A stretch of 64,000 nt of DNA from Calditrichota bacterium (GTDB lineage: Bacteria; CLD3), in assembly GCA_008501735.1 (NCBI GenBank), contig QQUF01000022.1:1-64000 (forward strand), read 5' to 3'. The translations under genes were made by a program, and so were the position numbers. The notes under the pieces are model-generated. The model saw nothing but the letters and a program-made list of their open reading frames with translations. It was not told where the DNA came from and did not search any database. Below, one piece after another: positions 1-64,000 of this stretch (positions within the stretch are counted from its first letter, which is position 1; every line of letters begins with the position of its first letter).

Positions 1-1
1 G

Positions 2-925
2 TCTCCAATTAGCGTAAATGGAAAAGAATTTCACGGAAAAATTGCCCTTCGAACTTCCAACGGAAAAATGAATGTCGTCAACCGAGTCGAAATTCAAGAT
101 TACCTAAAAGGAGTCGTTCCTTCCGAAATGCCTGCAGGCAATCCGAATGATTTTGAAGCACTCAAAGCACAAGCAATCACTGCAAGAACTTACGTTCTCA
201 AAAATCTTGGAAAATACAAAGACTTGGGAATTGACGTTTGGGCAACTGTTCAAGACCAAGTTTACAAAGGAATCTCAGGTGAAGCAAAACTCTCGAACAA
301 AGCCGTTGAAGAAACTGCAACACTTGTTTTGACAAGCAGTAGCAAAATTGCAATCACTTATTTTTCTTCAACTTGTGGCGGTAAAACAGAAGACAACTCA
401 GAGGTTTGGTCAGGAGTTCAAGAGCCTTACTTAAATGGAATTACTGATTCTTTTGGCGGGGATTTTTTCTGTAAAGAATCACCTCACTACCGTTGGACAG
501 AAGAATTTTCTCGTGAAGAATTAGAACAAATGTTTACTCAGAATCTTGGCAAAAACTACGGTCAACTTTACAACATCAAAATTTTAAAAAGAACAAACTC
601 AGGCAGAATTTCACATTTACAATTAATTTTCAAAGATGGAATTGCTGACATCAAAAATCCGAATAAAATCCGTAATGCCCTGAAACGAAACGGCAAGATT
701 TTACGAAGTGCATTCTTCAAAGCAGACCTTGAACTTGATTCAAAAAATTGGATTCAAAAAGTAACTTTAACAGGAGCAGGAAATGGTCACGGAGTTGGAA
801 TGTGTCAATGGGGAGCAATGGGAATGTCTCGAAAAGGTTACACTTACGACAAAATTTTAACCCACTACTATAAAGGAACAGAAATCATTCCTTTCACGAA
901 AGCCAACTTAGTTTCGATGCGATAA
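2..925 (+). CDS. SpoIID/LytB domain protein (5' end outside the window)
   Basis: The frame is open from the first bases of the window, so the N-terminus is missing; the ATG at 68 is internal because the preceding 22 codons already read as SpoIID-like sequence. Landmarks are VPSEMP (its Glu matches the catalytic residue of SpoIID), KAQAITART, a CGG motif and the C-terminal GHGVGMCQWGA. In the family these proteins are lytic transglycosylases acting on peptide-stripped glycan strands, or enhancers of amidases, outside the cytoplasmic membrane. Nothing else here suggests sporulation, so a role in cell-wall turnover is more likely. A methyltransferase gene follows 5 bases later. The family call is secure; the exact activity is inferred. 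Confidence 0.88.
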   Translation, partial: SPISVNGKEFHGKIALRTSNGKMNVVNRVEIQDYLKGVVPSEMPAGNPNDFEALKAQAITARTYVLKNLGKYKDLGIDVWATVQDQVYKGISGEAKLSNKAVEETATLVLTSSSKIAITYFSSTCGGKTEDNSEVWSGVQEPYLNGITDSFGGDFFCKESPHYRWTEEFSREELEQMFTQNLGKNYGQLYNIKILKRTNSGRISHLQLIFKDGIADIKNPNKIRNALKRNGKILRSAFFKADLELDSKNWIQKVTLTGAGNGHGVGMCQWGAMGMSRKGYTYDKILTHYYKGTEIIPFTKANLVSMR

Positions 926-930
926 AAAAA

Positions 931-1674
931 ATGCTTTCCAAAAAACAACAAAAATCAATCCGACAACTTCACTCCAAAAAGTTCCGCAGACTTGAAAACA
1001 GATTTCTTGTTGAAGGTTTCAAATGTTGCACAGAGCTTTTGAGGTCAGATTTTGAAATTGAACTTTTAATCAAGGTAGAAAACAAAGGTTTTGATTTTTT
1101 TTCAAGAGTCCAAATCGAAGAAATTTCAGAAAAGGAATTCCGAACTCTCTCAACTCACGAAAACCCGGAAGGGATTTTGGCAGTTGCAAAAATCCCTGAC
1201 ACAAAGCAATTCAAAGTTTCTCAAAATGAAAATTTAGTTCTTTTACTTGATGGAATTTCTGACCCGGGAAATCTCGGGACGATTTTTAGAACGGCAAGTT
1301 GGTTCGGAGTAACAACAATTTTGCTTTCTGAAAATTGTGTTGAGCCTTTTAATCCAAAAGTTGTTCGAGCAACAATGGGAGCAATTTTTCATTTGAATTT
1401 TTTGCAAACAAATTTGGAAAATGAAATTCCAAAATTAAAAGAGAATGATTTTAGAATTGTCGGAACTTCTTTGAATGAGAAATCAGTGAGTTTGCAGAAG
1501 TTAAATTCTGCAAACAAAAATGCAATTTTGATTGGTAGCGAATCACACGGAATTTCGAAAAACCTTGAAAACCTAAGCGATTCTTTAGTAAAAATTAACT
1601 CTGTCGGTGAAACTTCCGAATCCCTAAATGTCGGAGTTGCAACGGGAATTATTTTGCACTGGTTTAGCAAATAA
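931..1674 (+). CDS. TrmH/SpoU-family RNA 2'-O-methyltransferase
   Basis: The 247-residue protein has the N-terminal substrate-binding region of SpoU methylases (residues about 1-90, starting with a basic LHSKKFR segment) and a C-terminal knotted SPOUT domain. Motif 1 is DGISDPGNLGTIFRTA, motif 2 is LIGSESHGIS, and motif 3 is the SLNVGVATGI stretch near the end. The family transfers a methyl group from S-adenosylmethionine to a ribose 2'-OH in rRNA or tRNA. The exact target base cannot be told from sequence. The ATG follows the SpoIID stop after an A-run, so the two genes are probably co-transcribed. It ends tail to tail with the next gene, 9 bases away. Confidence 0.92.
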   Translation: MLSKKQQKSIRQLHSKKFRRLENRFLVEGFKCCTELLRSDFEIELLIKVENKGFDFFSRVQIEEISEKEFRTLSTHENPEGILAVAKIPDTKQFKVSQNENLVLLLDGISDPGNLGTIFRTASWFGVTTILLSENCVEPFNPKVVRATMGAIFHLNFLQTNLENEIPKLKENDFRIVGTSLNEKSVSLQKLNSANKNAILIGSESHGISKNLENLSDSLVKINSVGETSESLNVGVATGIILHWFSK

Positions 1675-1683
1675 AATTAATTT

Positions 1684-3360
1684 TCACTTTCCATAAATAA
1701 TTTCACCTTGCAAGTAAGTTTTTAAAACTTTCGTTTGGCTAATCTGAGTGGCTGAGATTTCAAATAAATTTTGGCTCAAAATTATAAAATCCGCTTCTTT
1801 GCCGACTTCTAAAGTTCCGACTTTATCTTCTTGTCGCATTACGTAAGCGGCATTTTTTGTGTAGGCTTTTATTGTTTCGGAAAGGCTCAATTCTTGAGGT
1901 GTTCTCATAACAGCATTTTGCATTCCAATAAAAGGATTTACAGCACTCACGTCCCAATCACTACTTAAAGTGATTCTCGCACTTGCTTGGTTTAGACTTT
2001 TGAGAGGAATAATATTTTCATTCAAAGAAGGATTTACAAGTTCGTCGTTTTCGTGCCAGTGTTCAGGTTTCGTAAAATCCCCTGCGACTTGTGCGTCAGC
2101 CGTAACATTCAGTTCCGCAAAACGACTGTAATCCGACGGATTCACGTATTCAATGTGCGTTAATCTGTGCCTTCCTTTTGCAGTTCCACTTTGCCCAATT
2201 GCGTTCAAAGACTCGTTTACACCTTTATTGCCGATTGTGTGAATGTGAAAGTCAAAACCGGTTGGCTCTAATTCAGAAATGTAGTGTGAAATTCTGCTTT
2301 CAGTAATGTAATTTATTCCGTTGTTCGTTGATAAATTGAAAAGGTCAATCAAAAAATCTTCCTCCATAACAGATGTTGTGTTGATGACAATTCCGTCAGA
2401 GTAAAGTTTGATTTGATTTATTTTTAAGAAGCTGTTTGGGTCGTTTGAATACAAAGATTTTATTGTACTAATTTGTGTTCCGTCGTCTTCTGTTGGGTAA
2501 ATCCAAAGTCCGAGATTGGCACGAACCGTCAACTTCCCTTCATTTTCAGCTTTTTGCCAAGTCAGATGGTGGTTTCGTTTCCAGTAAGTTCGGGCATCGC
2601 AAATTGAAGTAATTCCATTTTTCGCTAATTCAGGTAATGCAAAATTCACAAGTCCGTCGTAGTCATTTTCCTCGTTGTTTGGAATCGAAGCAATTGCCAA
2701 GTCAACAATCAAATTCCCAGCGTTGTCAATTAAAATTCCATTCGGATTCCCATCTTCATCTTTCATAATTACACCACCTGTTGGATTTGGAGAATTTGCG
2801 TCAAATCCTACCAATTCCAAAGCCTTTGAATTTACCCAAATCGAATGCGAAGTCTTTTCCATAACAGCAATTGGTTTTGTCGTAGAAATTTCATCTAAAA
2901 TTTCAATTGGCTCTCTCGTTGCCTCTAAAATTACGTAAATGTCAAATCCCCAACCGAGAACCCATTCCAAATTCGGATTTTCTTGGACAGCTTTTTCAAT
3001 TTCAAAAGAATAGTTTTCAGGGTCAGTTTCATCTCCGTCAAGAATGAATTTGAAGTTATTCGAAGCAGCTTCCAAAGGATGTAAATGAACGTCGTGAATT
3101 CCGGGCATTACCATTTTGTTTTCCAAATCAATCACTTTAGCATTTTCAGAAGCAACATTTTCGACTTCTTGCTTAGCTCCAATTGCTTTAATTACACCGT
3201 TTTCAATCAACATTGCTTCTGCCCAAAGTTGATTTTCATTCACAGTGTAAATTTGCCCGTTAATGAAAAGTTGTTCGTTTGTTGGAATTGATGAATCATT
3301 GTTTTCATCTGCTTTGCAAGAGGCTAGAATTGTTAAGAGTAGAATTAAAATAATTTTCAT
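1684..3360 (-). CDS. Exported amidohydrolase 3 family (YtcJ-like) lipoprotein
   Basis: The 558-residue protein opens with a lipoprotein signal peptide whose lipobox is LASC, with Cys15 as the lipidation site. A metal-dependent hydrolase fold follows, with the first metal motif HLH at residues 92-94, an HIHTIGN segment in the middle of the barrel, and a C-terminal GKEADFIILSQN stretch typical of amidohydrolase 3 enzymes. Relatives hydrolyse N-acyl or N-formyl bonds, but substrates are mostly unknown. The lipid anchor places it in the envelope. It starts 12 bases after the thioesterase gene and is likely the last gene of that operon. Confidence 0.88.
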   Translation of the reverse strand: MKIILILLLTILASCKADENNDSSIPTNEQLFINGQIYTVNENQLWAEAMLIENGVIKAIGAKQEVENVASENAKVIDLENKMVMPGIHDVHLHPLEAASNNFKFILDGDETDPENYSFEIEKAVQENPNLEWVLGWGFDIYVILEATREPIEILDEISTTKPIAVMEKTSHSIWVNSKALELVGFDANSPNPTGGVIMKDEDGNPNGILIDNAGNLIVDLAIASIPNNEENDYDGLVNFALPELAKNGITSICDARTYWKRNHHLTWQKAENEGKLTVRANLGLWIYPTEDDGTQISTIKSLYSNDPNSFLKINQIKLYSDGIVINTTSVMEEDFLIDLFNLSTNNGINYITESRISHYISELEPTGFDFHIHTIGNKGVNESLNAIGQSGTAKGRHRLTHIEYVNPSDYSRFAELNVTADAQVAGDFTKPEHWHENDELVNPSLNENIIPLKSLNQASARITLSSDWDVSAVNPFIGMQNAVMRTPQELSLSETIKAYTKNAAYVMRQEDKVGTLEVGKEADFIILSQNLFEISATQISQTKVLKTYLQGEIIYGK

Positions 3361-3372
3361 TTCAATAGACTC

Positions 3373-3798
3373 CTATTGGTCTTCTCGATTTCTTAATTCC
3401 ATTAAAGTTACTTGAGCAACTGCACAGAGTTTTGGATTTTCTCTGTCTCCTGCAAAGACTTCCGATTGACAAATTGTTAAAGTCTTTCCTTGTTTGATGA
3501 CTTTTGCCTTCCCTATCAAAAAATCCCCTTTCGCAGGTGCAACTAGATTTATTTTAAACTCAACTGTAAGAATTGACGAAGTCGAATCCATTAGCGAGAA
3601 CGCTGAATAACCTGCGACATTGTCAGCAACTGTTGCCACAACTCCTGCGTGAAAAAATCCGTGCTGCTGTGTTAAATTTTCTGAAAAAGGAACAATAATT
3701 TCGCAATCGCCTAGTTCAATCTTTTCTAATTTAGCACCGATAAAATTCATAAAACCTTGACGATTAAAACTTTCACTTACTCTTTGTTTGTAATCCAT
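3373..3798 (-). CDS. PaaI-type hotdog-fold thioesterase
   Basis: At 141 residues this has the normal length of a single hotdog domain. The active-site region reads HGFFHAGVVATVADN, the HGGxxxxxxD-like signature of PaaI/YdiI thioesterases, and the central strand contains TVEFKINLVAPA. Such enzymes hydrolyse acyl- or aryl-CoA thioesters in the cytoplasm; the substrate is not predictable. It lies 14 bases after the PIN-domain gene and 12 bases before the amidohydrolase gene, suggesting one transcript. Confidence 0.87.
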   Translation of the reverse strand: MDYKQRVSESFNRQGFMNFIGAKLEKIELGDCEIIVPFSENLTQQHGFFHAGVVATVADNVAGYSAFSLMDSTSSILTVEFKINLVAPAKGDFLIGKAKVIKQGKTLTICQSEVFAGDRENPKLCAVAQVTLMELRNREDQ

Positions 3799-3812
3799 AA
3801 TTTTTATTTGCT

Positions 3813-4253
3813 TTAGACTTTATTTCGTATTTTTTCTATTTCTTGTGTGCTTAAAATCCAATCAATGCCTTTTTTAGAAAGCCCTTTTTCCAATTTTTTA
3901 TCACCTGTCCAAAGTTTTGAACCCAACTCCAAACTTAAAGCAATAAAAGGAGCATCAAATTCATCTACATTCTTTGCAAGCTCAATAGCTTCTTCCCAAG
4001 TTGAATTTTGAATTGACTCTAAATCGATAAATTCAATTTTCTTAAAGAGAATTCTTTTTAAGAATTGTAACTCTTCTTCTGAGTAACCTGATAATTTTAA
4101 TAATTTTTGATGATGATTTTTAAGTTCGTCTAAAATGTGAGTTGGTGAGTAAAATTCTAAAATGCCTGTTGAATTTAGAAGAATATCACTAATTGTTCCG
4201 TTCGGATTTAGAATTCCACTAAAGACAATGTTGGTGTCAACTACGACAATCAC
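3813..4253 (-). CDS. PIN-domain toxin of a type II toxin-antitoxin pair
   Basis: The 146-residue protein matches the single-domain PIN ribonuclease pattern: VVDTN with Asp6, Glu43 in LDELKNH, Asp100 in EFDAPFIAL and Asp118 in TGDKK give the usual acidic metal-binding site. These toxins are magnesium-dependent ribonucleases. Its ATG overlaps the stop of the upstream small gene by 4 bases, the usual antitoxin-then-toxin order. It is closer to the 'putative toxin-antitoxin system toxin, PIN family' group than to classical VapC. All catalytic residues are present, so it is probably active. Confidence 0.85.
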   Translation of the reverse strand: MIVVVDTNIVFSGILNPNGTISDILLNSTGILEFYSPTHILDELKNHHQKLLKLSGYSEEELQFLKRILFKKIEFIDLESIQNSTWEEAIELAKNVDEFDAPFIALSLELGSKLWTGDKKLEKGLSKKGIDWILSTQEIEKIRNKV

Positions 4254-4453
4254 TTTACAAATTGACTTTTATTTTTTTCCCACCAAGAAGATTTTGATTC
4301 GTCAGCAAGTTTATTGATTTGCTCTTCAGTTGCTTTACTTTTTGATGCTATTTCACGGAATTTCACGAAATCCAAAATTCTTTGTAAACCGACTAAGTCA
4401 GTACTTGAAGGGACTCGAATTAGAATTTCTTCTCCTGTTCTTTCAATTTGCAT
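4250..4453 (-). CDS. Probable antitoxin partner of the PIN toxin
   Basis: The 67-residue protein starts at an ATG 4 bases inside its own transcript relative to the toxin overlap and is followed directly by the toxin gene. The N-terminus is short and strand-like (EEILIRVPSSTD). The C-terminal half is charged, with a helix and a Trp-Trp pair (SKSSWWEKNK), as expected of an antitoxin tail that wraps the toxin. I do not recognise a named DNA-binding family. The assignment rests on size, order and overlap. About 70 bases separate it from the upstream YdjM-like gene, room for an autoregulated promoter. Confidence 0.7.
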   Translation of the reverse strand: MQIERTGEEILIRVPSSTDLVGLQRILDFVKFREIASKSKATEEQINKLADESKSSWWEKNKSQFVK

Positions 4454-4523
4454 AAAAAATAACCTTAATTTGAAAATTATACTTTCAAGATAGATTCAAA
4501 TAAAACACAACTCAACAAAATTT

Positions 4524-5537
4524 TTAATTCCCTTTAAGCCTTTCCCAAAATTGATTCAGTAATTTTTTTGCAGATTTTATTGGGTTTCTTTGTTGTGAAA
4601 TTTTCACTTCTTGACCTTCTTTTTCGATAAAATAAGAAAAGACAAATTTTCCTGAACCATCTTGCCAACCTTCTCTTTGCCCGAACCTCAAGTCGTTGAG
4701 CAAAATTCCATTTTCAGTCTTTTCCAAAGTGTAGTAGGCGTCTGTAATTTTTACCAAAGTTTTTACGTCTTCGTAACTCTTGAAATCCTCCAAAAGCTCG
4801 TGATTTTTTGGAATCTCGTGAAAAGACACATTTTTATTTTCATCAAAAAATGAGTAGTAGCCAAGTAAAAACGAATTTTTAGTTTCAGCGTTCACAGTCC
4901 AAAGAATATTATTCAAAGGAGTTGGTCTTGAAGAGTAACGCAAAATCGGAACTTCTTGTTTTTCCAACGAAGCCTCAAAAACTCCGTTTGCAATTTGTTT
5001 ATTCACCAAAGTCAAAAGAAGGTAGGAAGTGCTGAAAATCAGCCCGATGTAATTTAACTTTTTCCGCTTGGGAGAATCTTTTGGCAAAAACATCAGCCAA
5101 ACCACACAAATCAAAAATGGTAAAGTGTAAGTCGGGTCAATTACAAAAATGCTTTTGAAAGCAACAGGGTAATCCGAAAACGGATAAAAAAGTTTCGTTC
5201 CCCAAGTAGTGAACGAGTCCAAAAGTGAGTGTGTGAAAAATCCCCAAAAGAAAAGATTTGCCCATTCATGCCAAGTTGCTTCATCTTTTTTGTGAATTTT
5301 AGAAACTGCCCAACCGAGCAAAGGCGAAATTCCGATTGCAAAAATGATTGAGTGAGTAATTCCTCTGTGAAAATCAATTTGTGCAACGGTGTCTAAAAAG
5401 AATTTACCATAAACAAAGTCGAGGTCAGGAATTGTTCCTGCAATTGCTCCCCAAAGAATTGCTTTGTTTCCGACTTTTTTACCAAGAGTTGCTTCTCCGA
5501 CAGAAGCTCCGAGAACAATTTGTGTTAGCGAATCCAT
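4524..5537 (-). CDS. YdjM-family membrane-bound metal-dependent hydrolase
   Basis: The 337-residue protein begins MDSLTQIVLGASVGEA, the hallmark start of YdjM-type (DUF457) membrane hydrolases. Further landmarks are the PDLDF metal-site segment, DFHRGITHS and THSLLDSFTTWG, whose His and Asp residues form the predicted metal site. Several hydrophobic segments occupy residues about 55-190. The C-terminal 140 residues are soluble and less conserved. YdjM is linked to the SOS response in E. coli, but the substrate of the family is not established. It begins 6 bases after the preceding gene. Confidence 0.83.
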   Translation of the reverse strand: MDSLTQIVLGASVGEATLGKKVGNKAILWGAIAGTIPDLDFVYGKFFLDTVAQIDFHRGITHSIIFAIGISPLLGWAVSKIHKKDEATWHEWANLFFWGFFTHSLLDSFTTWGTKLFYPFSDYPVAFKSIFVIDPTYTLPFLICVVWLMFLPKDSPKRKKLNYIGLIFSTSYLLLTLVNKQIANGVFEASLEKQEVPILRYSSRPTPLNNILWTVNAETKNSFLLGYYSFFDENKNVSFHEIPKNHELLEDFKSYEDVKTLVKITDAYYTLEKTENGILLNDLRFGQREGWQDGSGKFVFSYFIEKEGQEVKISQQRNPIKSAKKLLNQFWERLKGN

Positions 5538-5543
5538 TAAGTC

Positions 5544-6299
5544 TTAATTTAAAACTTTTTTAAAGCTCTTCGGTGGTATAAAATATTCTTCTTTTAAATC
5601 AAGGAATTTAACGTTTGTGATTTTTGCTTTTCCAAGTTTTTTGGTTAAACCTTCTTCTTTTGTCCAACCCCAAAAAGTCCAACTTGTTGCAATTGGAACT
5701 CCATCAATAACTGTAAAATCTGAGTATTCGATTGCGTGAGGATCTTTTTCCGCTTCTTCTTTCGTCTTTCCTGCTGTAACAATGTAAGCTCCGATTTTTA
5801 GCAATTTGTCATCTTTATCCGAGTAAACAATGTACCAATCGTCAGGAGCGTCACCTGTTCCTGATTCGAAACTTAACTTTTTTGAGTTGTATTTTTTGCT
5901 GTCTAATTCTGTTGCCTCAAACTCACTCCACTTTGTTCCTGAGTCGCTCAACTTGTAAGGAAAAAGAAAAAAGTAAGACCAAGTGTAAGCATTGAAGCGA
6001 ACCCTTTTAGTATTTTCAATTTCAGGTGAACAATAAACTTCGTCGTTAAAGTATTGAATTTTAGTTCCGTCTTTCTGTTCAAAAATTCCTTTACCCGAAT
6101 CAGTTTTTAAAGTTACTTTGGAGTTCATTCTTTCTTTACCACCAAACTCCAAGTGAAAATCAAATTGAACAACTTTATTTGAAAGAAATTTTTCTTTTTG
6201 GTGAGCATTTTCGATTGCATTAACAAAATCATTTGCAAATAAATCGGTAATTTGAAAAGAGGTTAAAATTAGACTAACGAGAATTATGAGTTTTTTCAT
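5544..6299 (-). CDS. Secreted protein of unknown function (DUF6503-like)
   Basis: A longer reading starting at 6407 is possible, but its first 36 residues overlap the OsmC gene and lack protein character. The ATG at 6299 gives a clean signal peptide (MKKLIILVSLILTSF, predicted cut near LFAND); an ATG at 6314 is the alternative. The mature part, about 230 residues, contains QFDFHLEFGGKER, YTWSYFFLFPYKLSD and GDAPDDWYIVYSDK, and looks like a lipid-carrier-type beta fold seen in uncharacterised Bacteroidota proteins. The DUF6503 name is from memory and tentative. The function is unknown. Confidence 0.72.
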   Translation of the reverse strand: MKKLIILVSLILTSFQITDLFANDFVNAIENAHQKEKFLSNKVVQFDFHLEFGGKERMNSKVTLKTDSGKGIFEQKDGTKIQYFNDEVYCSPEIENTKRVRFNAYTWSYFFLFPYKLSDSGTKWSEFEATELDSKKYNSKKLSFESGTGDAPDDWYIVYSDKDDKLLKIGAYIVTAGKTKEEAEKDPHAIEYSDFTVIDGVPIATSWTFWGWTKEEGLTKKLGKAKITNVKFLDLKEEYFIPPKSFKKVLN

Positions 6300-6324
6300 T
6301 GTGAGAACTTTCATTTTGAGTTTT

Positions 6325-6777
6325 TTAATTTGTTTTATTTTCAGTGATTTTAGTTTCAACTTTAATAGTGTTGTGAAGTGTTTTGTGAACAGGACATTTA
6401 TTCGCAATTAAAAGTAATCGTTCTTTTTTCTCTGAATCCAAGTTACCTACGATTTCAATTGTCCGAGAGATCTTGTCAATTTTCGCTTTTGAAGACTCAC
6501 AATCTTCACAATCTTTGTCGTATTCTTTATTGTGGATTAAGTGAACTGTGATTTCATCAATTTCCCATTTCTTGCGGTCTGAGTACATTCGCAAAGTCAT
6601 TGCCGTACAAGCACCAAGAGCGGAAAGTAACAAATCGTAAGGAGAAGGTCCAAGGTCTTTTCCTCCAACACTAATTGGTTCATCAGCGTTAAAGGAATGG
6701 CTTCCTGCTGTAATTTTTGTGGTGAATCCGTCTTTCCCAATTTGGGCTAAAACTTGTGAATTGCTATTTGAAGACAT
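6325..6777 (-). CDS. OsmC family peroxide/redox protein
   Basis: The 150-residue protein has the OsmC fold landmarks GPSPYDLLLSALGACTAMTLRMYS with Cys57 and NKCPVHKTLHNTI with Cys128. These two cysteines are the catalytic pair that reduces organic hydroperoxides in OsmC/Ohr proteins. A CEDCES segment in the middle adds two further cysteines, which is not part of the core motif. It is probably a YhfA-type OsmC relative acting in the cytoplasm. It lies 25 bases upstream of the secreted-protein gene. Confidence 0.88.
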   Translation of the reverse strand: MSSNSNSQVLAQIGKDGFTTKITAGSHSFNADEPISVGGKDLGPSPYDLLLSALGACTAMTLRMYSDRKKWEIDEITVHLIHNKEYDKDCEDCESSKAKIDKISRTIEIVGNLDSEKKERLLLIANKCPVHKTLHNTIKVETKITENKTN

Positions 6778-6857
6778 ATTTTTTCTACTTTAACTTTCAG
6801 GTTGACAAATATTTCAACCTAACAAATCAAAATAAACTCTCTTTATTCCCTAAAATT

Positions 6858-7484
6858 TTACTCGTTCATTAGTGTCTGAAATTCTTCAAGATAATTTGCG
6901 ACGTGAAGTCCGTCGGCTAAAGAATGGTGAATGTCAATTGAAACAGGAATTAATTTTTTGCCATTTTGCTCAAAAAATTTTCCAAAAGTAATCTTTGGAA
7001 CACATTCGTTGTTCTCAAAATTCCTGACGTGAGTTAAACTCGAGAATTTCCTCCAAGGCAAAGTTGAGTAATGAATCACATCACTTCTTCCCGTATTTTC
7101 ATTTGCCCTCAAACCTGTTGAATTTTCAACATTTCTGATTTCTTCCAAAAGTCCTGCATTAAAAACCTCAAAATCAGTTGAAAATGGAACAAATGAAAAT
7201 CCAAATGTTCCGTCTTTTCTGCCGATTGTTGAACCTACGTGAATTGTGTCAAACATTACAACTTTGTCATCTTGAATTCTGTATTTGAACTCATTAATTT
7301 TATTAACTGCCAAAATTGACTTGTGCAAGTAGTAGGCAAAAAATGAGAAGTTATTTTTCTTTGAAATCTCGTAGGCTTTTGTGCAGTCAATCTCAGTAAC
7401 AATTCCCCAAAATGGGTTATCAAAATTAAGAAAAAATTCGTAATGTTCTTTTCTGTTCCAATTTTCAATGTCTATAAATTTCAT
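6858..7484 (-). CDS. Chloramphenicol acetyltransferase-like (CatA-type) acyltransferase
   Basis: With the ATG at 7484 the protein has 208 residues, close to the usual 210-220 of CAT trimers. An upstream in-frame start at 7517 would overlap the helicase gene and adds a charged tail not seen in the family. Landmarks are the N-terminal NRKEHYEFF, the central SFVPFSTDF segment and the active-site IHHSLADGLHV, matching the HHxxxDG motif with its catalytic first His. The family acetylates chloramphenicol, but many such chromosomal genes have no proven resistance role. It starts 1 base after the helicase stop, so translation is probably coupled. Confidence 0.85.
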   Translation of the reverse strand: MKFIDIENWNRKEHYEFFLNFDNPFWGIVTEIDCTKAYEISKKNNFSFFAYYLHKSILAVNKINEFKYRIQDDKVVMFDTIHVGSTIGRKDGTFGFSFVPFSTDFEVFNAGLLEEIRNVENSTGLRANENTGRSDVIHYSTLPWRKFSSLTHVRNFENNECVPKITFGKFFEQNGKKLIPVSIDIHHSLADGLHVANYLEEFQTLMNE

Positions 7485-7485
7485 T

Positions 7486-8724
7486 TTATCTTTGTCGTGA
7501 TTTCTTTCTGTTTGCAAAAAATTCTTGTTTTCTTAACTGCTTTTCCTTGTTGAATTCTTTTCGTTCTTGGAAAGTCATTGGTTTATCAGTTTGCGGAAAA
7601 GGGTTGTCTTTGATAACTCCCAACTTTTGCTTAGTCAGTTTTTCGATTTCTCTGACGTAAGAATTTTCTTCTGGCTCGCACATTGAAATTGCAATTCCTT
7701 CTTCACCTGCTCTTCCCGAACGTCCAATTCTGTGAACGTAAGTTTCTGCAACGTCAGGAATGTCAAAATTAATCACGTACTTAAGTTTGTCAATGTCAAT
7801 TCCTCTTGCGGCAATGTCAGTTGCAACCAAGACTTTAATTTGTCCATTTTTAAACTGGCTCAACACTTTTTGTCTGTGATTTTGGGCTTTATCTCCGTGA
7901 ATCGCTGCTGAGTTAATTTTGTGTTTTTTCAAATCACGTGCAATTCTGTCTGCACCGTGTTTTGTTCTTACAAAAAGAAGTGCGTGCTGAATATTTTTTT
8001 CAGAAAGAATGTGCCGAAGTAAATTTCTTTTTTCACTTTTGTTTGTGTAGTAAAGGTATTGCTGAATTGTTTCGGCAGTTGAGGAAGCAGGACTTACTTC
8101 GACTTTTCTTGGATTTCGCAAAATTTTTCTTGAAAGGTCAACAATTGTTCTTGGCATTGTTGCTGAAAAGAACAAAGACTGTCTCTTTTTCGGAAGTAAT
8201 TCTAACAATTTTTTAATGTCATTGATAAATCCCATATCCAACATTCTGTCTGCTTCGTCTAAGACAAAAATTTTAATTGAATCTAAATTTATGTAACCTT
8301 GTCCGATTAAATCCAACAATCTTCCCGGAGTTGCGACAAGAATGTCAACTCCCCTTTTGAGTTCTGCAACTTGTTGATGTTGCTTGACTCCTCCGAAAAT
8401 TACTGTATTTCTTACCCGAGTGTACTTTGCGTATTTCGTAATATTTTCGTCAATCTGAATCGCTAACTCTCGTGTTGGAGTTACGATTAAGGATTTAATT
8501 TTTGGTCTTCGTTCATTTTGAGAACTCATTTCTTCTATTTGCTGAATTATGGGAATTGCGAAAGCGGCTGTTTTTCCTGTGCCTGTTTGAGCAGAACCTA
8601 AAATATCATTTCTTTGAAGAATGAGCGGAATTGCTTTTTCTTGAATTGAAGTTGGCTCTGTGTAATTTTTTTCTTTAAGAGCTTTGAGAATAGGTGCAAT
8701 AATTTGCAGTTCATCGAATTGCAT
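7486..8724 (-). CDS. rhlE: DEAD-box RNA helicase, RhlE-like
   Basis: The 412-residue protein carries the full motif set: Q motif around TSIQEKAIP, Walker A AQTGTGKT at 45-52, PTRELA at 83-88, GG, TPGR at 132-135, DEAD at 156-159, SAT at 187-189 and HRIGRSGRAG near residue 335. The short basic C-terminal tail (KEKQLRKQEFFANRKKSRQR) resembles RhlE. Such helicases remodel RNA in ribosome assembly and cold adaptation. It is the first gene of its group, with a leader of nearly 300 bases upstream. Confidence 0.93.
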   Translation of the reverse strand: MQFDELQIIAPILKALKEKNYTEPTSIQEKAIPLILQRNDILGSAQTGTGKTAAFAIPIIQQIEEMSSQNERRPKIKSLIVTPTRELAIQIDENITKYAKYTRVRNTVIFGGVKQHQQVAELKRGVDILVATPGRLLDLIGQGYINLDSIKIFVLDEADRMLDMGFINDIKKLLELLPKKRQSLFFSATMPRTIVDLSRKILRNPRKVEVSPASSTAETIQQYLYYTNKSEKRNLLRHILSEKNIQHALLFVRTKHGADRIARDLKKHKINSAAIHGDKAQNHRQKVLSQFKNGQIKVLVATDIAARGIDIDKLKYVINFDIPDVAETYVHRIGRSGRAGEEGIAISMCEPEENSYVREIEKLTKQKLGVIKDNPFPQTDKPMTFQERKEFNKEKQLRKQEFFANRKKSRQR

Positions 8725-9018
8725 TGTGTTCCAATTTTTTAGTTTTAGTAATGTGTGAATTTGAGTTTTTGAAACTTAGAAAGGATATTACTGAGGATAA
8801 ATATTTTTTGATATTTGATTCCGTTCTTGCAGGAATTCTTTATGTAAGTTCAATATTCTTATTTTCATAAGTGGTGCGAATATACCTTACTTTTGTAAGA
8901 AAAACACATTTATTCTCAAAAGTGTTTTAAAACCACCTCTGAAATTCGAGGTCAACGAAATGAACTAAATGAAAAAACAAAGAATTGGATTGCCGACTTT
9001 AGTCGGTTTCTTCGATAA
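8725..9018. other. Intergenic stretch between helicase and GNAT genes
   Basis: No coding frame of note was seen. It must hold the helicase promoter (on the minus strand). Two small palindromes stand out: CTTAC/GTAAG around 8886-8900 and ACCTC/GAGGT at 8935-8952. Next to them is an AAACCACC start similar to the element at 14908. Its right end is the left arm of the palindromic element at 8987-9042. No tRNA-like fold was found. Confidence 0.5.
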
Positions 9019-9042
9019 CTAACGGACTAAAGCCCGCAATCC
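8987..9042. repeat. Palindromic repeat, type A copy 1
   Basis: Left arm 8987-9008 (GGATTGCCGACTTTAGTCGG then TT) and right arm 9021-9042 (reverse complement GGATTGCGGGCTTTAGTCCG then TT) form an inverted repeat with three mismatches. Each arm also holds a small hairpin around TTTA. The right arm overlaps the end of the GNAT gene, including part of its stop codon. A perfect relative lies at 48470-48520. Confidence 0.8.
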
Positions 9043-9501
9043 TAAATCGGGTTTTGCTTCTACAAAAAAGTAAATGTGAGTTTCCTTGATTCCGTTTGAT
9101 TTTACAAAACCTAAAGATTCGTAGAACAAAGCGGCAGAAGGATTGTCTGTGTAAAGCCTGAGTCTTGTGAAATGATTTTGTGCAAATGAGATGATTTTTT
9201 CTAAGAGTCGTGTTGCCAAACCCATTCTTCGATATTTTTTGGAAATGTACAAATGCCGAACTCGACCTAATTTTTCATCATTGACGTAAGGGTCAATGTT
9301 CAAACCTCCAATTCCGATGCACAAATCAGAATCGAAAATGCCGAAAAGAATTTCGCCTTTTTTAGAAAAATCATTCTTTCCCGATTTCCACTCAAGAATT
9401 GTCCTTTGAACAAAATTATGACCTTCCAACTCTGCTTCTTCGGCGAGAGGTTTTAGGGTGTGGAGATTTTGGGTTGTGATTTGGAAATAATTAAAACTCA
9501 C
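9019..9501 (-). CDS. GNAT family N-acetyltransferase
   Basis: The 160-residue protein has the GNAT core: RVRHLYISKKYRRMGLATRLL contains the acetyl-CoA binding R-x-x-G-x-A loop around residue 92, followed by the helix after it and DNPSAALFYESLGF, the typical late motif. The substrate is unknown. The last residues (GLRALVR and the stop) are encoded by the right arm of a palindromic repeat, so the natural end of the protein was probably replaced by the element. The ATG at 9501 is the only sensible start. Confidence 0.87.
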   Translation of the reverse strand: MSFNYFQITTQNLHTLKPLAEEAELEGHNFVQRTILEWKSGKNDFSKKGEILFGIFDSDLCIGIGGLNIDPYVNDEKLGRVRHLYISKKYRRMGLATRLLEKIISFAQNHFTRLRLYTDNPSAALFYESLGFVKSNGIKETHIYFFVEAKPDLGLRALVR

Positions 9502-9522
9502 TTAATTTAAACCTAAAATTTA

Positions 9523-11290
9523 TTAGAACATTTTTAATTGTCCAGAATTTTTAGGGATATGAGCATCTTTAATATGTAACTCTTTTTGTAAGGATTCTAG
9601 AATCTGCTCTGTTGTCTGCTTCTTTTCGACAGTTTTTCTGTTATTAAAATCAAGCCCTAATTCCTTACTTTGTAAAAAAAGAGTCGCTTTCTTAAATATT
9701 TCAAAAGCTAAGTCATTATTTCTCAACACAATAAGAATTTCGTCACAACAACTTTTTATACTCTTCCTATTTAATAAATTTGGGGCTTCTTGTTTTACTA
9801 TTAAATACCTAAAGATTAAAAGAATTTGATATCGAAATCGCCATGATAAAGAGTTAATTTTTTTTTTGATTATAGAACCCTTCAAACATAAAATATGATA
9901 AAGCACTTGTGTAGTAAGGAAGAAAATCATGTTCCTTACTAAATATGTCTTCTCCTAAATCTTTCGTTAATTTTCCATAATACCCCGCAACTATGTGTGG
10001 TTTATTTAAAAACATTGCAGAAAAAACTTTTATTTGTCTTTCCTTACTAACAATTCTATTCATTGGAATTTGAGAACTTTTAAATTGATTTGTTCTGCGT
10101 TCATAGTAAAGCTTATATTTGTTATTATCTAGAGATTCATAATATGATTCCAAATCTTGTTGAAAATCAGTTAGAGCTTCCAACTCAACAGCATTTACAG
10201 CTGTTTGATTATTTGTTGCTCTTGTTATTTGTGATTTGATTTCTGATTTATCAGTTACGATTATCTTTAAAGGTATATGCATATTCTCAATATCTTTTAT
10301 ATTCCTGTTTTCATACAAAACATTACTAGTTTGACATCCATTTACAACTTGATAATTTTTAATTGTAAGGTTGTCGCCTGCGCCAGTAATCTCATCTGCA
10401 ACAACAGTTACACCATTATTCAAAATGCAAAATGCGTCTAAGGCTCCTTTCTTTATCGTATCTGCTATATCAGCATTAACAAGGTTTCCATTATCTAAAT
10501 AATCACGAATATTATCATTAAATACTGATTTCATTTTTCCAGAATCGTCAAGAATAATTTTTTTAAACTCAGAAAATGGAATTAACCCCGAATAAGCTAC
10601 TTTAATTTCTGGAATTGTTGGAATTGTAACTTTTCTTTCAAAGACTATTGATGCTTCAACAGGGTCTTTTGTTTTCCTATATAATTTTTGAATTTCTTTT
10701 GAACCACAAGGATTGAAATTTACTTTACCGAACAGTCCTAAATCCTCAAGCTCTTTTAAATTACTTGATACAATTTCTGTTAAATTTTCATCAGCTACCC
10801 ATCTACCAGTTGTACAGAAATAGAGACTACAAATAGGACTTCTCAATTTCATAAATTTAGAATTATGATAAATAAAGTTTTTCATCTCAATAAAGTTTTT
10901 CATCTCATCGGTTTTAAAAGATTCCTCAGAATCTCCAAAGTATATTTTTGTCCACCTAAAAAGATTTTCTATTGATTTTCCTTCAAATTTTGGGGAAGTC
11001 TTTGCTTGTATCAAAACAAAATTTACTGTTAGTTCTCCGTTCAATTCAATTAACTGCTCAATCTCTTTTACAGAATTACATAATTTATTATTTACAATAA
11101 TTCCGATACCATCAATGCCTTGTGTTTTAGGGCCTGTAGAAATTTCTTTCTCATCGAAAGAAACAGAATCCCACTCTTTATTTATTATGCAATAATTTAT
11201 AAATAACTCAAATTTTTCGCTTTCAATTTGAGTTGTGTAATTTTTACTTTCTACAAATTCTTTTAAAAAACTATTCGTAATTGTATCCAT
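9523..11290 (-). pseudogene. AIPR family (abortive phage infection) gene, frameshifted at an A10 tract
   Basis: Two overlapping frames together make one AIPR-type protein. The first, 9854-11290 (478 residues), has the family landmarks IDGIGIIVNN, NFVLIQAKTS, NNGVTVVADEI, YQVVNGCQTSNVLYEN and ATNNQTAV. It stops right after a run of ten A (minus strand; 9858-9867). The second frame continues without a break from INSLSWRFRYQ to LKMF and ends at 9523. Removing one A joins them as QKKINS and gives a 588-residue protein, a plausible family length. AIPR proteins were first tied to abortive infection by phage; their mechanism is little known. The gene may be decayed, rescued by polymerase slippage on the A-run, or affected by a base-calling error. 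Codons look more A+T-rich (many ATA, TTA) than the neighbours, hinting at transfer. Confidence 0.8.
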
Positions 11291-11376
11291 TTTATTCTTC
11301 CAATTAATTTTCGCTTATTCAAAGAAACTTTTATTCTTTAAAAGAAAGTAATGATTAAGTCTAACAAAATAAAACC

Positions 11377-14300
11377 CTAAATCCCAAACTCATTGTCATC
11401 GACATTTTTGTCAATCGTCAGATAATTTGGGTCAAGAATTACTTTGTTTGGTTTTTGGCTTAGTTCAAAAGTTAAGTAGTTTTGCTCCTCTGTTATTCTC
11501 ACTTTTTCGATGGAAAATGTTTCACCTTCCTCGTTGTAAAATCCAATTTCGATTAAGTCGTTTAGTTCGGCAGTTTTGTTCTCGCCTTTGAGTTTTTTGA
11601 TTTCAAAATCAACTTCCACTTTGTGCTTTCCTTCGGCAATCGGTGAGATTTTTACGTCGTTAATTTTGTTCTCATAAAAAGTGATGGTTTCAAAATAATC
11701 TGTTATCAAATACTGCAAACTGTCGGGAACGGATTTTTTCATTTTTGAAAGCAAGTCAAGAGTTGTCGGATAAGGATTTGTTTTGAATTTGTTTTCCTCC
11801 AAAAATTGACGCAAAATCTTGTTCAATTCGTCTTCGCCCAAGTAATGACTCAAAGTGTTAAAGGCAATCGTTCCCTTTCCGTAAGCGATGTAAAGCTGTT
11901 CTTCATCAGCCAAAAACAAAGGTCGTTCTGTTTTGCTCTCCTTATTTCTGCCTCTCAAGTAACGCTTTCTTTGTTGTTGCAAAAATTGCAAAGCTCGTTC
12001 CTTGCCGTATTCTTTCTCATAAATTTGCAAAGTGATGTATTCAGTAATGCTTTCAGTCAACATTCTCGAACCCAAAACATCTTTCGGAATCACTTGACTA
12101 CCAAACCACTGATGAGTCAATTCGTGAGCAGAAATGTAAAACGGTAAATCAATTTTTTCGTCAGAAGAAGCATTCACACAAAAACGAACTTCCGAAATCG
12201 GAATCGAATTCGCCATCGTCGTTGCATAACTTCCTTCTGTAAGTGCAAATTCAATGATTCTTGCTTCTTTGTGCTGGTAATCGCTAAAATATTTTGTGTT
12301 GTAATCAAGAGCAGATTTTAAACCGTTGAACATTTTTGCGTTGTTAAATTTATGACTTTTGTGGTGATAAATTTCGAGATTTACGTCATTCCAATTATCG
12401 TTTTCTTGCACAAACTCCGCAGAGTTGAAAGCAAATTCAAACTTAATTTTCGAGTCCATTTTGTAGTGGTAAAAATTCCGACCGTCTTCGTTCCATTTTT
12501 TCTGTAAGTAACCCGGAGCAATCGCGGTTTGATTTTCCGAAGTACTGATGAAAGTTTCAAAATCCACCAAATCGCTGTCGAAAGCGTGATAATGTCGATT
12601 AACTGCTGTGCTGTCGTTTGGGTGTTTTTCGCTTGCAGGTAAAAAATATCCGATTCTTGGAAAAATGTCGTGCTTCAAAATTGTGCCATTTTTCAAGACA
12701 CTTGAATTCTGCTCAAAAGTTGTGTTTGCTTTATTTCGGAACTCAAAGTGCAGAAATAAACTGTCATTCGGAGCAAGTGAGTTTTCCAACTTGCAAACTG
12801 AAAATTTAAAAGTGCTGTCCTTTTTAACTAAAGTATTTTTATGGCTCAAAGTGAAATTTGTGATTTCATCAAAACCTGCTTTTACAAGAATTGTGTCGAT
12901 AAAATGAGAAGTTTTGTTTACTAAAACATAGTCGCCTTTTGCCTTGAAAGATTGACTTTCGGGAAACAAATCCAAGTTTAGTTTTACAGAAGTTATTTTT
13001 GGTTGAGGTGTTTTTTCAAAATGCCCAAAGTTCTTTTTAAACTCTTCCAAAATTTGATTTTTATTTTTAGCTGAGTTTTCGCCTTCAATCAATTTTTCCG
13101 CCTCAAAAATCTCGTAGCCGAAAAAACAAAACGGAATCAGAAGCAAAACCGAAAAGTAGGTTACAGAATCTTTGAAATGAGAAATTACAATTTGGATTCT
13201 TTCGACAATTGAAAAAGTAAAACCTCTTCGCCAAAGTAAAAATGCCACAACCAAAACGAGACTTGCAAAAAGTAGCCAATAAATTTCAATCAAAAAATAA
13301 GCATTGAGTTGACTTCCAAATCCGTCCAAATCACTGTAAACCATTTGCGGTACAGCATTGAACTTTAGCAAATTCGTTTCGATTCCAATTCGTGAAAATT
13401 GGTCTTGCCCAATCCAACCTAAAAGTAAAATGAAGATTCCGATGTACAAATTCGGGAAAACCGTGTGAATGAAAACTGACGCAAAAGCCCAAACCACAAG
13501 AGGTGGAAAAGTGATGACGAAAAGTTGAAAAAGGTAAAGTCCGATTTCAAAATTGTAGTAACCGTTGTAGATTTGCAAAGAAATTCCGCAAAACATCATC
13601 ACAAATAAAAGTAAAATTTGCACCTGAATTATTGCCAAAACTTTCGAGCCAAGAAGCGACCAATTTACAACAGAAGTCGTGTCAATTAATTGGCTCATTC
13701 TTGCAGTTTGTGAACGGTGAACCAACATTCCCGAAAAGACAAAAGTGATAATTGTGATGACTGCCGTGAAGAAAAACATCGGAACGGAAAGCATTACTCT
13801 TGTTAGCGGAAGTAAGATAAATTCGCTTGTGTTCGTGATTTTTTCGAGTGCGAAAATTATTGCGAAAATCCCAAATGAAACCAAAGCAAGAAACATCCAA
13901 CTTCGGACCACAAACTTTAAGTCAAAAAATGAAAGTCGAAACATTCCTTTAAGTTGTTGTAAAGAAGAAAAATCGTAATTCACACTTGAAAGTCTAACTT
14001 TTGATTTTGGCTGTGTTTGTTGGATTTCCGATTTAGGTTTCCAAAAACTCAAACTAACTGCTTCTTGTGAAAAAGAGAAACTTCGGTAGAAAAAAGCAAA
14101 ACAAACCGACACCAAACCGAGCCAAAAAAATCGGTTGTAAAGCACAACTCCGAGAATCGGAATTTGCTTTGTGTTTTGTTCTTCAAGAGTCCAAAGGTGA
14201 GTTTCGTAAAGAACTGAATTTTGTCCCAAAGGGTCGGTTAAAGCAATGAGAAAAGTGTTTCCTGCAAAAAGATTTTCAGAAATAATTTGCAGAAGAAAAA

Positions 14301-14862
14301 GAAGAATTACAGTTACAAATCCTGCGTAAATATTTCGCGAAAAAGTTACGGTAATGAAGACCAACAAACCGAAAATGAGCAAATTTGGAAGAACAATAAA
14401 ACCGTAAGAAATTACGTAACCCAAAAGATTGAATTCGCCAATTTTGGGATTTCCACTTAAAATTAATTCGCCAATTCCAAAAGCAAAACCAACCGAAAGA
14501 GTGATTAAACTTACCACAAAAAAGGCACTCAAAAATTTGCCAAAAAGGTAGTCAGATTTTTTGATTGGGAAAGAGTAAAGAATGTTGTGAAATCGGTCTT
14601 TGAAATCTTTGTAAACAGTTGTTCCGATAATTGCAGGAAGCAGAAAGAGGAAGAATTTGCCAAAGTATTGCAAAACAAAATCTATTTCGTGAGGTGAGTT
14701 TAAAAGCCGAACTTTTTCTTTGGTAGTCGAAGGTTCGTCAAAATATCCACCTGTTCCCAAAATCGAAAGTAAACCGATTGCGAAAAACACACAAAAGTAA
14801 ATGTAAGTCGTGGGATTCTTGAGCCAGCTTTTCAGCTCGTAATTGAATATTTTTGTAAGCAT
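11377..14862 (-). CDS. ABC-2 type permease fused to M1-family aminopeptidase
   Basis: The 1161-residue protein joins two parts. Residues about 1-570 contain two permease halves with roughly twelve hydrophobic segments; it opens MLTKIFNYELKSWLKNPTTY, a typical ABC-2 export permease start. Residues about 620-1100 are an M1 gluzincin: a beta saddle, then HELTHQWFG near residue 912 with the third zinc ligand in LTESITEY. The peptidase part would face the periplasm if topology follows the family. The ATPase gene sits 109 bases upstream on the same strand, so together they form an ABC system. Substrates of such permease-peptidases are not known. Confidence 0.9.
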   Translation of the reverse strand: MLTKIFNYELKSWLKNPTTYIYFCVFFAIGLLSILGTGGYFDEPSTTKEKVRLLNSPHEIDFVLQYFGKFFLFLLPAIIGTTVYKDFKDRFHNILYSFPIKKSDYLFGKFLSAFFVVSLITLSVGFAFGIGELILSGNPKIGEFNLLGYVISYGFIVLPNLLIFGLLVFITVTFSRNIYAGFVTVILLFLLQIISENLFAGNTFLIALTDPLGQNSVLYETHLWTLEEQNTKQIPILGVVLYNRFFWLGLVSVCFAFFYRSFSFSQEAVSLSFWKPKSEIQQTQPKSKVRLSSVNYDFSSLQQLKGMFRLSFFDLKFVVRSWMFLALVSFGIFAIIFALEKITNTSEFILLPLTRVMLSVPMFFFTAVITIITFVFSGMLVHRSQTARMSQLIDTTSVVNWSLLGSKVLAIIQVQILLLFVMMFCGISLQIYNGYYNFEIGLYLFQLFVITFPPLVVWAFASVFIHTVFPNLYIGIFILLLGWIGQDQFSRIGIETNLLKFNAVPQMVYSDLDGFGSQLNAYFLIEIYWLLFASLVLVVAFLLWRRGFTFSIVERIQIVISHFKDSVTYFSVLLLIPFCFFGYEIFEAEKLIEGENSAKNKNQILEEFKKNFGHFEKTPQPKITSVKLNLDLFPESQSFKAKGDYVLVNKTSHFIDTILVKAGFDEITNFTLSHKNTLVKKDSTFKFSVCKLENSLAPNDSLFLHFEFRNKANTTFEQNSSVLKNGTILKHDIFPRIGYFLPASEKHPNDSTAVNRHYHAFDSDLVDFETFISTSENQTAIAPGYLQKKWNEDGRNFYHYKMDSKIKFEFAFNSAEFVQENDNWNDVNLEIYHHKSHKFNNAKMFNGLKSALDYNTKYFSDYQHKEARIIEFALTEGSYATTMANSIPISEVRFCVNASSDEKIDLPFYISAHELTHQWFGSQVIPKDVLGSRMLTESITEYITLQIYEKEYGKERALQFLQQQRKRYLRGRNKESKTERPLFLADEEQLYIAYGKGTIAFNTLSHYLGEDELNKILRQFLEENKFKTNPYPTTLDLLSKMKKSVPDSLQYLITDYFETITFYENKINDVKISPIAEGKHKVEVDFEIKKLKGENKTAELNDLIEIGFYNEEGETFSIEKVRITEEQNYLTFELSQKPNKVILDPNYLTIDKNVDDNEFGI

Positions 14863-14907
14863 ATTTTTCTAATTCTTTAAGGTCTGTGCAATTTGGAATG
14901 TCTGTTT

Positions 14908-14971
14908 AACCACCCCTAAAATTTGAATTTCACAAACTGAAGTTTGTAAATCCAATTTTTCGGGGGTGGTT
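14908..14971. repeat. Palindromic element, type C, at the end of the ABC ATPase gene
   Basis: Outer arms AACCACCCC (14908-14916) and GGGGTGGTT (14963-14971) enclose an inner hairpin ACAAACT-GA-AGTTTGT (14932-14947). The right arm ends at the base before the ATPase stop codon. It may act as an RNA stem limiting transcription into the permease gene downstream. A weaker partial copy of the arm is seen near 8930. Confidence 0.7.
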
Positions 14972-15847
14972 TTACAAATAAGATTTCAAAGCAACGAAGT
15001 AAACATCTTCGAGGTTTGGAATTGTTTTTTCAAAGTTTTTACTCGGCTTCGTTTCGGCAAAAACTCGAATGCTTATCGAATTGTCTTCATTGAAGTTTGA
15101 AGACAAGACTTTGTGTTCTGCTTCGATTTTTTCCAATTCGTTGCGGTCAGTTTTCAGAGTCCAAATTTTATTTTCAATTTCTTTAATTGATTCTGTCGGA
15201 GTTGTTTTCTTGAGAATTTTGCCGTCATTCATAATTGCCAAATTTGTGCAAAGTTCTTTCACGTCGTCAACAATGTGAGTTGAAAAAATCACGATGTTGT
15301 TTGTTCCGATTTCTCGCAAAACATTCAAAAAGCGGTTTCGTTCTTCTGGGTCTAAACCTGCTGTCGGTTCGTCAACAATTATTAATTTCGGATTGTTTAG
15401 CAAAAGTTGAGCGATTCCAAAACGTTGCTTCATTCCACCTGAGTAACCGCTGACGTGCTTTTTTCTGACTTCAAACAAATTTGTCAAGTGAAGCACTTCT
15501 TCAACAATTTTATTACGATCTTTTTTGGAAGCAATTCCTTTGAGAGTTGCGATGTAGTCAAGAAGCTCTTCGGCTGAAACTTTCGGGTAAACTCCAAATT
15601 CTTGTGGTAAGTAACCCAAGATTTTTCTCAGACTCATTTGGTCTTGTAGAACGTTAATTTCATTGAAAAAGATACTTCCGTTGTCGGGATTTTGTAAAGT
15701 CGCAATTGTCCGCATCAAAGAAGATTTCCCTGCTCCGTTTGGTCCGAGTAAACCGAACATTCCTGTTTCGATTTCGAGATTCAAATTGTCAATTGCTTTT
15801 ACGCCGTTGTTGTAGGTCTTCGTGAGTTCACTGATGACTAATTTCAT
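14972..15847 (-). CDS. ABC transporter ATP-binding protein
   Basis: The 291-residue protein has Walker A GPNGAGKSS at 35-43, Q-loop LPQEFG around 80, signature YSGGMKQR at 135-142, Walker B LIIVDEP at 155-161 and a switch His in IFSTHIVDD. The 80-residue C-terminal extension is seen in ATPases that pair with ABC-2 permeases. Its partner is almost certainly the permease-peptidase fusion gene that follows on the same strand. Confidence 0.93.
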   Translation of the reverse strand: MKLVISELTKTYNNGVKAIDNLNLEIETGMFGLLGPNGAGKSSLMRTIATLQNPDNGSIFFNEINVLQDQMSLRKILGYLPQEFGVYPKVSAEELLDYIATLKGIASKKDRNKIVEEVLHLTNLFEVRKKHVSGYSGGMKQRFGIAQLLLNNPKLIIVDEPTAGLDPEERNRFLNVLREIGTNNIVIFSTHIVDDVKELCTNLAIMNDGKILKKTTPTESIKEIENKIWTLKTDRNELEKIEAEHKVLSSNFNEDNSISIRVFAETKPSKNFEKTIPNLEDVYFVALKSYL

Positions 15848-15911
15848 AGCTTCTCAATTTTGGGAGAATGGATTTTTAAAGGTAATTTTGAAAACTTACG
15901 GCGAGTTTTGG

Positions 15912-15957
15912 AAAAGGTTTGTAGGGAACAAAGATTTTTGTTCCCTACAAACCTTTT
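15912..15957. repeat. Palindromic repeat, type B copy 1
   Basis: A perfect 21-base inverted repeat (arm AAAAGGTTTGTAGGGAACAA then A) surrounds a 4-base GATT loop. The right arm overlaps the first bases of the stop codon of the SLC12-like gene at 15956-15958. The core GTAGGGAACAAAGATT recurs with one change at 37642-37675. Confidence 0.85.
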
Positions 15958-18172
15958 ATTCGATGACTTTTTTGCTGTGTGAATTTATAAAAAGCATACT
16001 TCCTAATTCCTCGTAGCCTTCAAACATTTTTTTACCTAAATGTTTGAGGCTTTTTTCTCTAAAACCGATGATTGTTAGTCCAGCATTTACAGAGTACTCG
16101 TTGATGATTGTTTTAACAGAAGTATCTTCTTTGTGAGTAATTATTTCGATGTTGTGATTTGTAATTGGTAGCCTTCCGCTGAGTAGTAATTCGTCCATTT
16201 GGCGTTGAACTTCTTGGACTTCGCTTTCTTTGCAAACATCAAAAATTTTGATGTCGCCTCGTTTCCATTCAGGATGTCCCAAAATGATGAAACTAAGTAA
16301 AATCATTAAATTTGCATTGTCTTCGTCAGCTGTTTTTATCCAAATATGAATTCCATTTTTGAAAATCAATGGCTTGCGGCTTGAAGCTAAAATGCAAACG
16401 TCAAATTTCCCAGAACTAACCAAGTTAAAGTCTTGAATAATCTCATCAATTTCTTCCAAACTTGATTCATCTTTATCATACTCAAAAATGAACATATTAT
16501 TTTCCATTCCTGCAATGCCGGGAATTTGAATTGATTGTGCAATTGCTGTCGTCGTCGAAGGAGAAATAATTGTATCAATGTAAACGTAATTATCTGTATC
16601 CACATTTTTTAGCAATTTTGTTAATTCTTGCTCTGCCTGTTCATTTGTATTTTTTGAGAAGTACCCTTCGATTCTGTGTAAATAAGTTCCAAAACCGTAT
16701 TTGTAAGAAATCCAGTTTAGCAAACGAAAAGCATTGTCACGTTTGAAGGAATTTTTTGAAATACAAATTGCACTTGGTCGCCACTCTTCGTCTGTGTGTA
16801 TAACTCTTTTCTTCTGAATATAAATTTGAATAGTTCTGTTGAATTGGAAAAGGAAATTGACAAAAATCGAAGAAATTCCTTTGCGGTTTTTATTGTAAGA
16901 ATCAATATAGATGTAAAGCAAAGTCATCAAAACAAAAGCTAAAATTGTGTAGGCTGTATTAATCTTGAACATTACCCAAAATGAAGTAATGAAACCTAGC
17001 AAAGAGATAAACCATTTTGATTTAAAAGTTGGTCGGTAAGAAGGTGAAGAGCCGAATTGGTGGAGAAATGAGATTAAGCAAAGTGAACCGTAAGTAATCA
17101 TAAAAAACATCGAAATAATCATTGCAACAGCGTTCACGTCTCCGATTGCAACAAAGACTAAAGCGATTAGACAAGTAATAACTAACGCATTTTCAGGCTC
17201 GTTGTCTTTTGGTCTGTTCAGCCCTAACCAACTGTTTATTTTTGTAATCGGAAAAGCTTTGTCAACGGCAAGTGCTTGTAAAGTTCTCGGAGCAACCATA
17301 AGCGAACCCAAAGCAGAAGAAATTGTCGAAGCCGCAAGTCCAATCGGAATAAAAACGACTCCCCAAAAAGCAATGTCTCCCATAATAAATTGATTGTTTA
17401 CCAAATCTTCAGGAGTTGCAGAAACCGCTAATTTGTAGGCAATGAAAAAATAAAGAATCATTCCAGCGATTGTTGCTGTTGTTGTTCCGAGTGGAATGGA
17501 TTTACCAGGTTCTTTCAAATCTCCTGACAAACCAACTCCTGCTGTCATTCCTGTAAAAGCAGGAAAAATGATTGCAAAAACCACAAAAAATTGATCCATA
17601 TTTTGAGGTTCTAAACCTGCAAAACTTAATTCTGCAATGCCTCCATTCGTAGGAGAGCCAATAAAAAATGAAACGAGTGAAACTGCCAAAACAGCTACAA
17701 TTATGTAAAGAGCTTTAACACCGAGATTCGCACCTTGTTTGAGAATTAAACCGCCAAGAATAATCATCACAGGAATACTAATCACTTGTCGAGGAAGATA
17801 GAAGTTGTGCGAATTCAAAAAGTATTGAAATAAAAATTCAAAGGATTCGGTGAAAGCAATTACATAAAATGCCACACTAATTGCTTGAGAAAGGTAAAGT
17901 GCAATTCCAATCGTCGCGCCAATATTGATTCCGAAAGAACGAGAAATGATGAAGTATTCGCCACCACCTTCAACCCTTTTATTCGTCGCAATTTCCGAGA
18001 TTGCTAAAGCAGTTGGAATCGTTACCAAATGCCCAAGAATGATGATTGGAATAACTCCCCAAAAACCTAAAGTTCCGACTGCAAAGCCAAAACGCAAAAA
18101 TAGAATTGCACCAAGAATTGTCGAAATTGCCGTAAAAAATACGGGAGCAGTTCCAAATTTTTTTTCTTGCAT
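15956..18172 (-). CDS. APC-superfamily transporter, SLC12-like (cation-chloride cotransporter type)
   Basis: The 738-residue protein has a twelve-helix transport core (residues about 8-430) starting with the APC signature FFTAISTILGAILFLRFG and EGGGEYFIISRSFG. A soluble C-terminal half of about 300 residues follows, with repeated Rossmann-like patches (VYIDTIIS, VCILASSRKP, TIIGFREKS). This layout matches bacterial relatives of SLC12 cation-chloride cotransporters rather than plain amino acid permeases of about 450 residues. The transported ions or solutes cannot be read from sequence. An MscS gene lies upstream, which fits a role in ion or volume balance, but that is inference. Confidence 0.82.
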   Translation of the reverse strand: MQEKKFGTAPVFFTAISTILGAILFLRFGFAVGTLGFWGVIPIIILGHLVTIPTALAISEIATNKRVEGGGEYFIISRSFGINIGATIGIALYLSQAISVAFYVIAFTESFEFLFQYFLNSHNFYLPRQVISIPVMIILGGLILKQGANLGVKALYIIVAVLAVSLVSFFIGSPTNGGIAELSFAGLEPQNMDQFFVVFAIIFPAFTGMTAGVGLSGDLKEPGKSIPLGTTTATIAGMILYFFIAYKLAVSATPEDLVNNQFIMGDIAFWGVVFIPIGLAASTISSALGSLMVAPRTLQALAVDKAFPITKINSWLGLNRPKDNEPENALVITCLIALVFVAIGDVNAVAMIISMFFMITYGSLCLISFLHQFGSSPSYRPTFKSKWFISLLGFITSFWVMFKINTAYTILAFVLMTLLYIYIDSYNKNRKGISSIFVNFLFQFNRTIQIYIQKKRVIHTDEEWRPSAICISKNSFKRDNAFRLLNWISYKYGFGTYLHRIEGYFSKNTNEQAEQELTKLLKNVDTDNYVYIDTIISPSTTTAIAQSIQIPGIAGMENNMFIFEYDKDESSLEEIDEIIQDFNLVSSGKFDVCILASSRKPLIFKNGIHIWIKTADEDNANLMILLSFIILGHPEWKRGDIKIFDVCKESEVQEVQRQMDELLLSGRLPITNHNIEIITHKEDTSVKTIINEYSVNAGLTIIGFREKSLKHLGKKMFEGYEELGSMLFINSHSKKVIE

Positions 18173-18298
18173 ACTTTATCCTATTAGAATTTTTAGGTTG
18201 TTAGACATTTAGCTTGAGAAATGAGAATGAAATATAAATTAAAATTGGATTTAAATGGAGTAAATACTTGAGCTGTACAATGCATCACAAATATAATT

Positions 18299-19156
18299 TT
18301 AGCTATTTTTCCGAGCCAAATCTGTGTCATTTGATTTCAAATGCAAGTCCATTTGAGGGAATGGGATTGTGATGTTGTTTTCAGTGAATTTTCGATTTAT
18401 ATTTTTTCGAATATCACTTTTAATTCTGTCAATCCCAAAAATATTTTCACTATAAAAAAGAATTTGGAAATCTAAAGAGGAGTTTCCGAAATTCAGGAAA
18501 CGAACTTCGACGTGTTCTCTGTTAGAAACTTCGGAATGTTCTAAGGTACTTTCTTCTAGAGATTTTATCACCAAATCAACATCGCTTCCGTAAGCAACTC
18601 CAACATCAACTTTAAATCGAGTCCGTTTGGACTGATGACTCCAATTAATCACTTTGTTGTTCGTAATTAAAGAATTTGGAATGATAATTGAAATTTCATC
18701 TCGGTTTAAGCCCTTCGAAGTTCTCAAACCAATACTTTGAATTTTCACAATATCACCGTCAATTTGCAAAATGTCATCAACTTTTATTGACCTTTCAGAA
18801 AGCAAAATTATCCCAGAAATCACGTCATTAAAAGTTTGTTGGAGCCCTAAACCAATACCGACAAGAAGAGCCGCAGAACCTGCGATCAAGACCGTAACTT
18901 GAATTCCGATTGTCTCCAAAATGAAAGCCGTAGCAATCACCCAAACTATGTATTTTATAATTTGGAATAAAGCCCAAGTATTTCCTTTATCAAGTTTGTT
19001 AGCTCCACTCTGACGGAAAAGAGTTTTCTTGATTATGAACAAGACCGCTTTAGTAACTAAAAGAATTATTAGAATTGTTACTAAAGAGTAAACTCGAACT
19101 TTGTAGTCTGCGATGTGAATTAACTCGAATTCTAAAAATTTACTAAACGCTTCCAT
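18299..19156 (-). CDS. mscS: MscS-type small-conductance mechanosensitive channel
   Basis: The 285-residue protein has three N-terminal membrane segments. The pore-lining third helix contains AALLVGIGLGLQQTFNDVIS, followed by the beta domain with RSIKVDDILQID, GLRTSKGLNRDEISIIIPNS and a C-terminal alpha-beta domain. The family opens under membrane tension to release solutes during hypo-osmotic shock. It starts 33 bases after the AstE-like gene, so it is probably the last gene of the protease-RimK cluster. Confidence 0.9.
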   Translation of the reverse strand: MEAFSKFLEFELIHIADYKVRVYSLVTILIILLVTKAVLFIIKKTLFRQSGANKLDKGNTWALFQIIKYIVWVIATAFILETIGIQVTVLIAGSAALLVGIGLGLQQTFNDVISGIILLSERSIKVDDILQIDGDIVKIQSIGLRTSKGLNRDEISIIIPNSLITNNKVINWSHQSKRTRFKVDVGVAYGSDVDLVIKSLEESTLEHSEVSNREHVEVRFLNFGNSSLDFQILFYSENIFGIDRIKSDIRKNINRKFTENNITIPFPQMDLHLKSNDTDLARKNS

Positions 19157-19189
19157 TTTTACCTTTGGGTTTTGCTAAGTAATTTTATT

Positions 19190-20158
19190 TTAAGATTTAA
19201 ATTCTGTTCCAATATGAAACAAAGCATCACCACGATTTACAATCGCAGTTTTGTTTACACAAATTATGAAACAATCTGTTGGAGCTAAGACCTTTCTTTC
19301 AAATTCACCGTAAGGGTCAGAGATTATTCCAAGCAAAGTTCTTTTGGGAACCCAAGTTCCATTTTCGGCGACTAAATGAAACATTCCCGAAAAAGGAGCT
19401 CTAAGCCATTTTGATTTTTTTATAATAAAGGTTTCGTTAGCTTTTTTGATTTCACCTTTTTGCATTCCGAGAAATTTCATTACGTTCAACGCACCACGAA
19501 CACCTGTCTCAATTACTTTTTTATCTAAATTTTTCGATTTTCCACCTTCAAACAAAATTATAGGTTTGCCTGCTTTTTCCATTGTGTAACGAACAGACTT
19601 GGGAATACATTTTGACTCTAAAACAATTGGTGCTCCAAAGGCTTCAGCAAGCTCTTCATTTTTGTTGTCTCCAAACTCGCTTCCAAACGCACATCTGATT
19701 TGAGGAAAATTATCTCGTTCTCCACCACCTGAATGAAAGTCAATCGTGTAATCAACCAATGGAACAATTTCTTGCGTAAACTTGTAAGCGAACTGACTCG
19801 CCAATGAACCATTCGCAGAACCCGGAAACACTCTGTTCAAATCTCGACCGTCAGGAAATTCTCTTGTTTGACTCAAGTAACCAAAAACATTTAAAACAGG
19901 AATACAAATGGTTGTTCCAATTTTCGGTTTGTTCAACTTTTGTTTAATAATTTCTCTTAATATTCCAACCCCGTTTACTTCGTCGCCGTGAACTCCTCCC
20001 ATTAAAAGCAAAACGGGTCCATCTTTTTTGGCTCTTTCAACAAAAATTGGAATGTGAATGCTGTGCCTTGTGTGAAGTTTTGCGACCTCAAGTTCGAGAT
20101 GAGCACTTTCACCCATCTCGATTTCCTTACCTAAAAGAATAAATTTTTCTTTAGACAT
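19190..20158 (-). CDS. AstE/AspA-type (succinylglutamate desuccinylase/aspartoacylase) metallopeptidase
   Basis: The 322-residue protein is a zinc carboxypeptidase-like amidohydrolase: [10 protein letters not shown] gives the zinc ligands His57 and Glu60, DFHSGGGER gives the third ligand, and NPxR-type binding is represented by [10 protein letters not shown]. The C-terminal 90 residues form a biotinyl-like beta domain ([17 protein letters not shown]) found in many AstE-like proteins. Annotated relatives deacylate N-acyl amino acids. Here the gene overlaps rimK by 8 bases and may instead act on a peptide or glutamate-tailed product. The true substrate is unknown. Confidence 0.87.
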
Positions 20159-21023
20159 TTCTTTCTACGTACCTGATAATTTCTCTTGCAATATCTTTTT
20201 TCGTCGCTGCCTCAATGCCTTCTAAACCCGGTGAAGAGTTTACTTCCAAGACCAAAGGTCCGTTTTTTGATTGAAGTAAGTCAACTCCAGCAACTCCTAA
20301 GCCCATTGCTTTTGCAGCTCGTAAAGCAGTATTTTCTTCGTCTTCGGATAATTCGAAAATACTTGCAGAACCACCTCTGTGTAGATTTGAGCGAAACTCA
20401 CCTTCTTTACCTTGTCTTTTCATTGCTCCAACAACGACTCCGTCAACAATAAAAGCTCTTAAGTCAGCTCCACCAGCCTCTTCGATAAATTGTTGAGCAA
20501 TCACTCTTACTTTCAAACCATTAAATGCTTCGATTACTGAGTGAGCGGCATTTGTTGTTTCTGCCAAAATTACACCTAAACCTTGAGTTCCTTCAAGCAA
20601 TTTTATGACAACAGGAGCTCCACCAATTGAATTTACCAAATGTTCAACATCTTTTGAATAATCAGTAAAAATAGTTTTAGGAAGTCCAACTCCCGCTCTT
20701 GATAAAATTTGCAAACTTCTAAGTTTGTCTCTTGAACGAACAAGAGCTTGAGATTCGACAGCTGAAAATACTTTCATCATCTCAAATTGACGAACAACAG
20801 CAGTTCCATAAAATGTTACAGAAGCTCCTATTCTTGGAATTATTGCATCAATATCAGTTAAATATTCACCATTATAAAAGACTTTAGGTCTCTTTTTTTC
20901 AATTTCAATTTGACATTTTGTATGGTCAACGACAATGACTTCGTGTCCTTTTTGTTTTCCTGCTTCAACCAATCTTTTGGTCGAATAAAGTTTTGGATTT
21001 CTTGAGAGAATTGCAATTTTCAT
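20151..21023 (-). CDS. rimK: RimK-type ATP-grasp alpha-L-glutamate ligase
   Basis: The 290-residue protein has the RimK layout: an N-terminal domain starting [21 protein letters not shown], the central ATP-grasp with [18 protein letters not shown] as the nucleotide loop, and the metal-site segment [14 protein letters not shown] near the end. RimK adds glutamate residues to the C-terminus of ribosomal protein S6 in E. coli; relatives glutamylate other acceptors. It lies 5 bases after the retropepsin-like gene and overlaps the AstE-like gene, so the three are almost surely one operon. Confidence 0.92.
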
Positions 21024-21028
21024 AGAAA

Positions 21029-21478
21029 TTAATCCTTCAATTTTTTAGTTTTCAATTTGTGTGAAAGGTTGGTTTTTGTTGAATCAACAATAAATCTTTT
21101 GTTTAATAACTTCCGTCCAATTAAAACCGGATATTTCATATTTTCCCTTTCACTTAGTGAAAGTTCTATCGGGAAAATCTCACCGAAAATTTTTATAGTT
21201 GTTGTCAAAATAAATCTATTCTCAGAAGTTCCGAAAGAATTCTTTACGAGTTTTCTTTTGTAATTAGAGAATTTGAATAATTTTTCGCTGTATTCAGGAT
21301 GCGAAGGGTCAAGAAGGCAAAAAGTCAACAAAGTCTTCCCATCAATTTCTTTCTCTTCAATGTGATGACAATGAATTGAAGAAGTGTAAGCTCCAGTGTC
21401 AATTTTAATGTCAAGTTCGCTAATCTCAAATTCAGGAAACTCCGCTTTATCTTTTCGACCGATAATTATTTTGTCCAT
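21029..21478 (-). CDS. Retropepsin-like (RimB / PF05618 type) protease
   Basis: The 149-residue protein starts [15 protein letters not shown] and contains [12 protein letters not shown]: the DTGA is the active-site signature of retropepsin-like aspartic proteases. Database entries often call the family 'ATP-dependent zinc protease', but no zinc motif is visible. In Pseudomonas a protein of this family, RimB, is encoded beside RimK. The direct link to rimK (5 bases apart) fits that pattern. It is the first gene of the cluster, with an 83-base gap upstream. Confidence 0.85.
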
Positions 21479-21561
21479 AGAACCTTAATTTTAAAAATGA
21501 GAATTTAGTAAAAATCCATTCTACTGAATAAAAATCTGCTTTCAAACAATATTTTTATGAC

Positions 21562-22020
21562 TTACTTCTTCTTAAGATTTGTCTCATAAATTTCAATCCA
21601 TTTTTCCGAAGTCATTCTGCTAATTAATTCACCAATTAAGTCATAAGGAATTTGGTCTATTTTCTTAAAACGAATACAACTTTTTCCCATATCCAATTTT
21701 GTTTTACAATGTTTCGGATACTCAGCTGTGAACCACTTCATTAGATTTTCATCTGCATAAATTCCCATATGATAGAGTGCAACAAAGTTCTTTTGTGAAG
21801 CAATATTTATGAAAGGCAAAGGTAATTTAGGGTCGCAATGGTAACCATTCGGATAAACAGAATGCGGAACAACATAACCAATCATTCCATAACTAATTGT
21901 CTCCTCAAAACCTTTGGGTAAATTTTCAAGAATGACTTTTCTCATTTTAGAAATTACAAACTTTCTATCTTCGGGTAATTGCGAAATGTAACTTTCAGGG
22001 TTTCCAGCATTAATTTGCAT
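21562..22020 (-). CDS. DUF1801 domain protein (YdhG/YjbR-like fold)
   Basis: The 152-residue protein matches the DUF1801 pattern: YISQLPEDRKFVISKMRKVI at the start, SYGMIGYVVPHSVYP, NFVALYHMG, then LDMGKSCIRFKKIDQIP near the end, where the conserved G-K-S-C-I-R-F stretch sits. The biochemical role of the family is unknown; it shares a fold with YjbR and CyaY. It stands alone between the kinase gene (24 bases upstream on the same strand) and the protease gene. Confidence 0.8.
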   Translation of the reverse strand: MQINAGNPESYISQLPEDRKFVISKMRKVILENLPKGFEETISYGMIGYVVPHSVYPNGYHCDPKLPLPFINIASQKNFVALYHMGIYADENLMKWFTAEYPKHCKTKLDMGKSCIRFKKIDQIPYDLIGELISRMTSEKWIEIYETNLKKK

Positions 22021-22044
22021 AATTTTACCTTTATTTTTTAGATT

Positions 22045-23532
22045 TTAAACACTTAAACTTAGAAATACTTTAAACGTACTTCCCTTGCCTTCTTGACTTT
22101 GGACTTCAATTTTTCCATTGTGTTTTTCTACAACTCCTTTGACAATTGCAAGTCCCAAACCCATTCCTGTTGTTCGAGTTGTAAAATGTGGCTCAAAGAT
22201 TTTCTCTAAGTTTTCCTGTGAAATTCCGTTTCCGTTGTCTTGCACTTCTAAAACTGCAAACCCGTTTTCAGTTCTCAATCTCACATCAATTTTACGGTCA
22301 TTCTCAGAGGAAGAAAGAATTGCATTTTCGAGCAAGTTTATAAAAACTCGTTTAATTTTATCTTGGTCAAAATTGAAGTCGGGGATTTCCAAGCTTTCAA
22401 AATTTATCCCTTGGTTCGAGTAAAGTTGAATTGTGTCTTTAACCAAGTTCTCCAAATCCCCAACTGCAAGTTCAAGTTTTGGACTTCGTGCAAATTCTGA
22501 AAATTCATTCACAAGCTTCTTTAATGAGTCAACCTCTTCAGTAATAATTTCGGTACAATTTTCCAAAAAGAATTTGAATTCCTCATCGTCGCCTTTGTAA
22601 CGGTCTTTTAGTTCTTGAATTGTTAGCTGAATCGGAGTAAGTGGGTTTTTAATTTCGTGAGCAAGGCTTCGTGCTATTTCTCGCCAAGCAGCAGTTTTCT
22701 CAAGTTGAATAACTTTTTGGTGTTCACCATTAATCTTGTCGAGCATAAAATTCATCGAACGTTGGAGTTTACCAATTTCGTCGTTTGAAGTTTCTTCGAC
22801 TCTAAGTTTCAAATCGCCTTCTGAAATCTTTCGCGTTGCTTCAACTAAAACTTTTATTGGTGAAGTAATTTTTTTGGAGAGTAAGGAGCTAATCAAAAAT
22901 GATACTACTAAAATCAAAGCATAAACCGTCAAGAATGCGTAAAAAAATCTTTCAGTCACAGTTTCTTTTTCGTCTTGTAAAAATCTAAAAGTGTTTAAAA
23001 CGTCTAAAGTTTTTTCTGACTTTTCTTGAAAGTTTGGTGAAAGTTTGATTCCTGAAACCAAGAACAAAGTCGAATCAGAAAAGAAAATCGGAGTAATTCC
23101 GATAAGGAAATTCTTGTTCCCTTTGAAAGGAGTAACTTTTGTTTCAACTTGATTTTTATCGAATTCGAAATTTTCAAACTTGGGAAAGTCATCTTTTTGA
23201 AAAGAAAACAAGTTCTGTTTACTTAAGTCAAAAACTTCAATCGAGTTCAAAGAGTAGACTTCTGAAAATTGCTTTAATTTCTCAAAATCTCGTCTCTCAA
23301 ATATCTCTTTTTCAGACGAAATTTCTTTTGAAATTAGTTTTAGTTTATCTTTTTCATTGTCGTAGTAAAGTTTTGAAAACTCAATTCCTTGCTCCAAAGA
23401 TTCTTCAATTTCATTCCAACCGATTTTGACAACAGAGTCCAAAATCCTATCCACAACGTATGAAAGTGGAATTGCAGGCAAAAGAGTTACTAGCAAAAAC
23501 GCCAAAATTATTTTACCTCTAATCTTTTTCAA
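22045..23532 (-). CDS. Membrane sensor histidine kinase (NtrY-like)
   Basis: The 495-residue protein has a first membrane segment at about 8-26, a 170-residue extracytoplasmic sensor region, a second segment at about 200-217, a HAMP linker, and HisKA with LAHEIKNPLTP (phospho-His near residue 291). The ATPase domain has NAILSSSEND (N box), DNGNGIS (G1), FTTRTTGMGLGLAI (F/G2). HEIKNPLTP is typical of NtrY/AtoS-type kinases that pair with sigma-54 response regulators. No response regulator gene is next to it. It overlaps the gene upstream by 14 bases. Confidence 0.92.
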   Translation of the reverse strand: MKKIRGKIILAFLLVTLLPAIPLSYVVDRILDSVVKIGWNEIEESLEQGIEFSKLYYDNEKDKLKLISKEISSEKEIFERRDFEKLKQFSEVYSLNSIEVFDLSKQNLFSFQKDDFPKFENFEFDKNQVETKVTPFKGNKNFLIGITPIFFSDSTLFLVSGIKLSPNFQEKSEKTLDVLNTFRFLQDEKETVTERFFYAFLTVYALILVVSFLISSLLSKKITSPIKVLVEATRKISEGDLKLRVEETSNDEIGKLQRSMNFMLDKINGEHQKVIQLEKTAAWREIARSLAHEIKNPLTPIQLTIQELKDRYKGDDEEFKFFLENCTEIITEEVDSLKKLVNEFSEFARSPKLELAVGDLENLVKDTIQLYSNQGINFESLEIPDFNFDQDKIKRVFINLLENAILSSSENDRKIDVRLRTENGFAVLEVQDNGNGISQENLEKIFEPHFTTRTTGMGLGLAIVKGVVEKHNGKIEVQSQEGKGSTFKVFLSLSV

Positions 23533-24229
23533 GTCTCAAACTTTCTTTAGTGAAATTTTTAGAGAACTTCCATTTGGTAGAATAATTATCGCTTTTGGGT
23601 TTCTGTTTAAAGAAAAAGCTAATTAGGCTTCCAAGAGAAAATCCAAACTTTTCCTTTTCCTCTTGGTAAGTATTCTTTTCGTAAACCGAGTTCCCAATCC
23701 ACTCACGTAATTTTCTAGTTTCTTCTGTTGGAATCAAATCTACTTTTACTCTCAGAGCTAACTGCATTGCTGAATTTCTCGGTAAATCTGAAGCTGAACA
23801 AATTTTCGAAGAACTTGGATTTGAAAGAAAATTTTCTGTTTCGGCAAAAGTTTTGAAAAGAATTTCTTCTGTTGAATTTCTCGTAATTTTTGTTAAAACG
23901 AACTGGTCTTCCCAAACATCTCTTTTGACTTTGAAAATTTCTTTTCGATACAGAAATGCTTCTTTTTGTTCAGGAAATTTTAGATGAAACTCTAATGACA
24001 CAGTAATCGCAAGTCCACTTAGTAAAGTCTCTTTTCCTTTTTCAGAAAGAAGATTTTTGGCTAAAAATTCTGCTTGTAAGGAGTCTTTCTTTTCAAAAAC
24101 TTCAAGTGAACGAATAAAAGAGTTTTGTGCGAAAGAGGTTTGCAAAGCAAAAAATAGCAAGGTAAAAACCAAAAGACTTTTGGGAAAAATGCTTCCAATA
24201 AATTTTTTCTTTAAACAGTAATCTCTCAC
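23519..24229 (-). CDS. Secreted DUF4390-like protein next to the histidine kinase
   Basis: The 236-residue protein has an N-terminal signal segment (SLLVFTLLFFALQTSFAQ; the true start may be one of the early codons after 24229) and a mature region with repeated strand-like segments such as ITVSLEFHLKFPE and SAMQLALRVKVDLIP. The pattern resembles DUF4390 proteins, which in Proteobacteria are encoded beside NtrY-type kinases. The resemblance is by eye and moderate. It overlaps the kinase gene by 14 bases and follows the Omp85-like gene by 14, so all three are one operon. The role is unknown, possibly in signal input. Confidence 0.62.
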   Translation of the reverse strand: MRDYCLKKKFIGSIFPKSLLVFTLLFFALQTSFAQNSFIRSLEVFEKKDSLQAEFLAKNLLSEKGKETLLSGLAITVSLEFHLKFPEQKEAFLYRKEIFKVKRDVWEDQFVLTKITRNSTEEILFKTFAETENFLSNPSSSKICSASDLPRNSAMQLALRVKVDLIPTEETRKLREWIGNSVYEKNTYQEEKEKFGFSLGSLISFFFKQKPKSDNYSTKWKFSKNFTKESLRLEKD

Positions 24230-24243
24230 TTCTTCACAAACTC

Positions 24244-25638
24244 CTAAAACTTAAAGCCAAGTGAAAAGGTGATTGAAGCTTTCGAGATTTTTGTTGTTTC
24301 TTCTTCGCTTCTAATTTTGTCATTTATTGGAAAGCCAACGTCAACCGCAATAATTTCTTCCAAAAATGGAATCCAAATCCTTGTTCCAAACCCGTAACCT
24401 GCTGTCAAACCAAGTTCTTCAAATTCTTCAACATCTCGAGTGATTTTACCAGCATCAAAAAATCCGATTAAAGTTACCCAATGTTTTGGGAACTTACCAA
24501 AAGGAAGCGGCAAACGAACTTCGGAGTTAAAGAGCAAAAACTTACTTCCTCCACTAATCGGTGCAATTCCTCCGTTTGGGAAACCACGAACGTAGTTAAT
24601 CCCATCAAGGTAGAATTTTTTGAAAAACGGAGAATCTTCGTTAATCCAACCACCTGAACCACGAAAGGCAAAAGTATTATTTTTATAAAATTTTTGATAA
24701 AACCTTGTATCAAAAAACATTCTCACGTAGTCGAAATTGCTTCCCAAAAACTCGCTTGAAACAGTAATATTCCCTTTAAGCCTGTAACCTTCTGTTGGGA
24801 AAATTCGGCTGTTCCTTTCGTCTTGTAAAAGTGTCAAACCAATTGCGATATTTTTTTGCAACTTACCGTCTTCGCGAATTTCATTGAGGATTGAACTTTT
24901 GACTCTGCCTTCAAAGTAATCGAGATTTACTTCGTCATTAACATCTTCAGAACCATCAATCAAAGTGTCAGGCTCAACATATTCAGCTTGAAACATAAAA
25001 AAATATTTACTCTTTCTTTGGCTCTGCCTTCCGATAAAAACTTCAAACCCGTCTCGGTCAATTTTTTGCAGATAAAGTGAGTCTTCAACTTGGAAATGAA
25101 TTTTTTCGTTGTAGTCATAAATATTCATTCCAAAATAACCTGCTTTTCCCCAAACATTTGGAGCAGTAATTCTTAAGTCCAAACCGTCGCGTTTTTGCCC
25201 ATAAAAAATGTAGCTCGAACGAATTTGGTTTCCGTAACCGAAAAAATTATCGGCATTCAACCCAACGTAAGATTCCCAACCTTCATCTCCGTAGTTCACT
25301 CCTAAGTCAGGAGTTGGGTAATTTTTTTCTTTTATCAAAACCTCAAGAATTAAAGTTCCTTTGTGATTTCCAGGAAGAGCTTTGATTTCAACGCTTCGGA
25401 AGTAACCTGAATTTCTAAGACTTTCTTCGTCACGACGGATTTTTGCGTAATCGGTCCAATCACCAGGCGAAAGTTCCATCAAATTCCAAATTACTGCCTC
25501 TTTAGTTTTATTTGTACCTAAGATTTGAATCGATTCAATTTTGAGAGCATCAGGAGATACAGAACTATTTTGAGAAAAAAGCTCAAGACTTAAAGAGGTA
25601 AGAAAAAATAGCAAGAAGAGTGGTTTTAAGAGTCGCAA
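24244..25638 (-). CDS. Omp85-superfamily outer membrane protein with one POTRA domain
   Basis: The 464-residue protein starts with a signal peptide (MRLLKPLFLLFFLTSLSLELFS). One POTRA domain follows (about 33-110: IESIQILGTNKTKEAVIWN ... SLRNSGYFRSVEI), then a bacterial surface antigen barrel with alternating strands, FPTEGYRLKGN, GSGGWI, NYVRGFPNGG and FFDAGKI. The chain ends in FSLGFKF, a C-terminal Phe signature of outer membrane barrels. BamA has five POTRA domains and about 800 residues, so this is not BamA; it is closer to short Omp85 relatives. It is the first gene of an operon with the secreted protein and the kinase. Confidence 0.87.
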   Translation of the reverse strand: MRLLKPLFLLFFLTSLSLELFSQNSSVSPDALKIESIQILGTNKTKEAVIWNLMELSPGDWTDYAKIRRDEESLRNSGYFRSVEIKALPGNHKGTLILEVLIKEKNYPTPDLGVNYGDEGWESYVGLNADNFFGYGNQIRSSYIFYGQKRDGLDLRITAPNVWGKAGYFGMNIYDYNEKIHFQVEDSLYLQKIDRDGFEVFIGRQSQRKSKYFFMFQAEYVEPDTLIDGSEDVNDEVNLDYFEGRVKSSILNEIREDGKLQKNIAIGLTLLQDERNSRIFPTEGYRLKGNITVSSEFLGSNFDYVRMFFDTRFYQKFYKNNTFAFRGSGGWINEDSPFFKKFYLDGINYVRGFPNGGIAPISGGSKFLLFNSEVRLPLPFGKFPKHWVTLIGFFDAGKITRDVEEFEELGLTAGYGFGTRIWIPFLEEIIAVDVGFPINDKIRSEEETTKISKASITFSLGFKF

Positions 25639-25846
25639 ATGAATTTCTCTATTTGTTAAGAGTTTTGTTGTTGTAAAAGTTAATTATAATATTTACAACT
25701 AAAAATCATAAAAAGATTTTAAAATATAATTCTACTCTTGTTTTAAAATGAAAAAAATTTAAATTAGTTGGGAACAATTTTTTCTTCTAAGTTGTTAAAA
25801 GTTAAAATTGTAGAGTGTCATTTCAAAAAATCGAAGGTGTAACAAA
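25639..25846. promoter_or_regulatory. Divergent promoter region
   Basis: This 208-base, very A+T-rich gap separates the Omp85-kinase operon (-) from the lipoprotein/sigma-54 group (+), so it must carry promoters for both. I could not pick out a convincing sigma-54 (-24/-12) element or a clear Bacteroidota -33/-7 pair. An AAGGTG ribosome-binding site sits 8 bases before the plus-strand ATG at 25847. Confidence 0.45.
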
Positions 25847-26197
25847 ATGAAAAAATTATTACTTCTCATTCTCAGCCTTAGTTTCTTTACTTTTGGTTGT
25901 GAGTTGAATCCTGATTCAAATTCGAATCACGAAATTAGCGTTAATTCAGCAGTTTCGACTACAATTCAGCCTGAAACTATTGAAGAAGATGAATTTACTT
26001 ACGATAAAAAAACATTCCTTCTTGAAGATGAATTTGTCGAAATTGATTTCCCAAATACCTTAGATACAACTACTCGTAAGACTCACACAACAAGATCTAA
26101 ACCTCACAGAAATGGAAAAAGTGGTGGAAATGAAATCGCTGGTGATACAGATGGAACTGTAGACAATGTTGCTATTGACAGTAGCCCTGACAACTAA
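25847..26197 (+). CDS. Small lipoprotein of unknown function
   Basis: The 116-residue protein has a clear lipoprotein signal (LSFFTFGCEL, Cys18 as lipidation site). The mature part of about 98 residues is acidic in the first half (IEEDEFTYDKK, LEDEFVEIDF) and polar and glycine-rich at the end (HRNGKSGGNEIAG). No known domain is visible. The gene sits 48 bases ahead of the TPR-sigma-54 regulator, with a hairpin between them, so it may be a partner or a target of that regulator. Confidence 0.75.
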   Translation: MKKLLLLILSLSFFTFGCELNPDSNSNHEISVNSAVSTTIQPETIEEDEFTYDKKTFLLEDEFVEIDFPNTLDTTTRKTHTTRSKPHRNGKSGGNEIAGDTDGTVDNVAIDSSPDN

Positions 26198-26214
26198 TCT
26201 AAAAAAAGATTAGT
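26193..26214 (+). terminator. Hairpin between lipoprotein and sigma-54 regulator genes
   Basis: The stem AACTAATCT/AGATTAGTT encloses a 4-5-base A-rich loop and overlaps the lipoprotein stop. The following bases are AATTAATATTAATTTTA, not a pure T-run, so it may be an attenuator or processing site that sets the ratio between the two genes rather than a full terminator. Confidence 0.45.
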
Positions 26215-26245
26215 TAATTAATATTAATTTTACGGGGTAAAAAAT

Positions 26246-28468
26246 ATGCAAGCAAGCTATAATCTATCTTATAATTTATCGCCGCTTGATTTACAAATGT
26301 TGGACTCAGCAGCGAAGAAAATCATTGAAAAACAAAGCCTTCCGCTTTTTGAATTAGAACAACAAACCAAAAAGTTAGCAGACAAAATTAATTACTACAA
26401 AACAGTAGTAAACATTGCAAAAATGTCATTTAACTCTGCAACAACTCACAATAAAAAAATTGAAATCTTACAAGAAATCGGTAAAGTTTATGATAAAATT
26501 GGAATTGGCGATTTCACAAAAATATTCGATTATTTAATTGCAATTTGTGATAAAGAAAAGGACACTTATAAACTTGTCGAAACTTACAGGTTTTACTCAG
26601 AAGCACTTCAAAGACGTGGTAATTTTGGACTTGCTCTTGAAAAACTGAATAAAGGAATTGAATTAAATTTCATTCTCAAAGACGAAGACCAAACTATCCG
26701 AAATTCAATCCTCCTTTCAATAATTTACCGCAAATTAAAAAATTACACTGAGTCAAGACGTTGTATTGAATTTGTAATGCAAAAAACCGATTCGGTCAAC
26801 TACCTTGAAAAATGTTACAACCTTTTCGGGATCATTGACTTACAAACAAACAATTTTAATTCTGCATTACAAAACTTTACAAAAAGCAAAGAGTTAGCAC
26901 AAGAACTTGGCGACTCAATCAAAGTTTTTGAAGCAATTCATAACATTGGAATCGTTCACAGTAAGTTTGGTAACTTTGAAGAAGCGGTTACAATTTTTCA
27001 AAATTACGCAGATTTGAGCTATAAAGAAGGCTCGTTAATTGGTGTTGGAAGAGCATTTTTGAATTTAGGTGTAACTTTTATGCGAATGAAAAACTACCCT
27101 GAGATGGTAAAATGCTTCGTTCGCTCAATTCGTGCTTACCATTCTTTTGGTGGAAATTTGCAAGAAAAAATTCTTGCCTTTAACGGTGCAGGAAGTGCTT
27201 TTACGAGTTTGAATGACTTTGAAAGAGCAAAAAAATATTACCAAAAAGGTTTAGAACTTGCTCAAGACTTGAACGATGAAAATTGGGTAAAAACTCTAAA
27301 AAACAAATTAGAAGAACTCAAAAACAAAGACCTTAATTCAGTCGAAAAGGTCTCAGTTACAACTACTCCTATTTACAAAATTGAAGTGCCTAAGAAAGCA
27401 GAAAATTTAATTTCAGAAAAAGAAATTGAAGCACTTTTTACAAGCGGCAAATGGGAATCTGTGAAAGAACTTCTCGAACAAGAAAAGCTAAATCATTTCA
27501 CAGAAGAAGAACTCACCAAAACCAACTTGATTGTAAGAATCTTCGAAAATTCAAATAAATCTACAAACTCTTACTACGGAATGATTGGCGAGTCAGAAGC
27601 CCTTCAAAAAATCAAAGAGCAAATCGAACTTTACTCTGACAGTGATTTAAGCATAATTATTGAAGGTGAGACAGGGACAGGTAAAGAGTTAGTTGCAAAA
27701 GCAATCCACAATGTAAGTTCAAGAAAAGACAAACCTTTCTTGGCAATCGACTGTGGTGCTTTTACAGAAAGCCTTTTGACAAGTGAGCTTTTTGGGCATA
27801 AAAAAGGCTCTTTCACTGGAGCAATTAGTGACAAAGTTGGAATTTTTGAAACAGCAGATGGAGGCACTCTTTTCCTTGACGAGGTTGCAAACACGAGCCT
27901 TACTTTCCAAGCAAAACTTTTACGAGTCATTCAAGAAGGTGAAGTCAAAAGAGTCGGCGAAAGCACTCCAATCCAAACGGATGTCAGAATTATAGTAGCT
28001 TCAAATGTTTCTTTGGAAGCAAAAGTTCGTGAAGAAAAGTTCAGAAAAGATCTTTATTTCAGGTTAAATGGAGAAACAATTACAACTCCAACTCTCAAAC
28101 AAAGACTTGACGATTTACCTTTACTTTTTGCACATTTTTACCAAAAACAGAACTTGACTTATAAAACTAATTTCAAACCTGATTACGAATCAATTCTTGA
28201 AGTAATCAAACAACCAAATTGGGAAGGAAACATTCGTCAACTTGAACACTACATTTCCAAAGCATTCATTCGGTCAAAAAACAGTTATAAGCTCAACGAC
28301 ATTAAAGATTTTAGCAATGCAGACGAAAAACTCGAAGCACAAAAAAAGACTCTTGCAGAAACCCTGGTCCGTTTTGGAGGGAATGTTTCTCAAACAGCAT
28401 CTTTCCTACAAGTTTCTCGTAAGACACTCTATAAAAGATTGAAAAAATTTAACATCCAACTAAATTAA
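26246..28468 (+). CDS. Sigma-54 activator with N-terminal TPR sensor region
   Basis: The 740-residue protein has three parts. Residues about 60-365 are tandem TPR-like helical repeats (for example NIGIVHSKFGNFEEAVTIFQ and NLGVTFMRMKNYPEMVKCF). Residues about 450-680 are the AAA+ domain: Walker A GETGTGKE near 474, the sigma-54 contact loop as GSFTGA near 522 (usual form GAFTGA), and Walker B GGTLFLDE. The last 40 residues are a Fis-type helix-turn-helix (GGNVSQTASFLQVSRKTLYK). There is no receiver, GAF or PAS domain, so input probably comes through protein contacts with the TPR array. DNA targets are unknown; neighbouring + strand genes are candidates. Confidence 0.92.
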   Translation: MQASYNLSYNLSPLDLQMLDSAAKKIIEKQSLPLFELEQQTKKLADKINYYKTVVNIAKMSFNSATTHNKKIEILQEIGKVYDKIGIGDFTKIFDYLIAICDKEKDTYKLVETYRFYSEALQRRGNFGLALEKLNKGIELNFILKDEDQTIRNSILLSIIYRKLKNYTESRRCIEFVMQKTDSVNYLEKCYNLFGIIDLQTNNFNSALQNFTKSKELAQELGDSIKVFEAIHNIGIVHSKFGNFEEAVTIFQNYADLSYKEGSLIGVGRAFLNLGVTFMRMKNYPEMVKCFVRSIRAYHSFGGNLQEKILAFNGAGSAFTSLNDFERAKKYYQKGLELAQDLNDENWVKTLKNKLEELKNKDLNSVEKVSVTTTPIYKIEVPKKAENLISEKEIEALFTSGKWESVKELLEQEKLNHFTEEELTKTNLIVRIFENSNKSTNSYYGMIGESEALQKIKEQIELYSDSDLSIIIEGETGTGKELVAKAIHNVSSRKDKPFLAIDCGAFTESLLTSELFGHKKGSFTGAISDKVGIFETADGGTLFLDEVANTSLTFQAKLLRVIQEGEVKRVGESTPIQTDVRIIVASNVSLEAKVREEKFRKDLYFRLNGETITTPTLKQRLDDLPLLFAHFYQKQNLTYKTNFKPDYESILEVIKQPNWEGNIRQLEHYISKAFIRSKNSYKLNDIKDFSNADEKLEAQKKTLAETLVRFGGNVSQTASFLQVSRKTLYKRLKKFNIQLN

Positions 28469-28490
28469 AAATTTAGTTAGTACCTAGAGG

Positions 28491-28522
28491 GGCAGTTGAA
28501 TTCATTTTTAACTGCCTTTTTT
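28491..28522 (+). terminator. Rho-independent terminator after the sigma-54 regulator
   Basis: The stem GGCAGTT/AACTGCC (28491-28497 and 28510-28516) with a 12-base loop is followed by six T. A second small stem AACTAAAT/ATTTAGTT lies just upstream at 28459-28478. Together they separate the regulator from the VWA gene. Confidence 0.75.
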
Positions 28523-28610
28523 ATTTCTACGATTTAAAATTTCTCTTAAACATTTTGTTTTTTCAGTAGTTAGAAAAGAAATCTTTACATTCAAATTTTG
28601 GGAGTACAAA

Positions 28611-31181
28611 ATGTCTTACAAAAATTTATTCTTCATTTTAGTAGTTTTTAGTCTCTTCTTTTTTTCAAGCGAGTTCTCATTGGGAGTTGAGCAAAAAGAA
28701 GGAGTTAAAACTGAAACCAAAAAGAAATTAAAACGCACTCGCAAAAAAGTCGACACTGCAAAAATTCCTCAAAAAGAGAAACAAAAGACACAAGTCCAAA
28801 CTCAAATAGCAAAACCAAACGTGACACAACAAAATGCAACCAAAACTTTACAAACTCCTAAAACAGTAAAGAATCTCTCGTCTAATGGAAAATTAATTTC
28901 TTCAAATTGGATTCCACGAAATGGAGTTCAAATTCGAAAATCAAGGCTTTTTTATGATTTGAGATGGAGTTCAGAAAGTAAAAGTTCCGCAGAAATTACA
29001 TTCTCTTGGGAAAAAGGAGATTTCATCTTTTTAGACGGTAAAAGCTACTCACTCAAAGATTTTGAAGATGAAATCAAATTAAGTTCAATCAAGTTTCAAG
29101 CAGAAATTTTTTCAGAGGGAATTTATTCAGGTAAAACAGGCGAAGTCTCTTTGAGTGGCAATTTCGAAGAAGGTAAAAATTTTACGGAAAAAGTCAGCTT
29201 TTACTCAGACATTTTTAGAGGAAGAACTCAAACTGAAATCCAAAGGTTTTTTGAAAATGGGTTTAGGCTTTACAACTTGATAATTCTTGAAGCAGAATTT
29301 CAGAACTGCTGTGAGAATCAAACTTCAAAACTTTTAAAGTCCAAAATTTCATTGGCTAACCAACTTTTTAAGAAAAAAGATTTTGGTAAAGCAGAAAGAG
29401 TTTACAACGAGGTTTTGAAAATTGATTCAGAGAACAAGAAAGCAAAAAACAAACTCGCTGAAATTCAAGAAATGAAAGCAGAGAAAAGACGAAAATCACT
29501 TGCCCAAAGAAAATTATCTTTAGAAAAAATGGCAGTAGGAGGTGCAGTTAGTTTAGACGAAACAGAAACTTCTTCGGCAGTCGAAGGCGACTTAAAATCA
29601 AGTAGTGATTTTGGAAAATTTGAAGAAATACCACCTCCAAAAAAGCAAAAGACTTTTGGTGGTTTGAAAGCAGGTTTTGTTGACGACAACAAGCAATTCA
29701 ACCACTACCTAAACTTTTTAGAGAAATTCGAGAAGAAAGTAAAACACGATTGGTTGGAAGTCGGGGAAAAAATTACTTTTAAAGCACAAGACTCAAATGG
29801 AAATTCTCTCCCGAATGCCTTAGTTGAGATTTACTCTGATGACAAATTTTTAAGAAAAGGCAAAACCTACTCAGATGGAACTTTCCTATTTTTCCCAAAC
29901 GAGTATTCACAAAAGGATAACTTAACTGCAAAAGTTTATTACAACCAAAACACTGTTGAAACACAATTTGAGGTTAATGGAAAAAGAGAAGTCGAAATCA
30001 TTTTAGCGAATGAAATCAAAAACTCACCACAAGAAATTCCACTTGATGTTCTTTTCATTTTCGACACAACAGGAAGTATGGGAGAAGAAATTGACCGATT
30101 AAAATCCACAATTGAACTCATCAAAATCAACCTCGAATCTTTAAAGCCAAAACCACAAGTGCGTTTCGGAATGGTTCTTTACAAAGACAGAGGCGATTCT
30201 TACGTTACAAAAGTAATTCCTTTAACCACAGATTTAAAGAGCTTTCAAAGTGAATTAAACAAAGTGAGAGCTAGTGGCGGAGGAGACACAAGAGAAGATT
30301 TGAATTCTGCACTTGAAGACGCGATGACAAAAATCGAGTGGAATGAAAATGGAATCAAAACTTCGTTTGTAATCACTGACGCTCCTCCACAAATTGATTA
30401 TAAAAATCAAACTTATAATTACTCACAAGCAGTTCGCGACGCACAAGAAAAAGGTGTGAAAATTTTCACAATCGGAACAGGTGGTTTGGACATTCAAGGA
30501 GAATTCGTTTTGAGACAAATTTCGCAGTACACTTACTCAAAGTACGTCTTCCTCCACTACGGAGAAAAAGGTGAAAGCGACGGAGGAAAAGTCGGAAGCG
30601 TCAGTCACCACACAGGAACAAACTACCAAACTGATAAACTCGAAGCGATTTTGATTCAGATTTTGAAAGAAGAAATGCTTCACTTTTTGGACAAACCAAT
30701 CGAAGAAGATTACTTTGAAGCGGAAAAAATTGCATTTGAAGACAACACTGAAACTCTCAAAAAACTTTTCGATTTAGCAATTTCACAACTCATTGATTTT
30801 GCGAGCATAAAAATTGAAAAAGAAACTCCTGCTTCTGTGATGACAATTTCACCAATGGAAAAAGTTTCTTTGGCAGAGTCAGAATATTTTACAGCAAATT
30901 TGATGCTTTCCTTTAAAAACAACTCTACTTTCCAAGTCATCGAAAGAGACGACTTGCAGAAGATTTTACAAGAGCTTCACTTTCAACACACAGACTTAGC
31001 TGACGAGGAAAAAGCAGCAGAAATTGGTAAATTAATCGGAGCAAAAATTTTGATAACAGGTGAACTTTACAGCAAAAATAAAAACTACGAACTTTTCCTC
31101 AAACTTCTGAACGTGGAAACAGGTGAAGTCCTTTCGGTAACAAAAACTGTGATTGACAGAAATCTTGGTTTGAGTAGTTAG
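28611..31181 (+). CDS. Exported VWA-domain protein with C-terminal CsgG-like domain
   Basis: The 856-residue protein has an N-terminal signal segment (LFFILVVFSLFFFSSEF) and then a lysine-rich low-complexity stretch (about 25-90). A TPR-like pair sits at about 235-290, and a carboxypeptidase-regulatory-like beta domain at about 395-470 (SNGNSLPNALVEIYSDDK). The VWA domain at about 480-670 has MIDAS motif DTTGSMGE and the downstream GGGDTRED. The last 165 residues resemble CsgG/FlgO/LpoB-like domains (VIERDDLQKILQE, KLIGAKILITGELYSK). A VWA metal-site module combined with a CsgG-like module is uncommon. An SD-like GGGAG precedes the ATG. Confidence 0.82.
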   Translation: MSYKNLFFILVVFSLFFFSSEFSLGVEQKEGVKTETKKKLKRTRKKVDTAKIPQKEKQKTQVQTQIAKPNVTQQNATKTLQTPKTVKNLSSNGKLISSNWIPRNGVQIRKSRLFYDLRWSSESKSSAEITFSWEKGDFIFLDGKSYSLKDFEDEIKLSSIKFQAEIFSEGIYSGKTGEVSLSGNFEEGKNFTEKVSFYSDIFRGRTQTEIQRFFENGFRLYNLIILEAEFQNCCENQTSKLLKSKISLANQLFKKKDFGKAERVYNEVLKIDSENKKAKNKLAEIQEMKAEKRRKSLAQRKLSLEKMAVGGAVSLDETETSSAVEGDLKSSSDFGKFEEIPPPKKQKTFGGLKAGFVDDNKQFNHYLNFLEKFEKKVKHDWLEVGEKITFKAQDSNGNSLPNALVEIYSDDKFLRKGKTYSDGTFLFFPNEYSQKDNLTAKVYYNQNTVETQFEVNGKREVEIILANEIKNSPQEIPLDVLFIFDTTGSMGEEIDRLKSTIELIKINLESLKPKPQVRFGMVLYKDRGDSYVTKVIPLTTDLKSFQSELNKVRASGGGDTREDLNSALEDAMTKIEWNENGIKTSFVITDAPPQIDYKNQTYNYSQAVRDAQEKGVKIFTIGTGGLDIQGEFVLRQISQYTYSKYVFLHYGEKGESDGGKVGSVSHHTGTNYQTDKLEAILIQILKEEMLHFLDKPIEEDYFEAEKIAFEDNTETLKKLFDLAISQLIDFASIKIEKETPASVMTISPMEKVSLAESEYFTANLMLSFKNNSTFQVIERDDLQKILQELHFQHTDLADEEKAAEIGKLIGAKILITGELYSKNKNYELFLKLLNVETGEVLSVTKTVIDRNLGLSS

Positions 31182-31279
31182 AATTTTCATTATAAAAATT
31201 TCAGTTTGTGAATCATTATAAAATTCCTTAGTTTATTCTTGCTAAAATAAAGTTATAATTAAAAGGGAGTTTTGTAGCT

Positions 31280-34200
31280 ATGCAAAATCTTAAAGTTTTA
31301 ATTACTGCACTCATTTTGGGTTTGAGTGGTTTAGTTGTTACTCTTAATGCACAAACTTTTGTTGCAATGAGAGTAAATATTGCTGGAGTTCCTTTGGGAA
31401 CTTTTCTTCAAAATTCTGAAATTTCTCAAATCACAGCGACTTACAATTCCACATTTGGTGTGAATCCTATTCAAACTTTTGTTCAAGGTCCTTCTGCCCC
31501 GAATACAAATGGCTTCAGTTACATTCCGCCTACCGGAAATTTAACATTCAATTTGGCGAATTTTGGTGCTTCGCTTACTTTCAATCCTTCCGTTTTCTTA
31601 ACAACATTTCAATTTGATTTAGTCGTTACCAAGCCAAACATCGCAGGTACAAACCAAAGCATTTCAACAGGAGCTTTTGTTATGCCAACAGTTATTATTG
31701 GACCTAATCCTGTTGATATGGGAACTTTGACTTTTGATGATTCTTTACCACCTTACTTTCCAAACATTCCGACAAATATCACTTTACAAAACTCAGAAGA
31801 GTTCGCTTTTCTAAAGTGGCAAGACCCAGCAATCACACTTGGAGGTGATCCATTAACTAATCTTTCAAAAATAGTGGTTGTTCGCTCAGGAGTTTCCATT
31901 GACACAGTTGATGCAGGAATTCAGAATTATGTCGATTTTAATGTCCCGATTGACACAAGTTCGACACCGATTGAATACAAATTAAAAGCACTTGGCTCAG
32001 CAGGTGAAATAAGCCCTCTCAGTTTTCCAGTGAGCAAAAATTTTAAAGGTGAAACTTACTTTCACGACTTACTTGAAGAACCTTCCAACTGGAATTTTAC
32101 CGGAGCAGATTCAACAGTTGGTTGGTCAATTGACGGTTCACCGAACAAAGTTATCAGCAAACAAATTCCATTTTCAGGAGCAAAATGTTTGAATTATAAC
32201 AACGGAACTTTCATCTCTTCGCAAACCGGAATAAATTTCGCAACTGCAACTTACAACCAAACAATTAGTCTTGCGAATTTGGTAAATCCGATTCTTAGTT
32301 TTCAATTGTTCAACAGAATCGAATCCAATTCCGCAGATGTAACTTTGGAAATTAGTAACGACAATTTTTCTACTATTCTCCAAAGTGTGAATTACAACTC
32401 GGACAATTTTGATTGGGAGGAAAAATTAGTTCCGCTTTCATCAAGTTGGCAAAATATTCAAATTAGGTTTAAGTATTTTGATGTTTCGCCAAGTTATAAT
32501 TTTTACTCGGGAGTTTTTATCGATGATTTGAAAGTTAAAGCTCAAAAAACGGATAGTTTTCCAACTGCATTTTTTGAGCCTTTTGAAACAACTGAAAATT
32601 CAGCAACTCCTTTTAATTTGACAGTTCAAGTTTACGATTCGGTTTTGGTTCCGAATGTAGATTTGCACTGGCGAAATTCTTCTTCCGCTTCTTTCACAAT
32701 TTCGCCAATGCAAAATTTTGTTTCAAACGATTTCACCGCTCAAATTCCGCCTCAACCAATTGGCACGGAAATCGAATACTTTATTTCGATGGCAAATGCA
32801 AACTCAGTAACAAAATTTAGCCCACAAACTGCACCCGTTAATTTTCATTCTTTTGTTTTCGAAAACGGATTTCCTCCTGAAAATTTCACGACAATTTCAA
32901 ATTTAGATTCGATAGTTCAACTAAAATGGGAAACTCCCGACACAACTAACTATTCCTACTCAGCATTTAAAATCTACCGTTCGACAAATCCAAATGATTT
33001 AGTTTATCCAATTGGGCAACAGTTTTTAGTTATGCAATTTCCCGCAATTTTTTCAAATGAATTTTTTGATGTAAATTTGAACAACGGAACAACTTACTAC
33101 TACAAAGCAGCTTCAATTTTCACGGATTCTTCAGGGATAACAAGCGAAAGTTATCCTTCAAAATTAATTTCCGCAATTCCTGAAGATGTTTTACCTCCTT
33201 CTACTCCAACAAATCTAACTTTTGAGAAGGTAAATTTCGGGCAAATCAAATTAAATTGGAACGACCCAACAACCGATAACAAAGGAAATCCCTTAAACGA
33301 TTTGACAGAAATAAAAATTTATCGGAGTGAAACTCAAGGCGGATTTTACGAACTCATTGGAACTGTTTCTGCGGGAGTTGAGACTTTTAACGATTTCTAT
33401 GCTTTAACAGAAGAAAGATTTTATGCTTTGACTGCTTTAGACGAAAAAGGAAATGAAAGTCGAATACCAATTTTTGATTCTTTTGATTACGACCAAACTT
33501 ACGGAGGTCCTGATAATTTTGGTTACATTTGGTTGAGTAGTCAAAATGGTTTGATTCCTTTTGAATTTGAAAATATTTCGACTTATGGGACTCCTATCGG
33601 ACTTTATGGAGATGATGTTTCTGCAATTGTTAACTTGCCTTGGTTTTTTCCGTTTTATCAGGGTTATCATTTCAATTTTTTAGTTTCTACAAATGGTTAT
33701 TTAACCTTTGGAAACGATGGAAATTCGACTGCTAACACAATCATTTCACCAATTGCACCAAACGATGTGATTGCTCCTTTTTGGGAAGATTTAAAGATTC
33801 AAAATGGAATTTCGGAAATTTTCACGCACTACGATTCAACAGACAACAAATTTATAATTCAGTGGAACAAAGCTCTTAGTTCGCCTTCCAAAACGAATAC
33901 TTTTCAAGTAATTTTGCACCAAGAGGGTGAGATAAATTTTAATTACGAAAACATTAATGAAAATTTATCGAGTGTAACAGCAGGAATTGAAAATCCAAAT
34001 GGAAATGATGGGCTTGAAACTTCATTTTCAGGTGGTTTGTTACAAGACAATTTCTCGGTGAAATTTTTGAAAAATGCTGAACCAATTCTTGTTCCTCTTC
34101 CTCCGCAAAACACGAGCAATTTTCAAAATCCCTACGAAGTTTTTACTCACATTTCTACACCTGCAACTCTTTCGGGAAATTCAATTTTTTGGAAAACAAG

Positions 34201-37200
34201 CACCGCAACGACTTTCACAACTGACGTGCTAACTTTGATTTCAGGCGATTTTTACAAAGCGGAAATTCCACCGCAACCAAACGGAACTTTGATTCAGTAT
34301 TACTTTAGTGCAACAAATTTTTGGGGAACAACCACAAGCCCTGAAAATACACCGACAAACTTGCACCAATTTGTTGTGAGCTCCGATTTACCCCCGAGCA
34401 ATTTTTCTGCAGAATCGAATCACGACGAAAGAGTTCCGCTCTCGTGGTTTTATCCGACAATTTTTAGTTTTGTTTCTGAACCTTCAAGTCAGAATCTCCC
34501 GAAGAAACTAACTCTGAAAAAATCCGATTTTAAAAGCAATAATTCTAAGAAGAAATTCTTAGCTAAAATTAACGGTGGAAATTATCCTCTGACCGTTGAC
34601 TCATTGAATTTGGAAACTTTTAGAATTTATCGCTCAACGAATCCAAGCGACCTTTCACAACCAAATTCAACATTTTTGATTTACGAAACTCCCGATGCTC
34701 TCACCTTGGATTATTTCGACTCCGATTCGACTTTGACTAATGGAAGCGAATATTTTTACACGATTACTTCTGTTTTTATGGATACAGTGAGTAGTTCGAT
34801 ACTTGAAAGTTTACCAACAGAAATTGTTTCTGCAATCCCGCAAGATTTAGTTCCACCAGCAAACCCTTCAAATATTTCTTTTAATTTGATTCCACCACTT
34901 AACAAAATCGAACTAACTTGGAATGACCCAACAACCGATTTGGACGGTTTCCCTCTTGATGATTTTGCTTCTGTGAACCTCTATAAAAAAGATGAAGCTA
35001 AAAATTTAACTTTCTTGAGTTCGATTCAATCTGGGACAGAAACTTTTCTTGACGAAAATCCACAAAACGGAAATAATTTTTACCTTTTTTCAACTATTGA
35101 CACAAAAGGAAATGAAAGTGATTTGCTTGAATTTACGGTTGTTGACACAATTTTTCACAGTGAAGAATCTGAAGGTTACATTTGGGTAAGTAGTGAGACA
35201 GGAATGTTTCAAGAAAGTTTTTCAAATATTGCAACCTTGAGTGGAGTAGTTGCTTTAGGAATTTTTGGTTACGACAACGAGTCCGTCCAAACTTTACCTT
35301 GGAGTTTTCCATTTTTTGGACAAAGTTCAACTACTTTAAGAATTTCTTCAAAAGGTTTTGTGATTCTTGGAAACAACCCTACACCCGGACTTTCAAGAAC
35401 ATTTTTACCAAATCCGACAACACCAGATAACATAATTGCACCACTTTGGGCTGACCTTGCAGTCTTTAATGGAATTGGAGAAGTCTATTACTTAGAAGAT
35501 TTGGCAAATCAAAGAGTTATCATTCAGTGGACAAACCTAATTCCCTACGGTGATTTAACAAATTCAATTACAAACACTTTTCAGTTGGAACTTCACGAAG
35601 ATGGAAAAATTCTTTTTCACTATGACCAATTGAATGCCGCAAATTCATTACTTGCAACAATCGGAGTCGAAAATTCAAATGGAACCAAAGGCTTTCAGAT
35701 TGGTTACGACAGTCCAATTTTGCAAAGCAATACTTCTTACTTGATTACGAAAAATTATCTCCCAAAAATCAACTCTTTAACAAAAATTTATGAGACCGAC
35801 GAATTTGACCAAAATATTTGGATTCAAGCTGACATTTCTCAAATGGATTTAACTCTACCGAATCACTACCTAAACTGGAAATTCACAACTGATACGAATT
35901 ACAACAAAGTTCCCTTAGTTTCAGGAACGAATTTTATTCCTGCACCAAATCAACTTGATGTTGAAATTGAATATTTTGTGAGTGCCACTGATTCTCTTTT
36001 CACTTTTGCAAATTCTTTTTACCCCATTGATTTAGGAACAAATTCCATTTCTCCTTATCAATTTAAAGTTAGGTTAATTCCACCTGGAAATTTAACTGCT
36101 GAATCGAATGTTAGTGGAGAAATTCCTCTGACTTGGCAAGAGGCAGGATTAAACACTTTACGTTACGACGACGGAACAAGCGAATTTGCAGATTCTTCAA
36201 CAGCCTTTGCAGGTCTAAATGCTACTACTCAAACAACTTTTGCGAATGTTTTTGAAGTCTTTTCCGAAGACCTTGAGGTAACTTCAGTCGAAATTTATTT
36301 TGTAGATGTCGTTTACCCTCTAAGCAATTTCAAAGTAAAAGTTTTTGATTTTGATTCTACAACCAACGCTCCAGGAGCAGTTTTGGCACAAACATCAGCA
36401 ATTAGCCAATTTGGGCTTTCTGGCGAATTTATTGAAATTAACTCAGGAAGTAGTGGAGTTCCAGTCGGTAATAAATTTTGTGTCGGAATTGAACAATTTA
36501 ATTCAAGCCCAATTGGACTTGGTGGCGATACAACCTTAAATTCTCCTTACGAATTTCAACCTAATACATTTTTTGTTAAAGAAGGACTCACTGGCTCTTG
36601 GAATCCAATTGAAACTTTGCCACAGTACGGAGAAGTAATTCCAATGATTCGTGTTAATTATGGGAAAAAAGATACAGTTGTGGTTGCTAATTCAATCTCT
36701 CGAAAGAAGAATTTTTTACAGCTAAATCCTGTTACAAAGAAATCTAAAGTTTCACAAAAAACTCCAAACAAAATCAATTCTTTCCCAACTTGGCAACTTT
36801 TGAACTACAAACTTTACAAAATGTTAGGAGTCGCTTCAAGCGCAGAAGACGTTGTGACAAATGGAACTTTAATTTTCACAGACACAACTAAAGCTTTTGT
36901 TGACAGCTTGGTTATGAACCCAAATTTTTACAGTTACACCGTTACTGCAACTTACGACGTGAATGGAAATACTCTTGAATCTAAACCCGAAAATCTTGCA
37001 ATTGCAACTCCTAGTGGAACTCCTCAAGTTTCTTTTTCAGATTTGGATTTTGGAATTGCTCTCATCAACGACTCACTATTTGCAGATTTTAAAATTGAAA
37101 ATCTTGGAACAGCTCCTTTGGAAATTTCAGATTTAAACTTTTCAAACCCAAATATTTTTGGAGTGAAGAACGCAAACTTTCCTTTAAATGTTCTCCCACA

Positions 37201-37636
37201 AGACTCAACGAAAATTCAACTTTTTTGTTTTTCGCCAACTCCTGCAATCTTTAATGAAGAAGCTTTCGTTTTGAGTAATTCACCGACGAGCCCCGACACG
37301 GTTAGCATTTTTGCAGAAATTGTCTTGAGCACTTCGGAGAGTTTAAACGAGATTCCTAAAGTTTTCAGCTTGGAGCAAAATTTTCCGAATCCGTTTAACC
37401 CGACAACAACGATAAAGTTTGGAATCCCAAAGGAAAGTTTTGTAAATCTGACAGTTTTCAACGTGCTTGGACAGAAAGTTAAAACTCTTGTTAGCGAAGA
37501 ACTTCAACCTTCTTTTTACTCACTTAAGTGGGATGGAACAAATGATTTTAAAAAAATAGTTTCGAGTGGAGTTTACTTTTACAAAATTGAAACAGAGAAT
37601 TTTAGACAAACGAGAAAACTTTTATTTTTGAAGTAA
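31280..37636 (+). CDS. Giant secreted multidomain protein with type IX sorting domain
   Basis: The 2118-residue protein has a signal peptide (LITALILGLSGLVVTLNAQ). It is built from fibronectin type III-like units (repeats of TTYYYKAAS- and EFFYTI-type strands, each opening DVLPPSTPTNL or DLVPPANPSNI), a jellyroll-like segment near residues 265-425, and two long copies of a nidogen-like unit starting GYIW at about 747 and 1298. An ASH-like 'choice-of-anchor' segment lies at about 1920-2020. The last 85 residues are a type A T9SS sorting domain (SLEQNFPNPFNPTTTI ... GVYFYKIET). It is expected at the cell surface or outside the cell. AAGGGAG precedes the start. Confidence 0.9.
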   Translation: MQNLKVLITALILGLSGLVVTLNAQTFVAMRVNIAGVPLGTFLQNSEISQITATYNSTFGVNPIQTFVQGPSAPNTNGFSYIPPTGNLTFNLANFGASLTFNPSVFLTTFQFDLVVTKPNIAGTNQSISTGAFVMPTVIIGPNPVDMGTLTFDDSLPPYFPNIPTNITLQNSEEFAFLKWQDPAITLGGDPLTNLSKIVVVRSGVSIDTVDAGIQNYVDFNVPIDTSSTPIEYKLKALGSAGEISPLSFPVSKNFKGETYFHDLLEEPSNWNFTGADSTVGWSIDGSPNKVISKQIPFSGAKCLNYNNGTFISSQTGINFATATYNQTISLANLVNPILSFQLFNRIESNSADVTLEISNDNFSTILQSVNYNSDNFDWEEKLVPLSSSWQNIQIRFKYFDVSPSYNFYSGVFIDDLKVKAQKTDSFPTAFFEPFETTENSATPFNLTVQVYDSVLVPNVDLHWRNSSSASFTISPMQNFVSNDFTAQIPPQPIGTEIEYFISMANANSVTKFSPQTAPVNFHSFVFENGFPPENFTTISNLDSIVQLKWETPDTTNYSYSAFKIYRSTNPNDLVYPIGQQFLVMQFPAIFSNEFFDVNLNNGTTYYYKAASIFTDSSGITSESYPSKLISAIPEDVLPPSTPTNLTFEKVNFGQIKLNWNDPTTDNKGNPLNDLTEIKIYRSETQGGFYELIGTVSAGVETFNDFYALTEERFYALTALDEKGNESRIPIFDSFDYDQTYGGPDNFGYIWLSSQNGLIPFEFENISTYGTPIGLYGDDVSAIVNLPWFFPFYQGYHFNFLVSTNGYLTFGNDGNSTANTIISPIAPNDVIAPFWEDLKIQNGISEIFTHYDSTDNKFIIQWNKALSSPSKTNTFQVILHQEGEINFNYENINENLSSVTAGIENPNGNDGLETSFSGGLLQDNFSVKFLKNAEPILVPLPPQNTSNFQNPYEVFTHISTPATLSGNSIFWKTSTATTFTTDVLTLISGDFYKAEIPPQPNGTLIQYYFSATNFWGTTTSPENTPTNLHQFVVSSDLPPSNFSAESNHDERVPLSWFYPTIFSFVSEPSSQNLPKKLTLKKSDFKSNNSKKKFLAKINGGNYPLTVDSLNLETFRIYRSTNPSDLSQPNSTFLIYETPDALTLDYFDSDSTLTNGSEYFYTITSVFMDTVSSSILESLPTEIVSAIPQDLVPPANPSNISFNLIPPLNKIELTWNDPTTDLDGFPLDDFASVNLYKKDEAKNLTFLSSIQSGTETFLDENPQNGNNFYLFSTIDTKGNESDLLEFTVVDTIFHSEESEGYIWVSSETGMFQESFSNIATLSGVVALGIFGYDNESVQTLPWSFPFFGQSSTTLRISSKGFVILGNNPTPGLSRTFLPNPTTPDNIIAPLWADLAVFNGIGEVYYLEDLANQRVIIQWTNLIPYGDLTNSITNTFQLELHEDGKILFHYDQLNAANSLLATIGVENSNGTKGFQIGYDSPILQSNTSYLITKNYLPKINSLTKIYETDEFDQNIWIQADISQMDLTLPNHYLNWKFTTDTNYNKVPLVSGTNFIPAPNQLDVEIEYFVSATDSLFTFANSFYPIDLGTNSISPYQFKVRLIPPGNLTAESNVSGEIPLTWQEAGLNTLRYDDGTSEFADSSTAFAGLNATTQTTFANVFEVFSEDLEVTSVEIYFVDVVYPLSNFKVKVFDFDSTTNAPGAVLAQTSAISQFGLSGEFIEINSGSSGVPVGNKFCVGIEQFNSSPIGLGGDTTLNSPYEFQPNTFFVKEGLTGSWNPIETLPQYGEVIPMIRVNYGKKDTVVVANSISRKKNFLQLNPVTKKSKVSQKTPNKINSFPTWQLLNYKLYKMLGVASSAEDVVTNGTLIFTDTTKAFVDSLVMNPNFYSYTVTATYDVNGNTLESKPENLAIATPSGTPQVSFSDLDFGIALINDSLFADFKIENLGTAPLEISDLNFSNPNIFGVKNANFPLNVLPQDSTKIQLFCFSPTPAIFNEEAFVLSNSPTSPDTVSIFAEIVLSTSESLNEIPKVFSLEQNFPNPFNPTTTIKFGIPKESFVNLTVFNVLGQKVKTLVSEELQPSFYSLKWDGTNDFKKIVSSGVYFYKIETENFRQTRKLLFLK

Positions 37637-37641
37637 GAAAT

Positions 37642-37675
37642 ATTGTAGGGAGCAAAGATTTTTGTTCCCTACAAT
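37642..37675. repeat. Palindromic repeat, type B copy 2
   Basis: Arms ATTGTAGGGAGCAAA (37642-37656) and TTTGTTCCCTACAAT (37661-37675) pair with one mismatch around the loop GATT. It begins 6 bases after the stop of the giant protein and is followed by ACAGTTTTTTC, so it could also serve as its terminator. Same core as 15912-15957. Confidence 0.82.
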
Positions 37676-37752
37676 ACAGTTTTTTCGTTGAACTTTTTGA
37701 ATTTTTTATGATACATTTTTCTAACCTTAAAATCAAAACAGGAGAAATTCAA

Positions 37753-38250
37753 ATGATTAGCAAACAAGAAATTTTAGATTCGATGAAACAAGAAACTAAA
37801 ATTATCAAACATTTAGGAAGTAAAGTTCAAGTTGCACACTTGGATTACAAACCAACTGAAAATCAACGCTCAATGAATGAACTTTTGCAATATTTGACTT
37901 TTTGTGCATTAACTCCAATGTTGAATATTGTAAATGGGAATTGGGAACACGCAGAAGCCATTGCAAAAAAATCTGCGAATGTAAATCTCGAAAACTTTGG
38001 CGAAGCAATGGACAAACAGATTGCTGAAATTGAAAAAGAAATCAACAAATTTACTGAAGAAGAATTAGCTGCAAAAGATGCGACTTTGCCTTGGGGAACT
38101 CCTGTCAAAGCTGGAATTGCTTTAGTTGAAATGGTTGTAAAAACTTACTCTGCTTACAGAATGCAACTTTTTCTTTACGCAAAATCAGCAGGTTTAACCG
38201 AATTAAATTCTTGGGATTGTTGGATTGGAACCGATAGACCGAAAGAATAA
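37753..38250 (+). CDS. DinB-like four-helix protein
   Basis: The ATG at 37753 is preceded by AGGAGA and gives a 165-residue protein; an earlier start at 37708 adds a 15-residue tail without support. The sequence is almost all helical, with HLGSKVQVAHLDYKP, RSMNELLQYLTFC and AYRMQLFLYAKSAG, as in the DinB superfamily. Many DinB proteins bind metal and act as thiol-dependent transferases, but the three-His metal site is not obvious here. The function is unknown. Confidence 0.7.
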   Translation: MISKQEILDSMKQETKIIKHLGSKVQVAHLDYKPTENQRSMNELLQYLTFCALTPMLNIVNGNWEHAEAIAKKSANVNLENFGEAMDKQIAEIEKEINKFTEEELAAKDATLPWGTPVKAGIALVEMVVKTYSAYRMQLFLYAKSAGLTELNSWDCWIGTDRPKE

Positions 38251-38251
38251 A

Positions 38252-38761
38252 TTGCGAAAAGTTATCCTTTACGTTGCCTCAAGTCTTGACAATTTTATCG
38301 CAAGTTCGGACGGAAGTGTTGATTGGCTTTTTCACGATTCCGATTACGGTTACACTGAGTTCATTAATTCGATTGACACAGTTTTAATTGGTCGAAAAAC
38401 TTATTCACAAGTGTTAGAATTTGGCGAGTATCCTTACAAAAGCAAAAGAAGTTTTGTTTTTACTCGTCAAAATATTACAAAAGACGAAAATGTTACTTTT
38501 GTGAATGAAAAACTTTCTGAGTTTGTGAGAAAGTTAAAAGCTCAAAATGGCAAAGATATTTGGTTAGTTGGTGGTGGAGAGATTGCAAAAATTTTGCTAA
38601 ATGAAAATTTGGTTGATGAGATTTTTCTCTCAGTTCACCCAATAATTTTGGGAAAAGGAATTCCTCTTTTTACCGAAATCAACAAAACTCTTAGACTAAA
38701 ACTTTTGAAAATTGAGACTTTTGAAAGTGGTTTGGTTCAACTTGTCTATAAGGTTTTATGA
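38252..38761 (+). CDS. Dihydrofolate reductase-like (RibD C-terminal domain) protein
   Basis: The reading frame opens at TTG 38225 or TTG 38252. The second gives the usual family start (M)RKVILYVASSLDNFIA and 169 residues, so it was chosen. Landmarks are GSVDWLF, VLIGRKTYSQ, IWLVGGGEIAKILL and HPIILGKGIPLF, the NADPH-binding pattern of DHFR-like reductases of the YyaP/RibD family. The substrate is unknown. It follows the DinB-like gene directly, so the two are probably translated together. Its 3' end overlaps the converging VanZ gene by 6 bases. Confidence 0.85.
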   Translation: MRKVILYVASSLDNFIASSDGSVDWLFHDSDYGYTEFINSIDTVLIGRKTYSQVLEFGEYPYKSKRSFVFTRQNITKDENVTFVNEKLSEFVRKLKAQNGKDIWLVGGGEIAKILLNENLVDEIFLSVHPIILGKGIPLFTEINKTLRLKLLKIETFESGLVQLVYKVL

Positions 38762-39145
38762 ACTTGAGAAATAGTTTTTTATTTTTATATAGATTTCCCA
38801 AATTCCGATTCCAAGTAAAATCCCCAAAGTGTCAGCGACAAAATCCATAAAATCGCAATACCTTCCTGGAACAAAGTACTGATGAATTTCGTCACTTGCT
38901 CCATAAAAAGTTCCGAAGAAAAACGTAACTAAAACAGCATTTTCTTTCAGTTTTTGCACTGACTCAGTTGTCAGATTTCTCATCAAAAGAAATCCTAAAA
39001 CCGCATATTCAACAAAATGAATCCATTTGTCCCAAAGTGGAACGTCAGGTTGTGGAATGTCAACTTGTTTCAAGGAAGACATAACAAAGATTAGAAGCAA
39101 GTAAAGATAAACAGGAAGTCGAAATTTTAAAAAATAGCTGTTCAA
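38756..39145 (-). CDS. VanZ-like membrane protein
   Basis: The 129-residue protein has four hydrophobic segments and the VanZ landmarks WDKWIHFVEYAVLGFLL and FYGASDEIHQYFVPGRYCDFMDFVADTLG. VanZ gives low teicoplanin resistance in enterococci, but most relatives have no known role. The start overlaps the stop of the preceding gene by 4 bases (ATGA type), so it is translationally coupled to it. Confidence 0.85.
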   Translation of the reverse strand: MNSYFLKFRLPVYLYLLLIFVMSSLKQVDIPQPDVPLWDKWIHFVEYAVLGFLLMRNLTTESVQKLKENAVLVTFFFGTFYGASDEIHQYFVPGRYCDFMDFVADTLGILLGIGIWEIYIKIKNYFSSS

Positions 39146-40668
39146 ATTTTCCTGATTTTTTTAAACGCTTTTGGTAAAAAGTCTATTAAATCGGAGGCTG
39201 TAAGAGCAAATTCTGTCTTGTTTTTTGTTGCCAAATCACCCGATAAGCCGTGAAGGAAAACTCCATTTATTGCTGCTTCAAGAGGTTTTTTTGTTTGCGA
39301 AAGTAGAGAAGCAATGATTCCCGAAAGAACATCTCCTGAACCAGCAGTTGCCATTCCCGAATTTCCGGTCGAATTTACAAAAGCTTCACTTCCACAAAAA
39401 GTTACTGTTGGAGCACCTTTTAACACTAAAACAACCGAATGTTTTTTGGAAAAATCTTTTCCAACATCAAGAATATTTTCACAAATTTCTGTTTTCGTAA
39501 GTTTTGTCAAACGAGCAAATTCACCCAAGTGAGGAGTCAAAATTGCATTTCTTGGTAGGAGTGAAAAGTCAGATTTCTCTGCTAAAAGATTTAAAGCATC
39601 TGCGTCAAGAACACACAATTTTTCACTTCTTTTCAACTCTGCAAGTATTTTTAAGAAGAGGTTTCTCGTAGCTTTTGAAGCTCCCAAACCAGGACCAAAA
39701 AGACAAACGTCAGACCAATTAATTTTTTCTTTAAAGTCAGTTAAAGTTTTTGTGGAAAATTCGAAAGGGAAAGTCATTACTTCTGTTAGATTTTCTTCGA
39801 AAATGGTATTTAAGTTTTGCGGAACGGCAAGAGTTGTCAAACCTGCTCCTGCAACTAAAGTTACTTTTGAAGCAAGAATTCCTGCTCCTGTCATTCCTTC
39901 TGAGCCAGCCCAAACAAAGACTTTTCCAACACTATTTTTGTAATCGGTTTTTTTACGTTTTGGCAAGATTTTGCAGATAGCTTCTTTTGTTACAAGTTTT
40001 GCTTCAAACCCTACTTTTTCTTCTGCTTCAGGTAGGAAACCAATATCAACCGCAGTAATTTTACCTGTAAACTCTTGTGCAGAATTTATGTAAAGCCCCG
40101 TTTTTATTTTTCCAAAAGTTACTGTAAAATCAGCTTTTACAACCTCTCCTTTCGCCATTCCATTAGCTCCATTCAGACCAGAAGGAATATCAACGGCAAA
40201 AACTTTCGTTTGAAACGAATTTACCTTTTTCACTGCTTGAGAAGCAATTCCTCTCAATTCACCTCTAAAACCTGTTCCGTAAAGAGCATCAACTACGAAG
40301 TCTGGATTTTCCAAAATTTCTAAGTCATTTTTTGAGATTTCAGAAAGAACTTTGCCACCAGCTTTTTTGTAGAGTTCAAGCTTTTTTTTCGGAAGCCCCT
40401 GAATTTCATCTTCCGAATTTAAGAGTAGAACCAAGACATTCGCTTTGTAGTTTTGTAGCCAACGAGCAACCACAAATCCGTCACCTCCGTTGTTACCCTT
40501 TCCACAAAAAACGTAAACAGTTTTATTTTCTAAATTTTTAAATTTTGATTTGATTAAATCGAAAATGGATTTGGCAGCAATTTCCATTAAAACTGAATCT
40601 TCGATTCCGAGTTCAATTGTCAGTTTATCAATTTTTTGAGATTGCTTAGGAGTGATTAATTCAAGCAT
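39142..40668 (-). CDS. nnr: Bifunctional NAD(P)HX epimerase / ADP-dependent dehydratase
   Basis: The 508-residue protein fuses the two repair activities for hydrated NAD(P)H. The N-terminal half (about 1-215) is the YjeF_N epimerase with CGKGNNGGDGFVVARWL and DIPSGLNG. The C-terminal half (about 225-500) is the ribokinase-like dehydratase with GSEGMTGAGILA, LTPHLGEFARL and the catalytic segment STGNSGMATAGSGDVLSG. Length and order match E. coli Nnr. It is the first gene of a pair with the VanZ gene. Confidence 0.95.
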   Translation of the reverse strand: MLELITPKQSQKIDKLTIELGIEDSVLMEIAAKSIFDLIKSKFKNLENKTVYVFCGKGNNGGDGFVVARWLQNYKANVLVLLLNSEDEIQGLPKKKLELYKKAGGKVLSEISKNDLEILENPDFVVDALYGTGFRGELRGIASQAVKKVNSFQTKVFAVDIPSGLNGANGMAKGEVVKADFTVTFGKIKTGLYINSAQEFTGKITAVDIGFLPEAEEKVGFEAKLVTKEAICKILPKRKKTDYKNSVGKVFVWAGSEGMTGAGILASKVTLVAGAGLTTLAVPQNLNTIFEENLTEVMTFPFEFSTKTLTDFKEKINWSDVCLFGPGLGASKATRNLFLKILAELKRSEKLCVLDADALNLLAEKSDFSLLPRNAILTPHLGEFARLTKLTKTEICENILDVGKDFSKKHSVVLVLKGAPTVTFCGSEAFVNSTGNSGMATAGSGDVLSGIIASLLSQTKKPLEAAINGVFLHGLSGDLATKNKTEFALTASDLIDFLPKAFKKIRKI

Positions 40669-40696
40669 AAAATAAGATTTGGAAATTATTTAGCAT

Positions 40697-40726
40697 AAAA
40701 AAAGGCTCTTTAGAAAAAAGAGCCTT
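40697..40726 (-). terminator. Rho-independent terminator for the 70-residue gene
   Basis: Read on the minus strand, a perfect 10-base stem AAGGCTCTTT/AAAGAGCCTT with a 5-base loop is followed by a T-run. It lies 13 bases after the stop of the small gene and ahead of nnr, so the small gene has its own transcript end. Confidence 0.88.
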
Positions 40727-40738
40727 ACTAAGCAAGGC

Positions 40739-40951
40739 TTAAAGCAATTTTTGGACTTCTTCATTTGTTAACGCAAGATTGACTAACTTATCAATAAACT
40801 CATCGGTTGTTCTATAACCAAGTTTATACCTGAGCATATCAATTTCGTTAATCGTTCCAAGGTCTAATTCGATATTTAAACCAGACTTGCTTTGCATATT
40901 TGCAATGCCAAAGGAATGATAAGAAGAACCATTGCCAGTAGAACCAAACAT
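40739..40951 (-). CDS. Small soluble protein of unknown function
   Basis: The 70-residue protein (MFGSTGNGSSYHSFG start, then a helical C-terminal half with LRYKLGYRTTDEFIDKL and LALTNEEVQKLL) matches no family I know. Expression signals support it as a real gene: GGAGG lies 8 bases before the ATG, one of the strongest ribosome-binding sites in the window, and a strong terminator follows. The upstream gap of 170 bases can hold its own promoter. The Gly/Ser-rich N-terminus followed by a compact helical part could suit a small binding protein, but that is guesswork. Confidence 0.75.
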   Translation of the reverse strand: MFGSTGNGSSYHSFGIANMQSKSGLNIELDLGTINEIDMLRYKLGYRTTDEFIDKLVNLALTNEEVQKLL

Positions 40952-41121
40952 TTAAAAACCTCCATAAGAAGTTTGACTAAGAACACTTACACTTTATGTT
41001 TATTTTGTGCAAGGCTTTTGGGGCGAAATGGGAAAATTAAGGGGCTTACTTTAAGCTTACATTCTAACTTAAGTTATAAAATTAAATTAGGAAATAATAA
41101 AATTTATTCCCTATTAATTTT

Positions 41122-41892
41122 TTAGCGGTTAACCCACTCGGGTTTCCTTTTTTCAATAAACGCTTTGATTCCTTCATTGGCATCAAAAGTAAACATCAAA
41201 TTATTCAAATAAAAATCTTCAGTTGCACGAAGTTGAGTTTGGAAATCTTTGCGGTTTGACATTTGTCTTTGAATCTTTTTCGTGTATTCAAGGACGATTC
41301 CGCTTTTGTCTGCTATAGAAGCAATATAATCTGTACAGGATTTTTCAAAATCGTCTTTTGAGAAAATTCTGTTTACAATCCCGAATGATTTTGCCTCATC
41401 AACAGAAATATTTTCACCTCTGAAAATCAAATCGTTTGTTGTTTTAGTACCAGCAATTTCTTGTAAAACAATTAATGCAATTGGCGGAAAGACACCGACT
41501 TTAATTTCAGGTAATCCGAATTGTGTTCCCTCTTGAGCTAAAACCATATCACAAAACATTGCTAACTCAAAACCACCGCCCAAAGTCCAACCTTTAACTT
41601 TGGCGACTGTAACGACATTGTATTCGTCAAGAGAGTAGAAGATTTTGTGAAAGTTGTAAATTAACTGCTGAACGTATTCTCTTGTGTGTTCTTTTACATC
41701 AGCTCCATAGGAAAAATTTTCTCCTTCGCCTTCAAATACAAGAACTCGAACGTCATCTCTCTGATGAATCAAATCAAGAGCTTCATTCATCTCCTCTAAA
41801 GTTTCGATACTCAAGACATTTCCCGGAGGAGTGTTAAGAGTCATTTTGCAAACGTTATTTTCAACGCCAACTTTGATGTTCTTAAATTGCAT
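41122..41892 (-). CDS. Enoyl-CoA hydratase/isomerase (crotonase) family protein
   Basis: The 256-residue protein has the crotonase fold. The first oxyanion-hole segment is GEGENFSYGADVKEH, the second is GWTLGGGFELAMFCDMVLA, and the acid/base region is LPEIKVGVFPP. In this last region the Glu usual for hydratases at one site is not obvious, so it could be an isomerase, hydrolase or another crotonase. It overlaps the HAD gene stop by 1 base (TGATG), so it is the last gene of a coupled operon starting with a DAHP synthase. Confidence 0.85.
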   Translation of the reverse strand: MQFKNIKVGVENNVCKMTLNTPPGNVLSIETLEEMNEALDLIHQRDDVRVLVFEGEGENFSYGADVKEHTREYVQQLIYNFHKIFYSLDEYNVVTVAKVKGWTLGGGFELAMFCDMVLAQEGTQFGLPEIKVGVFPPIALIVLQEIAGTKTTNDLIFRGENISVDEAKSFGIVNRIFSKDDFEKSCTDYIASIADKSGIVLEYTKKIQRQMSNRKDFQTQLRATEDFYLNNLMFTFDANEGIKAFIEKRKPEWVNR

Positions 41893-42560
41893 CAGTTGGA
41901 TTCCTCTAATTTTTTATCTGTTAATAATTCAAGTTTTGATTTTATCTCCGCAAAGTCTCTGAACTCAAAAAAAGGAAAGTTTTTTTCGCCCAAAAATTTT
42001 GCAAGACCTTTTTTAGCAAAAACCCAATCCGACTTTTGAGCTGGACATCTGTCAGTCGTTCCGTCTCCGATGTAAACGATTTTGTCAAAATTGGTTCTGA
42101 TTTCTTCCAAATGGAAAGTTTTGCAATGATTACAAAGACCATTTATTTTTGGCGAATTTGAAGGAATTACCTTCCATTTATTTTTGCTATCTACAAAAAA
42201 ATCATTGGAGTAAATCTTAATTGAGCCAATATAGTTTTTTTGAAAAACAAATTCAATAATTTTTCTAAAGCCGCCACTTAACACAATTAATTCAAAATTA
42301 TGTTCCTTGCACCAATTTGTAAAATCTTTAAAAGTCTCGTCAATTTTAATATTTTTATCCAAAGCCTCAAAAGCAGATTTTTCATCAACTTTAAGAAAAT
42401 CCATTTCAAGTTGCAAAGCTTCTTTTTCAGGTAAAAGCCCTGCTTCTACTTTATCTTCAACTTCATTCCAAGCATCACCAACGTAGTGGTCAAGCAAAAA
42501 CTGCAAAGTATCATTTTGGGTAATTGTTCCGTCGAAATCGCAGAAAATTGCCAATTTCAT
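41892..42560 (-). CDS. HAD-family phosphatase, MtnX/SerB-like
   Basis: The 222-residue protein has the HAD motifs: FCDFDGTIT with Asp8 and Asp10 at the start, LSGGFRK (motif II), a later Lys region, and YIGDGTTDRCPA (motif IV). The C1 cap with CNHCKTFHLEEI resembles MtnX-type 2-hydroxy-3-keto-5-methylthiopentenyl phosphate phosphatases, which also carry a Cys pair there. No other methionine-salvage gene is nearby, so the substrate stays open. It shares one base with both neighbours (TAATG and TGATG), so the three genes are translated together. Confidence 0.8.
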   Translation of the reverse strand: MKLAIFCDFDGTITQNDTLQFLLDHYVGDAWNEVEDKVEAGLLPEKEALQLEMDFLKVDEKSAFEALDKNIKIDETFKDFTNWCKEHNFELIVLSGGFRKIIEFVFQKNYIGSIKIYSNDFFVDSKNKWKVIPSNSPKINGLCNHCKTFHLEEIRTNFDKIVYIGDGTTDRCPAQKSDWVFAKKGLAKFLGEKNFPFFEFRDFAEIKSKLELLTDKKLEESN

Positions 42561-43561
42561 TAAAAATGCCTTTGACGCACATTTGCAATAAGAGAAATAT
42601 CTCTCATCAATTTTTGGAAATCAGAAGGCTCAATTGCTTGAAACCCATCTGAAAGTGCTTCTGAGGGTTGGTTATGGACTTCTACAATGATTCCGTCTGC
42701 TCCCGATGCAATCGAAGCTAAAGACATATCATAAATCTGATTTCTTTTTCCTGTTCCGTGGCTTGGGTCAACAATAATTGGTAAATGACTTACCTCTTTG
42801 ACGGTTGGAATTATGCTCAAATCAAGGGTATTTCGTGTATGGTTTGCAAAGGTTCTTATTCCTCTTTCACACAAAATTACGTTTGGGTTTCCCTCACTCA
42901 ATAAATATTCTGCACTCAAAAGAAGTTCATCTAAAGTAGCGGCAAGACCTCTTTTTAATAGAACAGGTTTTTTTGTTTTACCGATTTTTTTTAAAAGAGA
43001 AAAATTTTGCATATTTCGTGAACCGATTTGAAAAATGTCCGCAACTGCCGCAACTTCGTCAATGGTTTCAGTGTCAATAACTTCGGTAATAATTTTTAAC
43101 CCTGTTCTGGCTTTGACTTCAGCAAGAATTTCGATTCCCTTGTGTTGCAAGCCTTGAAAACTGTAAGGAGAAGTTCGTGGTTTAAAAGCTCCACCACGCA
43201 AAATTTCCGCTCCTGAATCTTGTACTCTCTTAGCGATTTCCAAAGTTCTTTCTAAACTTTCAACAGCACAAGGTCCAGCGATTGAAACCAATTTCTTACC
43301 GCCGATTTTAACTCCGCCAACATCAACAACTGTATCTTCTGGTTTGAATTCTCGACTTGCAAGTTTAAATTGCTGTGAAGAACGAACTTCGTTTACTCCT
43401 GAAAACTCACCTAAGCTAATTAAATCACCGTTTTCTTGAACGTGAATTAATCCTCTGTCTCCAAATGAGATTTCGCGGAAGTGAACGTCTTTTTCAAAAA
43501 GTTTTGAAAGAAACTTCGCTTTGTTTTCAGAAGAAATATTCTTTTCAAGTTCTAAAATCAT
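42560..43561 (-). CDS. aroF: DAHP synthase (3-deoxy-7-phosphoheptulonate synthase), type I-beta
   Basis: The ATG at 43561 follows AAAGGA and gives MILELEKNISSEN, so the longer frame from 43609 was rejected. The 333-residue protein has an N-terminal ferredoxin-like regulatory domain (1-75) and a TIM barrel with AGPCAVESLE, KPRTSPYSFQGL, IGSRNMQNFSLL, LLKRGLAATLDELL and VDPSHGTGKR. It condenses phosphoenolpyruvate and erythrose 4-phosphate, the first step to aromatic amino acids. In relatives of this type the N-terminal domain gives feedback control by Tyr or Phe. Confidence 0.93.
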   Translation of the reverse strand: MILELEKNISSENKAKFLSKLFEKDVHFREISFGDRGLIHVQENGDLISLGEFSGVNEVRSSQQFKLASREFKPEDTVVDVGGVKIGGKKLVSIAGPCAVESLERTLEIAKRVQDSGAEILRGGAFKPRTSPYSFQGLQHKGIEILAEVKARTGLKIITEVIDTETIDEVAAVADIFQIGSRNMQNFSLLKKIGKTKKPVLLKRGLAATLDELLLSAEYLLSEGNPNVILCERGIRTFANHTRNTLDLSIIPTVKEVSHLPIIVDPSHGTGKRNQIYDMSLASIASGADGIIVEVHNQPSEALSDGFQAIEPSDFQKLMRDISLIANVRQRHF

Positions 43562-43625
43562 TCTAAATCCTTTGTGAATTTCTGCGTTCCTAAACAAATT
43601 CATCAACAAAAATTAATAACAAAAT

Positions 43626-44498
43626 CTATACAAAAACCGAACGCAATTTAGACGTGAAATATAATAAAGGTTTACTTAATTGTAGAAGTAATTTTTCTTG
43701 AGGGTAATGTTTTTTAAGGTAGTCAAAAAAAGACTCGTGAAGTGCCTTAATCATCTTTTTTCTCACTTTGTAAATGCTTGCACCTTTGACGTGAAGGACT
43801 TCTGACTCTGCCAAGAAATAGATTTTCCACTTTGCCCTTTTTATCCGAAAACAAAAATCAACGTCATTAAAAAACATCGGAAAATTTTCATCTAAAAGTC
43901 CGATTTCTTCTAAAACTTGATTCTTTACCAAAAGTGCCGCTCCTTGTGGTTGGTCAACTTCACAAGTTTCGTTGTGTGTAAAATTAGGCATTTTGTATGA
44001 ACTGAAAAAATTACTCTTAGGAAAAATTCTGCTAAGCAAAAACATCTCGAAAAATAAAGTTCTAAATGTTGGGAAACGCCGACAGGAAGGCTGAATACTC
44101 TTGTCTAAGTTCAAAAGTTTTGGTGCAACGGCTCCCACTTTTTCATTCTCTTCTAAAAAAGTGATAAGTTTTTCAATCGAATTTTTAGTCAAAATCGTGT
44201 CAGGATTTAAGAGCATTTTAAACTTCCCTTGGGAAATTTGAAGCCCTTGATTAGTTCCTCTTGCGAACTTTAGATTTTCTGAATTTGCAATTAATTTTGT
44301 TTCTGGGAATTTTTTTATGACTTCCAAAGTGGAGTCGGAAGAAGCGTTGTCAACAACAATTGCTTCAAATGAACAGCTAACTTCTGAGAAAATCGAACTT
44401 AAACAATTGCCGATTTCGTTTTCGCTGTTCCAAGTAACAATGACAAAAGAAACATCTATTTTTTCTTTTTCCCTTCTGCTTCTTGAAGTTCTTTCCAA
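43626..44498 (-). CDS. Family 2 glycosyltransferase
   Basis: The catalytic domain starts DVSFVIVTWNSENEIGNCLS and continues with VVDNASSDSTLEVI, GTNQGLQISQGKFKMLLNPDT (DxD-like) and FFNDVDFCFRIKRAKW, as in rhamnosyl-type GT2 enzymes. The start is unclear. The open frame reaches a TTG at 44498, inside the preceding gene. No ATG or GTG lies between it and the domain; an ATA at 44459, overlapping the preceding TAG stop, would give the ideal N-terminus. It likely acts in the cytoplasm on surface polysaccharide. The operon partners do not tell which glycan. Confidence 0.85.
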   Translation of the reverse strand: MERTSRSRREKEKIDVSFVIVTWNSENEIGNCLSSIFSEVSCSFEAIVVDNASSDSTLEVIKKFPETKLIANSENLKFARGTNQGLQISQGKFKMLLNPDTILTKNSIEKLITFLEENEKVGAVAPKLLNLDKSIQPSCRRFPTFRTLFFEMFLLSRIFPKSNFFSSYKMPNFTHNETCEVDQPQGAALLVKNQVLEEIGLLDENFPMFFNDVDFCFRIKRAKWKIYFLAESEVLHVKGASIYKVRKKMIKALHESFFDYLKKHYPQEKLLLQLSKPLLYFTSKLRSVFV

Positions 44499-45931
44499 AG
44501 TTTTTCGTACTTTTTAATTTCTTGGTCGTATTTGCTTGTCTTTTCAGAATTCTTACGAGACTTCAAAATCGAAATTGCCTTGTCATAAAGTTCCTGTTCT
44601 GCATAAATTTTCACAAGGTAAAGTGAGTTAATCTGACCTTTTGAATCAAGCGAAGGTTTTGTTTTTTTCGGTTCAATTTTCTTAGGTTCTTCTCCACTAA
44701 TTTTTGGCTCGAAAAGTTCTTCAACACTTTCTTCTTCGAAATTGATAAAATCTTCGGAATACTCTTCTGTTTCCTCCTCTTGAAGTGCCTCACCAAGAAC
44801 AGACTTAAAATCTTCTGGATTTCCAAGCCCAAAATTTTCGTCAGGAATTTCGTCTGTAACTTTTGAGTCTAAAGGTGGAAGTTCTGATGAATCTTCCAAA
44901 TCTTCTTCTGACTCTTCTTCTGAAAGTTCTTCCAACTTTTCAGAATTCTGGGTTTCCTTTGCCTCACTAATTGCTTTCAATCGCTCAAGTCGTTTTGCTT
45001 GCAAAAGTTTCGCTTCCTCGACTTTGTCAGAATCCGAAACAACTTCCTGTTTTTCCTCTTCGAGAGGTGGAAGTTCATCGTCGTCAACAGAAAATTCATC
45101 TTCTTCAAAAGCCTCAGGTAATTCGTAAACATCAGTTTCAGTGGTTTCTAGCGACTCTTCAACAAGTTTTTCTAAAGGAGGAAGTTCGTCATCGTCAATT
45201 GAAAGTTCATCTTCTTCAAAGGTTTCAGAAAGTTCATAGACATCAGTTTCGGTAGCTTCTAAAGGCTCTTTCCCAACTTTGTCTAAAGGAGGAAGTTCGT
45301 CGTCAACAGAAATTATTTCTTCTTCAAAAATTTCAGGAGGTGTTAAAGGCTCTTCTTGTTTGCGACCAATATTTTTAAGACGAGCAAGTATTTTTGTTTG
45401 AGCGTCTTGAGCATCTTCAACTTTTTCGATTTCTCCAATTGGTTTTTCTAAAATCTCTTTTGTCGCAACGTTTGAAGATTCTTGGAAAGCAGAAGATTTG
45501 TCTTCGATTAAACTGTCTAACCCAGCTGCGACCTCGAAATTTTTGATTTCTCTCGCATACTTTTGATTAAATCTATCTTTTTGTAAAGCATTGCGAAAGG
45601 CTTCAAGTGCTAAAGAATTATTGGCTGTTTTTTTATAAATTATCGCTTCTAACTCAAAGGTCATTGCAAGAGTTGGAGCTATCTTTTTAAGTTCTTCAAG
45701 TTCCTTTAAGGCTTCTTCATAATTTCTTGTTTTGATAAGAGCGTTCACCAAAACAATTCTCGTCGAAATGTTTTCAGGTTCTTTGCTTAAAAGAAGCGAG
45801 CAGTTAAACTTCGCCTCTTCGAAAAGTTCCATTTTCAGATAGTTGTCAGCCAATCTACCTAAAAGTAGAGAGCTTGGATTTGCCTTAATTAACTCCGTTA
45901 GGATTTCAATTTCTTTGACCAAATTCGGCAT
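44456..45931 (-). CDS. TPR protein with acidic tandem repeats
   Basis: The 491-residue protein has TPR-like helices at residues about 1-130 (LLGRLADNYLKMELFEEAKF, NYEEALKELEELKK) and again at about 415-480 (YLVKIYAEQELYDKAI). Between them is a long acidic region (about 150-400) with an approximately 38-residue repeat containing TDVYEL, FEEDE and DDELPPL. Clear units carry DDELPPL near residues 210, 248 and 285, and a diverged one (SSELPPLDS) lies near 349. There is no signal peptide, so it is probably cytoplasmic. The function is unknown; a scaffold for operon partners is possible. Confidence 0.8.
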   Translation of the reverse strand: MPNLVKEIEILTELIKANPSSLLLGRLADNYLKMELFEEAKFNCSLLLSKEPENISTRIVLVNALIKTRNYEEALKELEELKKIAPTLAMTFELEAIIYKKTANNSLALEAFRNALQKDRFNQKYAREIKNFEVAAGLDSLIEDKSSAFQESSNVATKEILEKPIGEIEKVEDAQDAQTKILARLKNIGRKQEEPLTPPEIFEEEIISVDDELPPLDKVGKEPLEATETDVYELSETFEEDELSIDDDELPPLEKLVEESLETTETDVYELPEAFEEDEFSVDDDELPPLEEEKQEVVSDSDKVEEAKLLQAKRLERLKAISEAKETQNSEKLEELSEEESEEDLEDSSELPPLDSKVTDEIPDENFGLGNPEDFKSVLGEALQEEETEEYSEDFINFEEESVEELFEPKISGEEPKKIEPKKTKPSLDSKGQINSLYLVKIYAEQELYDKAISILKSRKNSEKTSKYDQEIKKYEKLWKELQEAEGKKKK

Positions 45932-45954
45932 AAAAAATATTTAGAACCTATCTT

Positions 45955-46821
45955 TTAGATGTTGTCTTTTGAAAAAAGAAAGTTTGATCCAACAGTTTTA
46001 CCTGAATTCAAATTAACCGTTTTTGTTTCACCATCAACTTTAACCTGTACAAACCAAAGGTCTTCAGAATGTGAAAGGTAAATGTAATAATTTCCTTTTG
46101 GAAGTGGTGTGTCAGCACTGTTTTCAAAAGTAAAAGAAAACTTACTTCCTCTTTTCCCTTTGATTGAAGTTTCTTTTAGCGAGTGAGCAAGAATCAAGTT
46201 TCTAAGCCTTGTGTTATATTCATCAACTGTTTTTTGAATATTGACTCCACCACCAGTTTCTGTTCCGTCTTTTAATTGCTCGTCTATTTTTTTTCTTTTT
46301 TCGATAATGTTTGTAATTTGTCTAACGATTCCTGAAAGTTCGCCAAGAAAGAATTTTTCAGCTTCTTTCTTTACTTCTGGAGCAAGTCCGATACTACTTG
46401 AGTAAGTTTCCAAATATTTTGAAAAAAGTTTTGGGTCACTTCCTGCTTGAACAGTAGTTTCAAATTTTTTAAAAAGAACGTTATCGAATTTTTTTCTAGC
46501 TTCTGGAGCTTGTTTGGTTTTTTCTAATTTTTTCCAAAGTCTTTGCCTTTCGTTTTCAAGTTTCTCGTCTTCTGCAATAAGCAAAGCTCTTAGCGAGTCG
46601 CCTTGTTCGGCAGAATTTGCGATTAAATCTTTAAACTGCTGACGTAATTTTTCGATTTCAGAAGAGATTTCAGGTTTGATTAGGTAAACTTTTTTATTTA
46701 AAATCTCACTATCAGTGCTTGGAACTGAACCGCTAATTGTTCCTTTTTGAGTTTCCTCATCTCCACAAGCAAACAAAAGTATTCCTGAAAAAAGAGTTAA
46801 GATTAAGTTTCTAAGAGTCAT
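45955..46821 (-). CDS. Lipoprotein of unknown function with coiled-coil region
   Basis: The 288-residue protein has a lipobox ending LLFACGD (Cys19). A short beta-like part follows (KGTISGSV, KVYLIKPEISSEI), and then a highly charged helical stretch, about 55-200, likely a coiled coil (LRQQFKDLIANSAEQGD, DEKLENERQRLWKKLEK). The C-terminus is beta-like again (LPKGNYYIYLSHSEDLWFVQV). The end segments resemble carboxypeptidase-regulatory or Ig-like modules with a helical insertion. The role is unknown. It lies 14 bases after the phosphotransferase gene. Confidence 0.7.
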   Translation of the reverse strand: MTLRNLILTLFSGILLFACGDEETQKGTISGSVPSTDSEILNKKVYLIKPEISSEIEKLRQQFKDLIANSAEQGDSLRALLIAEDEKLENERQRLWKKLEKTKQAPEARKKFDNVLFKKFETTVQAGSDPKLFSKYLETYSSSIGLAPEVKKEAEKFFLGELSGIVRQITNIIEKRKKIDEQLKDGTETGGGVNIQKTVDEYNTRLRNLILAHSLKETSIKGKRGSKFSFTFENSADTPLPKGNYYIYLSHSEDLWFVQVKVDGETKTVNLNSGKTVGSNFLFSKDNI

Positions 46822-46835
46822 TTAGGTAGTGCTCC

Positions 46836-48434
46836 TCAATTTGAATTGAATAAAATTAAACTTTTTGGTATTTCTTTAAAAGTAGGAACTAAAAGTTCAA
46901 AATCTCTCGAATCGGCTTCACATCGAATTGAGTAAACTTTTCCGTCGTACTCAAAAAGAAACTCAATTAAAGAAATTTCTCTTCCGCTTCGCCACTTTTT
47001 GTAAGTAACAAAATTGAAATTTACACCATTAAAGAAAAATATATCTTCTTTAATTTTGGCTTTTGTTATTTTTTCTAAATTTAACTCCTCATTTGCCTCT
47101 CCCCAAAAATAAATTGAAATTTTGGAAGCTGCATCTTTGAACTCCCAAAATTGAGCCAATTTTTCTTCACCTCTAAACTTTCCATTTTTTCTCCAACCAA
47201 TAGGGTACCTTAAGGAAAATCTGTGATTCCGTGAAATAAAGAGTTCGTCTAAAGGTAGCGACTCACCATCTTCTTCTGACTCAGGAAGTTCAAACGAAAA
47301 AGTATTGAACATTTGCTCAAACTCAGGCAAAAATTGCTGTGAATACTCAGAAGGGCATTGAAAATTAACGATGAGTTTGTGGTCAGAAAAGTCAAAGACG
47401 TAAACAATTTTTCTTAATTTATCTTCAGCTTGGTTATTAAAATACTCAAGTTTGTAAGTTGAAATTCCGTTAATTTCAATAATCTTATCAGAAATTTTCG
47501 CAGAGTTTTCAAAAAATAAATCTGTTTTCTTCGTCTTAAGGGTCTCCTTAAACTCTTCAAGTTTGTGAATATTTCTAATGTTTTGAATGCTAAAAAATGC
47601 CATTTGTGAACGAGCGGAGGAAACTGAAATTATATTTTTGAAAAACCGAATTTCAACAAAGGCTCTTGTTGAGTCGTTTAGATCAGGAAAAGCCATTTCT
47701 GTTGCTTTCCAACTTTTGTTTCTTTCAAATGTCACTCCAACTTCTTCATTCACGTAAGTTTCAAAAATAGTTTCGCCCTTCTCTTCTAAATTTTTGTTGT
47801 AAACCTCAAAAATTTTTTCAGTTTCTGATTTCTCTTGGGCAAAGCTTTGGGCTGTGAAACAGGTTAGAAACAAAAGCAAAAGAGTTTTTGCAATTTTTTC
47901 TGCTTCAAGTGTTTTTAAAAAAAGTTTTGTGTAGGAAAATGTTGAGGCTAAAATCAAAACTGCTCCAATGTAAACGAAAATTATTCCTATTTCGGGTTTA
48001 TTCAAAATATAAAAAATCACAACAAGCACGAAAATATTTACAGTAACCTTACCAAGCATATTCGAAGAAATAACGCTTTTCCTTTTTCCAAAGACAAAAA
48101 TAGAGGCAATAATTATTCCAATATCTCTTGCAAGAAGAATTCCAAAGAACCAAATTGGAATCGGGTTTACTCGGTAAAGTGCCAAGTAACCCAAAACAAA
48201 AATTGCACAGAGTTTGTCAGCAACAGGATCAATGATTTTCCCAAATTCTGAGACTTGATTTAATTTACGGGCAAAATATCCATCAAGAAAGTCTGTCAAC
48301 CCTCCAAGAAAGACAAAAAACAAAGCGTAATAATTTCCCGTTTCCGTTTCCCAAGAAAGAAAATAAAGTAGAGGTGGAATCAGCAAAATTCGGCTGAAAC
48401 TAAGAAAATTGGAAATATTTAAAATCTTACCCAA
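46836..48434 (-). CDS. CDP-alcohol phosphatidyltransferase fused to an exported domain
   Basis: Residues about 1-185 are a CDP-alcohol phosphotransferase (PgsA-like) with the full signature: DFLDGYFARK, then EFGKIIDPVADK, matching D-x2-DG-x2-AR-x8-G-x3-D-x3-D. About 30 residues later a second signal-peptide-like stretch appears (KTLLLLFLTCFTAQSFAQE). The remaining 320 residues are soluble, with two similar halves: GVTFERNKSWKATEM near 230, and RFSLRYPIGWRKNGKFRG further on. They resemble PsbP/MOG1-like secreted domains. PgsA-type enzymes make phosphatidylglycerol phosphate at the inner membrane; here a periplasmic module is tied to it. The second half could also be a separately made protein joined by loss of a stop. 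Confidence 0.85.
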   Translation of the reverse strand: MGKILNISNFLSFSRILLIPPLLYFLSWETETGNYYALFFVFLGGLTDFLDGYFARKLNQVSEFGKIIDPVADKLCAIFVLGYLALYRVNPIPIWFFGILLARDIGIIIASIFVFGKRKSVISSNMLGKVTVNIFVLVVIFYILNKPEIGIIFVYIGAVLILASTFSYTKLFLKTLEAEKIAKTLLLLFLTCFTAQSFAQEKSETEKIFEVYNKNLEEKGETIFETYVNEEVGVTFERNKSWKATEMAFPDLNDSTRAFVEIRFFKNIISVSSARSQMAFFSIQNIRNIHKLEEFKETLKTKKTDLFFENSAKISDKIIEINGISTYKLEYFNNQAEDKLRKIVYVFDFSDHKLIVNFQCPSEYSQQFLPEFEQMFNTFSFELPESEEDGESLPLDELFISRNHRFSLRYPIGWRKNGKFRGEEKLAQFWEFKDAASKISIYFWGEANEELNLEKITKAKIKEDIFFFNGVNFNFVTYKKWRSGREISLIEFLFEYDGKVYSIRCEADSRDFELLVPTFKEIPKSLILFNSN

Positions 48435-48469
48435 AGTCTTTTGTCAAATTCAGAAATTAAAAGTTCAGA

Positions 48470-48520
48470 ATTGCCGACTTTAGTCGGTTAGGGAATACAA
48501 AACCGACTAAAGTCGGCAAT
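48470..48520. repeat. Palindromic repeat, type A copy 2
   Basis: Perfect 20-base inverted repeat: left arm ATTGCCGACTTTAGTCGGTT at 48470-48489, right arm 48501-48520. Each arm contains its own CCGAC/GTCGG mini-hairpin. It is clearly related to the element at 8987-9042. Confidence 0.88.
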
Positions 48521-48546
48521 CCATTTCGTTTGAGAATAGAAAACAA

Positions 48547-48596
48547 GAGCACAGCCTTTAGCTGTTTGCAATACTAACAGCCTAAAGGCTGTGCTC
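48547..48596. repeat. Palindromic repeat, type A-prime
   Basis: Left arm GAGCACAGCCTTTAGCTGTT (48547-48566) and right arm 48576-48596 pair with one missing base. It has the same plan as the type A element (outer arm, inner TTTA hairpin) but a different sequence. It lies 18 bases behind the stop codon of the reductase gene. Confidence 0.85.
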
Positions 48597-48614
48597 CTAA
48601 AATTGTTTAAGAAT

Positions 48615-49796
48615 TTATCCTAAAAATATCTTTGTTACTTCCCAAATTAGTTTTGGTTGGAAACGAACTGCTGTTTTAAAAACATTAAACAAAGTTCTTT
48701 TTTCGGGAGGCATTTTGACAAGAATTTCAGCAGTTTGGTTAAGTTGTCCGTCAGTTAATTTTGCCGTAAACTCTTTAACTTTGTAAAACCTGTCGTTTAG
48801 TTTGCCGACAGTTTTTTTCCACTCTTTGTCGTAATTTGAAAGCATCTTTTTAGAAACATCGTTTTTACGAATCGCTTCACCGATTACTTTTCCAGCGATT
48901 CTTCCTGCTTTCATTGCGTTGACAATTCCTCCACCAGTCATTGGGTTTACTTGGTGAGCAGTGTCTCCGACAAGAACAATTCCGTTTCCAGAAAGTTCAC
49001 TCATACTTTCGGTACAAGGAACACCACCAAGTGTAGTTGTAATTTCAGAAGCATTAGGAAATTTTTCTGCTATGTACTCGTCAAGATATTTTTTTGGGGA
49101 TTTTTTGCCTGAGTATTTTCCTGAAATTCCGATTCCAACGTTTGCTTGTCCGTCACCTTTAGGAAAAACCCAAATGTAACCTCCAGGACATTTTTCAGTT
49201 GAAAGGAAAAAATCTATAACACCGTCTTTTACGTCAATGTTTGCGAGGTGAGCTTGGTAACAAGTTTCCATATCTTTCATTTTTATCACAGTCTTGAAAC
49301 CTGCCCAACGACCAACTCTTCCCTCAACTCCATCAGCAGCAACAACAACTTTTGCTTTGACTGTTCGCTCTTCTTCCGATTGATAACGATATTTTACACC
49401 ACTTACATAGTCTCCGTCAAAAGTCAGTCCCGTAACATAACTTCTTGTTTGAATTTTTGCACCAGAACGAATCGCCATCAAAGCAAGTTCTTGGTCAAAC
49501 ATTTTTCTGTGAAGAACGTAACCCGAGCCTTCTGCTGAAGATTCAACGATTGTTCCGTTTGGAGAAATAAGTCTGAATGTTTTTACAGTCGAAGCAATCA
49601 TCGGCATTCCGTCAGGATTCGGAATAAATTCCTTCAAACCTGCTCCACCAACAGCTTCACCACATCTTACAGGAATTCCAATTTCTCTGTCTTTTTCTAA
49701 AACAAGTACTTTTAAACCTTCCTCGGCAGCAAATTTCGCAGCCATAGTTCCACCTGGTCCACCGCCAACTACGACAACATCAAATTCTTCTTGCAA
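48615..49796 (-). CDS. Geranylgeranyl reductase-family FAD oxidoreductase
   Basis: The 393-residue protein has an N-terminal FAD-binding Rossmann motif VVVGGGPGGTMAAK and a GEAVGGAGLKEF active-site-like segment. It also has LVGDTAHQVNPMTGGGIVNAM, the second FAD-contact motif of this family. Relatives reduce isoprenoid double bonds in membrane lipids, quinones or chlorophyll side chains. The start is TTG at 49796, and no better ATG precedes the FAD motif. The ferredoxin gene 24 bases upstream is a likely electron donor, as reported for some archaeal relatives. The substrate here is unknown; menaquinone side chain is one guess. Confidence 0.87.
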   Translation of the reverse strand: MQEEFDVVVVGGGPGGTMAAKFAAEEGLKVLVLEKDREIGIPVRCGEAVGGAGLKEFIPNPDGMPMIASTVKTFRLISPNGTIVESSAEGSGYVLHRKMFDQELALMAIRSGAKIQTRSYVTGLTFDGDYVSGVKYRYQSEEERTVKAKVVVAADGVEGRVGRWAGFKTVIKMKDMETCYQAHLANIDVKDGVIDFFLSTEKCPGGYIWVFPKGDGQANVGIGISGKYSGKKSPKKYLDEYIAEKFPNASEITTTLGGVPCTESMSELSGNGIVLVGDTAHQVNPMTGGGIVNAMKAGRIAGKVIGEAIRKNDVSKKMLSNYDKEWKKTVGKLNDRFYKVKEFTAKLTDGQLNQTAEILVKMPPEKRTLFNVFKTAVRFQPKLIWEVTKIFLG

Positions 49797-49820
49797 ACTA
49801 AATACCTTTTTGTTTTTGTT

Positions 49821-49994
49821 CTATTCCGCTTTATACAGAACTTCAATTGGACAAATTTTTATACACATATCACAATCAATACAAATTTCGTGAACAACCG
49901 CAATGTGAGAGTCTGAAAGTTCGATACAATCTACTGGACAAACTCCAACACAAGTTCCGCAGAAGTCGCATTTATCTTGTTTAATGCCAATCAC
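49821..49994 (-). CDS. Dicluster 4Fe-4S ferredoxin (57 residues)
   Basis: This short gene was found by reading the minus strand upstream of the reductase. It encodes 57 residues with two iron-sulfur motifs, CDFCGTCVGVCP and CIDCDMCIKICP, each giving four Cys for a 4Fe-4S cluster. The start is GTG at 49994: an in-frame TAA lies directly before it, and AAAGG sits about 7 bases upstream. It ends 24 bases before the geranylgeranyl reductase-family gene, so the two form a pair. It is expected to carry electrons in the cytoplasm. Confidence 0.88.
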   Translation of the reverse strand: MIGIKQDKCDFCGTCVGVCPVDCIELSDSHIAVVHEICIDCDMCIKICPIEVLYKAE

Positions 49995-50194
49995 TTAAAT
50001 GCCTTTGCTAAATTTTTCAATTACTCTATTCAATTAGGGTGCAAAATATAAGTTAAACTTTAAAGAAATTGCATAAGTTTAAGGCTTTTTTTTGAAAATT
50101 GAAAATTTATTCTAATCTCTTTTTTACAGTTGTAAAAGAATTTTCTATATTGGGCAAATTTCTGATTAGAAAAAATTAAGAGATTGAATAAAAA
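49995..50194. promoter_or_regulatory. Divergent promoter region, ferredoxin / nuclease genes
   Basis: This 200-base A+T-rich gap separates the minus-strand ferredoxin pair from the plus-strand nuclease group. No clear coding frame or strong palindrome was found. Promoters for both directions must lie here, but I cannot mark the boxes reliably. Confidence 0.4.
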
Positions 50195-50536
50195 ATGTAC
50201 ACTTACAGAGCAAAAGTAACAAGAGTTGTTGACGGAGACACGGTTGATGTTAACGTTGATTTAGGTTTCGGAGTTTTTTCAAGACAAAGATTTCGTTTGG
50301 CAGAAATTGACGCTCCCGAAACTCACCGAAGGAAAAAAGATAGTGAAGAGTATAAAGCAGGAATGAAAAGTAAAGAATGGTTGGAATCAAAAGTCTTGGA
50401 AACTGAAATCATTGTCAAAACAAACAAAGACAAAAAAGGTGCTTACGGAAGATACATTGCTCACCTTTTTCTTAAAGACGAAGAAACCTCCCTAAACAAT
50501 CAAATGTTAGAGCTCGGACTCGCAAAAAAATACTAA
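50195..50536 (+). CDS. Thermonuclease (SNase)-family nuclease
   Basis: The 113-residue protein covers the SNase core: RVVDGDTVDV with the calcium-binding Asp, RFRLAEIDAPETH with one catalytic Arg, and KKGAYGRYIAHLFL with the second. Staphylococcal nuclease has about 150 residues plus a signal peptide; here there is no signal peptide and the C-terminal part is short, so the enzyme is compact and perhaps cytoplasmic. It precedes the E1-alpha gene by 13 bases. Confidence 0.87.
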   Translation: MYTYRAKVTRVVDGDTVDVNVDLGFGVFSRQRFRLAEIDAPETHRRKKDSEEYKAGMKSKEWLESKVLETEIIVKTNKDKKGAYGRYIAHLFLKDEETSLNNQMLELGLAKKY

Positions 50537-50549
50537 AAATGAGGACTCA

Positions 50550-51566
50550 ATGGCAGATTTTAAATTGACCAAAATCGCAGCAAAATACAAAATCAAAACA
50601 AAGTCAAGTCTCAGCCGTGAACGGAAACTTGAACTTTACCACTTTATGCTTTTGACAAGAGCTTTAGACGACAGAATCGCAAATCTGTATCGACAAAGCA
50701 AAGTTTTTGGTGGAGTTTACGGAGGAAGAGGTGAAGAAGCAACCGCAGTTGGTGCGACTTTCGCTCTTGAAAAAGATGACGTAATTGCTCCAATGATTCG
50801 AAATGCAGGAGCTCTTTATGTCAAAGGACTTGACCCAAAAAGATTTCTCGCAAACTTTCTCGGAAAAGTTACAGGACCAAGCAAAGGTAAAGACGGAAAC
50901 ACTCACTTTGGTGACTTGGAACTTGGAATTTTTGCTCCGATTTCTATGCTTTCAGCAATGATTCCAACTTGTTGTGGAGCTGCAATGACTTTCAAAATGC
51001 GAGGCGAAAAACGTGTCGCATTAACTTGGACAGGCGACGGAGCTTCAAGTCTTGGAGATTTTCACGAAGGAATAAATCTTGCGGCTGTTCAAAATCTTCC
51101 GCTTGTTCTTTTCATTCAAAACAATCAGTACGCTTACTCAACTCCAACAAGACTGAATTGCGTTGCAAAAGACTTTGTTGACAAAGCTGTTGGCTACGGA
51201 ATTGAAGGAGTTCAAGTTGACGGAAACGATGTTTTGGCAGTTTACGAAGTAGCTAAAAAAGCAATCGATAAAGCAAGAAACGGAGGAGGTCCTACTTTAA
51301 TCGAATCAATTACGATGCGAATGAAAGGACATGCAGAACACGACGACTTTTTCTACGTTCCAAAAGACTTTTACAACGAATGGCTGAAAAAAGACCCTAT
51401 TGTTCGTTTTGAAAATTATTTGCACGAAAATGAAAATGTTACTTTAGACGAGTTCCAAAAACTAAATGACAAAGTAAAAGACATTGTTGACGAAGCCGAA
51501 AAATTTGCCTTAGAAAGTCCTTACCCTGTTGGTGAAGACGCAGCAAAAGGTGTTTACGCAGATTAG
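50550..51566 (+). CDS. Thiamine diphosphate-dependent dehydrogenase E1 component, alpha subunit
   Basis: The 338-residue protein has the alpha-subunit pattern: LYHFMLLTRALDDRI at the start, GGRGEEATAVGATFAL, the thiamine diphosphate motif GDGASSLGDFHEGIN ending in NNQYAYSTP, and MRMKGHAEHDD later. Pyruvate or branched-chain 2-oxoacid dehydrogenases need a beta subunit, which is normally encoded next door; here the following gene is a WD40 lipoprotein instead. The substrate (pyruvate, branched-chain acid or acetoin) cannot be told apart by eye. Confidence 0.88.
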   Translation: MADFKLTKIAAKYKIKTKSSLSRERKLELYHFMLLTRALDDRIANLYRQSKVFGGVYGGRGEEATAVGATFALEKDDVIAPMIRNAGALYVKGLDPKRFLANFLGKVTGPSKGKDGNTHFGDLELGIFAPISMLSAMIPTCCGAAMTFKMRGEKRVALTWTGDGASSLGDFHEGINLAAVQNLPLVLFIQNNQYAYSTPTRLNCVAKDFVDKAVGYGIEGVQVDGNDVLAVYEVAKKAIDKARNGGGPTLIESITMRMKGHAEHDDFFYVPKDFYNEWLKKDPIVRFENYLHENENVTLDEFQKLNDKVKDIVDEAEKFALESPYPVGEDAAKGVYAD

Positions 51567-51582
51567 ACTAAAAGAATTAAAA

Positions 51583-53001
51583 ATGCACAAAAAAATTATA
51601 GTTTTCCTTAGTTTGACTTTCCTTCTTTCTTGTTCGGAATACTCCGAAAGCCAAACCTCAAACTTAACAGCTCCACAAAATCTCAAAATCAATCAACTTT
51701 CAGAAACAGAAGTTACTCTTAGTTGGGATTACGAATACCCGAATTTTAAAACAATTCCTGAAATCCAAAAATTTCATTCTGAATTCTTAGGTTTTAAAAT
51801 TGAGAGAAAAACTAACGAATTAGAGTTCACTGAAATCGTTCGCCTTAACGGAGACGTTGTAACTTTTAATGACTCTGGTTTAGTAGGCAGTAATTCTTAC
51901 ACCTACAAAATTTCTGCTTTAACAGAAGCAAATTCGGTTTCAAGTGAACCGCTAAAAATTGCTTACGAGCCTTTTGGTTACGAATTAGGTTGGACTGGAA
52001 ATCACCAAGCAGGAGTTCGAGCTGGAGTTTTTAGCCCTGACAATTCTTCAATTCTGACAGGAAGCGACAAAGGAGAAATTAAACTTTGGAACTCCCAAAC
52101 TGGCGAAATCAGATGGCAGAAAAAATTTCCACTAATAAGTCGCTCTGTTCGTTTCAGCTTTGACGGAACAAAAGTAATTGTAAACTCAGGGGAAAGAATT
52201 ATCGTTTTACGAACTTCTAACGGAACTTTACTTTGGGAAAAAAGTCATTCAGTTGAAACTTTACTTTGGGAAGTTTTCCCGAGCCACGACAACACAAAAG
52301 TTGTTTCTTGCGGAACAGATAAATTCGTTAGAGTTTGGAACTTAGCTGACGGAACTTTGCTCTGGGAACACGAACACGAAAAAGTTGTAAACACTTGCGA
52401 ATTCAGCCCTGACGATTCCAAAGTTGCAACAGGAACAGGAGTTGGAGTTCAAGAAGGCAAAGTCAAAGTTTTCGACTCTGAAAACGGAAACTTGCTTTGG
52501 GAAGGTGAACACGGAGAACTCGTTTTTTCAATTGCTTTCAGTCCTGACGGAACAAGATTTGCTTCAACTGGACACGACAGTTTAGTCAAAGTTTGGGACT
52601 CTGAAAACGGAAATTTATTTTGGGAAGGTCAGCACCAAAACTTAGGCTTCCAAGTAAATTTTAGCCACGACGGCAAAAAATTAACAACTGCAAGTGAAGA
52701 CAGACACGTTCGAGTTTGGGACGTTGAAACAGGAAATGAAGATTGGAAAGCATTTCAAGGCGAACACGTTTGGTCAGCTTCATTCAGTTCAGACGGCACA
52801 AAAGTGGTAGCAGGTAGTTTTGACAACAGGTTCAAGGTTTGGAAAGCAAAAAACGGTTTCACTTTTTGGGAAGGCGGAACTCATGACCACTTAGTTTTTG
52901 CAACTTCTTTTAATTCTGACGATTCACAAATTCTTTCGACTAGTTACGATGCGAAACTAAAAGTTTGGAATGCAAGAAAAATGTGGAGTGTTGTTGAGTG
53001 A
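51583..53001 (+). CDS. Lipoprotein with FnIII domain and WD40-type propeller
   Basis: The frame is open from 51529, inside the E1-alpha gene, but the ATG at 51583 begins a clear lipoprotein signal (VFLSLTFLLSCSEY) and was chosen. The mature protein, about 455 residues, has a fibronectin type III domain (about 33-125, APQNLKINQLSETEVTLSWD). At least seven WD40-like repeats follow, with units such as FSPDGTRFASTGHDSLVKVWD and SENGNLLWEG. It is anchored outside the cytoplasm and probably a binding platform. No enzyme motif is seen. Confidence 0.87.
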   Translation: MHKKIIVFLSLTFLLSCSEYSESQTSNLTAPQNLKINQLSETEVTLSWDYEYPNFKTIPEIQKFHSEFLGFKIERKTNELEFTEIVRLNGDVVTFNDSGLVGSNSYTYKISALTEANSVSSEPLKIAYEPFGYELGWTGNHQAGVRAGVFSPDNSSILTGSDKGEIKLWNSQTGEIRWQKKFPLISRSVRFSFDGTKVIVNSGERIIVLRTSNGTLLWEKSHSVETLLWEVFPSHDNTKVVSCGTDKFVRVWNLADGTLLWEHEHEKVVNTCEFSPDDSKVATGTGVGVQEGKVKVFDSENGNLLWEGEHGELVFSIAFSPDGTRFASTGHDSLVKVWDSENGNLFWEGQHQNLGFQVNFSHDGKKLTTASEDRHVRVWDVETGNEDWKAFQGEHVWSASFSSDGTKVVAGSFDNRFKVWKAKNGFTFWEGGTHDHLVFATSFNSDDSQILSTSYDAKLKVWNARKMWSVVE

Positions 53002-53010
53002 GCTAAAAAA

Positions 53011-53472
53011 TTATTTTTGATTCAGAGTTCGTGTTAGGAATTTGTCAAGTTGGTTTGCAAACTCCTGTTTGTCTTTACTGTTGTAAGAATTCGGACCTCC
53101 TGTTTCAACTCCGACTGAACGCAATTCTTCAAACAAATTTCGCGAAGCTAATCTTTCCCCAATGTTTACGTCGGTTAGAAATTTCCCTCTTGGGTCAAGC
53201 ACAAACCCTTCTTTTTTGATTACTCTGTCAGCCAGAGGAATGTCAGCAGAAATCACCAAATCACCTTTTTCCATAATTTCTACAATTTTGTCATCAGCTA
53301 CGTCAGCACCTGCAGAAACGATTAGGCTTTTGATTAGTGGTGAACTCGGAACTCGCAAAAATTGATTCGCTACCAAAACTAGTTCGACTTTAAGACGCTT
53401 CACAGTTTTGTATAAAATTTGTTTTACAGCTAAAGGACAAGCATCTGCGTCAACCAAAATTTTCATTCTCAA
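53011..53472 (-). CDS. YaiI/YqxD family protein (DUF188)
   Basis: The 153-residue protein begins MRMKILVDADACPLAVKQIL (the second Met may be the real start) and contains LIVSAGADVADDKIVE, DLVISADIPLADRVI and the C-terminal ETGGPNSYNSKDKQEFANQLD. These match the DUF188 family, a PIN-like fold with conserved acidic residues. Activity is unproven, though a nuclease is plausible. It ends tail to tail with the WD40 gene. Confidence 0.9.
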   Translation of the reverse strand: MRMKILVDADACPLAVKQILYKTVKRLKVELVLVANQFLRVPSSPLIKSLIVSAGADVADDKIVEIMEKGDLVISADIPLADRVIKKEGFVLDPRGKFLTDVNIGERLASRNLFEELRSVGVETGGPNSYNSKDKQEFANQLDKFLTRTLNQK

Positions 53473-53486
53473 AAAATCCTTAATTT

Positions 53487-54140
53487 TTAGTATTCAAATG
53501 AGTAAAAAAACACTGAAATAAAATGACTAATACTTCCACCCAAAACGAAAAAGTGAAAAATTGCGTGGTTAAATTTTATCTTTTTAATGCTGTACAAAAC
53601 TGCTCCAACAGTGTAAGCCATTCCTCCTGCAAAAAGCCAAACTAAACCTTCAAAAGATAAATTTGCAACCAATGGTTTTATCGCAAAGACAACTAACCAA
53701 CCCATAAAAACGTACATTAAAGTTGATACTATTTTAAACCTGCCTGTAAAAAATAATTTCAGAATTATTCCTGTAACAGCCAAACTCCAAGTAATCCCGA
53801 AAATTACCCAACCTGTTGTTCCGCTAAGAGTGATTAAAGTAAAAGGTGTGTAAGTTCCTGCAATCAAAACATAAATCGCAGCGTGGTCAAAAATCCGCAA
53901 TCGGCTTCTCACTTTTGGTTCTTTCGCACTGTGGTAAAAAGTCGAAGCAGAGTAAAGAGTAATCAAACTTACCCCGAAAATCGCAAAACTTACAATGTGC
54001 CAAACATTGCCGTTTACACTTGCGTGAACCACCAAAACAACCAAAGCAATAACACTCAGAAACAAGCCGAAAGAGTGAGAAATGACATTTAATTTTTCTT
54101 CCATTGGCGAATAAAATTTTACGCCTTCAATATTTTCCAT
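53487..54140 (-). CDS. Hemolysin III (YqfA/HlyIII, PAQR-like) membrane protein
   Basis: The 217-residue protein has seven hydrophobic segments and the HlyIII landmarks EEKLNVISHSFGLF, STFYHSAKEP, FDHAAIYVLIAGTYTPF and HAIFHFFVLGGSISHF. The conserved Ser, Asp and His residues form the zinc site in PAQR receptors. The bacterial role is uncertain, possibly membrane lipid homeostasis. It starts 93 bases from the small frame described next. Confidence 0.9.
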   Translation of the reverse strand: MENIEGVKFYSPMEEKLNVISHSFGLFLSVIALVVLVVHASVNGNVWHIVSFAIFGVSLITLYSASTFYHSAKEPKVRSRLRIFDHAAIYVLIAGTYTPFTLITLSGTTGWVIFGITWSLAVTGIILKLFFTGRFKIVSTLMYVFMGWLVVFAIKPLVANLSFEGLVWLFAGGMAYTVGAVLYSIKKIKFNHAIFHFFVLGGSISHFISVFFYSFEY

Positions 54141-54232
54141 AAAAATAATTTCCTTAATTTTAAGGTAAAACTAACTCTTTTTACTTAAGTAATTGACAAC
54201 TCTTTTTTAATTTTATTGATAATATCTTCTAC

Positions 54233-54373
54233 TTATTTCATTTCCTCAATCTCGCTTTTAGAAGCTAAAATTTGAAGTCTGTTTCCCTTTCTCTGCAAAA
54301 TAACAGGGTAATTTTGTTTTACTGAAAATTGTTTTTCAAATTCATCTTGATGTAAAAAAAGTAATTCTTCCAT
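54233..54373 (-). CDS. Possible small gene (46 residues), unknown
   Basis: A frame on the minus strand reads MEELLFLHQDEFEKQF and ends SEIEEMK. A GGGGA sits about 7 bases before the ATG, which supports translation. The protein would be soluble with no known family. It could also be chance in this A+T-rich stretch, so confidence is low. Confidence 0.35.
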   Translation of the reverse strand: MEELLFLHQDEFEKQFSVKQNYPVILQRKGNRLQILASKSEIEEMK

Positions 54374-54680
54374 TAAATTTCCCCGAAAAAAATTCCACTT
54401 TTGCTTTTCTTTAACTAATCCAAAAGTTATTTCACAAAGTTTACAATCTTAAGTTGATGGGCTCAAAATTTTGTGAACAATTTACATTGCTAAATTGAGT
54501 TTACTCGAACCAGCGTTGTAAACGAAAATTATCATTTTGTTTTTCCAAAGTAATAAAACCAAAGGTAAATCTTTTCGCTCTCTTTTAAAGGCACATTTTA
54601 ATTTGAAAATTGAGGGTAAATGTTTAACTTTATGGACTATTAAACATTACAATTTAAAGTTACTTAGAGGATTAAATAAA
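54374..54680. promoter_or_regulatory. Leader region of the PEP carboxykinase gene
   Basis: This 307-base gap precedes the ATG at 54681. An open frame extends upstream of the ATG to 54537, but its codons do not read as PEP carboxykinase, so it is treated as non-coding. The stretch is A+T-rich and holds no strong hairpin or tRNA. It probably carries the pckA promoter and perhaps that of the small minus-strand frame. Confidence 0.5.
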
Positions 54681-56297
54681 ATGCAAGATTTAGGGCTTTC
54701 GAAAGTCGGCATAAATGAGCACAAAACAATTTACAGAAACCTTTCATACGACGAACTTTTCAAACACGAAACAGACCCAAGTCTTGAAGGACACGAAAGA
54801 GGTTTTGTAACTTCTTCTGGAGCTGTTGCTGTTGAGACAGGAAGATTTACAGGGCGTTCTCCTAAAGACAAATACATTGTTGAAGAGGAAACTTCAAAAG
54901 ACAACGTTTGGTGGGCTGGAAGACCTGGTTCTGACAACAAACCAATTTCAGAAGAAACTTGGGAAGAACTCAAATCAATCGCTCAAAAACAACTTAACGG
55001 AAAAAATCTTTACATCATTGACGCATTTTGTGGTGCAAATCCTGAAACAAGAATCAATGTGCGTGTAATCACAGAAGTTGCTTGGATGGCACATTTTGCA
55101 AAAAATATGTTCATCAGACCAACTGATGCTGAACTCGAAAACTTCAATCCTGATTTCACAATTCTTCACGCTTGTAAAGCTACAAATCCTGATTTTGAGA
55201 AACACGGACTTAGAAGTGAAGTTTTCGCTGGTTTTAACATCAAGCAAAGAATGGCTGCAATTGGTGGAACTTGGTACGGTGGAGAAATCAAAAAAGGTAT
55301 TTTCTCAATGATGAACTACTTCCTTCCACTTAAAGGAATTGGTGCTTTCCACTGTTCTGCAAACGAAGGACAAAAAGGCGACACAGCACTTTTCTTCGGA
55401 CTTTCAGGAACAGGAAAAACTACTCTCTCAACTGACCCAAACAGAGCTTTAATCGGCGACGATGAACACGGTTGGGACAACGACGGAATTTTCAATTTTG
55501 AAGGTGGTTGTTACGCAAAAACAATTCACTTGAGTGAAGAAGCTGAGCCAGACATTTACCACGCAATCAAAAGGGACGCACTTTTAGAAAACGTAGTTTA
55601 CGACGAGAAGACAGGTGTAATCGACTACGAGTCAAATGCAAAAACTGAGAACACTCGTGTTTCTTACCCAATTCACCACATTGACAACATCGTAAAACCT
55701 GTTTCAAAAGGTGGACATCCAAATCACGTGATTTTCTTAACTGCTGACGCTTACGGAGTTCTTCCTCCAGTTGCAAAACTCACCGAAGACCAAGCAAAAT
55801 ATCACTTCCTTAGTGGGTACACAGCTAAAGTTGCAGGAACTGAAATCGGAGTTACTGAACCTTCAGCAACTTTCTCAACTTGTTTCGGTGCAGCTTTTAT
55901 GCTTCTTCACCCAACAAAATATGCTGAAATTCTTGGTAAAAAAGTAAACGAACACGGTTCTCACGTTTGGCTTGTAAACACAGGTTGGACAGGTGGTGCT
56001 TACGGAACAGGAAAAAGAATGTCTATCAAACTTACTCGTTCAATCATCACTGCAATTCTTGAAGACAAACTCAATGACACAGAATACGAAAATATGCCAA
56101 TTTTCAACTTAGCAGTTCCAAAGTCTGTTGACGGAATTGACGATTCAAGTGTTTTGAATCCAAAAAATACTTGGACTGACAAAGCCAAATACGATGAAAC
56201 AGCTAAAAAATTAGGTGCAATGTTTGTCAAGAACTTTGAGACTTTCACCGACAACGACGAAGGCAAAAGATTAGTTGCCGCAGGACCAAAATTATAA
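54681..56297 (+). CDS. pckA: Phosphoenolpyruvate carboxykinase (ATP)
   Basis: The ATG at 54681 follows AGAGGATT and gives the typical start [14 protein letters not shown]; the protein has 538 residues, the family norm. Landmarks are [13 protein letters not shown], the kinase loop [14 protein letters not shown], and metal-site segment LIGDDEHGW, all of the ATP-dependent form. It converts oxaloacetate and ATP to phosphoenolpyruvate and CO2, or the reverse in fermenting bacteria. A terminator-like hairpin follows. The upstream leader is unusually long. Confidence 0.96.
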
Positions 56298-56326
56298 TTT
56301 AAAGTCTCATTTCTTTTGTGGTTATG

Positions 56327-56366
56327 AACGGGCAATTAGCGTAAGCCAAATTTGCCCGTTTCTTAT
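56327..56366 (+). terminator. Terminator after pckA
   Basis: Arms AACGGGCAA (56327-56335) and TTGCCCGTT (56352-56360) with a 16-base loop are followed by TCTTATTTT. It separates pckA from purM. Confidence 0.75.
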
Positions 56367-56380
56367 TTTAAATAAAAATT

Positions 56381-56412
56381 GCGGTGCTAACGCTTCCTGC
56401 GGTAGTAACGCT
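56381..56412. repeat. Imperfect direct repeat in the purM leader
   Basis: Unit 1 GCGGTGCTAACGCT (56381-56394) and unit 2 GCGGTAGTAACGCT (56399-56412) differ at two positions and start 18 bases apart. They lie 24 bases before the purM start. A binding site or the remnant of a mobile repeat are both possible. Confidence 0.5.
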
Positions 56413-56435
56413 CTCTCAAATCAGAGGCAAAAAAC

Positions 56436-57443
56436 TTGGAAAATATTAGCTATAAATCTGCAGGCGTTGACATCGAAGCAGGTGAAGAATCCGTAAAAAG
56501 AATAAAAACTCACGTCAAAAAAACTTTTACAAAAGGTGTTCTCGGAGAAATCGGACTTTTCGGTGGATTCTTTGAACTCGACTTAGCAAAGTGGAAACAG
56601 CCTGTTTTAACTTCAAGTGTTGACGGAGTCGGAACAAAAATCAAAGTTGCTTTGATGGCACAAAAATTCGACACAGTCGGACAAGACTTGGTCAATCACT
56701 GCACAAACGACATTTTAGTTTGTGGAGCTTATCCACTTTACTTTTTGGATTACTTTGCAACGGGTAAACTTTCTCCCGAAATGTTTGAGCAAGTGATTCT
56801 CGGTTTCTCAAAAGCTTGTATCGAAAATGAATGTGCTTTAATCGGTGGCGAAACTGCCGAAATGCCGGGAATTTATGCCAACGAAGATTTTGACCTCGCA
56901 GGAACAATTGTTGGTTGTGTCGAAAAATCGAAAATCATTGACGGAACTAAAGTCCACAAAGGCGATGTTTTAATTGCACTTCCTTCGACAGGACTTCACA
57001 CAAACGGCTATTCATTAGCAAGAAAAGTTTTGTTTGAAGTTGCAAAACTCGACGTTTCAACTTACGATGACGAACTCGGAACAACAATCGGCGACGCACT
57101 TCTTGCTGTTCACAAAAGTTACTTAAATCCAATCAAAAATCTTTTGGACAACACTGATTACGTAAACGGACTTTCTCACGTTACCGGTGGCGGAATCATT
57201 GGAAACACAAATAGAATTTTGCGTGAAGGAATGACAGTTGAAATGGATTGGTCAAGTTGGAAAGTTCCACCAATTTTCACAATGATTCAAAAGCTTGGCA
57301 AAATTTCTGACGAAGAAATGAGAAAAGCCTTCAACATTGGAATCGGACTTTTAATCGCAGTCAAAGAAGAAAATGTAGATTCAGTTTTAGCCGAACTCAA
57401 GAAATCGGGCGAAAGTCCATTCGTAGCCGGAAGAATTAACTAA
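56436..57443 (+). CDS. purM: Phosphoribosylformylglycinamidine cyclo-ligase (AIR synthetase)
   Basis: The 335-residue protein begins at a TTG 8 bases after AGAGG, with the family start ISYKSAGVDIEAGEE. Landmarks are SVDGVGTKIKVA, GGETAEMPGIYA, LPSTGLHTNGYSLAR and HVTGGGIIGN. It closes the imidazole ring in purine synthesis using ATP. No other purine gene is adjacent. plsY follows directly after its stop, so they may share a transcript. Confidence 0.96.
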   Translation: MENISYKSAGVDIEAGEESVKRIKTHVKKTFTKGVLGEIGLFGGFFELDLAKWKQPVLTSSVDGVGTKIKVALMAQKFDTVGQDLVNHCTNDILVCGAYPLYFLDYFATGKLSPEMFEQVILGFSKACIENECALIGGETAEMPGIYANEDFDLAGTIVGCVEKSKIIDGTKVHKGDVLIALPSTGLHTNGYSLARKVLFEVAKLDVSTYDDELGTTIGDALLAVHKSYLNPIKNLLDNTDYVNGLSHVTGGGIIGNTNRILREGMTVEMDWSSWKVPPIFTMIQKLGKISDEEMRKAFNIGIGLLIAVKEENVDSVLAELKKSGESPFVAGRIN

Positions 57444-58064
57444 ATGTTAGACTTAATCTTAGCAATCGTTTTAAGTTACTTGCTTGGTGCTTTGTGTCCA
57501 AGTCTTTGGCTGACAAAACTCATCACAGGAAAAGACCTCCGAACTCTCGGAAGCGGAAATCTTGGAGCAACAAACGCTTGGAGAAATTGTGGCTGGAAAG
57601 TCGGACTTCCTGTCGGACTTGTTGATTTGGGAAAAGGTTTTGTCGCAACTTTTTATGATTCACAACTAATTCCTTTCGATTTCTTTCCTGACCCACTTTA
57701 TGCAAAAATTCTCTGTGGCTTTGTTGCAATTTTTGGACATATGTTTTCGGTTTTTGCAAATTTCAAAGGTGGAAAAGGAGTTCTTACTGCTGTTGGATTG
57801 CTAATTGGTTTGATGCCTCAAGCTGTTGGAGCTTGTGTTTTGGTTTGGATTATTGCAGTTGCGTTGACAAGAATGGTTTCTGTTGGTTCAATTGTTGGAG
57901 CACTTGCTTTACCTGTTGCTGTTTTCTTCCTTTACAACAATGATATTTTACAGGGGATTTCGATAGTAATTGCAATTTTGATTGTTTACACACACCGAAC
58001 AAACATTCAAAGAATTCTCAAAGGCGAAGAAAGTAAAATTCCGATTGGAAAAAAGAATGCTTAA
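57444..58064 (+). CDS. plsY: Acyl-phosphate:glycerol-3-phosphate acyltransferase
   Basis: The 206-residue membrane protein has five hydrophobic segments and the three PlsY motifs: LGSGNLGATNAWRNCGW, FKGGKGVLTAVG and the late THRTNIQRILKGEE. It transfers an acyl group from acyl-phosphate to glycerol 3-phosphate, the first step of phospholipid synthesis. It begins right after purM and its last 8 bases overlap gpsA, whose product supplies its substrate. Confidence 0.95.
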   Translation: MLDLILAIVLSYLLGALCPSLWLTKLITGKDLRTLGSGNLGATNAWRNCGWKVGLPVGLVDLGKGFVATFYDSQLIPFDFFPDPLYAKILCGFVAIFGHMFSVFANFKGGKGVLTAVGLLIGLMPQAVGACVLVWIIAVALTRMVSVGSIVGALALPVAVFFLYNNDILQGISIVIAILIVYTHRTNIQRILKGEESKIPIGKKNA

Positions 58065-59061
58065 CAAAATCACAATTTTAGGTTCAGGAAACTGGGGTTT
58101 GACAATTGCTCTTTTGCTTGCTCGCAAAGAAAGACGAGTAACCGTTTGGGGCAGAAATGAAAAGTTTATTTCCGAGATTTCACGAACTCGTGCAAATTCA
58201 CGTTACCTTCCTGGAATTTCTTTACCAAGCGAAATTGAATTCACTTCCGATTTTGAAAAAGCAATTTCAAACAGAGATTTGATAATTCTTGGGATTCCTT
58301 CTCACGCTTTAAGACAAATTTCTGAAAAGATTGTTGATACAAAAATTGACATTTCAAAAACTTACTTCCTTGACCTTGCCAAAGGAATTGAAAACGAAAC
58401 TTTAAAAAGAATGTCAGAAGTTCTTTTTGAAGTCTTACCCGAAGCAGAAAAAAATTACGCAGTTCTCGCAGGTCCAAACATTGCAAAAGAAGTTGCTTTA
58501 ACAATTCCAACAACTTCTGTTGTCTCTTCCGACAATCCAAAACTTGCTTCTGAAATCCAAAAAACTTTGAGTACAAATTACTTTCGAGTTTATGCAAACG
58601 ATGATGTAATCGGCGTTGAACTTGGAGGAGCTTTGAAAAATGTAATTGCACTTGCAGCAGGAATTAGCGACGGACTTGGTTTCGGTGCAAACGCAAAATC
58701 TGCTTTGATGACTCGCGGACTCGCAGAAATATCACGACTTGGAGTTGAGCTCGGAGCTAAACCTGAAACTTTTGCAGGACTTTCAGGAATGGGCGATTTG
58801 ATTACAACTTGCGTAAGTCCAAGCAGTCGGAACAGAACTTTGGGTGAAAAAATCGGCAAAGGCAAAACCTTAACCGAAGCACTTGAAGAAATGACAATGG
58901 TAGCAGAAGGAGTCAACACAACGAAATCGGCTTTCCAACTTTCTCAAATGTTAAACATAGAAATGCCAATTACAGAAGCGATTCACAACATTCTTTTTGA
59001 GGAAAGAAGCCCAAAAGAAGTCGTTGCCGAATTGATGCTCAGGAATTTAAAAGCAGAGTAA
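58057..59061 (+). CDS. gpsA: Glycerol-3-phosphate dehydrogenase (NAD(P)+)
   Basis: The ATG at 58057 gives MLNKITILGSGNWGLTIALL, the standard start with the dinucleotide-binding GxGxxG; an earlier in-frame start at 57982 lies inside plsY and was rejected. At 334 residues the size is normal. Further landmarks are LAGPNIAKEVA, GALKNVIALAAGISDGLG and FAGLSGMGDLITTC. It makes sn-glycerol 3-phosphate for PlsY, matching the operon order. Confidence 0.95.
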   Translation: MLNKITILGSGNWGLTIALLLARKERRVTVWGRNEKFISEISRTRANSRYLPGISLPSEIEFTSDFEKAISNRDLIILGIPSHALRQISEKIVDTKIDISKTYFLDLAKGIENETLKRMSEVLFEVLPEAEKNYAVLAGPNIAKEVALTIPTTSVVSSDNPKLASEIQKTLSTNYFRVYANDDVIGVELGGALKNVIALAAGISDGLGFGANAKSALMTRGLAEISRLGVELGAKPETFAGLSGMGDLITTCVSPSSRNRTLGEKIGKGKTLTEALEEMTMVAEGVNTTKSAFQLSQMLNIEMPITEAIHNILFEERSPKEVVAELMLRNLKAE

Positions 59062-59063
59062 AC

Positions 59064-60134
59064 TCACAAAACATTAAACGCCTGACTTTTCATAAGACAA
59101 AAGACCTTCTTGCCTAACTCAAGTCCAAAATCATTCAGAGTCTTAAGTGAGACTTCCACCAAAATCGTCTCGCCAACGTCAACTTGAACCAAAGCTCCGT
59201 GATGTCCGATTTCCGAAATCCCCGTAACTTCTCCTTCAATTTGGTTTTGAATTGAAATCCCTTTGATTTCTGTAAGAGCCAAAGCAATATCTTCGGGACG
59301 AACTGAAATTGTAACTTTGCCATTTTCTTTTGACTCTAAAAATGGAATTTTGATATTCTGCTCACCAAGTTTCACCAAAGTGAAACCTTTCTCTTCCTGT
59401 TGTTCAACAAATTCAACTTCAAAAATATTTTCTAACCCAAAAGACTTTGCAAGAGTCAAAATCTTCTCTTTCTTTACAATCTCGAAAAATCTTCCAAAAT
59501 CCAAAACTTTGCCTTTTTCCAAAACAATAAGCCATTCGGTAAGTTCCAAAATCTCGTTAATTGAGTGACTAACATAAAGCATTGGAATTTCTGTTTCCTT
59601 CTGTACTCGTTTCAAGAAAGGCAAAATCTGTCGTTTCAAAGATTCATCAAGTGAAGCCAAAGGTTCGTCAAGAAGTAGCAAACTCGGTGAAGAAAGTAAG
59701 GCTCTTCCCAAAGCAACTCTTTGTTTTTCACCTCCTGAAAGTTTCAGAGGTTTACGACTCAAAAGATTTTCAAGTTCTAGTAATGCTACAACTTGTTCAA
59801 GTTCAAATTTTCTTTCGTTTTCCTCTAACAGTTTGTAGCCGTAAAGCAGATTATTTTTTACAGAAAGATGTGGAAAAAGTTGACTGTCTTGAAAAACGTA
59901 ACCAATTTTTCTTTCGTGCGGCGGAAGATTAATTTTGTTTTGGGAATCAAAAATAACTTTCCTATCAATTTCAATTTTTCCAAATTTTGGATTTTTTAAA
60001 CCTGAAAGAACATTAAAAAATGAGCTTTTTCCTGCTCCGGAAGCTCCAAAAATACCAACTATTTTTTGTTCAATTTTTAGCTTCACTTCAAGGTCGAATT
60101 TTTCAATAGCCAATTTAAAATCTAAGTCTAACAA
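59064..60134 (-). CDS. modC: Molybdate ABC transporter ATP-binding protein
   Basis: The 356-residue protein has Walker A GASGAGKSS near residue 31, signature LSGGEKQR, Walker B LLLLDEPLASLD and a C-terminal TOBE (Mop-like) domain from about 270 (VTISVRPEDIALAL, GEVTGISEIGHHGALVQVD). It powers molybdate or tungstate import. It follows modB by 3 bases. It ends tail to tail with gpsA. Confidence 0.9.
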   Translation of the reverse strand: MLDLDFKLAIEKFDLEVKLKIEQKIVGIFGASGAGKSSFFNVLSGLKNPKFGKIEIDRKVIFDSQNKINLPPHERKIGYVFQDSQLFPHLSVKNNLLYGYKLLEENERKFELEQVVALLELENLLSRKPLKLSGGEKQRVALGRALLSSPSLLLLDEPLASLDESLKRQILPFLKRVQKETEIPMLYVSHSINEILELTEWLIVLEKGKVLDFGRFFEIVKKEKILTLAKSFGLENIFEVEFVEQQEEKGFTLVKLGEQNIKIPFLESKENGKVTISVRPEDIALALTEIKGISIQNQIEGEVTGISEIGHHGALVQVDVGETILVEVSLKTLNDFGLELGKKVFCLMKSQAFNVL

Positions 60135-60137
60135 AAG

Positions 60138-60824
60138 TTACTTCCCTAAAAGTTTTTTAGTTCTTCTTGCAAAAAACTCGCTTCCCAAAAGTGCTAGGAA
60201 AGACAAAACTACCGAAATCAAGACAAGCCGAAAAGCTGCTTCTTCGCCATTTGGAATCTGAATGTAAGTAAAAATTGCAAGTGGTAAAGTTCGAGTTTCT
60301 CCTTCGATGTTTGAGACAAAAGTAACTGTTGCACCGAACTCGCCCAAACTTCTCGCAAAAGTCAAAATCAAGCCTGTCAAAACTCCGGTCAGTGAAAGTG
60401 GTAAAGTAACTGTAAAAAAGACACGGATTTTACTTGCTCCAAGAGTCGAAGCTACTTGCTCAAGACGTGGCTCAACAAGTTCAACTGAAAGCCGAACAGC
60501 ACGAACCATAAGCGGAAAACTCACAACAGCCGAAGCCAAAACTGCTCCTTTGAAATCAAAAGCGAAAATTATCCCGAAAAACTCATTTAAAAATTTCCCT
60601 AAAAAACCTTGAGTTCCAAAAGCCAAAAGTAACAAGTAACCAGTTACAACAGGAGGCAAAACCAAAGGTAAGTGGACAAGCCCATCGAAGAAAGATTTTC
60701 CACGAAATTCTTTTTTTGCAAGTAACCAACCGCAAAAAATTCCTGGGATTAAAACTACAACAACACACCAAAGACTAACTTTTATCGAAAGCCAAAGTGC
60801 TGAAATTTCTTCTGGAGATAACAA
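60138..60824 (-). CDS. modB: Molybdate ABC transporter permease
   Basis: The 228-residue protein has five or six membrane segments and the coupling-loop EAA signature (EQVASTLGASKIRVFFTVTLP). LPLVLPPVVTGYLLL near residue 50 is typical of ModB/CysT permeases. It pairs with ModC next to it. A substrate-binding ModA gene is not found within the window; the upstream gene is an unrelated lipoprotein. Confidence 0.9.
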   Translation of the reverse strand: MLSPEEISALWLSIKVSLWCVVVVLIPGIFCGWLLAKKEFRGKSFFDGLVHLPLVLPPVVTGYLLLLAFGTQGFLGKFLNEFFGIIFAFDFKGAVLASAVVSFPLMVRAVRLSVELVEPRLEQVASTLGASKIRVFFTVTLPLSLTGVLTGLILTFARSLGEFGATVTFVSNIEGETRTLPLAIFTYIQIPNGEEAAFRLVLISVVLSFLALLGSEFFARRTKKLLGK

Positions 60825-60886
60825 AATAATGACTAATAATTAATGACTAATGGAAATGAAACCTCAAAACCTACCACCAAACCAAA

Positions 60887-60914
60887 ATTCATAATTCTTA
60901 ATTCATAATTCTTA
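60887..60914. repeat. Tandem 14-base repeat
   Basis: Two exact copies of ATTCATAATTCTTA (60887-60900 and 60901-60914) lie in tandem, the second reaching the stop codon of the lipoprotein gene. A similar pattern with TAATGACTAA is repeated near 60826-60850. This looks like a slippage-prone spacer; no function is claimed. Confidence 0.75.
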
Positions 60915-62291
60915 ATTCTCAAAAGAGCATTCTCCCCAAGTAAAAGGATTTACATAAGTGTAAGTTTCGGAGTCGACAGACCAGTAAGTTTCTTTTTCTT
61001 TTGCAAAGAACAAAACGTTCAGCAAAATTTTCTTTGTTTTGCTTAAGCCAACTAAGTTTGAATTTTTGAGCAAAAAACTTAATTCTTTAAAGGTTGTTTT
61101 AGTTGTCAAAACAAGTGGTTTTATGTTAGGTTCTACCTCTGTAAAAATTTGCTTCAAAAACACTTTTCCGTCTTCTTTTGAAATTTGCCAAACAGTTTGC
61201 CCTTCTTCAAGACTAACTGGTTTTTCGCCGTTTGAACTAATCATTAGGTAAGCAAAGCCTTTCTCTGCATTTTCCCAAAAGTTATTGTCAAATCTGAAAT
61301 TAATCCCTAAACCATTGGCAAACTTTACAACTCGAAATTCTACTTCTTCTCCCTTAGGAGGATTCAACGAGAATTTTTTGATTTTCGCAAAGTCGAAATT
61401 TTCTGAAAACTTTTGGTCTAAAGATTTGATTTTTGTTTTCGGTAATTTTGGTAAGTAAGATTCATTTTTACTCAAGAAATCTTTTTTAAAAAGGTAGATG
61501 TCTCTTTGCTCATTCGTTACTAAGAACTCTTTTCCGTCAAAACAAATCGCTTCACATTGGTCGAGTTCAACCAAAACTTTTTCGTGATTTTTTGTGAGGA
61601 ACTTTTCACCTTCTTTTCTAAAAAGGTAAAGGTATTCGTAACACAAAACCAAAAGTTCACCGTTTTGATAATCTGCTGCCGTAACTTGGCTGTCAGTTTC
61701 AAATTCCTCAAGCAATTCTAAAATCTGAACTTCATCAGTAAAATTTGGAAGTCTGTAAAGCTTTGTCTTTCGGTTTCCTCTATTTTTAGACAAAAAATAA
61801 AGTTTGCCTTCTGCTAGGAAGATAGCTTCACAATCAAAATTTTTCTGTTTATGTAAAGGTGGAAATTCTTTTTGATCAGGGTAAACAATTTGGATTTTTT
61901 TAGAAACTTCAGTAGTCATTTTCTTTCCAGTTGTGCTAAAAATGTCAGGTTCTTTCAGAAAGTAAAGTGTTAGGTCTTTTCTTGCATTTCTGTTGTTACC
62001 AATGTCTGCGATGACAATATTTCCCGAATTGTCAAAAGCAATGTCTTCCCAATCAACATTTTCTGCATTTTCTAAAATAACCTCCTTGACGAAAGTTCCA
62101 TCTTTTCGGATTGCGAAAATTCTCGCTTTGTCTCCTGAGTCGTTGTGTGTCCAAAAAATATTTTCAAATTTTTGGCTTTTAATTATTCCCGATGACTCAT
62201 CAATTTTGTCGTCTTGAATTTTTGAGAAAGGTTTATAATCTGTCTGAAAACAAGAAGTAAGGAGAAAAGAAAGGAAAAGTAGTCTTAGCAT
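60912..62291 (-). CDS. Lipoprotein with predicted beta-propeller
   Basis: The 459-residue protein has a short lipoprotein signal (LLFLSFLLTSCFQ, Cys14). The mature part has repeated strand motifs such as IFWTHNDSGDKARIFAIR, DWEDIAFDNSGNIVIADIG, KLYFLSKN, GELLVLCYEYLYLF and CDGKEFLVTNEQRD-like segments, which suggest a six- or seven-bladed propeller as in YjiK or PQQ-like proteins. A ligand is not known. It starts 16 bases after the GGDEF gene stop, so may be co-transcribed with it. Confidence 0.75.
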   Translation of the reverse strand: MLRLLFLSFLLTSCFQTDYKPFSKIQDDKIDESSGIIKSQKFENIFWTHNDSGDKARIFAIRKDGTFVKEVILENAENVDWEDIAFDNSGNIVIADIGNNRNARKDLTLYFLKEPDIFSTTGKKMTTEVSKKIQIVYPDQKEFPPLHKQKNFDCEAIFLAEGKLYFLSKNRGNRKTKLYRLPNFTDEVQILELLEEFETDSQVTAADYQNGELLVLCYEYLYLFRKEGEKFLTKNHEKVLVELDQCEAICFDGKEFLVTNEQRDIYLFKKDFLSKNESYLPKLPKTKIKSLDQKFSENFDFAKIKKFSLNPPKGEEVEFRVVKFANGLGINFRFDNNFWENAEKGFAYLMISSNGEKPVSLEEGQTVWQISKEDGKVFLKQIFTEVEPNIKPLVLTTKTTFKELSFLLKNSNLVGLSKTKKILLNVLFFAKEKETYWSVDSETYTYVNPFTWGECSFEN

Positions 62292-62307
62292 AAAAATCCT
62301 CTTAAAA

Positions 62308-63999
62308 TTAAACTATTGGCTCAGGGTCTATGCTTTCGTCTAAATTTGGTGGTAAGTTGTGAAAAGTAACTCTGTTTCGACCAGCTCTTTTGGAAGCATA
62401 AAGCGCTTTGTCAGCAACACGAATAAAGTCTTTTGCATTTTCCATTACCTTTTTGTCGAACTCTGCAACTCCAATGCTTATTGTTACTTTATATTCATCG
62501 CCGTTGAAAGAAATTACTTTTTCCTCAATTTGACTACGAATTAATTCAGCTTTTTTAACGGCTTGTTCGGTATTTGTATTAATTAATAAAATCGAAAACT
62601 CTTCTCCTCCGTAACGTCCAATTCCGTCAATTGAACGAATCATTTTTTCCAAAGTCTGTGCCACTTGACGTAAAACCTCGTCACCAACAAGATGTCCATA
62701 ATTATCATTAAAACTCTTGAAGTGGTCAATATCAATCATCAACAACTGCATTTTCAAATCATATCTGTCAGACCTTTGGATTTCAAGTGCAAGTTTTTCG
62801 TCAAAAGCTCTTCTGTTTGGAATCCGAGTCAAACCGTCTGTGCTTGCTAATTGTTTTAACTCCGAGTAGTAACTTGCTCTATCCAAAGCTCCGCCCAAAG
62901 TTACAGTTAATTTTTTTAGAATTTCTTTATTCTCTTTGTTGAAGAAAAAAGACCTCTTACTTTCGATTGTGATGATTCCTGGCTTTTCAATTGTGTCAAA
63001 AGGAACTGCAAGAAATGACCTGTAACCGCTAGAAGTTTTTTCTTGATTTGTATAACGTGGATGAAAATTTATCTCTCTTGTTCCATCGGCAGCTTCAATA
63101 AAATCACTGTCAATTTTTGAGTTCTTTCTTAAATCTGCAACAACTAAACCTTCGTTTTTCCTCAAAACATAACCGTTCAATCCTTCGCTGATTTTGAAAA
63201 CCGTTTTAACAGGAAAAATTTCCTCATCTTTGAATTCGGAACTTGAGTAGTCTAGGTAAGCAATTTCAGCTTCCTCTGAATTAGGTTTTGAAAATGCAAT
63301 TGCAAGTCTGTCATAGTTAAAGACTTTTTTCACAATTTCTAAGAATTTGAAAATTACATCTTTTTCTTTAAACTGACTACTTAAGTCAAGACTGACTTCG
63401 TAAAGTCCTGAGTAAAATAAAAATTTTCGGTTAGTGTCTTTTAGCTCTTCAAAGTTGATGATTAATTTTTCGATGACTTTTGCGAAGGTCTCAAATAGGT
63501 GCTTTTCTTTTTCAGAAAACTTATTCTCAGACTCAGAGTCAGCAACTAAAACTCCGATAATTTCTTTGTCAATTACTAATGGGACACCGAGAAATGAGCC
63601 TGTAATTTCTTCTTCTGAATAATAGTTAATTGCAGGAGAATTTTCGGGAATTGTGTTTTCCATTAAAGTTTCTTCACGTTTTACAACTGTTCCTGGAAGA
63701 TTGCCCCCAAGCGGAATTCGCGAAGAAAGATGGAAATTTTGTGAATCGGAAAAACCTGCTTTTAAAAATAAAGTGTGGTCTTGCAAATTCAGAAGGAAAA
63801 CACCAACTGTTTTAGCGTCCAAAACATTTTTTACTTTTTGTAGCAAATCATTTAAAAGCAACTCAAAATTTTCTTCAAACCTTTGAAATTGCTCATCAAA
63901 TTTTTCTTCTGAAATTGATTCCCAATTAAAATCATTGGAATTCTTTGCTGTTTTTTCTTCAAAACTAAGTTGTGAGAATTCATTTGCTCGGTTGTTGTC
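62308..63999 (-). CDS. GAF-GGDEF diguanylate cyclase (5' end outside the window)
   Basis: The frame stays open to the window edge; the TTG at 63861 is only an apparent start, since 46 more codons upstream read without a stop. About 563 residues are in view. Two GAF domains come first (from NDLLQKVKNVLDAK and from LYEVSLDLSSQFKEK), then a GGDEF domain near the C-terminus with active-site GGEEF and, five residues upstream, the inhibitory RSID (RxxD). It should make cyclic di-GMP under feedback control by the product. Signals sensed by the GAF domains are unknown. Confidence 0.9.
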   Translation of the reverse strand, partial: DNNRANEFSQLSFEEKTAKNSNDFNWESISEEKFDEQFQRFEENFELLLNDLLQKVKNVLDAKTVGVFLLNLQDHTLFLKAGFSDSQNFHLSSRIPLGGNLPGTVVKREETLMENTIPENSPAINYYSEEEITGSFLGVPLVIDKEIIGVLVADSESENKFSEKEKHLFETFAKVIEKLIINFEELKDTNRKFLFYSGLYEVSLDLSSQFKEKDVIFKFLEIVKKVFNYDRLAIAFSKPNSEEAEIAYLDYSSSEFKDEEIFPVKTVFKISEGLNGYVLRKNEGLVVADLRKNSKIDSDFIEAADGTREINFHPRYTNQEKTSSGYRSFLAVPFDTIEKPGIITIESKRSFFFNKENKEILKKLTVTLGGALDRASYYSELKQLASTDGLTRIPNRRAFDEKLALEIQRSDRYDLKMQLLMIDIDHFKSFNDNYGHLVGDEVLRQVAQTLEKMIRSIDGIGRYGGEEFSILLINTNTEQAVKKAELIRSQIEEKVISFNGDEYKVTISIGVAEFDKKVMENAKDFIRVADKALYASKRAGRNRVTFHNLPPNLDESIDPEPIV

Positions 64000-64000
64000 T

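Follow-up and report, generated by a model that had tools for sequence, protein, structure and literature searches.

Among the closest described counterparts of the locus discussed here are bacterial genes read across a run of A by slippage. In Thermus thermophilus, slippage on nine A within dnaX leads to about half short product (PMC1088944, PMC5009743), and a two-ORF form of dnaX with 7-10 A is found in several genera, including Chlorobi (PMC3711429). Slippage can also restore genes that look broken: in Citrobacter rodentium, an A11 frameshift in tssM1 is rescued at the level of transcription, with mRNAs of 10-15 A measured, including -1 and +2 forms (PMC4256274), and in Blochmannia – an endosymbiont with a small, AT-rich genome and >100 A9+ tracts – genes frameshifted at poly-A are thought to be rescued in the same way (PMC3017870). 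In E. coli and Buchnera, the commonest insertion product of slippage is a single extra base (PMC5574713). The gene in question here belongs to the AIPR family, whose members are frequently, if not strictly, tied to restriction-modification or defence islands (PMC3506569).

The window, by which we mean the whole analysed stretch of 64,000 nucleotides, carries on its minus strand an AbiU1/AIPR gene – a predicted abortive-infection anti-phage gene – whose reading frame breaks at a tract of ten A (Table 1). The first-pass annotation had described a 478-residue AIPR frame that stops right after ten A and, with one A fewer, joins smoothly into 588 residues, and these points hold. The frame terminates as ...YNQKKN*, its stop lying one codon past the tract, while re-reading with nine A yields a 588-aa frame joined at QKKINS and stopping at 9523. 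The tract is the only A/T run of at least nine in the window, the tail beyond it stays open for 111 codons, and the 588 codons contain no further disabling mutation; the locus thus shows one mark of slippage genes, at least nine A/T at a frame junction with a maintained downstream frame.

Table 1. Features of the AbiU1/AIPR locus and its neighbours, in window coordinates
Feature	Position	Strand	Remarks
Upstream AbiU1/AIPR frame	9854..11290	minus	478 codons + TAA; N-terminal region and most of AIPR domain
A10 tract (frame-break site)	9858..9867	minus	T10 on plus strand; 9 (or 12) A would be in frame
Downstream AbiU1/AIPR part	9523..9858	minus	+1 frame, 111 codons + stop; conserved, mostly helical C-terminal region
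Upstream neighbour, ABC permease/M1 peptidase-like, 1161 aa	11377..14862	minus	function by sequence reading; not a PADLOC defence gene
Downstream neighbour, GNAT-like acetyltransferase	9019..9501	minus	function by sequence reading; not a PADLOC defence gene

The assignment to the AIPR family, also proposed by the first-pass annotation, is borne out by profile matches and by intact homologues with which the protein can be aligned. The upstream frame matches PF10592 (AIPR) with 159.8 bits (1.6e-46; profile 1-217/308) and the joined protein with 163.7 bits (profile 1-292/308), both above the gathering cut-off of 25 bits, by which the protein counts as AIPR. The PADLOC AbiU profile is matched by the upstream frame at 2.7e-109 (profile 3-455/537) and by the joined protein at 379 bits (E 1.3e-113), now over positions 3-536/537. 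The tail ORF (9523-9930) on its own matches the C-terminus of a Winogradskyella homologue with 44% identity (E = 2e-24). One continuous frame that includes the C-terminal region is what the gene lacks, being broken at the tract; on these matches it descends from the family but does not, as read, form an intact member. Of two structure models, the one built from four sequences (pLDDT 46.8) was discarded, and the other, of a homologue and from seven sequences (pLDDT 63.8), has reasonable tail helices at low to moderate confidence. A Foldseek search with the latter against the PDB returned nothing at E < 0.001, and sequence searches for solved relatives found none; we therefore claim no function from the fold.

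Comparison with homologues locates the extra base and shows what the break removes. Three close ones – from an uncultured Aquimarina, Winogradskyella psychrotolerans and a Winogradskyella MAG – are 73% identical to the upstream frame, each encoded as a single 576-aa frame, and 68-70% identical to the joined protein; in an alignment with them, the extra base falls in the A10. At this site they read ACCAATAAACT, AACAATAAACT or ACTGGAAAATT, with no long A run, and the window lineage appears to have evolved CAA AAA AAA ATT, with nine A in frame, which a tenth A then breaks. Across a wider set of 16 aligned homologues, with identities down to about 26% and including viral-contig, plasmid and phage Fels-2 copies, every one continues for 85-131 residues past the site. 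The case that the first-pass annotation had named against itself, that of homologues naturally ending at the first stop, was accordingly found in 0/16; the C-terminal region belongs to the protein as a rule, the protein does not naturally end at the first stop, and a natural short isoform is ruled out. The tail could in principle be translated on its own, starting at an ATG (9930) in the overlap with the first frame, but this found no support. In residues 1-375, dN between the window and its homologues is 0.18, compared with 0.44-0.55 in the tail, a tail/head ratio of 2.4-3.0 that falls inside the range between the intact homologues themselves (1.7-3.3). On these estimates the tail is faster-evolving in all of them, without extra acceleration in the window. 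Since the tail has not accelerated and no other disabling change is present, the break has either arisen recently or been tolerated, or else it is not real but a consensus error.

The gene seems to have come from elsewhere. Its high identity to marine flavobacterial proteins, the absence of an AIPR gene from the same-family genome G001 and its non-defence neighbours suggest a single-gene horizontal acquisition. In G001, the counterpart of the ABC permease/M1 gene likewise follows its ABC ATPase and is then succeeded by a different gene. PADLOC finds only generic ATPase and helicase matches around the window's gene, which thus does not sit in a defence island. The relatives in viral contigs include no close one, with three at 43-47% identity. 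Two further AIPR genes were seen to be interrupted: a divergent homologue in genome G079, between methyltransferase- and restriction-like genes, carries a short insertion with inverted ends TATGCACTTG...CAAGTGCATA (L006 about 2525-2630), and on Synechocystis pSYSX an IS4-family element splits the AIPR gene, which adjoins a type I restriction gene (L179 1935-4821). Such broken genes are consistent with a costly gene that is often lost.

Long A/T runs are rare in the host genome, with 16 distinct tracts of at least ten in 4.14 Mb, so the frame break does not fall on such a tract by chance. Coding sequence contains or adjoins nine A tracts of at least ten; the frame continues through five of them, and a frame break accompanies the other four, whereas all 15 coding A9/T9 tracts, surveyed in 1.89 Mb of stretches, are read through (4/9 vs 0/15, Fisher p = 0.012). 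Where the frame scan called a 'shift' at a shorter run, the site in most cases seems to be a normal junction of two adjacent genes. The excess of breaks at long runs fits instability, be it in the DNA or in base calling. In one of the four cases, a nucleotidyltransferase-like gene broken around an A11 (G000:C44:26779-26789), a TAA lies just ahead of the run, so tract length alone cannot restore the frame, and the gene may be an ordinary pseudogene; leaving it out gives 3/8 vs 0/15, with a hand-computed p of about 0.03. Elsewhere in the genome, an A10 (192692-192701) splits a proline-rich tail off a PP2C phosphatase (G000:C46:191913-193248), whose orthologue in G001 is a single 426-aa ORF with a hydrophobic, membrane-like end segment (L146).

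Evidence that slippage operates in this lineage comes from two other genes. The host's own dnaX carries an A10 (G000:C52:21046-21055; L131 2499-2508) in frame just after domain III, that is, at the gamma/tau boundary, and runs stand at the same boundary in the same-family genome G001 (A9) and in six genomes of the class (A10 in G003, G004, G005, G007 and G008, A11 in G006), with tau in frame each time (L132-L140). In all eight, both other frames meet a stop within 4-9 codons (22 in one G001 frame). The ninth genome, G002, has the reversed arrangement, a two-ORF form. The lineage's dnaX is probably expressed by conserved transcriptional slippage. The other gene encodes a polysaccharide deacetylase that is split at an A10 in the host (G000:C1:49343-49352; L182 1977-1986) and, in G001, at the A10 in the same place (C190, minus strand; L183), and is a continuous ORF in G003 and G009. 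Joining its parts in the host raises the Pfam score from 86.4 to 109.7 bits. Between the two genera the heads are 65% and the tails 56% identical, the tails giving a dN of 0.39 and a dS of 0.94, and both tails are coding-like. Given a conserved break with both tails maintained, routine slippage expression is the best explanation, and the deacetylase becomes a candidate new slippage-expressed gene. Together, the dnaX arrangement and the deacetylase break common to two genera suggest that the RNA polymerase of this lineage probably slips on A10, and they lend indirect support to an RNA-level rescue of the AbiU1/AIPR gene.

The best reading of the gene is that it is leaky and was down-shifted recently. 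At a probability of roughly one in two, we favour a real +1 frameshift that leaves mostly truncated protein and a minor full-length fraction made by slippage; the presence of the frameshift in the cells' DNA, RNA slippage at this gene and an effect on defence are what we infer. After horizontal gain of the gene, an in-frame A9 would have arisen in the window lineage and then expanded to A10, so that the final 111 codons fell out of frame. Most transcripts would now give a protein of 478 residues that lacks the conserved C-terminal region and is probably inactive or altered, while RNA polymerase slipping on the A10 would make minor transcripts with 9 or 12 A that encode the full-length protein; replication slippage could also bring the DNA back to A9. 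The frame is restored here by -1 or +2, whereas the deacetylase and the PP2C gene need +1 (11 A), as does dnaX of G002. As the usual slippage product is +1, we expect no more than a partial rescue of the AbiU1/AIPR gene. The tract is, moreover, private and missing in the homologues, so that the slippage site is not a conserved one and would be at most adventitious rather than programmed or selected.

The alternatives differ in whether the tenth A exists in the cells at all and, if it does, in what becomes of it. The first-pass annotation took base-calling error to be the main rival, with a true tract of nine A in an ordinary intact gene, and the data have since weakened this. The sequence is indeed a single base away from a perfect full-length gene, its tail is free of decay, ten A are hard to call, and four of the nine long coding tracts of the genome are associated with breaks; furthermore, as no 16S gene was detectable in the genome, the assembly is probably a metagenomic one, and variation may be hidden in its consensus. 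However, dnaX is held in frame with A9, A10 or A11 in the host's own and related assemblies, from which homopolymer counts at these lengths appear reliable. None of the 15 coding A9/T9 tracts is broken, and the deacetylase break recurs in two independent assemblies. An error would also have to be an over-call of nine as ten, the less usual direction, given that long homopolymer runs are usually undercounted. On balance an error is rather unlikely. Plain recent loss, in which the frameshift simply kills a costly defence gene without rescue, accords with the interrupted AIPR genes elsewhere (the IS4 element in the pSYSX copies, the small palindromic insertion in G079), with the missing tract in homologues and with the need for slippage by -1 or +2, which is rarer. 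Against it stand the unrelaxed tail and the lack of a second disabling change in 588 codons – although a very recent event would look alike – and the signs of A10 slippage in the lineage, which would lead one to expect some full-length product; we regard it as unlikely.

A mixed population could alternatively harbour a phase-variable contingency locus, toggled at high frequency by replication slippage, on with A9 and off with A10. It is plausible for such switching to act on a costly defence gene, the A10 tract lies in an otherwise intact gene, and breaks are enriched at long coding tracts, as if these were unstable. Yet switching is not conserved, the homologues having no tract, and there are just 16 such tracts genome-wide, which leaves phase variation distinctly doubtful. 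Programmed ribosomal frameshifting at the A run would yield the full protein too, and successive AAA codons do adjoin the stop codon. It was nonetheless dropped and is close to negligible: a shift of +1 (or -2) is needed, whereas A_AAA_AAx motifs favour -1, a shift that here runs into a stop after about 14 codons; no stimulatory stem-loop follows, the downstream RNA folding more weakly than its shuffles (z = +1.67); and the site is missing in homologues.

Should the leaky frameshift be real, polymerase slippage would set the output of a defence gene, providing a cheap near-silencing of a costly abortive-infection gene that remains recoverable. The lineage's apparent slippage on A9-A11 is the broader lead and is better supported than the AbiU1/AIPR case, and the deacetylase frameshift and the dnaX tracts suggest that genes of this kind in the lineage will be mistaken for dead ones by annotation pipelines. 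A wider and more tentative proposal, which we put forward as a possibility, is that slippage on A9-A11 serves as a standing expression mode for several genes – dnaX class-wide, the deacetylase in two genera – and so buffers A10 frameshifts in new genes such as AbiU, which would persist in a 4.1-Mb genome as low-output two-product alleles.

The frameshift is thus a phenomenon of a known kind in a new instance. Like the AbiU1/AIPR proteins described elsewhere, the joined protein spans the full AbiU profile and falls into the length class of intact homologues (565-619 aa), but its frame is interrupted after residue 478, and it stands without defence neighbours, whereas its relatives have restriction or other defence genes next to them (G079, Synechocystis pSYSX) or belong to a P2-like phage (Fels-2). 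With tssM1 it shares a poly-A directly ahead of a premature stop, an intact conserved C-terminal region in another frame and intact orthologues; for tssM1, however, slippage has been measured and both products are needed, while the AbiU1/AIPR case is known from sequence and requires -1 or +2. The Blochmannia genes resemble it in having a single poly-A indel in an otherwise intact gene, though the genome here has 4.1 Mb and only 16 tracts of at least ten. Closest to home, the lineage's dnaX has the same tract arrangement at the gamma/tau boundary as the A9 of Thermus thermophilus dnaX (PMC1088944, PMC5009743). In dnaX, slippage is conserved and used, whereas the AbiU tract, though of the same kind, occurs in this genome alone.
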